DNA of 33,321 bases from NCBI GenBank assembly GCA_025361625.1, contig JANYKL010000106.1, positions 1-33,321 on the forward strand, written 5' to 3'. This stretch comes from Acidobacteriaceae bacterium (lineage in GTDB: Bacteria > Acidobacteriota > Terriglobia > Terriglobales > Acidobacteriaceae). The translations under genes and the position numbers were made by a program. This document shows positions 1 to 33,321 of the stretch, piece by piece (the stretch's first letter is position 1; each line of letters opens with the position of its first letter). The notes beneath the pieces are model-generated. The model was not told the origin of the DNA and searched no databases. It saw only the letters and a program-made list of their open reading frames with translations.

Positions 1-8
1 GCACGCAA

Positions 9-41
9 AAAAAAGTGGAGCTGACTAAACGCCACAGCTCC
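9..41 (-). terminator. Rho-independent terminator (minus strand)
   Basis: Read on the minus strand, GGAGCTG (41-35) pairs with CAGCTCC (23-17) around an 11-nt loop and is followed by AC and a run of eight T. It lies about 160 nt downstream of the minus-strand membrane protein gene ending at 201 and could end that transcript. The rest of 1-200 shows no gene; it holds a small 6-bp hairpin (74-90) and a G-rich run near 139-157. Confidence 0.6.
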
Positions 42-200
42 GAGTTATCTCCATTGTTATCAAGATTTTGCCCGCATCTCCTTTAGATGCAAAGATCTGA
101 GTGTTATTCCCCACGCAACCTCATGATTCTAATAGATCACGGGGGAGGGGGGTGGGGAGCACAAGCCGATTAATAACTTCGAAGTAACAAACTAAAATAT

Positions 201-1679
201 CTACCGGATCCGGCACACCCGAACCGTGGAATTCGAAAAGGGACACTCCAGCCCTTCTTGTGCACTCGACGAATCTGATTGGCGGACGACCGCCCATGTC
301 ACTCCGTACTTCTGCCGCAGCCGCTCAAAATTTTCCGTCTCGAACCCTGAAAAATTCTGCTGATCTGCAATCTGTTCTGCCCAATCGGTCGAAAGCGCCG
401 GGAACATCGAGCACGCTCCTTTGTCTTTGATCAGATCCGCTAGCCTGCCGCGTTCCGCTCGGGCGCGGAACCCATTTTCATCTTCGCCTCGCAACTCCAT
501 AAATCGAGGGTCGAGTGCAAACAGGGCTTCAGGCGGCGTGTTCGACCGGATCCACTCAAACGCCTCGGCCCACTGATTTCGTGGACGAGCCCAAGGCCAC
601 TCCACATGCGCGCTGTTTGGGAACAGCCTAAGCTGCACGAAAAACATTCCTAAGCCAAGCGGCACAAATAATAGTGCCCAGCGCCACGCGTGATTGCTCA
701 GAAAGTACTGCCCCGCCAGGCCCCCTGCGATCACCACCAGCACCATGTATCCAATAGCGAGGCTGCGCATAGGCTGCAATCGTGTCAGAGCTTCAAATCG
801 AACGGAACTCGATAAGACGACGGCAGCGCACGTCGCCACCGCCAGGAACGGAACCATCGCCCGCGACACAAGTTCCAGATTTTTCGCTCCCTGACGGCGC
901 GCCCAATTACCCAACCACCAGAAGATTACGATGGGAGCGATTAATCCCAGCCACTCATACCACTCCCAACGCAAGATAAAGTGCGCCGGCTGTCGCAGCG
1001 CCACTTCGTGATACGCGGCAGGTGGAGGATCGAGCGTAATGCCAAAGGGAAGCGCAATCGCAAATCCAAGGGCCTGTGGACGAGCCCAATCGAGCAGTAC
1101 GATCCATCCACAAAACAGGATCGCAAAACTCGACATGAAGGGATGAACTGCCGCGGCGAACGCTAACCAAAGTGCTGCTCGCAAATATTTGCGATCCAAA
1201 ACCTCAGCCACCGCAAACAGTGCGGCAAAGGCCGCCAGATTCCGCGGATTCAGAAATTGATCAAGGATGTACAGCGTCGTTCCCGCGAGCGGCAGCGTTA
1301 AGAGCGCCGACATGAGGGCAATCGCTCCCCAATGAAAATATGAGCGATCAGAGGTCTCGCTTCCACCCCACGCCCCGCTCGGTTGCGGAGTCCCGAAAAG
1401 CACCGAAGCCAGTCTCCAGCTCGCCGCCAGCAGCAGAAAAATAGATAGTATCTGCCAGAGCAGCGCTGTCCAGGGAAGCGAAAGATGGGTCGCGCGGACC
1501 GAGAGAGCGATCAAATTTGGATACAGCGTGTGCCCCGCATGCTCACCAAAAAACTCGGCATTCGTTGGAAACAGCCTGGGATTCAGCATCTTCAACACAC
1601 CGGGAAGATAAATCTCCGCATCTTCGGCGTAGGGATGATAGCCATGGACGAGCAACGCGAGCGCCGTCAGCAACGTCAT
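201..1679 (-). CDS. Polytopic inner-membrane protein, unknown function
   Basis: This is a 492-residue protein from the ATG at 1679. It has many hydrophobic segments in roughly the first 350 residues, starting with TLLTALALLVHG, then a soluble C-terminal region of about 130 residues containing EWIRSNTPPEALFALDP, FSGFETENFERLRQKYG and a Cys-rich end. The layout (acidic motif after the first helix, multiple helices, C-terminal periplasmic-type domain) resembles GT-C-like or DUF6798-like membrane proteins, but I see no catalytic motif that fixes an activity. The ATG at 1679 has no Shine-Dalgarno sequence. A GGAGG at 1732-1728 stands 6 nt before an in-frame CTG at 1721, which would add 14 residues (LKTGVESKLKVFTG) with basic residues ahead of the first helix. 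The gene diverges from queC. Confidence is high that it is a gene, low for function. Confidence 0.8.
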   Translation of the reverse strand: MTLLTALALLVHGYHPYAEDAEIYLPGVLKMLNPRLFPTNAEFFGEHAGHTLYPNLIALSVRATHLSLPWTALLWQILSIFLLLAASWRLASVLFGTPQPSGAWGGSETSDRSYFHWGAIALMSALLTLPLAGTTLYILDQFLNPRNLAAFAALFAVAEVLDRKYLRAALWLAFAAAVHPFMSSFAILFCGWIVLLDWARPQALGFAIALPFGITLDPPPAAYHEVALRQPAHFILRWEWYEWLGLIAPIVIFWWLGNWARRQGAKNLELVSRAMVPFLAVATCAAVVLSSSVRFEALTRLQPMRSLAIGYMVLVVIAGGLAGQYFLSNHAWRWALLFVPLGLGMFFVQLRLFPNSAHVEWPWARPRNQWAEAFEWIRSNTPPEALFALDPRFMELRGEDENGFRARAERGRLADLIKDKGACSMFPALSTDWAEQIADQQNFSGFETENFERLRQKYGVTWAVVRQSDSSSAQEGLECPFSNSTVRVCRIR

Positions 1680-1840
1680 GCCGGTAAAGACTTTGAGCTT
1701 GGATTCGACGCCGGTTTTCAGCGAATTCCTCCGTGACAGCGGAAGCCTCTCTTAAGAGTTTTCAACACTATATAAGCGACCGCGTCGTACTTGGCATAAA
1801 ATTGAACCAGGTGCTGCCCTGTTGAACCAGGTCGTCCGCC

Positions 1841-1892
1841 GTTGTAGAGACCTGTTGTAGAGATCTGTTGTAGAGATCTCTTGAAGAGATGA
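1841..1892 (+). repeat. 13-bp tandem repeat running into the queC start
   Basis: Units GTTGTAGAGACCT (1841-1853), GTTGTAGAGATCT (1854-1866) and GTTGTAGAGATCT (1867-1879) are followed by a degenerate fourth unit CTTGAAGAGATGA (1880-1892). The fourth unit contains the queC ATG. A second short repeat, TTGAACCAGGT, occurs twice just upstream (1802 and 1822). The AGAG cores are the only Shine-Dalgarno-like sequence before queC, so copy number could affect translation of that gene. Confidence 0.85.
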
Positions 1893-2605
1893 AGAACTCT
1901 GCCGTCAGCCAAACTCGGGCCGTTGTCTTGTTAAGCGGAGGAATGGATTCGTGCGTGTGTGCGGCGCTTGCGGCGCGCGACCATCACGCAGCGGCGTTGC
2001 ATGTGAGCTACGGCCAGCGCACGGAAGCGCGCGAAAGGCAATCGTTTGAAGACATCTGCGATCGGCTGGAAATCCGTGACCGCCTGCTGATTCATAATGA
2101 GAGTTTACGCGTCATCGGAGGCTCGGCCCTCACCGATCGAACGATCGCCGTCCCCGAGTCGCATGAGGGCCGTGGGATCGGTGCAGTAAACGATGTTCCC
2201 GTCACATACGTGCCTTTTCGCAATGCGCATTTTCTCGCCGCGGCGGTGAGCTGGGCTGAGGTGCTGGGAGCGGAACAAATCTATATCGGCGCGGTCGAGC
2301 CCGACAGCTCCAGCTATCCTGACTGCCGGCCGGAATATTACGAGGCCTTCAACGAGGTGGTAAAAACCGGCACGCGAGAGGGGACCATTCGCGTCGTGAC
2401 TCCGCTGATCGCCATGCACAAGGCGGAAATCGTGAAGCTTGGCCTTGAACTGAACGCCCCATTCGATTTAACGTGGTCATGCTATCAGCGCGAAGATCGC
2501 GCCTGTGGCGTCTGCGATAGCTGCAACCTTCGCTTGCGCGCATTTCGCGAAGCGAACGCGAAAGATCCGATTTCTTACGGCGGAGTCATGTCGAAAGCGG
2601 GATGA
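1889..2605 (+). CDS. queC: 7-cyano-7-deazaguanine synthase QueC
   Basis: QueC converts 7-carboxy-7-deazaguanine to preQ0 with ATP and ammonia, a step in queuosine tRNA modification, in the cytoplasm. The 238 residues are the usual length. The N-terminal PP-loop SGGMDS (residues 16-21) marks the ATP pyrophosphatase fold. The C-terminal zinc site is complete: Cys198, then C206-GV-C209-DS-C212. The motifs YVPFRNAHFL and GAVEPDSSSYPDCRPEY are also typical of the family. The start at 1889 puts the PP-loop at the expected distance from the N-terminus; its upstream region is a 13-bp tandem repeat and not a clean ribosome binding site. No other queuosine gene is in the window, so it is probably transcribed alone. 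Confidence 0.96.
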   Translation: MKNSAVSQTRAVVLLSGGMDSCVCAALAARDHHAAALHVSYGQRTEARERQSFEDICDRLEIRDRLLIHNESLRVIGGSALTDRTIAVPESHEGRGIGAVNDVPVTYVPFRNAHFLAAAVSWAEVLGAEQIYIGAVEPDSSSYPDCRPEYYEAFNEVVKTGTREGTIRVVTPLIAMHKAEIVKLGLELNAPFDLTWSCYQREDRACGVCDSCNLRLRAFREANAKDPISYGGVMSKAG

Positions 2606-2779
2606 CTCCTGTCAATGGCACGTTGTAGCACGCAAGCGCATGAATCGAGAGCGCGCAGTTCAAGTGTTTTTGCATCACAGCATCGCTTTAGCGCATTTGA
2701 TTTCGGATAAACACCCGCCCCTTTGTGGGCCGAGTCTAGAGTTCGGTAACTTTTTGCGGGATCTGCCAGGAGGCAAGTG

Positions 2780-3934
2780 ATGAAGACGCAAGTTATGAAA
2801 AGGTCATCCATCGTTTCTTTTATTTTGATTCTCATCGTTGGCCTCGCGGCTAGCGTGGCGCTCGCGCAGACCACCGGCACCGTCAAGGGCGTCTGCAAAG
2901 ACGCCGAGGGCAAGCCGATTGCGCAAGCTGAGGTCGAATGGACGGGCGTCGAGTCCGGCCACACCTATAAGTTGAAGACCAACGCCAAAGGCGAATATTT
3001 CTCGCTCGGCATTGTCCCGGGTAAATACAACGTCAAGTTGAGCAGAGACGGCAAGGAGATCTTCCATCTGAACGGCATCCCCGTCGGTCTCGATGAAACC
3101 GACGTGCCGATCGATTTGAAAAAAGAGCAAGCCGCCGTCGCGCAAGGGCAAGGGATGACTCCGGAGCAGGCAAAGGCAAAGGCCGATGCTGCCGCCAAGG
3201 CCGCTGCGGAGAACAAGACAGTCGGCACTTTGAACGAAAAGTTAAACGCCGCTAAAACGGCTGCTGATGCAGGCGATTTTGAAACGGCGATTGCTACGCT
3301 GAACGAAGCAAATCAAATCGATCCGACGCGCGACCTGGTCTGGTTCAAATTAGCGGACGCCTATCGTATGTCAGGGCCCAAGCAGACCGACCCTGAAGAA
3401 AAGAAGAAGCGCTACGAGATGGCTTCCACGGCTTATCAGAAAGCCATCGACCTGCGGGGAGCCTCCGAAACCGCGGCGAAGGATCCGGAGAACAACCTTA
3501 AAATGGCCGCGTACTACAACAACCTGGCTGAAGTCGACGCCAAGGCGGCAAAGACCGATGAATCGATCGCGAATTACGCCAAGGCAGCCCAACTTGACCC
3601 TGCTCATGCAGGTACTTACCTGTTCAATGAAGGCGCCGTTCTCACCAACGCTGGCAAAGTTGACGAGGCGATTGCCGCTTTCGACAAGGTGATTGCCGCG
3701 GATCCGACCAAGGCTGACGCCTACTACTGGAAAGGGGTCAACCTGATCGGCAAGGCGACACTTAAGGGAGATAAGATGGTCGCTCCCGACGGGACAGCCG
3801 AAGCGTTTCAGAAATATCTCGAACTGCAACCGGATGGCAAGCTCGCTCAGCCCGCAAAAGACATGCTCGCTAGCATTGGCGCTACGGTCGAGACGGGATT
3901 CGGCAAACAGAAAAAGGCGACCGTGAAGAAATAA
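2780..3934 (+). CDS. Secreted TPR protein with carboxypeptidase-regulatory-like domain
   Basis: This 384-residue protein begins with a Sec signal peptide (basic MKTQVMKRSS, hydrophobic SFILILIVGLAASVALA, then Q). A carboxypeptidase-regulatory-like beta domain follows at about residues 30-110 (TGTVKGVCKDAEGKPIAQAEV, then KYNVKLSRDGKE). An Ala/Lys-rich linker leads to several TPR units between about 150 and 340 (for example GKVDEAIAAFDKVIAADPTKADAYYWKG). Such proteins are common in Acidobacteriota and probably act as periplasmic or surface scaffolds; the partner is unknown. AGGAGG at 2768-2773 is 6 nt from the ATG at 2780 and only 3 nt from an in-frame GTG at 2777, so ATG is preferred. The 170 bp between queC and this gene show no other feature I can support. 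A strong terminator follows. Confidence 0.85.
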   Translation: MKTQVMKRSSIVSFILILIVGLAASVALAQTTGTVKGVCKDAEGKPIAQAEVEWTGVESGHTYKLKTNAKGEYFSLGIVPGKYNVKLSRDGKEIFHLNGIPVGLDETDVPIDLKKEQAAVAQGQGMTPEQAKAKADAAAKAAAENKTVGTLNEKLNAAKTAADAGDFETAIATLNEANQIDPTRDLVWFKLADAYRMSGPKQTDPEEKKKRYEMASTAYQKAIDLRGASETAAKDPENNLKMAAYYNNLAEVDAKAAKTDESIANYAKAAQLDPAHAGTYLFNEGAVLTNAGKVDEAIAAFDKVIAADPTKADAYYWKGVNLIGKATLKGDKMVAPDGTAEAFQKYLELQPDGKLAQPAKDMLASIGATVETGFGKQKKATVKK

Positions 3935-3957
3935 AATTAACCAAAATCTTTGCAACG

Positions 3958-3989
3958 GGAGCGGCGTTCGAGCGCCGCTCCTTTCTTTT
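3958..3989 (+). terminator. Rho-independent terminator
   Basis: GGAGCGGCG (3958-3966) pairs perfectly over 9 bp with CGCCGCTCC (3973-3981) around the loop TTCGAG, followed by TTTCTTTT. It starts 23 nt after the TPR protein stop and ends that transcript before the PilT-like gene. Confidence 0.93.
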
Positions 3990-4178
3990 GGCGATTGTTC
4001 TTCGCCGCTGGTCCTTCGCCGCTCGTGTTTTGCTGCTCGTGTCCGCCGCGGTTACCCAAGTCTATGGTCTATCTGGTGTTCGCACTCCCCCCATCCGCGC
4101 GTTAGCATCAGTAAGTTGCCGTCTCATTGGAATCGATCGTGAGCTGTTCGAGGCGCAAGACTTATTGGAGTGACGCAG

Positions 4179-5336
4179 ATGGCATCGCCCGGAGTAGCCC
4201 CGATCGCAATCACTTTTGAGGGCATCAGTGAAGCTGGCGCCATTCCAACGCCGGTTCTGCTTGCAGGCATGCTGCGTGCTGCCGAAAACGTAAGCGATCT
4301 CATTTTTTCTCCGGGGCGACAGCCTCAGATAGAGCTGCACGGCCAGCTTATCCCTGTACAAATTCCCGGCAGCGGCACCCTTTCCGCAGACGACACCCGC
4401 CGCATCGCTTCCGACTTGATCGGTAACAACAAACAGGCCATCAATACCCTTCGCGAGCAGGGAGCGTGCGACATTTCTTACGGGCTGCCGGGCAAGGCGC
4501 GCTTTCGCGTCAACATATTCATTCAACGTGGCAGCTGCGCCATTGTCATGCGCGTTATCCCGACGGCGATACCGACTTTTAGCGCGCTCCGTCTTCCCGG
4601 GCAATTGGCGGAAGCGGCCAACGTTCGTAATGGGATCATCCTTGTCACCGGCGGAAGCGGTTCCGGAAAGTCATCGACGCTCGCCGCATTGATCGATCGC
4701 ATCAACATCGAGCACTGCTATCACGTGCTCACCATCGAAGATCCGATTGAGTTCTTGCACAAGCACAAGAAATCGACGGTGCATCAACGCGAGCTGCACA
4801 CTGACGCGCCCAGCTTCGCAATGGCGCTGCGATCAGCTCTTCGGCAGGCGCCCCGCGTGATTATGCTCGGCGAGATTCGGGATCGCGAGACGCTGGAGAT
4901 CATTCTTGAAGCCGCGGAAAACGGGCATATCGTCCTCTCCAGCATGAACACCCTCGACGCATCAAAGACAGTCGACCGTATCGTCGGGACGTTCTCCGTT
5001 CCGGAGCAACAGGCGATACGCGAACGGCTGGCAAGATCCCTGCGCTATGTAATTTCGCAGAAGCTGCTGCCAAAGCTCGACGGAACTGGGCGGATCGTTG
5101 CGATCGAGATTCTTATGTCCAATGCCAAGACCCGCGAGTGTATCGAGCAAAGCGAGCGCTCAGGCAAGACTTTGCTGAACGCAATCAAAGCGAGCGAGGA
5201 CGAGGGCATGCAGCATTTTGACGGTGAGATTGCGAAACTCGTTCGCAACGGACTTGTCGATCGAGAAATCGGCTTGAGCTTTGCGAGCAACCCGAGTGAA
5301 CTGGAGCAGGAACTAGCCAGCCAATCGAACTCCTAG
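4179..5336 (+). CDS. PilT-like type IV pilus ATPase
   Basis: This is a 385-residue AAA-type secretion ATPase of the PilT/GspE superfamily. PilT drives pilus retraction from the cytoplasmic side of the inner membrane. A diverged N-terminal PAS-like domain (VSDLIFSPGRQPQIELHGQL, near 38-57) precedes the Walker A motif GGSGSGKSST (158-167), the Asp box TIEDPIE (185-191) and the Walker B region VIMLGEIRDRET (227-238). The C-terminus keeps the PilT-like GMQHFDGEIAKLV stretch. The His box reads GHIVLSSMNT: His250 is kept, but the second His of the usual G-H-x6-H-T is Asn257. GGAG at 4167-4170 is 8 nt before the ATG at 4179, favouring it over the upstream GTG at 4170. No other pilus gene is in the window, so it is probably an accessory paralogue. 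The 190 bp before it hold no convincing gene. Confidence 0.85.
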   Translation: MASPGVAPIAITFEGISEAGAIPTPVLLAGMLRAAENVSDLIFSPGRQPQIELHGQLIPVQIPGSGTLSADDTRRIASDLIGNNKQAINTLREQGACDISYGLPGKARFRVNIFIQRGSCAIVMRVIPTAIPTFSALRLPGQLAEAANVRNGIILVTGGSGSGKSSTLAALIDRINIEHCYHVLTIEDPIEFLHKHKKSTVHQRELHTDAPSFAMALRSALRQAPRVIMLGEIRDRETLEIILEAAENGHIVLSSMNTLDASKTVDRIVGTFSVPEQQAIRERLARSLRYVISQKLLPKLDGTGRIVAIEILMSNAKTRECIEQSERSGKTLLNAIKASEDEGMQHFDGEIAKLVRNGLVDREIGLSFASNPSELEQELASQSNS

Positions 5337-5628
5337 ATCCCGAACACGACCAAGTATCGCTCGCATCCTTCCGCATAACCAATCCGCATAGCAATCGGAA
5401 TCAAAATTCAATAGGTGCTTTGGGCACTGTGTCTCCCCGGCAAACAGGTAGCAAAACGCGGCGCTAACAATGGGCTGGGCCCGGAGACCATAGGTCCCCG
5501 CGAGTTCGGCAGAATTCTTGATTAGTGGAAATCGCCTGATTTCAACAGTTACTTTCCGAATTGCTCGTCCCCCGTCCGTAATCGCCGGTGAACGCGAAAA
5601 AGGGTTAGCAAACTGCGAGTTTCTCGGC
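5337..5628. other. Non-coding gap with a possible structured element
   Basis: No convincing ORF is present. At 5431-5496 GTCTCCCCGG can pair, with two bulged C, to CCGGAGAC (5481-5488), enclosing an A-rich segment; GACC-ATA-GGTC (5486-5496) forms an overlapping small hairpin. I do not recognise a known riboswitch class here: TPP, cobalamin, SAM and c-di-GMP core motifs were looked for by eye and not found. Confidence 0.35.
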
Positions 5629-5656
5629 TTGACAGCTCAACTTTCCGTGGTAAAGT
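5629..5656 (+). promoter_or_regulatory. Sigma-70-type promoter for the secreted EEP gene
   Basis: A consensus -35 TTGACA (5629-5634) is followed after 16 bp by TAAAGT (5651-5656), a 4 of 6 match to the -10 box. Transcription would start near 5663, giving a leader of about 115 nt before the ATG at 5779. Confidence 0.65.
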
Positions 5657-5667
5657 CATTCCGCAAA

Positions 5668-5755
5668 CCAGCTATCAACACTAGGGGTGTTGATAGCCGC
5701 TGGAAAAGCGGCTTCGCGACGATCCGGCTCAATTAGGTTCGACGGTCTGCGACCG
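5668..5755 (+). other. Structured 5' leader with three hairpins
   Basis: The predicted leader holds GCTATCAACAC (5671-5681) pairing over 11 bp with GTGTTGATAGC; then GCCGCT-GGAAA-AGCGGC, which shares its first GC with the end of the first stem; then CGGTC-TGC-GACCG (5743-5755). The first two stems compete for the shared bases, so the leader could switch between two forms. No transcription terminator is evident. It may protect the mRNA or regulate translation; the class is not recognised. Confidence 0.5.
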
Positions 5756-5778
5756 AATTCACAACCTGAGGAGGACAT

Positions 5779-6873
5779 ATGAAGCATGCTTCGAGAACAC
5801 GTTTGGGGACGATTCTCTTATTGTCGGCACTGACCGCTGGAGCCGTTCTGCCCGCTGCTGCCAAGGACTCCGCCGGAGTTTTGGACGTGATGACATACAA
5901 CGTGAACGAAGGGACCGATTTCCAGCAAGTGCTGGCTGCAACCACCGCGACGCAGTTCCTGTTGGGTGTGGGACAGATCGTTACACAAGTGCGCGGAACG
6001 AATCCTCCAGAACGCATGCAAGCCGTCGCTGCACAGATTCTGACCGCTCACCCAACCCTCGTGTCCTTGCAGGAAGTCGACCAATGGTATCTAGGAACAT
6101 TTAATCCCCTTACCGGAGTGTGCGGAAACATGGCGCTCGAGTATGACATGCTCCAGGAGCTCACAGACGCTCTGGCCGCGCAGGGAGGACATTACCAGGT
6201 CGCAAAGCAAGTGTCGGAAATCAAACTGCCTGCGATACCAGGTCTGATTCTGCCGAGCACATTTCTGTGCGCTGCCGTAACCGATAATAATGTGATCCTC
6301 GCGCGCACCGACCTCAATCCACGATCATTCCAATGGAGCAATCCGCAGTCTGGTCAGTTTGCAGCGTACGTCCCCTTCACCACGCCGAATGGCACTGTTT
6401 CAATCACGCGCTCGTGGGCCTCCGTTGACGTTCAGTTTCACAGAAGCACGTTCCGGTTCATCGGCACGCATCTGGAATCGTTTGTTCCGATTGTCCGCGA
6501 AGCACAGGGTGCCGAGTTGCGCGCCGGGCCAGGAAACACCTCTCTTCCCCTAATCGTTGCAATGGACTCCAACGCTCAGGCCTTTCCGCTTCCGCAAGAT
6601 CCGACCTACTCCGATTTCATTGCGGCAGGCTATGCTGACGTGTGGCAGGAGTTGTTCCCATCTACTCCCGGACTGACTTGTTGCCAGAGCGAATCTGATA
6701 ACAACCCCGTGTCGCAGCTTTATCAACGAGTCGATTTAATTCTTACCCTCGGCAGCGTTGAAGGACAAAACATCGGGTTGTTGGGTGCCGACGCCAGCAC
6801 GCGCACTCCCGATGGACTGTGGCCATCTGATCATGCGGGCGTAGCAGCGCAGGTGACTGTCGAGAGTGATTGA
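5779..6873 (+). CDS. Secreted endonuclease/exonuclease/phosphatase-family protein
   Basis: This 364-residue protein has a signal peptide (MKHASRTRLG, then TILLLSALTAGAVLPAAA, cut before KDS) and an EEP-fold hydrolase domain (DNase I / sphingomyelinase / phosphatase superfamily). Catalytic-type motifs appear in order: MTYNVNEGTDF (38-48, Asn41), LQEVDQW (Glu99, metal ligand), IGTHLES (His231), AMDSNAQ (Asp263, Asn265) and the terminal SDHAG (Asp351-His352). The set is complete, so it should be an active phosphodiesterase or phosphatase in the periplasm or outside the cell; the substrate cannot be read. GAGGAGG at 5768-5774 sets the start. It is transcribed alone from the promoter at 5629 with a structured leader. 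About 180 bp with no clear gene follow. Confidence 0.85.
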   Translation: MKHASRTRLGTILLLSALTAGAVLPAAAKDSAGVLDVMTYNVNEGTDFQQVLAATTATQFLLGVGQIVTQVRGTNPPERMQAVAAQILTAHPTLVSLQEVDQWYLGTFNPLTGVCGNMALEYDMLQELTDALAAQGGHYQVAKQVSEIKLPAIPGLILPSTFLCAAVTDNNVILARTDLNPRSFQWSNPQSGQFAAYVPFTTPNGTVSITRSWASVDVQFHRSTFRFIGTHLESFVPIVREAQGAELRAGPGNTSLPLIVAMDSNAQAFPLPQDPTYSDFIAAGYADVWQELFPSTPGLTCCQSESDNNPVSQLYQRVDLILTLGSVEGQNIGLLGADASTRTPDGLWPSDHAGVAAQVTVESD

Positions 6874-7050
6874 GTAAGGCGGGCACCCTTCTCCCGTGTG
6901 GTTCATATACAGGACACATGAAGTTGCCCAGCGAATAAAGTGTCCGACTACCCTTCAGTGTAATTCAGCATCTTAAACTCGCAGCGATTCGCGACCCTTT
7001 CGCGCTCGACTGGCTCGGCATGTGAAACCAGCAGACAGGATGGCCTCACG

Positions 7051-7200
7051 ATGAAAGCGATATCACTCTCAAAGGCTTCGAAGAACTCCTCTTCAGCGCC
7101 GTCAAAGAAAACACTACAAGAACGAGAATTAACCCATTCACTTTTCTTCATGTTTGCGCTTGCTTCGTTCTTTAGCCCGACGTCCAAGCGCAATCCCTGA
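7051..7200 (+). pseudogene. Out-of-frame signal-peptide segment of the GloVer-repeat gene
   Basis: An ORF of 49 codons starts at ATG 7051 with AGGA about 10 nt upstream. After a polar Lys/Ser-rich lead it runs into the hydrophobic stretch HSLFFMFALASFFSP, a signal peptide without its mature protein, and stops at 7200. One frame over, starting around 7176, the DNA reads PDVQAQ then SLTVLYEFTGSPDG, the expected cleavage site and first repeat of the next gene. A single-base shift near 7172-7180 would join the two. Either the gene is broken or the base call is wrong. Confidence 0.65.
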
Positions 7201-7253
7201 CTGTCCTGTACGAATTTACGGGATCGCCGGATGGTGCTGGTTCGTATGCACGG

Positions 7254-8294
7254 TTGGTGCACGACTCAACGGGCAACCTCTACGGCACCACCCCTATCGG
7301 TGGAACTAACAATGGAACCGTATTCGAGGTCAGCAGCCAAGGAACCGAAACGCTACTCCACATGTTCAGTGGAAAGGGGGATGGGTTTGGTCCTGGGGCG
7401 GGCTTGGTGATAGATGCGAGCGGAAATCTCTACGGCACTACGACCTACGGCGGTACTCATAACTTCGGGACAGTCTTTAAACTGAATAAGGCTGGCAAGA
7501 AGACTGTGCTTCACAACTTTAACGGCCCGGACGGGGCAAATCCCTGGGCTGATCTGGTTCGGGATGCAGCCGGCAATCTTTATGGGACTACTACCGCCGG
7601 CGGCAGCGGCAACTGCAATAGCGGAGGCGGATGCGGAACCGTGTTCATGGTAAGTGCGAATGGCACGGAGAAGGTTGTGCACAGTTTCGCGGGCGGCGTA
7701 GCGGATGGGCAGACTCCCTTTGCAGGGCTGCTTCGTGACGCGGCTGGCAATCTCTACGGTACAACTTATGGCGGCGGGACTGCAGGTTATGGAACGGTCT
7801 TCGAGCTGAGTGCGACGGGCATGGAAACCATTCTGCACAACTTCGCCGGCTATCCGACTGACGGTCAGGGTCCAGAGGCGGTATTGGTTCGGGACGCAGC
7901 AGGAAATCTCTACGGCACCACGGCGGAAGGTGGTGCTCATGCCTCCGGAACGGTGTTTAAGTTGAGTAAGATCGGCAAGGAGAAGTTACTCTACAGCTTT
8001 GGCAGCACAGGAACTGATGGGAAAAATCCTGCCGCAGGACTGGTCAGGGACACTGCCGGGAATCTTTACGGCACGACGGAGGCTGGGGGCGGGACGGGAT
8101 GCAATGGCAACGGGTGCGGAACCGTGTTCGAGTTAACAAGAGCGGGTGTCGAGAAGGTGCTGTACAGCTTTGATACGGCCAACGCGGGTGCAGTCCCGTT
8201 CGCAGCTTTGATCTTGGACGCAGCCGGAAACCTCTATGGGACGACCTCAAACGGAGGCGCCGGTTTCGGGACAGTCTTCAAAATCACACCGTAA
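7254..8294 (+). CDS. GloVer-type tandem repeat protein (5' end frameshifted)
   Basis: The 346 codons are almost entirely repeats of about 45-60 residues, each with the core L-V-x-D-x-x-GNLYGTT followed by GG and GTVF. The core occurs seven times. This is the TIGR03803 (Gloeobacter/Verrucomicrobia) repeat, predicted as a beta-propeller-like secreted or surface protein; function is unknown. The conventional start here, TTG at 7254, falls inside the first repeat and has no ribosome binding site. The coding frame extends upstream to about 7176 as PDVQAQSLTVLYEFTG, and the signal peptide lies in the other frame (7051-7200). The protein ends right after the last repeat with GTVFKITP; no PEP-CTERM or other anchor is seen. 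Nucleotide repeats follow the protein repeats and could recombine. Confidence 0.8.
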   Translation: MVHDSTGNLYGTTPIGGTNNGTVFEVSSQGTETLLHMFSGKGDGFGPGAGLVIDASGNLYGTTTYGGTHNFGTVFKLNKAGKKTVLHNFNGPDGANPWADLVRDAAGNLYGTTTAGGSGNCNSGGGCGTVFMVSANGTEKVVHSFAGGVADGQTPFAGLLRDAAGNLYGTTYGGGTAGYGTVFELSATGMETILHNFAGYPTDGQGPEAVLVRDAAGNLYGTTAEGGAHASGTVFKLSKIGKEKLLYSFGSTGTDGKNPAAGLVRDTAGNLYGTTEAGGGTGCNGNGCGTVFELTRAGVEKVLYSFDTANAGAVPFAALILDAAGNLYGTTSNGGAGFGTVFKITP

Positions 8295-8450
8295 GAGGCT
8301 ACAACCAGGGGATTCGCCAAATACAGGAAACGTCGTTGGCGTAAAACCGCCATTTCACTAACTACTCGCCTCACTGTTCTCATTCGAAAGCGATTGATTA
8401 GAGAATGGCAAGCTAGTTTTCGAGGCGCGCTCCCGGCGTATCATTCTCAC

Positions 8451-9818
8451 ATGTCATTTCCGACTCCCTCTTTAGGAGGACCGGCCGAGCGAGGACCGGC
8501 CGCGCTCGTTCTTTCTTTCGAAGAGGCCCGCCACACGGTAGAAAAGCACGCTAAGCGCCTCTCTGCGAACGGCCTCGACACCTTAGGCCTGTTACAAGCT
8601 CTGGGGCGGACTTTGGGGGAAGACATTGTTGCCGACCGAGATTTCCCTCCGTTCCCTCGGGCCGCTCGCGATGGCTACGCCGTCCGATCTGAAGACGTTG
8701 CCAATATCCCCTGTGAGCTTGAGGTTATCGGAGAACTGAAAGCTGGTGATTCGCCAGATGACATCCACGTAGGCCGCGCGCAAGCCGTTGCCATCATGAC
8801 CGGTGCAGCTCTGCCAAAGGGCTCCGACGCGATCGTGATGGTGGAACACACCGTAGCTCTGAGCAAGCCGTTCCCTCATGCCGTCTCAGCTCCAAAAGCG
8901 CTGATCGAAATCAGCCGCAGCGTAGTAAGGGGAGAAAATTTCGTTCCTCGCGCGGCGGAGGCCCGCGCAGGCAAAGTGCTACTAAGCCGAGGATATCGTT
9001 TCGATTACGCCGGGATCGCAATCGCCGCGTCGGTAGGAAAAAGCCGGGTCCAGGTCTACAAGCGCCCGCGAATCGCAATCCTTTCGACGGGAGACGAACT
9101 GGTTGGCATCGACGCCTCGCCCGGCCCAGAGCAGATTCGAAATTCAAACTCCTATTCTGTGGCCGCCCAGGTTCTCAAAGCCGGAGGAGAACCGGTTCAG
9201 TTGGCCATTGCTCCCGATGAACCACTCCGCCTGCGCTCGCTTATAGAAGAAGGGCTGACCGCTGATCTGCTACTCCTAACCGGCGGAGTCTCGATAGGAA
9301 AGTACGATCTGGTCGAGAAGGTTCTGACGGAGATGCAAGCCGAGTTCTATTTCACCGGCGCCAAGATTCAGCCGGGCAAGCCCGTCGTCTTCGGCTCTGT
9401 TCCTTGTGCAGCGAGCATTCGCCCGAGCTTGTCCGCACAAAATTCACCATCCTCGAGAGCAACGGAGTCCGCGTCCGCAAGAAAATATTTCATCGGCCTT
9501 CCGGGCAATCCTGTCTCAACCATGGTGACCTTCGAACTTTTCGCCAAACCAGTCGTAACTGCGTTGTCAGGAGCCACACCCATCCCGCTCTTCTTTCCAA
9601 GCGCCCGACTAAAATCTGAAATCAGAACGAAAACAGGCCTGAAAAGATTTCTCCCTGCAATCCTCACCGGCGAATTTGAACACGCCGAAGTTGAACTTGC
9701 CGGCTGGCATGGCTCAGGAGATATCGCGGCCCTCGCTCGAGCAAACTGCTACATCGTCATCCCACCGGACCTAGAACGAATCGAGGCAGGAGAATACGTC
9801 TCGCTGCTGATGTCGTAG
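8451..9818 (+). CDS. moeA: Molybdopterin molybdenumtransferase MoeA
   Basis: MoeA inserts molybdate into adenylated molybdopterin, the last step of molybdenum cofactor synthesis. The 455 residues hold the N-terminal domain with PPFPRAARDGYAVR, the MoCF-binding domain with RIAILSTGDELV, LLTGGVSIGKYD (near 275-285) and FIGLPGNPVS (near 347-356), and the C-terminal beta domain with GSGDIAAL. Between KPVVFG and FIGLPGNP there is an extra Ser/Ala-rich segment of about 25-30 residues that usual MoeA proteins lack, probably a surface loop. ATG 8451 is chosen over a TTG 57 nt upstream; there is no Shine-Dalgarno, but TATCAT sits 6 nt before the ATG, so the mRNA may be leaderless. It is followed 42 nt later by moaC and heads the cofactor cluster. 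Confidence 0.95.
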   Translation: MSFPTPSLGGPAERGPAALVLSFEEARHTVEKHAKRLSANGLDTLGLLQALGRTLGEDIVADRDFPPFPRAARDGYAVRSEDVANIPCELEVIGELKAGDSPDDIHVGRAQAVAIMTGAALPKGSDAIVMVEHTVALSKPFPHAVSAPKALIEISRSVVRGENFVPRAAEARAGKVLLSRGYRFDYAGIAIAASVGKSRVQVYKRPRIAILSTGDELVGIDASPGPEQIRNSNSYSVAAQVLKAGGEPVQLAIAPDEPLRLRSLIEEGLTADLLLLTGGVSIGKYDLVEKVLTEMQAEFYFTGAKIQPGKPVVFGSVPCAASIRPSLSAQNSPSSRATESASARKYFIGLPGNPVSTMVTFELFAKPVVTALSGATPIPLFFPSARLKSEIRTKTGLKRFLPAILTGEFEHAEVELAGWHGSGDIAALARANCYIVIPPDLERIEAGEYVSLLMS

Positions 9819-9860
9819 GCAAAACATACGCCTTCGCCGAAGTGCGATACCCTGTAGCTG

Positions 9861-10352
9861 ATGCCGAAGAAAGCTTCTCGTCTCTCCCATTACGATGCCG
9901 AAGGCAAGGCGCGGATGGTAGATGTGTCGGCCAAGAGTCGCACGCTTCGAGAAGCCGAGGCGAGCGCCTTTGTTTTGATGGCGCAGAATGTTTTGCGCGC
10001 TCTACCGGAAAACCCCAAGGGAGACCCGCTTGAAACAGCTCGCATTGCCGGAATTATGGCGGCAAAACGAACGGCGGATCTCATTCCGATGTGCCACCCC
10101 TTGCCGCTGTCGCACATTGCTGTGACCTTGCGCGTGTGCGAAAATGGCGTTTCTATCGCCACAAAAGTCAAAACGACGAGCGAGACCGGCGTTGAGATGG
10201 AGGCCCTGGTAGCGGCCAGCGTCGCCGCTCTTACCGTGTATGACATGTGCAAGGCGCTCGATAAAGGCATCGAGATTCGAGAAGTAGTGTTGCAGCGCAA
10301 GTCGGGTGGAAAGAGCGGAGACTACCGGCGAAGCGCGAAGGCAGGAAAATAA
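9861..10352 (+). CDS. moaC: Cyclic pyranopterin monophosphate synthase MoaC
   Basis: MoaC, with MoaA, converts GTP to cyclic pyranopterin monophosphate, the first step of molybdenum cofactor synthesis. The 163 residues match the family length. Diagnostic motifs are MVDVSAK (19-25), AAKRTADLIPMCHPLPLSH (67-85), TSETGVEMEAL (106-116) and YDMCKALDK (127-135). Asp128 and Lys131 correspond to the catalytic pair known in E. coli MoaC. No moaA is in the window, so the first enzyme is encoded elsewhere. TACCCT lies 7 nt before the start codon and no clear Shine-Dalgarno is present. The response regulator gene starts 12 nt after its stop. Confidence 0.97.
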   Translation: MPKKASRLSHYDAEGKARMVDVSAKSRTLREAEASAFVLMAQNVLRALPENPKGDPLETARIAGIMAAKRTADLIPMCHPLPLSHIAVTLRVCENGVSIATKVKTTSETGVEMEALVAASVAALTVYDMCKALDKGIEIREVVLQRKSGGKSGDYRRSAKAGK

Positions 10353-10364
10353 GCTTCCTAATTT

Positions 10365-11123
10365 ATGGCGAGCAACGTCAAAATTCTGCTGGTGGATGAC
10401 AATCCCATGGTGCTGAGCATGCTTCAACAGGCGCTCGCTCCCATGGGTGATGTGGCAATCGCCAGTGACGGCGCGGACGCCCTGCTCAAAGCGGTCGATG
10501 ACCTCCCCGACGTTCTTATTAGCGACTACCGCATGCCCGGGATGGACGGCCGTCAGCTGCTGGAAAAGCTCAAGAGCCGCCCTGCAACTTCGGGGATAGC
10601 CGTCATCCTGATGGCCAGCAAAGCGGACATCAGCGAACGCCTGTCGATGGCGGATCCGATCGAAGACTACATCGAGAAGCCATTCTTTCTGAAAGATGCT
10701 ACCCACAAGATCAAGCGCGTGGTCGACCGCATTGCCCTCGAAAAGCTGAGCAAAGCTGCCTCGTCCGACGGAGTTTTGCGTGGAAATCTCACTCAGATGA
10801 ATGTGATCGATCTGGTGCAGTCACTCGAAATGGGCCGCAAGAGTTGCCTTCTTACCATGACCAAGGGCGACGAAAAGTGCGAAATTTATTTTAATCAGGG
10901 CCAGGCGAAGCACGCCGCCTACGGTGCGGTCTCCGGCGATGAAGCTGTATTCAAAGTGCTGCGTTGGACGGAAGGAAACTTTCAGATCAATTTCAACGGC
11001 AAGTCGGCGCTTGAAACTACGACCTTGAATACACAAGGCCTTCTGATGGAAGGATTAAGACTTCTGGACGAAGCGCAGCGCGATGCCGCTGCCGAGGGTG
11101 AAGATGTCCTCCTTGACACCTGA
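10365..11123 (+). CDS. REC-DUF4388 response regulator
   Basis: This 252-residue protein has an N-terminal receiver domain: acidic pair Asp11-Asp12 (LLVDDNP), phosphoacceptor Asp54 (ISDYRMPGMDG), Ser85 and Lys105 (EKPFF). A DUF4388 (PATAN-type) domain follows at about 133-240, opening with LRGNLTQMNVIDLVQSLEMG and containing the typical IYFNQGQAKHAAYG and GDEAVFKVLRWTEGNF. There is no DNA-binding output domain, so it likely signals through protein interaction, as in gliding or pilus-type pathways. It is 12 nt behind moaC, and its last 20 nt overlap the preferred start of mogA/moaB, so it is embedded in the molybdenum cofactor operon. No histidine kinase is nearby. Confidence 0.9.
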   Translation: MASNVKILLVDDNPMVLSMLQQALAPMGDVAIASDGADALLKAVDDLPDVLISDYRMPGMDGRQLLEKLKSRPATSGIAVILMASKADISERLSMADPIEDYIEKPFFLKDATHKIKRVVDRIALEKLSKAASSDGVLRGNLTQMNVIDLVQSLEMGRKSCLLTMTKGDEKCEIYFNQGQAKHAAYGAVSGDEAVFKVLRWTEGNFQINFNGKSALETTTLNTQGLLMEGLRLLDEAQRDAAAEGEDVLLDT

Positions 11124-11646
11124 TCCTGATATTGACACGAAGATCCCGCCAATCCTCAAACCGGGAAAACCTTCGGCTGCGGTCCTCACCGTCAGCGATT
11201 CGTGCTCTCGTGGCGAAAAAGAAGATTTGTCCGGTCCCGCCGTGGTCCAGACGCTCGAACTGCACCGTTTTCGAGTTGTAGGCACCAGCGTGATTGCGGA
11301 TGACAGAACATCTATTGAATCGAAGTTGATTGATCTCTGCGGCTCGGCCGAACTTGTGATTACGACCGGAGGAACCGGAATCGCGCCGCGCGACGTGACG
11401 CCCGAGGCTACCATTGCGGTTTGCGATCGCTTGGTTGAGGGGGTTGCGGAGCAAATGCGTTTGGCAGGGGGCTCCAAGACTCGTTTCGCAGCATTAAGCC
11501 GCGGGGTGTGCGGGGTGCGAGGCACTAGCCTGGTCTTGAACCTACCGGGCAGTCCGTCGGGAGCGGTCGAGTCGCTCGACGCGGTCATCGAAATTCTGCC
11601 GCATGCGCTCGAGTTGATTGCCGGCCATACGCAACACAAGCACTGA
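11104..11646 (+). CDS. MogA/MoaB-family molybdopterin adenylyltransferase
   Basis: This protein of about 180 residues has the MoCF-binding fold that adenylates molybdopterin before MoeA acts. Motifs are AAVLTVSDSCSRG near the N-terminus, LVITTGGTGIAPRDVTPEA (about 84-102, including the conserved Asp) and LNLPGSPSGAVESL near the C-terminus. The family cannot be split between MogA and MoaB by eye, though TTGGTG followed by PRD fits both. ATG 11104 has GAGGGTGA a few nt upstream and is preferred over ATG 11083. It overlaps the end of the response regulator gene by 20 nt, which suggests translational coupling. With moeA and moaC it forms the cofactor cluster. Confidence 0.92.
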   Translation: MSSLTPDPDIDTKIPPILKPGKPSAAVLTVSDSCSRGEKEDLSGPAVVQTLELHRFRVVGTSVIADDRTSIESKLIDLCGSAELVITTGGTGIAPRDVTPEATIAVCDRLVEGVAEQMRLAGGSKTRFAALSRGVCGVRGTSLVLNLPGSPSGAVESLDAVIEILPHALELIAGHTQHKH

Positions 11647-11688
11647 GTGGAATTCGAGCGATTTTCCCCTTCGCGCTAAACTGTCAGA

Positions 11689-12333
11689 TTGAATAAGCTT
11701 AAACATCTTATCCACGCCTACGGCGACTGGATCAGGCATGTTCTCGCGCCGTTAGGTCCGTGGGGAATGCTCGCCTTCGCCGCTGTAGATGGCTCCTTCA
11801 TCGGCCTTCCACTGGATGCGATTTTCGTCGGCTACATTTATAACGACCGCGCGCGCTTCCTGTTGTATGTGGTGCTGGCTTCGGCCGGTTCGGCTCTCGG
11901 AAGCATCGTTCTTTACATCGTGGGCTACACCGGAGGCGAAGTTCTTTTGCGAAAACGCCTCTCTCCGCAACGCTTCGAAAAAATTCATGCTTCGTTCGAG
12001 CGCCATGAATTCTGGGCGCTGATGTTTCCCGCCATGCTGCCGCCACCTGCTCCATTCAAAATCGTAGTGCTTGCGGCAGCCGCCTTCGAAATGGATTTCT
12101 GGCATTTTCTTCTGGCAATCTTCGCCGGGCGCTTCGTCCGCTTTCTTATCGAAGCCATCCTGACAGTCTATTTCGGCCCCGGAATCATCATCGTAGCCGC
12201 AAACTTGTTTAAACATCATCTCTGGTGGATCTTGCTGGTGGTGGGCCTTTTGCTTCTGGCTTGGCTGGAGCAGCGCCGCAGGAAGCACCCAATTGGAGAG
12301 GGTGACACCCATAAGACCTCTGGAGTTGACTAG
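11689..12333 (+). CDS. DedA/YqaA-family (VTT domain) membrane protein
   Basis: This 214-residue protein has about five hydrophobic segments and the VTT/SNARE-associated domain features: GSFIGLPLDAIFVGYI near the N-terminus, the GSALGSIVLYIVGYTGGE stretch, and PPPAPFKIVVLAAAAFEM followed by FWHFLLAIFAGRFVRF. DedA/YqaA proteins are inner-membrane proteins; related members act as undecaprenyl-phosphate or phospholipid flippases, but this subgroup is not assigned. The start is a TTG at 11689 without Shine-Dalgarno; TAAACT lies 6 nt before it. The next ATG (11767) would remove the first amphipathic segment. It lies 42 nt after mogA/moaB and could be cotranscribed. Confidence 0.85.
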   Translation: MNKLKHLIHAYGDWIRHVLAPLGPWGMLAFAAVDGSFIGLPLDAIFVGYIYNDRARFLLYVVLASAGSALGSIVLYIVGYTGGEVLLRKRLSPQRFEKIHASFERHEFWALMFPAMLPPPAPFKIVVLAAAAFEMDFWHFLLAIFAGRFVRFLIEAILTVYFGPGIIIVAANLFKHHLWWILLVVGLLLLAWLEQRRRKHPIGEGDTHKTSGVD

Positions 12334-12390
12334 GACAGGTTTGGAGAGATGCCGACTATTTTCGGCAGGAAATTCAGAGCTGAAGTGCGG

Positions 12391-12412
12391 GGACGGGCGA
12401 ACTCGCCCGTCC
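12391..12412. repeat. Perfect GC-rich inverted repeat between convergent genes
   Basis: GGACGGGCG (12391-12399) and CGCCCGTCC (12404-12412) form a 9-bp perfect hairpin with loop AACT. Neither strand has a T-tract after it. It sits between the YqaA-like gene (plus) and the DUF6580 gene (minus), so it could slow transcription or protect 3' ends from both sides. From memory, GACGGGCG...CGCCCGTC hairpins recur in acidobacterial intergenic DNA; only one copy was noticed here. Confidence 0.65.
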
Positions 12413-12429
12413 TGGAAGATGCGGCCCGA

Positions 12430-12452
12430 TTAACGAATATTGGTTAACGAAT
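12430..12452. repeat. Paired TTAACGAAT direct repeat at the DUF6580 gene end
   Basis: TTAACGAAT occurs at 12430-12438 and again at 12444-12452. The second copy contains the stop codon of the minus-strand DUF6580 gene. The same 9-mer is paired in the same way at the end of the immunity gene (16070-16093). Confidence 0.7.
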
Positions 12453-12980
12453 CATTGCAGCACGCTGCGGCGCTGGTTCGGGTGGCGCCAAGGATGCAAC
12501 CAGCGCTGGAATTCCGAAGAACACGGCGGTGAACAGCATGTCGCCGGCAAGCCCGCGCTGAAAGAAAGGCCATCCCGCGGCATAGCACGTCATGAGGCCC
12601 GACATCGTCTTCGGGTACATATTCCAGCACGACCAGACGGCAAAGTTGCTCAGCACAAAGAACGAAACCGAACTTGCCAGCGCCGCTCCCCCAATTCGGA
12701 GCCAATGGCGATTCTCGCATAGCGTCGTGCCTAGCCACAAAATCGCCGCGTACCAGGCCCAGGTCACGAAGTGATCCCATGAAAACTGGTAAGCGTAAAC
12801 CAACTTCGTCAGGATAACGTCCGAAACAGCGAGAAGAGCGAAGGGAACCCAGATCTGGCGTCGCGATCCGCGCGCGCCAAAGTAGAGGAGCGCCGCCGCC
12901 ACTGGCGTGAGGTTCCACGGGTGGGGCATAAAGGGCATTCGCGCCAGAATGGCGAAAACTACAAATAAATAAGCCAGCAT
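12444..12980 (-). CDS. DUF6580-like integral membrane protein
   Basis: This 178-residue protein has about five membrane segments (MLAYLFVVFAILAR; TPVAAALLYFGA; WVPFALLAVSDVILTKL; YAAILWLGTTL; ALASSVSFFVLSNFAVW). The sequence NLTPVAAALLYFGARGSRR and the SNFAVWS...YPKT...CYAAGWPFF stretch match what I recall of DUF6580, a family related to ECF-transporter-like membrane proteins. The substrate is unknown. An AGGAG six nt before ATG 12980 decides the start over an ATG at 13019. It points toward the YqaA-like gene and away from the lipid kinase, with 89 bp between the kinase stop and this start. Confidence 0.8.
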   Translation of the reverse strand: MLAYLFVVFAILARMPFMPHPWNLTPVAAALLYFGARGSRRQIWVPFALLAVSDVILTKLVYAYQFSWDHFVTWAWYAAILWLGTTLCENRHWLRIGGAALASSVSFFVLSNFAVWSCWNMYPKTMSGLMTCYAAGWPFFQRGLAGDMLFTAVFFGIPALVASLAPPEPAPQRAAMIR

Positions 12981-13069
12981 CGTTCGCTCCTGAAAAGGTT
13001 CGCTTCTCAAATAGTCCAACTAGATTGTGGCGCGAGCGCATGATGGGCGTCAAGGACTCGTCCCGGCAA

Positions 13070-14056
13070 TCATTTTGCCGCAGAAGGGATAATCAACGAC
13101 AGCGCATCGGGAACCATCATCATTCGAGCCGGCAAGCAGCCGATCAATTCACCGTCAGCTTCAACGTAGACACGGTCGCGAAGAATGTCCCCCGCGTCGG
13201 ACCCTTGTTTATCTTCAGCATTAACATTATTTTTTCCCGGTAAGCGGCATTCGATTTCGGAGCAATTCACCAGATCGATACCCTCGATAGTCCACTGGCG
13301 CCCGAGCAACGCTCCCGCGACATAGCGCAGATAAGCTTGGCGGCTATCGGTCTTGCACATGACTGTGCGGAGGTCCTCGCAATCGAGGGATGCGCCCGGA
13401 ACCAATTCTCGCAGGATATTTCCGAAAAACCGAATTCTAACCGCCAGCAATTCCGTCAGTAGAGCTTGGTGCCAAGCCCCATCTTGATTCTTGTACTCAA
13501 CCTCGAAACGCCGCATGCGATGCGTCGCCCAAAGATGCCAAGCCTTGAGATAGTATCCAGCCATTCCAGACTTGCTTTTCAGCTCAGCTGTCAACTTATA
13601 GAAAAGATGAGCGTCGACTCCAACCCCGGCGGCCACCGTGAAATAACGGGCGTTGCGTTTGCCATTGAAGTCTTCGTATTCTACGCGCCCGAGCGCGACC
13701 CGGCGTGCGCTCCCCTCGATCGCTGCTTTTGCCGCCTGGTGGGGACGAAGAGGAACTCCAAGATCATGCGCCAGAGCGTTTGCGGTGCCAAACGGGAGCA
13801 CCGCGAGCGATACTGCGGTGCCCGCCAATCCTTGAATGACGTCGTTAATCGTCCCATCTCCCCCGCAGGCAAAGACGGTGTCGGTGCCGGCGGCGACAGC
13901 CAATCGGGCCTTGTCGGTCGCCTCCTGGCTAGAGCCGCAAACCGTGAGTTCGGTATGCACCCCCGCGCTTTGAATGACCCTGACGGCATGGTTCAGCTCG
14001 GCGTGGCGGCTCCGCCGACCGGAGTTTGGATTGAAAAGAATTGTAGCTTTGCGCAT
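13070..14056 (-). CDS. Diacylglycerol/lipid kinase family protein
   Basis: This 328-residue protein belongs to the DAGK catalytic-domain family (DgkB, YegS, BmrU relatives), which phosphorylates diacylglycerol or related lipids with ATP at the membrane face. The nucleotide-binding motif GGDGTINDV is at 65-73 and LPFGTANALAHDLGVP at 87-102. The N-terminal ILFNPNSGRRSR (7-18) is also typical. The C-terminal half forms the beta-sandwich domain and ends with VEADGELIGCLPARM, the usual closing motif. The exact lipid cannot be told from sequence. The start at 14056 has GCGGGGA immediately upstream. It diverges from the Trm112-like gene with only 55 bp between the starts, so their promoters overlap. 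Confidence 0.92.
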   Translation of the reverse strand: MRKATILFNPNSGRRSRHAELNHAVRVIQSAGVHTELTVCGSSQEATDKARLAVAAGTDTVFACGGDGTINDVIQGLAGTAVSLAVLPFGTANALAHDLGVPLRPHQAAKAAIEGSARRVALGRVEYEDFNGKRNARYFTVAAGVGVDAHLFYKLTAELKSKSGMAGYYLKAWHLWATHRMRRFEVEYKNQDGAWHQALLTELLAVRIRFFGNILRELVPGASLDCEDLRTVMCKTDSRQAYLRYVAGALLGRQWTIEGIDLVNCSEIECRLPGKNNVNAEDKQGSDAGDILRDRVYVEADGELIGCLPARMMMVPDALSLIIPSAAK

Positions 14057-14075
14057 TCCCCGCTCGTTGATATTA

Positions 14076-14102
14076 CTGACACTATCTACTACTCGCTATA
14101 AT
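14076..14102 (+). promoter_or_regulatory. Promoter for a leaderless Trm112-like mRNA
   Basis: CTGACA (14076-14081) and a perfect TATAAT (14097-14102) are 15 bp apart. The ATG at 14112 is 9 nt after the -10 box and there is no Shine-Dalgarno, so the transcript probably starts at or within a few nt of the start codon. Confidence 0.65.
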
Positions 14103-14111
14103 GTACCCTCT

Positions 14112-14282
14112 ATGGTGTCCCAAGACCTTCTCGACATGCTCGTCTGCCCGCTTTGCAAGAAACCAGTAGCCCTGACTGAAGGTAATAAGGGGCTGAAGTG
14201 CGGCGTCTGCCGACGTGTTTACCCGATTCAGGACGACATTCCAATCATGCTCATCGATTCCGCGACAATTGACCCTGCCTGA
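14112..14282 (+). CDS. Trm112/UPF0434-family zinc-binding small protein
   Basis: This 56-residue protein is too short to be called reliably by length alone, but it carries the full Trm112 pattern: LLDMLVCPLCKKPV with Cys12 and Cys15, LKCGVCRRVYPI with Cys30 and Cys33, then DDIPIMLIDSA. In bacteria this family (YcaR type) is a zinc-ribbon-like protein often beside lipid A or cofactor genes; eukaryotic and archaeal Trm112 activates methyltransferases. Here the partner is not known. It is transcribed divergently from the lipid kinase gene from a promoter at 14076-14102. Reading continues open for about 70 codons past its TGA and includes a hydrophobic helix (see findings). Confidence 0.88.
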   Translation: MVSQDLLDMLVCPLCKKPVALTEGNKGLKCGVCRRVYPIQDDIPIMLIDSATIDPA

Positions 14283-14544
14283 GGGGGCGACCGACAAACT
14301 TCGTCGCTTCCGCGTTGGGCCAACGACATTAAGTGTCAGTCCCAAACCGGCCGACCGATTGGTGCGATTGTTTTTATTCTCACCCTCCTACTCACAACCT
14401 TTTGCATCTTCCTGCGTTCTAAGCAGGTTGGACGTCGAACGCTGAAAACGGGGGCCGTACCAAAGTTACGGCACATCGATTGCTGTAACGTAATTGCCTG
14501 CCGATGAATCTAAACATGAGGCAGGCACGGAGGCGCAGGTGGGG

Positions 14545-14781
14545 ATGGCGATGAAAGAGCGATTTACGGCGACCGAGCTTTGCGCCTTGAGAAATGACTT
14601 GATCGAGGGCGGGATGATAGATTCGCGGGAAGCCGCGGAACTGCTTCAGGTTTTCCTCGCGGGCCGCGGCTATGGCGTTTCTCCAGAAGCTGCAATTGAT
14701 GCAGCAGGCAGAGTTGAAATTTCAGGTTGTTCCCTCCCGGTATTGGAGCGTGAACTCGAAGGTCTGGCTTGGGTAATGTAG
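14545..14781 (+). CDS. Small protein of unknown function
   Basis: A 78-residue protein from ATG 14545; GGAGG at 14529 and a GGTGGGG just upstream support this start over a TTG at 14494. The sequence is mostly helical and acidic, with ATELCALRNDLIEGGMIDS, AAELLQVFLAGRGYGVSPE and a C-terminal Leu-rich stretch; no signal peptide or membrane segment. I do not recognise a named domain, though similar small proteins occur in Acidobacteriota as I recall. It stands alone between the Trm112-like gene and the toxin gene. The 260 bp before it contain only the open frame after Trm112. Confidence 0.6.
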   Translation: MAMKERFTATELCALRNDLIEGGMIDSREAAELLQVFLAGRGYGVSPEAAIDAAGRVEISGCSLPVLERELEGLAWVM

Positions 14782-14935
14782 GTTGCCGAAAAATATAACG
14801 AGGTTTTAGCAGACTCATCACTCCTTAAGCGGCAGTTTATTAACGCCGGTCGAAACGCCTGGCGTTTCTATTTGCCCTCCCATTGATCACTCCCCAATTC
14901 AGCATTATCTGCGGCGGTGGACTATTCTTGTGTCC

Positions 14936-15742
14936 ATGATTTCGGTTCTCAAAAGGATGCAGTTGTCAGGTGGCGCAGCCGTCATCGTTATCTCGGGTTT
15001 GCTGATCTCTTGCCAGCCTTCTGCGAACTCGAACGGCATGGCGCCATCTCAAAGCGCGGAGCGGAGAGAGGAGACACCTCGCGGTCATGAACGAGAGCAA
15101 CAAGCTCGAATGGGCGCACCTGAGCCGGGAGGGCAACGGTATCAAGATCAAGACACGAAGAACGAAATCGGAAGCGGAAGCGAGCGCCACCGAAGTCGTC
15201 GACACCATCGCGGCCGCGAGCCGGATCGTGAACCGGAACGACAAGGCTCGAACGACACTGGCGGACGGTACCAGGATCAGGGTTACCAGGGTCGGGCACG
15301 CGCCCAGGCACCTACATCCTTAAAGCCTTCATCGTCAGAGCCGTCGTCCTCAACAGCGGGCGAATCGCGTGACTTGAGCCGCGACGAAGCCGCAGGAGGG
15401 CACATTCTCCGTAAACACGTTGGGCAATCGGATGACGATCTGCGTCAGCGCATTCAGCGCGAGAGCCGCATCACGGGAGCATCGACTTACACCGATCGTC
15501 CCACCGCAGAGCGAGCTGTCGGAGCGGCCATTGCACAATCGCGTGACAAAATTGACCGCTGGCTCAGCGGCGGGAGCCATCAGAACCTGGTGCTCGACTA
15601 CGACAGCCCGACCCCAGTTGGCCGGACCATCAACCGCGGCGAGAGCGAGGCGCATCCCTGCGGGCACGCCGTAGTCGTACTAAAATACTCCGAAGCAAAC
15701 AATTATTACGTCCTAACCTCGTATCCGGAGTGCCGCCAATGA
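14936..15742 (+). CDS. Lipoprotein toxin with C-terminal RNase A-like (CdiA-CT type) domain
   Basis: This 268-residue protein has three parts. (1) A type II signal peptide with lipobox LISC, lipidated Cys at residue 26. (2) A polar low-complexity linker (about 27-150) rich in Arg, Glu, Gln and Gly, with a repeated RYQDQ. (3) A C-terminal domain (about 155-268) that matches the bacterial RNase A-like fold of CdiA toxins: GGHILRKHVGQS, ASTYTDRPTAERAV, LVLDYDSPTPVGR, YYVLTSYPECR. His161, Arg172, Thr261 and Tyr263 have spacings (11, 89, 2) almost identical to those I recall for the catalytic His175/Arg186/Thr276/Tyr278 of Yersinia kristensenii CdiA-CT. It probably cleaves RNA in target cells. No CdiA filament, CdiB, VgrG or Rhs part is present. 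ATG 14936 is used; TATTCT lies 7 nt before it. Its stop overlaps the immunity gene start. Confidence 0.85.
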   Translation: MISVLKRMQLSGGAAVIVISGLLISCQPSANSNGMAPSQSAERREETPRGHEREQQARMGAPEPGGQRYQDQDTKNEIGSGSERHRSRRHHRGREPDREPERQGSNDTGGRYQDQGYQGRARAQAPTSLKPSSSEPSSSTAGESRDLSRDEAAGGHILRKHVGQSDDDLRQRIQRESRITGASTYTDRPTAERAVGAAIAQSRDKIDRWLSGGSHQNLVLDYDSPTPVGRTINRGESEAHPCGHAVVVLKYSEANNYYVLTSYPECRQ

Positions 15743-16080
15743 GCTCTAATTCGAAGCCGGATATTACCGCCGCAAATTTTTCGGCTCTGCATACATTTCT
15801 GCGCGGATACTTTCACGAAGATGTTGAAGATGAATACGGTACTGCGCCGGAAGCTGCCGATCAATTCTGCGACGATGCTGAGACCGCCGAGCGCATTCCA
15901 GTTGCGCGCGAGTGGCAGCAAGTCTGCGAGCTGACCCAGTCGCAACCGGTTGCCCTCAATGCGGCATTGAAGAAATTAGGCAGCGCTATTCGCCTGAACG
16001 AAGAGGAAATTCCGAAAGTCAGCGCAGTTTTCGCGCGATGCCTTACGACAAAAACCGCGCGTAAGCTAGTTAACGAATAA
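15739..16080 (+). CDS. CdiI-like immunity protein to the RNase A-like toxin
   Basis: This 113-residue acidic protein lacks signal peptide and membrane segments, so it acts in the cytoplasm. Its first half reads ALHTFLRGYFHEDVEDEYG, then APEAADQF, a pattern I recall from the CdiI_2-type immunity family (Leu-x-x-Phe-Leu...Tyr-Phe-x-x-Asp...Tyr-Gly...Ala-x-x-x-Phe). The start ATG at 15739 overlaps the toxin stop as ATGA, with GGAG 8 nt upstream, so translation is coupled and the immunity protein is made with the toxin. Position, size, charge and motif together support immunity; the pairing is inferred. After its TAA the sequence TTAACGAATAA is repeated once (16083-16093) and a T-run follows. Confidence 0.8.
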   Translation: MSSNSKPDITAANFSALHTFLRGYFHEDVEDEYGTAPEAADQFCDDAETAERIPVAREWQQVCELTQSQPVALNAALKKLGSAIRLNEEEIPKVSAVFARCLTTKTARKLVNE

Positions 16081-16093
16081 ATTTAACGAATAA
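16070..16093. repeat. Paired TTAACGAATAA repeat at the immunity gene end
   Basis: The last codons and stop of the immunity gene (16070-16080) are copied exactly at 16083-16093, 13 nt on. The 9-bp core equals the paired repeat at 12430-12452. It is followed by seven T. Confidence 0.75.
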
Positions 16094-16147
16094 GTTTTTT
16101 TGTTGTAGACAAGGGCTCGTCCGGTCTCTGCCAGCTAAAGCCAGCTC

Positions 16148-16717
16148 TTATGGTTCCCGCCCAACTCCCAATGCGTCTGCAACGCGGTTGATGTAGTTGA
16201 ACCAGGACGCGATCAGCGTAATCTGCAGAATTGCCTGATCGTCGAATCCCTCCGCTCGCAGCTTCGCATGGTCGCTCTTCCCGATTTTTGTAGCATCCTT
16301 CGTAAGCTGCACAACGTACTCCACCATGAGGCGCTCTTGTGGAGTGATCGGAGCGGTCGTGTAGTCGCGCTCGAGCGCTTCGACCAAATCTTTATCCAAA
16401 GTGACGCGACGCAGAAACTCTGCGTGAGATTCAATTCAATAGACGCAGCGATTGGTTATCGACACCATGGTGGCAATCATCTCGTGCTGCCGCCGCGTAA
16501 GCGGCAGCTCGGGAGACATCAGCGCCCCAAAGGTCGAAAAGGCATGATGCAGCGCCTGCGGAATCAGGGAGTGCGAAGCCACGATCTGCGAACCGCCGCC
16601 TTCGGAGGGGTGAATCGGCGTCGCGTATTCTTGCGGGTAAAGCGCCCTTTGGCCCTGCACGGCGTCTTGTAGCTCCTGGCTTGCCTTAGTAAGCGGAATC
16701 GTCTTAATCCAGGTCAT
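16148..16717 (-). CDS. AhpD-like peroxidase, predicted selenoprotein (in-frame TGA = Sec94)
   Basis: Read through a TGA at 16438-16436, the gene encodes 189 residues of the peroxidase-related, AhpD/carboxymuconolactone-decarboxylase family (TIGR01926-like). Before the [19 protein letters not shown] with Glu79 and Cys91. After it: [12 protein letters not shown] with His98, then [20 protein letters not shown] and [20 protein letters not shown], the usual family C-terminus. The TGA is codon 94, so the site reads Cys91-Val-Tyr-Sec94-x-x-x-His98 with Glu79 twelve residues before Cys91. This equals the E118/C130/C133/H137 spacing of Mycobacterium AhpD, where C133 is the peroxidatic cysteine. A SECIS-like hairpin follows. 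It should reduce hydroperoxides in the cytoplasm. Standard gene calling would split it at 16399/16436. It diverges from gltA; GAGG lies 13 nt before the ATG. A nonsense mutation is the alternative. Confidence 0.85.
16409..16425 (-). promoter_or_regulatory. SECIS-like hairpin downstream of the Sec TGA
   Basis: On the minus strand ACGCAGA pairs with TCTGCGT over 7 bp with loop GTT (or 6 bp with loop AGTTT). The loop G is 18 nt after the TGA. Bacterial SECIS elements recruit SelB and have a short stem with a G in the first two loop positions, about 16-37 nt after the UGA; this fits. Confidence 0.7.
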
Positions 16718-16931
16718 AGGTCTCTTGTATTCCTCGCGGTTGTGTTCGTCCTGATTTGTTTGCCAGATCTCGTAGCCAAATCGATCCTATCCCCAAACGG
16801 GAGTCTTTGCCGATCGGCGATAGCAGGAAAATATAATCGCGCACCGACGGTCGGCGCTTTGTACTGATAGCATTACTATGTCGCCTTAAAGATTAAATTT
16901 TATTCGCAGTCTTCTCTGGTGGAGGGCTTGG

Positions 16932-18224
16932 ATGCCGCAAGATACGATCACTGTCACCGATAACCGTACCGGGCAAAGCTACACGCTCCCCGTGGAGAAC
17001 GGGACGATTCGCGCAATGGATATGCGCAAGATCAAGACGGGCCCCGGTGATTTCGGTCTGATGACCTACGATCCCGCCTTCATGAATACCGCATCGTGCA
17101 AGAGTGCCATCACCTTCATCGATGGCGATAAGGGAATTCTGCGCTACCGGGGATATCCCATTGAAGTGCTGGCGGAAAACTGCACGTATCTCGAAGTTGC
17201 CTACCTGCTTCTATTTGGGGAACTGCCAAACGAGGCGCAACTCAAAGACTGGGTGCACGACATCACGCACCACACCATGCTGCACGAGACTACGAAGAAA
17301 TTCATGGAAGGCTTTCGCGATAACGCCCACCCCATGGCGATGCTCGTGAGCACGGTAGCTGCCCTTTCCGCCGTCTATCCCGATGCAAAGAACATTCATG
17401 ATCCAGAGACGCGCTTGCTTCAAATCAAGCGCCTGCTCGGCAAAGTGCCGTCGATTGCGGCGTTCTCGTATCGTCACCTCGTCGGCTTCCCTTACATTTA
17501 TCCCGACAACGACCTGACTTACACCGAAAATTTCATGAACATGTTGTGGAAGATGGTCGAGCCGAAATATCTCGCGCACCCGGTTTTGGCTCGCGCCCTC
17601 GATATTCTTTTTATTCTTCACGCTGATCACGAACAGAATTGCAGCACCAATGCCATGCGCGCCGTTGGAAGCGCGCAGGCTGATCCTTATCTCGCGACCG
17701 CCGCCGCCGCCGCCGCGCTTTCAGGCCCTTTGCACGGCGGAGCGAACGAAGAAGTTCTCCGCATGCTCGACGAAATCGGATCGAAAGAAAACATCCCCGA
17801 CTACATTGAGAAGATCAAGGCCGGCAAGGGACGTTTGATGGGCTTCGGACACCGCGTCTATAAAAATTTCGATCCGCGCGCCACCATCATCAAGCGCACC
17901 GCCGAGAGCGTGTTCGAAGTCACCGGACCGAACGAGAAGCTCGACATCGCCCTCGAACTCGAACGCATCGCGCTCGAGGACGAATATTTTATCCAGCGCA
18001 AGCTCTACCCGAATGTCGATTTCTACTCCGGCATCATCTATCAGGCGATGGGATTCAAGCCAGAAATGTTCACTGTTCTGTTCGCCATTCCGCGCACTGT
18101 CGGCTGGCTGGCGCAATGGCAGGAAATGCTGACCGACCCCGAGCAGAAGATCGCAAGGCCGCGGCAAATATGGATTGGAAATGACACACGTGAGTTCGTA
18201 CCCATGGACAAGCGCGGCAAGTAA
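16932..18224 (+). CDS. gltA: Citrate synthase
   Basis: Citrate synthase condenses acetyl-CoA and oxaloacetate, opening the TCA cycle in the cytoplasm. The 430 residues and the N-terminal beta-rich region (TITVTDNRTGQSYTLPVENG) fit the type II, GltA-like hexameric form. The catalytic triad is present: His268 in SGPLHGGANEE, His307 in MGFGHRVYKNFDPRA and Asp364 in NVDFYSG, close to E. coli H264/H305/D362. The GFKPEMFTVLFAIPRTVGWLAQW stretch is the usual C-terminal signature. GGAGG about 7 nt upstream sets the ATG. It diverges from the AhpD-like selenoprotein gene across 214 bp with no other feature I can support, and converges on the MoaD-like gene. Confidence 0.97.
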   Translation: MPQDTITVTDNRTGQSYTLPVENGTIRAMDMRKIKTGPGDFGLMTYDPAFMNTASCKSAITFIDGDKGILRYRGYPIEVLAENCTYLEVAYLLLFGELPNEAQLKDWVHDITHHTMLHETTKKFMEGFRDNAHPMAMLVSTVAALSAVYPDAKNIHDPETRLLQIKRLLGKVPSIAAFSYRHLVGFPYIYPDNDLTYTENFMNMLWKMVEPKYLAHPVLARALDILFILHADHEQNCSTNAMRAVGSAQADPYLATAAAAAALSGPLHGGANEEVLRMLDEIGSKENIPDYIEKIKAGKGRLMGFGHRVYKNFDPRATIIKRTAESVFEVTGPNEKLDIALELERIALEDEYFIQRKLYPNVDFYSGIIYQAMGFKPEMFTVLFAIPRTVGWLAQWQEMLTDPEQKIARPRQIWIGNDTREFVPMDKRGK

Positions 18225-18293
18225 GAACTATCCACGCTAACCCCTTTTGCGCGGAAAGAACGTAGTCTAGTTCAGCGGCCCGTTCCACCAAGC

Positions 18294-18590
18294 TCACCCG
18301 CCCGCAATCGCCCCTAAAATAATCAGTGGTTCCATGCCAGACGCGACCGCCTCCGGAAGTGGCGCATCCGGAGACTGGTGCGATAAGTCTTGTTCACACG
18401 CAAAAAAGCGCAGGAATGCCCTGCGCTCTAGCGAGCCGTGGTCGCGAATCGTTCCGCACAGCATTGGATAGCGGGCCTCAAGCGCATCAAGCACCGAACG
18501 CTGAGTGACCGCGCCCGTAACTTCGACGGAGATCTCGCTGCCCACCTTAGCCAGATTTCGCAGATGAAAGGGAAGAACGACGCGGACCAT
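18294..18590 (-). CDS. MoaD/ThiS-family ubiquitin-like sulfur carrier
   Basis: This 98-residue protein has a ubiquitin-like beta-grasp pattern ([16 protein letters not shown], then [17 protein letters not shown]) and ends in AIAGG. The C-terminal Gly-Gly at 97-98 is the thiocarboxylation site of MoaD and ThiS carriers. It might supply sulfur for molybdopterin, given the cofactor genes 7 kb away, but it is separated from them and sits 39 nt downstream of the BNR propeller gene on the same strand. From memory this pairing recurs in other bacteria, so a dedicated role with the propeller protein is also possible. The insertion [18 protein letters not shown] is longer than in E. coli MoaD (81 residues). 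No E1-like activating gene is in the window. Confidence 0.82.
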
Positions 18591-18629
18591 TTTTTGCTTG
18601 ACCTGTTTCCTTCCTCGACCTGCTTCTTT

Positions 18630-19754
18630 TTAACCGCCCTGCTTCAAGGTCTGCACTTCCACCGACAACACCGCCGGTAGATCCCTTACGATCGGCGCCC
18701 AGTTATCTCCCGCATCCGCCGAAGCGTAGACCTGGCCGCCGGTCGTGCCGAAATAAATTCCGCACTTATCCATGGAGTCGACCGCCATCGCATCACGCAG
18801 AACATTCACGTAGCAATCTTTCTGCGGCAGGCCTTTGGTTAGCGCCTCCCATTCGTTGCCGCCGCTTTTGCTGCGGAAGACGCGCAGCTTGCCTTCATGC
18901 ACATAATGCTCAGAGTCGCTCTTGATCGGGACTACGTAAATTGTCTCCGGCTCATGCGCGTGCACGTCGATGACGAAGCCGAAATCGGTCGGCAAATTGC
19001 CACTGATCTTTTGCCAGGAGTCGCCCGCGTCGTCGCTGCGCATAACGTCCCAGTGTTTTTGCATGAACAGCACGCCGGGGCGCGTCGGGTTCATTGCCAC
19101 GTGATGAACGCAATGCCCAACTTCAGCCGTCGGATTTGGAATGTACTTCGAGTAGAGTCCTTTATTGATCGGCTTCCAACTTTTGCCGCCGTCGTCGGTC
19201 CGAAATGCTCCCGCCGCCGAAATCGCAATGTAAATTCGCTGCGGATCGCTCGGGTCGAGGATGATCGTATGCAGGCACATCCCTCCCGCTCCAGGCTGCC
19301 ACTGCGGCCCGGTCCCATGCTTTCGCAATGCGGATAGTTCAGTCCAGGTTTGCGCCCCGTCGGTCGATTTGAACATCGCCGCGTCTTCGATGCCCGCGTA
19401 AACCGTGTCGGAGTCGGTCAGCGAAGGCTCAAGATGCCACACGCGCTTGAACTCCCACGGGTGCGCTGTGCCGTCGTACCACTGGTGCGTTCCAGGAACG
19501 CCATCGTAGACAAACTTGTTGCCGACCGGCTCCCATGTTTTCCCGCCGTCGTTCGAGCGCTGAAGCAACTGGCCGAACCATCCACTGGATTGCGACGCAT
19601 ACAAACGATTCGGATCAACCGGCGATCCCTTGACGTGATAAAGCTCCCAGCCCGCAAAATGCGGGCCGCTGACATCCCACTTGTCACGTTTGCCGTCTGA
19701 AGTCAAAATGAACGCGCCCTTGCGCGTCCCCACCAGAACTCGAACCTCGCTCAT
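18630..19754 (-). CDS. BNR/Asp-box beta-propeller protein (sialidase-like fold)
   Basis: This 374-residue protein carries six Asp-box motifs (S/T-x-D-x-G-x-x-W): [55 protein letters not shown] and [11 protein letters not shown], giving a six- or seven-bladed propeller of the VPS10/sialidase type. There is no signal peptide: it starts [21 protein letters not shown], so it is likely cytoplasmic, which is unusual for the fold. The sialidase catalytic Arg triad and Glu-Tyr pair cannot be recognised, so glycosidase activity should not be assumed. AAAGGCGGGA just upstream of the ATG serves as ribosome binding site. It forms a two-gene operon with the MoaD-like gene downstream. Confidence 0.88.
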
Positions 19755-19858
19755 CGTCCCGCCTTTCGTTTTGCAGCTGCTGAAAAATTGTTTCAGTAAT
19801 CGTGACTACTATCAGCGGCGAGCGCGCAATGATTGCGAGAGACTTGACGGCAGGAGTC

Positions 19859-19896
19859 AAACTCGTGCCCTTTCAAAACCGGGCGGGCCCGAGTTT
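19859..19896. repeat. Imperfect inverted repeat, possible terminator
   Basis: AAACTCG (19859-19865) pairs with CGAGTTT (19890-19896) and, after one mismatch, GCCC (19867-19870) pairs with GGGC (19885-19888). It lies just downstream of the minus-strand VOC gene and upstream of the BNR gene. A short T-run follows only on the plus strand, so termination of the VOC transcript is uncertain. Confidence 0.4.
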
Positions 19897-19948
19897 TTCA
19901 CCAAACTCTTGACCGTTCGCTCTTAAGTTTAGGGCGCGTTTCGCCAAC

Positions 19949-20422
19949 TTACTCGCCGCGATAGGCTCGCTTCAGTCCCTCGATGTCGATTTTGGTCATC
20001 TTCAACATCGCCTTGAAAACACGCTGTGATTTTACAGGGTCTTTATCCTGCATCAACTCCATCAGGATCTTCGGGACGATCTGCCAGGTGACGCCGAATT
20101 TGTCGGTCAACCATGCGCATTGGTTCGTCTTTCCGCCAACTGAGAGCTTGTCCCACAGTTCGTCAACTTCTTTTTGGTCTTCGCAATTTACCAAAAAAGA
20201 AATGGCTGGAGAAAACTTGTAATTCGGCCCGCCATTCAACGCCGTAAACTTCTGCCCCTGCAATTGAAAGGAGACCGTCATCGCCGATCCTTTCGGACCC
20301 GGCCCCGCATCTCCGTACCGGGATATGCCATCGATCTTCGAGTCTGCGAAAATCGATACATAGAAATTCGCCGCTTCTTCAGCTTGGCCATCGAACCACA
20401 AAAATGGGGTGATCTTCTGCAC
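19949..20422 (-). CDS. VOC-family protein (PhnB / 3-demethylubiquinone methyltransferase-like fold)
   Basis: This 157-residue protein has the vicinal oxygen chelate pattern of the PhnB-like group: ITPFLWFDGQAEEAANFYVSIF at the N-terminus, MTVSFQLQGQKFTALNGGP in the middle, AISFLVNCEDQKEVDELWDKL, then CAWLTDKFGVTWQIVPKIL near the end. Databases often name such proteins after 3-demethylubiquinone-9 3-methyltransferase, but that name is not supported by function; many are uncharacterised dioxygenase- or glyoxalase-fold proteins. The start is a GTG at 20422 with AGGAG about 11 nt upstream. A decayed relative lies directly upstream (20544-20959) and an HxlR regulator beyond it. Confidence 0.87.
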   Translation of the reverse strand: MQKITPFLWFDGQAEEAANFYVSIFADSKIDGISRYGDAGPGPKGSAMTVSFQLQGQKFTALNGGPNYKFSPAISFLVNCEDQKEVDELWDKLSVGGKTNQCAWLTDKFGVTWQIVPKILMELMQDKDPVKSQRVFKAMLKMTKIDIEGLKRAYRGE

Positions 20423-20543
20423 TTTCTCTTCTCTCCTAAGACGTCTGGACTTTCGCTACTTGTCGCGACATGAATTCCCAATGCACAACCGGTCCGCCGA
20501 TGACGATCCTCCTCTCCTACACGTCATCACCCCTCCGCAGCCT

Positions 20544-20959
20544 TCAGGCGGCGCTTTCAACCCCCATCTCTTTCGGAGAATTGACCATCCACGGAATTCC
20601 GAAACGATCTTCAAGCATGCCAAATCCTTTTGCCCAAAACGTTTCGCTGAACGGCATCTGCACGGTGCCGCGATCGGCTAGCGCATGGAAAATTCGTTCC
20701 GCTTCAGCCGGATCGCTGAATTCGAGATTGATGGAAAATCCCTGCGTCTTCTGCTGGCGCGTCGCTGCCCATTAAGAGATGGCCACCCACTTCCATGCGC
20801 GCGTGAATAATATTTTTGCGCATTCCGCTGAAACCGACTTCTCGGCGGGAGTGCCTTCGTGCGGCATCATCGCCAGGATCTTGCCACCGAGCAGCTTCTC
20901 ATAAAACTTGAGGCTTCCTCGCATTCGCCGGTGAAAAACAGGTATGGATTGACCTGCAT
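20544..20959 (-). pseudogene. Frameshifted PhnB-like VOC gene
   Basis: Across three frames the minus strand spells a complete PhnB-like protein: ATG at 20959 reads MQVNPYLFFTGECEEA; then, shifted, LKFYEKLLGGKILAMMPHEG; then, shifted near 20820, IIHARMEVGGHLLMGSDAPAE; then, shifted near 20755, GFSINLEFSDPAEAERIF and MPFSETFWAKGFGMLEDRFG, ending at TGA 20546-20544. At least three indels (near 20912, 20820 and 20755) break it, so it is either a recently decayed gene or a locally poor assembly. Its conserved residues are otherwise intact. It is divergent from the HxlR gene and shares that intergenic region. Confidence 0.8.
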
Positions 20960-21017
20960 TGCTATACCTAGCTTTTGGATTGCGTTTAACTCCGATGGAG
21001 ATAAGCTAGCAAATCTT

Positions 21018-21034
21018 ACTTGCATAATGCAAGT
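21018..21034. promoter_or_regulatory. Palindromic operator, likely HxlR site
   Basis: ACTTGCAT-A-ATGCAAGT is a perfect 8-bp inverted repeat with a one-base centre. It overlaps the predicted -35 region (TTGCAT, 21020-21025) of the HxlR gene; a TATAAT -10 lies at 21042-21047. HxlR dimers bind such sites, so self-repression and control of the divergent VOC gene are likely. Confidence 0.75.
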
Positions 21035-21041
21035 GATAATT

Positions 21042-21047
21042 TATAAT
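21042..21047 (+). promoter_or_regulatory. -10 box of the HxlR gene, leaderless transcript
   Basis: A perfect TATAAT ends 7 nt before the ATG at 21055, with no Shine-Dalgarno sequence. The transcript would begin at or next to the start codon. Confidence 0.7.
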
Positions 21048-21054
21048 TAAAAAG

Positions 21055-21495
21055 ATGTCGAAGACGTCGGGCAAGTCGGGTTCAGAGCGCCGATCTGGAT
21101 GTCCGCTGAACGCCTCAGTCGAGATGCTAGGGGATCGTTGGTCTTTGCTTATCATCCGCGACATGATGCTGCGCGGTTTTCGGTCCTACAAAGAGTTAAT
21201 GGAGTGTTATGAGGGGATCGCAACCAACATTCTCGCCGATCGATTGCGCAAGCTGATCGAGTACGGAATTATTGCGGCCGAGCCTGATCCGCAGGATAGA
21301 CGAAAGGTGAATTACGTTCTGACGCGCAAAGGGATGGATCTCGCACCCGTCCTGACCGAAATGGTTCTATGGGCGGCCGCGCACGAGGAAACCGGCAACC
21401 AGCAACTTGTTGAGCTAATGCGCGGGGATAAAGCGAAATTTCTAGCAGACATACGCGCGCGTTGGGAACGAACGCAGGCTGCGTCCGGCAAGTAG
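21055..21495 (+). CDS. HxlR-family transcriptional regulator
   Basis: This 146-residue winged-helix protein shows the HxlR signature: CPLNASVEMLGDRWSLLIIRDM (Cys16 at the start), then FRSYKELMECYEGIATNILADRLRKLIEYGII as the recognition helix-turn-helix and wing, and RRKVNYVLTRKGMDLAPVL. HxlR regulators sense aldehydes, quinones or oxidants, sometimes through the N-terminal Cys; the signal here is unknown. A palindromic operator lies just upstream of its own start. It diverges from a frameshifted VOC gene followed by an intact VOC gene, a common neighbourhood for this family, which suggests these were its targets. The 220 bp after it hold no gene. Confidence 0.93.
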   Translation: MSKTSGKSGSERRSGCPLNASVEMLGDRWSLLIIRDMMLRGFRSYKELMECYEGIATNILADRLRKLIEYGIIAAEPDPQDRRKVNYVLTRKGMDLAPVLTEMVLWAAAHEETGNQQLVELMRGDKAKFLADIRARWERTQAASGK

Positions 21496-21717
21496 CGCGC
21501 GCCCTACGAACACCAACGTACACTCCCCTTCGGTAATGTGCGGTAATCGTCGGTAACCATCGGACTAACACCACCCGGCCTTACAATTAGCTTACTCCGC
21601 GAAGCAAATTGCGGGGGTTCGCCTCGGAATCTCCCGGCGAAGATCAGACCTGTTCGGCGCGGCGCGGAGAATTCGCGGCCATGCCCAGCAGGGAAAAGGC
21701 TGGAGTCCGCATACATT

Positions 21718-24700
21718 ATGGCGTTTGGTTTTGGCTTCAACAGACAAAAGGTTCTCAGCTCTGCAGAGAAGTTCGTTCAGCAGGGAAAGCTGCAGAATGC
21801 CATCACTGAATACGAGAAGGTCCTGAAGCACGATGCCAAGGATCTCACGGTCAATAACACCATTGGCGACCTTTATTCGCGCCTCGGCGACAGTGCCAAG
21901 GCGATCGAATGTTTCAAGACTGTGGGCGACGCGTATGCGGCGCAGGGCTTCACGGTTAAGGGCATCGCGATGTACAAAAAAATCACGAAGCTGCAGCCGA
22001 GTGTCGACTCCTCGCTGAAGCTGGCGGAGCTCTACACGCAGCAGGGCCTATTCAACGATGCCCGCGCACAATATCTGCAGGTCGCCGAAGATTTCATGAA
22101 GGCCGGGGACCATGACCAGGCGGTCCGGCTCTTTCAAAAAGTGCTTGAGATGGATCCGGAAAATGTTCCGATGCGAGTGAAGCTCGCGGAAGTTTACGTA
22201 AAGCTCAACAAGAAGAAAGAGGCATGGGAAATATTCAGCGCGGCAGCCGAGGCGCTGCGCGCCCGGGGATCTCTAGCCGGGTCGGAAGAAATTCTGAAGC
22301 GAATGCTGGTGCTCGATCCGGGCAACAGCTACGTGCTGCTGTTGCGCGGAAAAGCCGCTCTTGAAGCCGACGACGCGAAGAGCGCGATCAGTTATTTTGA
22401 AAAAGCCGCAGATATCGATTCGCATCCGGAAGGGCTGCGTGATCTGCTGAAGGCGTATGCACGCATCGGCAACATCGCTAAGGCGGCTCCGGTTGCTGAA
22501 AAATTATTGACGGTTCATAACGATCCCGAAGGGCTATTTTTGCTGGGGGAAGCTAGTTCTCGTCTGGGCCACTATCACGAGGCGCTTGAAATTTACTCGC
22601 AGCATGCAGACCGGCTTCTGGCGGCGGATTCCACCAAGTTGCTGCAGACCCTCCACAGCATGATCACGCACGTGCGCGACGACTCCACCGCGCTCGACTC
22701 GCTTCTAATGCTGCTGAATAAAGCGGGCGAGACCACCCATGTGAATGAGGTCACAGAATTACTGGCGCATTCCTGCGTAAAGAATGGAAATCTTCAGCGC
22801 GCCCGCGACTTGTACCAGATGTTGACCGCTGCTGAACCGCAGAATCAGGTGCACTTGCAGAATTATGAGCAAGTCATGGATTTGATGGATTCGGCGAACA
22901 CGGTTGCGGGCATTTCTCCTGAAGAAGGCACGATGATTATCGAGGAGCTGGAAGCTACTTCGCCAGCCATCGACCAGTCCTTTCCCGACGACGTGGCCAT
23001 CGCGGTGCGATCGGCCGTCACGGATGCCGACTTGTTTCTCTCTTACAATCTGCCGGAAAAGGCGATTGTGCCCTTGCTGCAGGTTCTGCCGCAGGCCCCC
23101 CATGACGCGCGGTTAAACCAGCGCCTGGCAGCGCTCCATACCCGATTTAAGCGATTCACCGAAGCCGCGGTATGCTGCCGCACCCTCGAGAGTGTTTATA
23201 GCGAGGCCGGGTTCCCCGATGAAGCAGTCCGCTATGGGGAGCTAGCATCGCGCTACGAGCAGACTTCTGAGTTGGCAGCCTCGAAGACCCGCGTCGCAAA
23301 AGCTGCTTCCTCGATAGAAATTCCTTTGGCGTCGCGCGCGGCTGCTGCTGGCAGCGCCGCTCCCTGGCCAGTCGCTTCGGCAGCGCCGATGGTCGAAGAG
23401 TTCACGATTGAAGAGTTGCCCGTCGAAGCTCCTGCTGAAGCGCACGACCTCTCCGGCGAATTTATCGACGGCACAACGACTGAGCCTTCCGGAAACTGGG
23501 AGAGCTCAATTTCCAAAGAGCCCGTCCTTTCGGCGACGGACTTATCGGCCGCAAGCGGCAACCGAGACCTTGCAGCTTCTAACCCCGAAATAGCGGAGAC
23601 AGTCGAGGAGATTCGTTTCTATCTTGAGCACTTCATGACCGAGCAAGCTCGGTCTGGCATCGAGAAGCTCGAAACCTTGACCAAAGACGCTAGCATCCTT
23701 AATCCACTGCGTGCCGCCTTGTCATCCGCCGCTCAACCTGCTGCCGAAGTTGAAGTCGATGTCGATGTTGCGGAGAACAATGGCGATGAATCAGACGTAA
23801 CCGCCGAGTTTGAATGCGAAGTCGATGCTTCTGCTCATGCTGAGTTGGTGGCTATCCCCGACTCGATCTCCGGCGACCATGCTGCCGACCATACCTTGAC
23901 AGACCATACCTTGACCGACGATGCGTTGAGCGACGATGCGTTGACCCACGACGCGTTGACCATGGAAGTTACGCCAGACCCGGCATTTGCCGAGGCTGAC
24001 CTCGGAGTCGCCGCGCACGCTACGGAATTTCCTGCGATGGCGCCCCCAGCGGACGAGGAACTTGCGGTCGCGCCTGCCGGTGTCCTTGATTCACTCGTTG
24101 CCGATATCGAAGCGTCGCTTGGGAATTCGTTTCCGCAAGCCGCTCCGCTCGAAACCACTGCAGTCGCAGCATCGGCTGCGGCCGTTTCTGCCCGGACGCC
24201 TCCGAAGGCAGAACCGATTCCCGCAAGAATTCCTACCCCGACTCAGCCTGGCGCTCCGGCGATTGCCGTAGCCGCGCCAAAAGCAGCCAATCCGATCGTG
24301 GGCGTCGATCTTTCGGAGATGTTTGGCGAACTCAAACAAGAATTGGAAGAAGACGTAGCGGTTGGCGACGACGATCCAGAGACGCATTACAATCTCGGCG
24401 TCGCGTTCCGTGAAATGGGATTGCTTGACGAAGCCATCGCCGAATTGCAAAAGGTCTGCACCTCCATGGAACGGGGCGCCGCCTTCAATCAGCCAGTGCA
24501 AACCTACACTTGGCTGGCCCAATGCTTCCTTGATAAAGGAGTGCCCCAGGCTGCCATTCGCTGGTATGAAAAGGCGCTTGGAATTCCCGGCCTCGACTCG
24601 GAAGCAAAGCTTGCCATTAATTATGAACTCGGATCCGCATGCGAAAGCGCGGAGGACAAGCCCGCAGCTTTGCGTCACTTTACCGATGTGTACGGCGCTA

Positions 24701-24750
24701 ACATAGATTATCGCGACGTCGCTCAGCGCATTCAGGCCTTAAAGTCGTAA
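21718..24750 (+). CDS. Large TPR-repeat protein
   Basis: This 1010-residue protein without signal peptide or membrane segment has TPR units through about residues 10-540 (for example GKLQNAITEYEKVLKHDAKDL, AGDHDQAVRLFQKVLEMDPEN), then a low-complexity acidic/Ala-rich region (about 540-850), and a final TPR block (860-1010: DPETHYNLGVAFREMGLLDEAI). The short basic start MAFGFGFNRQK is seen in related acidobacterial and deltaproteobacterial proteins, which I recall as similar. It is probably a cytoplasmic scaffold; the partner is unknown. Five tandem 15-bp repeats lie at 23887-23961 in the acidic region. The ATG at 21718 has GGAG about 12 nt upstream, weakly placed. It stands at the head of a loose run of plus-strand genes. 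Confidence 0.87.
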   Translation: MAFGFGFNRQKVLSSAEKFVQQGKLQNAITEYEKVLKHDAKDLTVNNTIGDLYSRLGDSAKAIECFKTVGDAYAAQGFTVKGIAMYKKITKLQPSVDSSLKLAELYTQQGLFNDARAQYLQVAEDFMKAGDHDQAVRLFQKVLEMDPENVPMRVKLAEVYVKLNKKKEAWEIFSAAAEALRARGSLAGSEEILKRMLVLDPGNSYVLLLRGKAALEADDAKSAISYFEKAADIDSHPEGLRDLLKAYARIGNIAKAAPVAEKLLTVHNDPEGLFLLGEASSRLGHYHEALEIYSQHADRLLAADSTKLLQTLHSMITHVRDDSTALDSLLMLLNKAGETTHVNEVTELLAHSCVKNGNLQRARDLYQMLTAAEPQNQVHLQNYEQVMDLMDSANTVAGISPEEGTMIIEELEATSPAIDQSFPDDVAIAVRSAVTDADLFLSYNLPEKAIVPLLQVLPQAPHDARLNQRLAALHTRFKRFTEAAVCCRTLESVYSEAGFPDEAVRYGELASRYEQTSELAASKTRVAKAASSIEIPLASRAAAAGSAAPWPVASAAPMVEEFTIEELPVEAPAEAHDLSGEFIDGTTTEPSGNWESSISKEPVLSATDLSAASGNRDLAASNPEIAETVEEIRFYLEHFMTEQARSGIEKLETLTKDASILNPLRAALSSAAQPAAEVEVDVDVAENNGDESDVTAEFECEVDASAHAELVAIPDSISGDHAADHTLTDHTLTDDALSDDALTHDALTMEVTPDPAFAEADLGVAAHATEFPAMAPPADEELAVAPAGVLDSLVADIEASLGNSFPQAAPLETTAVAASAAAVSARTPPKAEPIPARIPTPTQPGAPAIAVAAPKAANPIVGVDLSEMFGELKQELEEDVAVGDDDPETHYNLGVAFREMGLLDEAIAELQKVCTSMERGAAFNQPVQTYTWLAQCFLDKGVPQAAIRWYEKALGIPGLDSEAKLAINYELGSACESAEDKPAALRHFTDVYGANIDYRDVAQRIQALKS
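23887..23961 (+). repeat. 15-bp in-frame tandem repeat (five copies)
   Basis: Five units of 15 bp encode DHTLT, DHTLT, DDALS, DDALT and HDALT within the acidic linker of the large TPR protein. The repeat keeps frame, so slippage would change linker length without breaking the gene. Confidence 0.9.
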
Positions 24751-24821
24751 AATGCAGGTGGTGGGTGCGAACCGCGCGTGGTGGATGCGGCCTGGTCCAA
24801 CGCTTCCCACGATAGCGCCCA

Positions 24822-25217
24822 ATGAAATCCGACCCTAAGCTGCCTTTTGCCAGTCACTCCGCCGACCTATCTGCCGACGTGTCTCCCGACCTATCTCCCG
24901 ACGTAGAGGAAATGACCGGCACTCGCAAGTCGGCTGTTGCCTCAGCGATGCCTGTACGAACCGCCCCTTCCATAGGCCGCGTGTGGCTTCGCAGAATCGG
25001 CGTTCTGTTTTTCGTCTTTCTGTGCGCCACGCTTGGGGTGATGATGATGATCATTCCTTGGCGTCCGGAATGGTCAGACAATCCGCTGTTATCTAACTTT
25101 CCGACATTCCGAGCATTCGTCGCCAGCGGTTTCGCTCGTGGACTTGCAACCGGTCTCGGCGTCCTGAATGTGTGGATCGGCTTCTGGGAAGCGATCCAGT
25201 ATCGTGAAGAAGAATAA
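24822..25217 (+). CDS. Small membrane protein, unknown function
   Basis: A 131-residue protein with a disordered N-terminal 45 residues and two likely membrane segments: RIGVLFFVFLCATLGVMMMII (about 58-78) and the weaker GFARGLATGLGVLNVWIGFW (about 103-122), ending in YREEE. The N-terminal region holds four near-copies of a 12-bp unit (ADLS, ADVS, PDLS, PDVE). No family was recognised. It lies 71 bp after the TPR protein and 49 bp before the LOG-family gene and may be cotranscribed with both. No good Shine-Dalgarno precedes the ATG. Confidence 0.7.
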   Translation: MKSDPKLPFASHSADLSADVSPDLSPDVEEMTGTRKSAVASAMPVRTAPSIGRVWLRRIGVLFFVFLCATLGVMMMIIPWRPEWSDNPLLSNFPTFRAFVASGFARGLATGLGVLNVWIGFWEAIQYREEE

Positions 25218-25266
25218 AAGGTATTAGATGAACAGAAGTTCTTCCGCAACTTCTTAAGACTCCCCT

Positions 25267-26163
25267 ATGACCGATCACATTTTGACTTCCGCTCCCCTGG
25301 CATATCAGAACGAGCAATTTCTCAACAGTCCCGATGGTAGACTTTTGCGACTGCTAGCGGAGTACAGCGAGCCGCTATCCCGCTTTCGACGCGAACAAAT
25401 TCAGGACACTGTCGTTTTTTTTGGCTCAGCCCGAATCCATAGTGGCGAGCGCGCCCGCAACCGGCTGACCGAAGTGCAAGCCACTCCGCAGGGCGCAGCC
25501 GAGGCGGCAGAACAATATGCCAAAGCCATGAAACGCGCCGAAGCAGATGTCGACATGGCTCGATATTATGAAGATGCACGTAAGCTGGCGCATCTGCTTA
25601 CCGACTGGTCGACTAAAATCCCTGCCAAACGGCATCGGTTCGTCGTCACCACCGGAGGCGGCCCCGGCATCATGGAAGCAGCGAACCTGGGCGCGCACGA
25701 AGCTGGCGGTAAGACGATCGGCCTCAACATTAACCTGCCGTTCGAGCAAAATCCGAACCCATATATCACTCCATCGCTCAATTTTGAGTTCCATTATTTC
25801 TTCATGCGAAAGTTCTGGTTCGCGTATCTCGCAAAAGCGCTCGTCATTTTTCCAGGAGGCTTCGGAACGCTGGACGAACTTTTTGAAATCCTGACCCTGG
25901 CCCAGACTGAAAAGTTGGCGAAGAAAATCGTTGTAGTCATCTACGGCAGCAAGTACTGGAAGAAAATTATCAATTTCGACGCTTTGGTCGACGCTGGAGT
26001 TATCTCGGCGACAGACATGGATTTGTTCAAGCTTTCCGACTCGCCAGAGGAAAGTTTCGAGTTCCTGAAAGAAGGACTGACAAAATACCATCTCGGCCAG
26101 CAGCCGCCCAAGCGAGCCGGGACCGAACCTGCTGCACCTGAGATCGCGCGCACCCGGCCCTAG
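25267..26163 (+). CDS. LOG-family protein (nucleotide 5'-monophosphate phosphoribohydrolase-like)
   Basis: This 298-residue Rossmann-fold protein carries both LOG-family motifs: GGGPGIMEAAN at 130-140 and PGGFGTLDELFE at 196-207, with the preceding FFMRKFWFAYLAKALVIF. LOG proteins hydrolyse nucleotide monophosphates such as AMP to the free base and ribose phosphate; older databases call them lysine decarboxylases, which is wrong. It is longer than the 180-190-residue plant-type LOGs, with extra sequence at the N-terminus (residues 1-45) and a long helix at 60-115, as in the larger bacterial group. No Shine-Dalgarno sequence is evident before the ATG. Confidence 0.92.
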   Translation: MTDHILTSAPLAYQNEQFLNSPDGRLLRLLAEYSEPLSRFRREQIQDTVVFFGSARIHSGERARNRLTEVQATPQGAAEAAEQYAKAMKRAEADVDMARYYEDARKLAHLLTDWSTKIPAKRHRFVVTTGGGPGIMEAANLGAHEAGGKTIGLNINLPFEQNPNPYITPSLNFEFHYFFMRKFWFAYLAKALVIFPGGFGTLDELFEILTLAQTEKLAKKIVVVIYGSKYWKKIINFDALVDAGVISATDMDLFKLSDSPEESFEFLKEGLTKYHLGQQPPKRAGTEPAAPEIARTRP

Positions 26164-26249
26164 CGTTCCGTCGATTTCGTTGGAGCCGAACTTTAGTCGG
26201 GTGAAATTCGTATACACTTCCACGCAATCGTGTTTTCGGAGTTCACTGC

Positions 26250-27590
26250 ATGAAGTATTTATCTCTGGCCTCTCGCTGCTGGCGCTCGCTCCTGTTTCTC
26301 GCAGCCATTTGTTTTCTGGTAATGAGCGCGACGGCGCAACCGCCCCGTCCCAACGAGATGCCCTCCGTCGTTCAAGTGCCCGCAGAAGCCAAGGCCTCGC
26401 AACAATTCGACGCGAACGCGGCCACAGAAGCGTATCTGGCGCAAATTCCCGCCGAAAAGACTGCACGCTCCAACGCTTACTTCGAGGGCGGTTACTGGCT
26501 CATTCTTTGGGATTTTGTTTACGGCGTGATCGTCGCTCTCTTGCTGCTGAATCTCCGGTGGTCGGCGCGAATGCGCGATCTGGCGGAACGCGTCACCCGC
26601 TTCAAGCCGGTCCACACCTTCGTTTATTGGACCGAGTACGTCGTTCTAACCTACGTTCTCGGGTTCCCGCTAACTGTTTACGAGGGATACCTGCGCGAGC
26701 ATCAGTACGGGCTCGCCACCCAGACCTTTGGGCCCTGGATGGGCGATCAAGTGAAGGAAACAGCCGTCAATCTCGTACTCGGCGGCATATTGTTCATGGT
26801 CCTCGTCGGCATTGTTCGACGGCTGCGAAAAACCTGGTGGATATGGGGATCTGCAGTGACGATTGCGTTCTTTATCATCACCGCGCTGATCTTTCCAGTC
26901 TTCATCACCCCACTCTTCAACAAAGTGACTCGCCTTAACGATCCAAAAATCGTCGAACCAATTCTGAGCATGGCCCGCGCCAACGGAATTCCGGCAAAGG
27001 ATGTTTTTGAGATTGACGCCTCCCGGCAATCGACGCGCATGAGCGCCAACGTCAGCGGGTTCGCCAACACGATGCGCATTACTCTCAACGACAACTTGCT
27101 GCGACGGGGATCTCCCGAAGAAATTCAGGCCGTGATGGGACACGAGATGGGTCACTATGTCCTCAATCACATCTATAAATCCATCATTTTTTTATCGATC
27201 GTCATCGTGCTTGCATTCGTCTATATATTTCGCAGCGTGGATTGGGCGTTGCACCGCTGGGGAGAAAAGTGGCGAATCCGCGGGCTAGGCGACACTGCCG
27301 TGCTTCCACTCGTTGTTCTGCTGATCTCGATTTTGTTTTTCGTCTTGACTCCCATTTTGAATACCTACACTCGCACCGAAGAGCACGAGGCGGATATGTA
27401 CGGTCTGAACACCAGCCGCCAGCCCGACGGATTTGCTCAAGCCGCGATTCACCTGGGCGAATATCGAAAGATGAGCCCCGGTCCCATAGAAGAGTGGATA
27501 TTCTTCGATCATCCGAGCGGCCGCAATCGCATCTACGACGCCATGCGCTGGAAATCAGAAAACCTGAAACTCTTCACCCCTTCGCAATAA
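26250..27590 (+). CDS. M48-family metalloprotease (Ste24/CAAX protease-like)
   Basis: A 446-residue membrane zinc protease. The N-terminus has a signal-peptide-like stretch (SLLFLAAICFLVMSATAQ), followed by the M48 N-terminal region with several helices, including YWLILWDFVYGVIVALLLLNL and YWTEYVVLTYVLGFPLTVYEGYLREHQYGL. The zinc site is complete: HEMGH at 298-302 and Glu380 in EEHEADMYG. Ste24-type enzymes cleave prenylated or membrane substrates; in bacteria they may act in membrane quality control. CGGAG about 8 nt before the ATG sets the start. A C-terminal DHPSGRNRIYDAMRWK motif is also typical. Confidence 0.94.
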   Translation: MKYLSLASRCWRSLLFLAAICFLVMSATAQPPRPNEMPSVVQVPAEAKASQQFDANAATEAYLAQIPAEKTARSNAYFEGGYWLILWDFVYGVIVALLLLNLRWSARMRDLAERVTRFKPVHTFVYWTEYVVLTYVLGFPLTVYEGYLREHQYGLATQTFGPWMGDQVKETAVNLVLGGILFMVLVGIVRRLRKTWWIWGSAVTIAFFIITALIFPVFITPLFNKVTRLNDPKIVEPILSMARANGIPAKDVFEIDASRQSTRMSANVSGFANTMRITLNDNLLRRGSPEEIQAVMGHEMGHYVLNHIYKSIIFLSIVIVLAFVYIFRSVDWALHRWGEKWRIRGLGDTAVLPLVVLLISILFFVLTPILNTYTRTEEHEADMYGLNTSRQPDGFAQAAIHLGEYRKMSPGPIEEWIFFDHPSGRNRIYDAMRWKSENLKLFTPSQ

Positions 27591-27766
27591 CGCTTCGTTG
27601 TAGTAAAAGTCGTTGCCGTGAAGGGAGCCCTTCATCCGCTCCATCCTGCTTAGGATCTGCTGTATAAGAGCTATTTAGGATTTCATCGCAGCTCACGACC
27701 CGAGCTCGCGACCGAAGACGAAGAACATCAACATTCGCGAACGAGAGGTGCGCGCCAGACAAAAAC

Positions 27767-28426
27767 ATGGCTCTGCGTTGCCTGCTGTACTACATCACGG
27801 ACCGCCTCCAGTTCAGCGGAGATGAACGTTCAAAACGGAACGACCTCTTTGCCAAAGTCGCGGAAGCGGCGCGCGCCGGAGTCGACTACATCCAGCTTCG
27901 CGAAAAAGATCTCAGCACGAAAGATCTCGAGCAGCTCGCCAAAGAAATCGTCGGCATCGTTCACGAAACTTCAGATTCGACGCGAGTCCTAATCAATTCG
28001 CGAACGGATGTAGCCCTTGCCGCGGGTTCCGACGGCGTCCATCTGCGTTCGAAAGATGTAACTGCCCGCGAAGTAAAAGTGATTTGGAGACGGAGTGGCA
28101 CGAACCTGGACGCCAGTTACGCCCCGCCGATTACAGCCGTCTCCTGCCACTCGCCAGACGACGTAGCTGGCGCGGCTTCTGAAGGCGCAGACTTTGCGGT
28201 GCTCGCACCCATATTTGGAAAGACCAAAGCTCCGGGAGTTCAATGCTTAGGTCTCGATGGCATTCGCAACGCAACCCAGCTAAAAATTCCGGTTCTAGCC
28301 CTTGGAGGAATCACCCTCCAAAACGCCGAATCCTGCCTGGATGCCGGCGCCGCTGGCATAGCTGGCATCAGATTGTTTCAGCAGAATAATATTGAAGATG
28401 TAGTCCGAAAATTGCGGCGATTTTAG
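27767..28426 (+). CDS. Thiamine-phosphate synthase-like protein (ThiE/TenI superfamily)
   Basis: A 219-residue TIM-barrel protein. ThiE joins the thiazole and pyrimidine phosphates to make thiamine phosphate. Recognisable are YYITDR (8-13), YIQLREKDL (41-49), ALAAGSDGVHL (83-93), SCHS (126-129), LAPIFGKTKAPG (146-157) and LALGGIT (177-183). However, the usual NDR is NSR (77-79), replacing the Asp that binds magnesium in B. subtilis ThiE, and GVHLGQ is GVHLRS. A TenI-like role or relaxed function is therefore possible. The FGE-fold gene begins on the next base after its TAG, so the two are cotranscribed. The 176 bp upstream hold no thiamine riboswitch motif that I could see. Confidence 0.75.
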   Translation: MALRCLLYYITDRLQFSGDERSKRNDLFAKVAEAARAGVDYIQLREKDLSTKDLEQLAKEIVGIVHETSDSTRVLINSRTDVALAAGSDGVHLRSKDVTAREVKVIWRRSGTNLDASYAPPITAVSCHSPDDVAGAASEGADFAVLAPIFGKTKAPGVQCLGLDGIRNATQLKIPVLALGGITLQNAESCLDAGAAGIAGIRLFQQNNIEDVVRKLRRF

Positions 28427-29212
28427 ATGAGCGTGCCAGCATCCTCCTTCAAAGAATTCGATGGGCGCGACGGTGGAACCTCCAGTGTTGCTCCGGAGCT
28501 GATCTGCGTTCCCGAAGGCTCATTTGCCATGGGATGCGAAAGCGGACAAGACAACGAGAAGCCTGTGCACCGAGTCTGGATCGACGAATTCTTCATCGCC
28601 AAGCTGCAAGTTACGAATGCAGATTACGCGCGTTTTCTAGCGCACGCTGGAGGATCACGTACGCCGCCGCCATTTTGGACGGACGTGCATCTCAGCCACC
28701 CCCAACAACCAGTCGTGGGAGTGTCTTGGCAAGACGCTGTCCGCTATTGCGAATGGCTCACCTCAGAAACGAATGAGCGCGGCTCAGTGAAATATCGCTT
28801 GCCCACTGAAGCCGAGTGGGAACGCGCCGCCCGAGGCGGTTTGGAAGGGAAACTCTACCCTTGGGGAGACGACGAGCCGCAGTCACTTCCCAACTATTCA
28901 AGAAGGTGCTCGGAGAATTGGAAGACTGGCCCCGAGCCCGTCGGACTCGCTGAGCCCAACGGATTCGGTCTCTACAACATGTGCGATAACGTGCATGAAT
29001 GGTGCAGCGATTGGTTTGGAGCCGACTACTATTCAATGTCTCCCGACCGCAATCCGCGCGGCCCTGAAAGGGGCCAGCGGCGCTCTTCCCGAGGAGGATC
29101 GTGGCGCCATCACATCAAGATTTCGCGTTGTGCGGCACGTTCCAGTATCCCACCCGAATTTAAATATGCCGACTACGGCTTTCGCGTCGCGTGCGATCGA
29201 GTTCTGGTGTAG
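28427..29212 (+). CDS. Formylglycine-generating-enzyme-fold protein without catalytic cysteines
   Basis: A 261-residue protein of the SUMF1/FGE-sulfatase family. Family motifs are VPEGSFAMGCE (28-38), PVVGVSWQDAVRYCEWL (95-111), YRLPTEAEWERAARGG (123-138), LYPWGDD, GLYNMCDNVHEWCSDWF (181-197), SSRGGSW (220-226) and YGFRVA (250-255). True FGE has two copper-binding cysteines between RGGS and RCAARS; here that segment is WRHHIKIS, three residues shorter and with His228 and His229 but no Cys. It therefore should not make formylglycine; related C-type-lectin-fold proteins include EgtB-like and PvdO-like enzymes and non-catalytic modules. There is no signal peptide. It is fused transcriptionally to the ThiE-like gene (TAGATG junction). 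Confidence 0.88.
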   Translation: MSVPASSFKEFDGRDGGTSSVAPELICVPEGSFAMGCESGQDNEKPVHRVWIDEFFIAKLQVTNADYARFLAHAGGSRTPPPFWTDVHLSHPQQPVVGVSWQDAVRYCEWLTSETNERGSVKYRLPTEAEWERAARGGLEGKLYPWGDDEPQSLPNYSRRCSENWKTGPEPVGLAEPNGFGLYNMCDNVHEWCSDWFGADYYSMSPDRNPRGPERGQRRSSRGGSWRHHIKISRCAARSSIPPEFKYADYGFRVACDRVLV

Positions 29213-29325
29213 AGTGTGTTTTTCTTCACGGAAAAAGCTAATTTTCGTTTGAAATTTCAGAGCGGGCCCGTGAACCCGACAGATTTAAAATCTCATAAAT
29301 TAACTTTCGGCAATTCACGACGCCA

Positions 29326-29853
29326 ATGACTGACATTTCCGCCTACTACCTCGAAGAAATCAAACGCCAGTTTCGCGGACACCAGCGCATGGGCGAGAAA
29401 GCTCTCGCTCAACTGGAAGAAAAGGAATTCTTCATCGCGCTCGATCCGGAATCAAACTCCATCGCCGCACTCGTCAAGCACATCGCAGGCAACGCCCGCT
29501 CGCGCTTTACCGATTTTCTAACCGCAGACGGCGAGAAGCCGGATCGCTTTCGCGATCAGGAGTTCGAAGTCTCAGACACAACCACGCGCGAAGAGGTCAT
29601 GCGCTGGTGGGATCAGGCCTGGTCGCACGTCTTCGCCGCAATCGATGAACTGCAGCCCGAAGACGTCATGCGCACTGTCACGATCCGCCAGGAGCCGCAC
29701 ACCGTGTTGCAAGCGCTGAACCGGGCCCTCGCACACTACGCGCAGCATATCGGGCAAATTGTTTTTCTCGCTAAACATTTGCGCTCGTCGAATTGGAAGA
29801 CGCTCAGCATCCCCCGCGGTCGTTCGGAAGATTTCAAGGTCGCCAAGCCATGA
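29326..29853 (+). CDS. DUF1572 (DinB-superfamily) protein
   Basis: A 175-residue four-helix-bundle protein of the DinB/YfiT superfamily, DUF1572 subgroup. The metal-binding histidines are His52 (ALVKHIAGNARSRF) and His137/His141 (ALAHYAQHIGQIVF), the expected pattern for a divalent metal site. DinB-like proteins include thiol-S-transferases using bacillithiol or mycothiol, but many are uncharacterised; no substrate can be assigned here. It is followed 73 nt later by the threonine dehydrogenase gene on the same strand. The 113 bp upstream are AT-rich and hold no gene. Confidence 0.9.
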   Translation: MTDISAYYLEEIKRQFRGHQRMGEKALAQLEEKEFFIALDPESNSIAALVKHIAGNARSRFTDFLTADGEKPDRFRDQEFEVSDTTTREEVMRWWDQAWSHVFAAIDELQPEDVMRTVTIRQEPHTVLQALNRALAHYAQHIGQIVFLAKHLRSSNWKTLSIPRGRSEDFKVAKP

Positions 29854-29926
29854 ACATAAGCTCTTTTACTGCCGTGTAAAATGAAGAGTTTGCACTTTCC
29901 AAATTCTGCGCCGATGAGGGAATCCC

Positions 29927-30979
29927 ATGTCCGGCACGATGCAAGCCGTAGTCAAACCAGAGGCCGCGCCGGGCGCGGAGATTCGCGAAGTTCCCATTCC
30001 CACGTACGGACGCAACGAAGTCCTGGTGAAAGTTAAAGTCGCCTCCATCTGCGGAACCGATCTACACATCTATGAGTGGGACCGCTGGGCGCAGGGGCGC
30101 ATCAAGCCCCCGCTGATCCCCGGTCACGAATTTTGCGGAGAAGTAGCCGCGTTTGGCGACGAAGTGACCAGTGTTAAAGAAGGTGACTTCGTCTCCGCCG
30201 AAATGCACGTTGCCTGTGGCAAGTGCGTGCAATGCCGTACCGGTGAAGCGCACATCTGCCAGAAGGTGAAAATCATCGGCGTCGATGCCAACGGAGCTTT
30301 CGCCGAATACGTCGTCATTCCCGAGTCAAATATCTGGAAGCTTGATCCGGCGATTCCGCAAGAGTACGCCTCCATCCTCGACCCGTTAGGCAATGCGGTT
30401 CACTCCGTACTCGCTGGAGAAATCGCCGCGAAAACGGTGGCCGTCACGGGATGTGGCCCGATCGGGTTATTTTCTATCGCCGTAGCCCGCGCCCTCGGAG
30501 CAACGACCATCTTCGCCATCGAAATCAACGAGCACCGCCGCAAATTAGCAACGAAGATGCAGGCCGACTATGCCCTCGATCCTTCGAAAGAAGATGTGCG
30601 CGCCATCATCCAGGAAAAAACCGGAGGCCAGGGCGTTGACGTTGTCCTTGAAATGGCGGGCCACCCCGACGCCGTCCGCACTGCTTTCGACGTCGTGCGC
30701 AGCGGAGGGCGCATCTCCCTGCTCGGCCTGACCTCGAAACCAATCCCGCTAAATTTTTCTGAAGACATCATCTTCAAAGGCATTACCGTCCAAGGCATCA
30801 ACGGGCGCCGCATGTACCAGACCTGGTATCAAATGACCGCCCTTCTGAAAAGTGGACGCCTCGATCTTCATCCCGTAATCACCGACCGCATGCCCATGCA
30901 AGATTTTTCAAAAGCAATGGCCAGGCTGAAAACCGGAGAAGCCAGCAAGATCCTCGTCTATCCAAACGGCGTGAGCTGA
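29927..30979 (+). CDS. tdh: L-threonine 3-dehydrogenase
   Basis: A 350-residue medium-chain zinc dehydrogenase that oxidises threonine to 2-amino-3-ketobutyrate with NAD+. Catalytic zinc ligands are Cys42 (ICGTDLHIYEWD, the Tdh signature) and His67-Glu68 (IPGHEFCG). The structural zinc lobe has Cys97, Cys100, Cys103 and Cys111. The Rossmann motif is VTGCGPIGLFS; the C-terminal LLGLTSKPIPLNFSEDIIFKGITVQGINGR and MYQTWYQM stretches are typical of Tdh and not of sorbitol dehydrogenase. GAGGGA about 10 nt before the ATG serves as ribosome binding site. The partner gene kbl (2-amino-3-ketobutyrate ligase) is not in the window. The 178 bp after it show only a weak hairpin. Confidence 0.95.
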   Translation: MSGTMQAVVKPEAAPGAEIREVPIPTYGRNEVLVKVKVASICGTDLHIYEWDRWAQGRIKPPLIPGHEFCGEVAAFGDEVTSVKEGDFVSAEMHVACGKCVQCRTGEAHICQKVKIIGVDANGAFAEYVVIPESNIWKLDPAIPQEYASILDPLGNAVHSVLAGEIAAKTVAVTGCGPIGLFSIAVARALGATTIFAIEINEHRRKLATKMQADYALDPSKEDVRAIIQEKTGGQGVDVVLEMAGHPDAVRTAFDVVRSGGRISLLGLTSKPIPLNFSEDIIFKGITVQGINGRRMYQTWYQMTALLKSGRLDLHPVITDRMPMQDFSKAMARLKTGEASKILVYPNGVS

Positions 30980-31157
30980 ACGGCTGTTTGCTCGCCGCGA
31001 CAAACAAATAGCCTCGCTCGGGATGAAAAGTTCTTCAACCCGCCCCTAAATATAGCCTTGCTGCTGCAATGGTTACTCTCGATTACCTGGTCACCTCTTT
31101 GACGTCTGATGGCGGCTCCCGCCATGTTATCGTCTCCCCGCGGAGAGTCAGAGCTCA

Positions 31158-33068
31158 ATGGATACCGTGGAGTCGTTGGAAGAGAAGCAGGGCGAGAAAG
31201 CGTTTAATGCGCCGACCACGCCCGTTGCTGACTCACGTCTTTTTCAAACTCCGCAGAAGCACCGGCTCATCCTCTGCCTGCTGCTCGCGTTGGCAACTGT
31301 GGCGCTTTATAACCCGGTCACCCGCGCTCCCTTTCTCAACTTTGACGACTCCGCGTATTTTGTCGACAACCCGCATGTGCATGCAGGTCTCAGTTGGAAG
31401 ACGGTGGTTTGGGCGTTTACGACAACCGAGCTTTCTGACTGGAAGCCGATCGCATGGCTCTCCCACGCACTCGATGCGCAGCTCTTCGGCCTGAAGCCGG
31501 AAGGGCCGCACACGGTCAATATCCTCTTGCATGCCACGAATGCCGTGCTCCTTTTTCTTATATTGTTGCGGGCTACCGGATTTATCTGGCGCAGCTTAAT
31601 GGTCGCGGGGCTCTTAGCGCTTCATCCTATCAATGTGGAATCCGTAGCCTGGATCGCGGAACGGAAGAACGTTCTCAGCATGCTCTTCTTCCTGCTGGCT
31701 CTGGCCGCTTACGGACGGTATGTCCGCCATCCTCGAGTAGGAAATTATCTGCTCGTCACGTTCGCCTATGCACTGGCGCTGATGACGAAGGCTCAGGTGA
31801 TTACTTTTCCATTCGCCCTGCTGCTACTTGATTACTGGCCACTGAAGCGGTTTCTGCTGGAGCCTGCTAGCCCCGGAACCGGGTTTGCGGCAGCGGATTT
31901 AGCGAAGGCCGCTCCGTCGGCAGCGCGCTTGGTTTGGGAGAAGTTGCCCTGGTTCGCCATGTCATTCGCGAGCGCCATCATTACCTTGAAGGCCGAGTCT
32001 GATGCCACGCAACACACTCTGCCTCGCTGGGCGCACGTTGCGAACGCAGCGCTCTCCTACGTCAAATATTTGGAAAAAGCATTCTGGCCCGTTCAACTCG
32101 CCGCCATCTATCCTCATCCCGAGCTGACCATAAGCCGCGCGGCGGCGGCGCTGTCAGGGGCGGCCCTTATACTCATCTCGCTCATTGCCGTGCGCTTCTA
32201 CCGGCAGCGTCCATTTTTTGTGGGGTGGTTCTGGTTCCTTGGAACCATGGTCCCCATGATTGGCCTGGTTCAAATCGGTGTTCACGGGATGGCCGACCGT
32301 TACGCTTATATTCCGCTGATTGGAATCTTTGTCATCGTTTGTTGGGGTACGGCTGAACTGATGGCAAAACTTTCTACCCCGGTCGCCGCTAGAGCGCTGG
32401 CCGCCGGAGTAATTATTCTGGCGCTTGCCTTTGCCTTGCACCAACAAGTTGAATATTGGCGAGACAACCAGACGCTCTGGCAACACGCGATCGACGTGAC
32501 CGAGCCAAATTATATGGCGGAAGATAATCTCGCCACCGCGCTTATCGCCAAGGGCAGGGTCGATGAGGCGATTCCTCATCTACGCCGCGCTGAATTTTTT
32601 CGGCCCGACGATCCCCTTTCCACGCTCAACATCGCTACCTACGAGCAGATGCGCGGCAACTATCCTGCGGCTATTGAGGGATTTGCCAAGATGCCGCAAT
32701 GCACCAAAGATCCACAGTTGCTCGCGATGGCGAGCACGAACAGCGGCTATTCGCGCTACTGGCTGAAGCAATACGACATGGCGAAATTAGATTTCCAGAA
32801 CGCTATTTTCTGGAAGGCAACGGACGCTGGCGCATATCGTGGGCTTGGCCTCGTAGCGCAAAAGACGGGCAACATTCCCGAGGCGATTCAGAACTACGAG
32901 CGCGCGATTGAGCTGCAACCCACGGCATCCGGGTTTTTATTTCTGGCGCAGGCGTTCGATCTTAATCATCAGAGCGCGGCGGCCCGAGCGGCTCAATCGC
33001 AAGCCGCCCAGTTTGCCATCGATCTCTCGGATGATCAAGCTACCGTGCACCACTTCCTCGCCGACTAG
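31158..33068 (+). CDS. TMTC-like integral membrane protein with C-terminal TPRs
   Basis: A 636-residue protein. After a cytoplasmic N-terminus (about 35 residues) it has roughly ten membrane helices up to about residue 435, and then TPR units from about 450 to 620 (VDEAIPHLRRAEFFRPDD; NIPEAIQNYERAIELQPTA). The loop motifs FLNFDDSAYFVDNPHV, SDWKPIAWLSHALDAQLFG, PHTVNILLHATNAVLLF and LALHPINVESVAWIAERKNVLS are those of the bacterial relatives of TMTC O-mannosyltransferases (GT-C fold). The FDD acidic pair in the first extracytoplasmic loop is the expected catalytic feature, so a lipid-linked sugar transferase role is plausible but unproven. The start has GGAG 12 nt upstream. Its stop shares the palindrome CTAG with the stop of the convergent next gene. 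Confidence 0.88.
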   Translation: MDTVESLEEKQGEKAFNAPTTPVADSRLFQTPQKHRLILCLLLALATVALYNPVTRAPFLNFDDSAYFVDNPHVHAGLSWKTVVWAFTTTELSDWKPIAWLSHALDAQLFGLKPEGPHTVNILLHATNAVLLFLILLRATGFIWRSLMVAGLLALHPINVESVAWIAERKNVLSMLFFLLALAAYGRYVRHPRVGNYLLVTFAYALALMTKAQVITFPFALLLLDYWPLKRFLLEPASPGTGFAAADLAKAAPSAARLVWEKLPWFAMSFASAIITLKAESDATQHTLPRWAHVANAALSYVKYLEKAFWPVQLAAIYPHPELTISRAAAALSGAALILISLIAVRFYRQRPFFVGWFWFLGTMVPMIGLVQIGVHGMADRYAYIPLIGIFVIVCWGTAELMAKLSTPVAARALAAGVIILALAFALHQQVEYWRDNQTLWQHAIDVTEPNYMAEDNLATALIAKGRVDEAIPHLRRAEFFRPDDPLSTLNIATYEQMRGNYPAAIEGFAKMPQCTKDPQLLAMASTNSGYSRYWLKQYDMAKLDFQNAIFWKATDAGAYRGLGLVAQKTGNIPEAIQNYERAIELQPTASGFLFLAQAFDLNHQSAAARAAQSQAAQFAIDLSDDQATVHHFLAD

Positions 33069-33321
33069 CGCTTGCTTGCGGCATAGGGATCCGGATACCG
33101 AAGAATCTTCGCCAGATTCTTTCCACGAATAATCCCCGCCTGGTTATAGGTCAGGCCCCACGAATCGATCGACGATAGATCGGGAAAGATGCAAGCTTCG
33201 AGAACAGTATCGACCGGGTCAGATTTCATGACCCATCCGCCGCCGTTCAAATTGATTCCGCCGAAAAGATCGGTGCCGCCGAGTTGCGAGCAATAACAGG
33301 ATCCGGGGTTGCCATTGCAAG
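33065..33321 (-). CDS. 3' end of a gene running off the window
   Basis: The minus-strand frame is open from the window edge to the stop at 33065-33067, giving the last 84 residues of a protein. The visible part is rich in Gly, Asn and Cys (NGNPGSCYC, GGTDLFGGINLNGGGW) and ends RYPDPYAASKR. It looks like a secreted or surface protein C-terminus, but no family was recognised. A TTG at 33250 could mimic a start, yet the open frame continues upstream. Its stop overlaps that of the TMTC-like gene by four bases. Confidence 0.65.
   Translation of the reverse strand, partial: CNGNPGSCYCSQLGGTDLFGGINLNGGGWVMKSDPVDTVLEACIFPDLSSIDSWGLTYNQAGIIRGKNLAKILRYPDPYAASKR

Follow-up and report, generated by a model that had tools for sequence, protein, structure and literature searches.

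The locus and its in-frame TGA

The window, meaning the whole stretch of DNA analysed (33,321 nucleotides), carries on its minus strand a predicted selenoprotein gene of the AhpD-like family. The gene, its key positions and its neighbours are as follows.

14930-15742, plus strand: toxin-domain gene of the RNAse_A_bac (CdiA-CT) type, by profile match; convergent with the predicted selenoprotein gene
15730-16080, plus strand: CdiI_2 immunity gene, by profile match; overlaps the toxin gene
16148-16717, minus strand: predicted AhpD-like (TIGR01926) selenoprotein gene, 189 codons plus a TAA stop, with the TGA at codon 94 read through; based on translation, profile matches and orthologues
16481-16483, minus strand: Glu79 codon, equivalent of AhpD Glu118; invariant, with the spacing E-12-C-3-U-4-H of M. 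tuberculosis AhpD
16445-16447, minus strand: Cys91 codon, predicted partner thiol of the CxxU motif; invariant in an 18-sequence alignment
16436-16438, minus strand: in-frame TGA, predicted Sec94 of C91-x-x-U94; at the same column in 30/30 and 80/80 orthologues, Cys in solved homologues
16424-16426, minus strand: His98 codon, equivalent of AhpD His137 and also codon 1 of the frozen 18-mer; invariant
16409-16426, minus strand: invariant 18-mer CACGCAGAGTTTCTGCGT, a SECIS-like hairpin (arms 16425-16419 and 16415-16409, loop GUU 16418-16416); frozen in 30/30 orthologues
16932-18224, divergent from the predicted selenoprotein gene: citrate synthase; adjacent in 17 of the 80 orthologous loci
21718-24750, plus strand: large TPR protein; synteny with the predicted selenoprotein gene holds in 26 of the 80 loci

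Translated on the minus strand, 16717-16148 yields a product of 189 residues; its one TGA is codon 94, and TAA closes the frame. Standard ORF calling reports two separate fragments: 16436-16717 (93 aa), and 16148-16399, which opens 12 codons past the TGA. The motif reads C91-V-Y-U94-I-E-S-H98, with E79 twelve residues ahead of C91. Profile scores for the joined protein are 118.2 bits with TIGR01926 (peroxidase-related enzyme; curated cut-off 81.8), 39.1 bits with PF02627 (CMD; cut-off 23) and 38.3 bits with the TIGR00778 core (cut-off 27.8). These domain scores and the E-C-C/U-H catalytic residues place it in the AhpD-like superfamily.

The first-pass annotation of this DNA had joined two same-frame minus-strand ORFs, split by one TGA (16438-16436), into a full AhpD-like gene, and the translation and the TIGR01926 and PF02627 scores bear this out. 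Its placing of the TGA at the catalytic-cysteine position, with a Glu 12 residues before the Cys and family motifs kept downstream, agrees with E79, C91, U94 and H98. It had also described a 6-7 bp hairpin with G in the loop just after the TGA, found here with 7 bp and the loop GUU, and a toxin/immunity pair just beyond the gene, which corresponds to the RNAse_A_bac and CdiI_2 genes listed above.

Fifteen of the 80 orthologous loci have homologues of both the RNase-A-type toxin and the CdiI_2 immunity protein in the corresponding downstream position. The pair is syntenic but opposite in direction, and no evident link ties it to the selenoprotein. In around 40 of the 80 loci, a gene for an acyl-AMP ligase/ACP/PlsC-type acyltransferase fusion is located downstream on the same strand. 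This fusion is absent from the window, and the host genome holds no full-length orthologue, only partial matches (the best 34% over part). For these two reasons, the acyl-ligase neighbour is kept as a weak lead to function, and may reflect plain synteny.

Conservation of the TGA and of the downstream hairpin

A search of 101 relatives revealed 33 genomes with close orthologues, from which 30 full sequences were extracted. The TGA occupies the same column in all 30, down to 66% identity, and Cys is present there in none. The orthologue motif is N-x-C-x-Y-TGA-(I/V)-(E/D)-(S/A)-HAEFLRR. A second genome collection, with record names covering Acidobacteriaceae, Terriglobia, Candidatus Sulfotelmatobacter, Gemmatimonadetes and a few others, gave TGA in 80 of 80 loci and never Cys. 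The 30-sequence and 80-locus sets overlap in part, several contigs having equal lengths in both, and are therefore not fully independent. Unlike the TGA at codon 94, the genuine stop codons differ among the orthologues (TAA, TAG, TGA). The dN/dS ratio is ~0.15 before the TGA and ~0.11 after it (NG86, median of pairs with dS under 1.5), and both halves are therefore under purifying selection in one protein.

The hairpin ACGCAGA-GUU-UCUGCGU begins 10-11 nt past the TGA and lies within the coding sequence. Synonymous change was scored in the 30 sequences at the 68 codons with an invariant residue, Met, Trp and Sec being left out. Eight of them show none: the unbroken run from +4 to +9 downstream of the TGA, plus two Tyr codons, one of which directly precedes the TGA. 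Outside codons +4 to +9, only 2/62 invariant-residue codons are thus frozen. The six frozen hairpin codons spell CACGCAGAGTTTCTGCGT. Among the 80 loci, this 18-mer is exact in 75, present in a G-U wobble version in two and altered in three by loss of the closing pair only.

When 396 genomes of the phylum were scanned for exact matches, 23 contained the 18-mer, once each; the reversed control gave 0. In all 23 cases, a TGA lies 12 nt upstream and the gene is an AhpD-like CxYU gene; the flanking translation is that of the window subfamily in 22. The remaining occurrence (L153, genome G163) lies in the gene of a longer relative, AhpD-like as well and with the same motif, in which CFY-TGA-VTAHAEFLR precedes another AhpD-like stretch. 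Such a longer two-domain relative with CFYU, carrying the exact 18-mer hairpin after its TGA, was observed both there and at L157 (G096). An 18-nt word within a coding sequence, near-invariant across records labelled as two phyla in the second collection, would make an unusually clean SECIS.

More distant AhpD-like paralogues have hairpins at much the same place, spelled in other letters (ACGGAGA-GGA-UCUCCGU, CGCCGC-GGUC-GCGGCG and others). In a paralogue alignment of seven rows, every cell pairs (100%), and three of the rows show one double change, from C-G to G-C. When the partners are shifted by one to three columns, pairing falls to 22-59%. On these alignments, the covariation is real but small, and the frozen codons weigh more.

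Over 64 nt, the folding energy is unremarkable (z -0.42), and 46% of synonymous recodings are no less stable than the native hairpin. Energy was therefore set aside as evidence, and the support for the hairpin is its conservation, not its stability. No SECIS family was matched in Rfam, which returned two sub-threshold chance matches only. The hairpin has the position just downstream of the UGA and the G in the apical loop that define a SECIS-like element.

Selenocysteine machinery and the wider AhpD-like family

The host genome assembly (3.83 Mb, 96% complete) encodes the full set selA, selB, selC and selD. The matches to selA (513.3 bits), selB (360.8 bits) and selD (355.1 bits) all exceed their curated cut-offs. 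The tRNA-Sec gene (selC; 71.4 bits, also over cut-off) has the anticodon TCA and was detected by ARAGORN as well. The selD gene (C59:3081-4031) has its own TGA near the start; a hairpin follows that TGA, and SelD counts as a predicted selenoprotein in its own right (AAG-U-ASK).

A selB gene over cut-off is found in 31 of the 33 orthologue-bearing relatives, including every one of the 22 with a completeness of 90% or more. The two others are the MAGs G005 and G019, 71% and 80% complete. Conversely, the orthologue occurs in none of the ten selB-less relatives that are at least 90% complete (Fisher p 0.009 for co-occurrence, uncorrected for relatedness). Genome G051, 96% complete, has TGA-bearing AhpD-like paralogues, yet no selB over cut-off. 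No AhpD-like gene was found beside selB in the host genome. Many relatives (G034, G027, G037, G026 and others) have one in convergent orientation next to selB, bearing TGA or Cys depending on the relative.

A non-random set of 58 more distant AhpD-like homologues from the same class was picked from the search matches, mostly by score. TGA is present in 40, always at the window TGA column; the remaining 18 have Cys (17) or Trp (one). At least nine changes of state at this column are required by parsimony, on a quick tree with weak deep forks. Within the window's own subfamily, no Cys form was seen among the orthologues. In one genus, a TIGR01926 paralogue has a Trp codon at the Sec position (L159, genome G097) and its sister a TGA (L158, genome G090). 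AhpD-like selenoproteins are common in this bacterial class, and are thinly covered in the selenoproteome papers cited here.

Interpretation and comparison with known systems

The gene, its conservation, the hairpin, the machinery and the family membership are directly observed, and we consider it very probable that they constitute a functional selenoprotein gene of Acidobacteriota (Terriglobia-type), with UGA-94 read as Sec via the hairpin to give an AhpD-like CxxU oxidoreductase. The in-frame UGA aligns with the Cys of homologues and, judged from sequence, almost certainly specifies an active-site Sec in an antioxidant-type enzyme. The first-pass annotation had proposed Sec at the second position of a CxxC motif, in place of the peroxidatic residue. 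The first part is supported by the Sec machinery, the SECIS-like hairpin and conservation without decay; that Sec94 would take over the peroxidatic role is what the annotation inferred. It had asked whether homologues carry Cys or TGA at codon 94, and had named decay in homologues or a genome lacking selB, selC or selD as grounds for doubt. The codon is TGA in both orthologue sets, purifying selection acts on either side of it and all four sel genes exceed their cut-offs.

Glu79, Cys91, Tyr93, Sec94 and His98 are invariant in the 18-sequence alignment. They are spaced like Glu118, Cys130, His132, Cys133 and His137, the relay of M. tuberculosis AhpD (PMC3141380). An AlphaFold model built from 18 sequences (the window protein and relatives), with Cys put in place of Sec, reached a pLDDT of 78.4 and a pTM of 0.72, and is weak at residues 1-6 and 36-50. 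Its top structural match is D. radiodurans AhpD (6k40, TM 0.77); the debrominase Bmp8 (6ohi, TM 0.68) also matches.

In the proposed mechanism, the hairpin within the gene would direct SelB and Sec-tRNA(Sec) to insert selenocysteine at UGA codon 94. The resulting protein would be an all-helical AhpD-like (TIGR01926) thiol/selenol oxidoreductase, with Cys91 and Sec94 as the putative redox pair and Glu79, Tyr93 and His98 as the putative proton relay. Its most likely substrate would be a hydroperoxide or a disulfide-type compound. The selenolate would be oxidised, a selenenylsulfide closed by Cys91 and the enzyme then re-reduced by cellular reductants.

The same selenoprotein might act otherwise than as a peroxidase, with its CxxU pair serving as a thioredoxin-like adaptor, a disulfide/selenenylsulfide reductase or a reductive dehalogenase. 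This is a possible reading, which we hold as tentative. As described in PMC3141380, M. tuberculosis AhpD serves AhpC as an adaptor and PA0269 has only weak peroxidatic activity, and the Bmp8 match recalls that some AhpD-fold proteins do other chemistry. Against it, the family name and the closest matches point to peroxidase-related proteins and to one AhpD that bears the annotation alkyl hydroperoxide reductase, although these are names and not assays. It is improbable that the subfamily is Sec-obligate, unlike relatives in which Sec and Cys have repeatedly replaced each other, and acts on phospholipid hydroperoxides as a bacterial GPX4 counterpart; the lead to this substrate is the acyl-AMP ligase/ACP/acyltransferase fusion downstream in about half of the loci.

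Recoding of the UGA in another way (whole-code reassignment, Trp or stop read-through), or a functional 93-residue truncated form, is very improbable. The Trp codon of paralogue L159, where its sister has TGA, is compatible with non-Sec recoding. However, TGA is the normal terminator in 30 of the 80 orthologues and the aligned residue is Cys in 17 of the 18 sampled non-TGA relatives, and the half downstream of the TGA is the more conserved one. A pseudogene or a sequencing error, with a TGC/TGT Cys codon mutated or misread as TGA, would look alike in a single genome, as one TGA in an otherwise intact family gene, but has a negligible probability given the same codon in both orthologue sets, purifying selection on both sides, the frozen hairpin and the Sec machinery. 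Pseudogene, sequencing error and code reassignment were all rejected on conservation.

Under the selenoprotein reading, and since standard ORF calling splits the protein in two, a redox enzyme widespread in soil bacteria is probably misannotated in many genomes.

The E/C/x/x/C/H relay spacing is shared with M. tuberculosis AhpD (TIGR00777; 1knc, 1gu9), whereas the window protein scores only 18.8 bits against the TIGR00777 cut-off of 191.95 (AhpD sensu stricto), with a weak fold match (E 0.1). The closest solved structures by sequence and fold are D. radiodurans AhpD (6k40) and the peroxidase-related proteins 2pfx, 3c1l, 2oyo and 2prr; in the alignments, 2pfx, 3c1l, 2oyo and 6k40 have Cys at the position of the window protein's Sec. 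The CxYU motif and a homologous domain are common to the AhpD_rel_CFYUT (seleno)protein family NF041238, although the score (64.3 bits) is far under the cut-off of 175 and the match spans only positions 152-334 of a 357-position model. The YciW-related (seleno)protein model NF053654 gave 33.2 bits, below its cut-off of 310.

A CxxU AhpD-like selenoprotein was first reported in 2005 from the Sargasso Sea (PMC1088965), followed in 2008 by the AhpD-like 1 and 2 selenoproteins of the GOS data (PMC2398784). The TIGR01926 CxxU form is tabulated in a 2026 review, with MCB9421940.1 as the example (PMC13188914). The first-pass annotation was right that AhpD-like selenoproteins had been reported; its label of a new-type selenoprotein falls for that very reason, and the window gene is thus not a new type. 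On its sequence, it is a genuine added member of the known CxxU AhpD-like kind, in a subfamily with predicted Sec in every copy seen. It has in common with the published TIGR01926 form the CxxU motif, a score above the cut-off of the same NCBIfam family and a small hairpin with a G-containing loop downstream of the UGA. The Acidobacteriota/Gemmatimonadota subfamily would be set apart from the published form by predicted Sec in every copy found and by its near-invariant 18-nt hairpin word.
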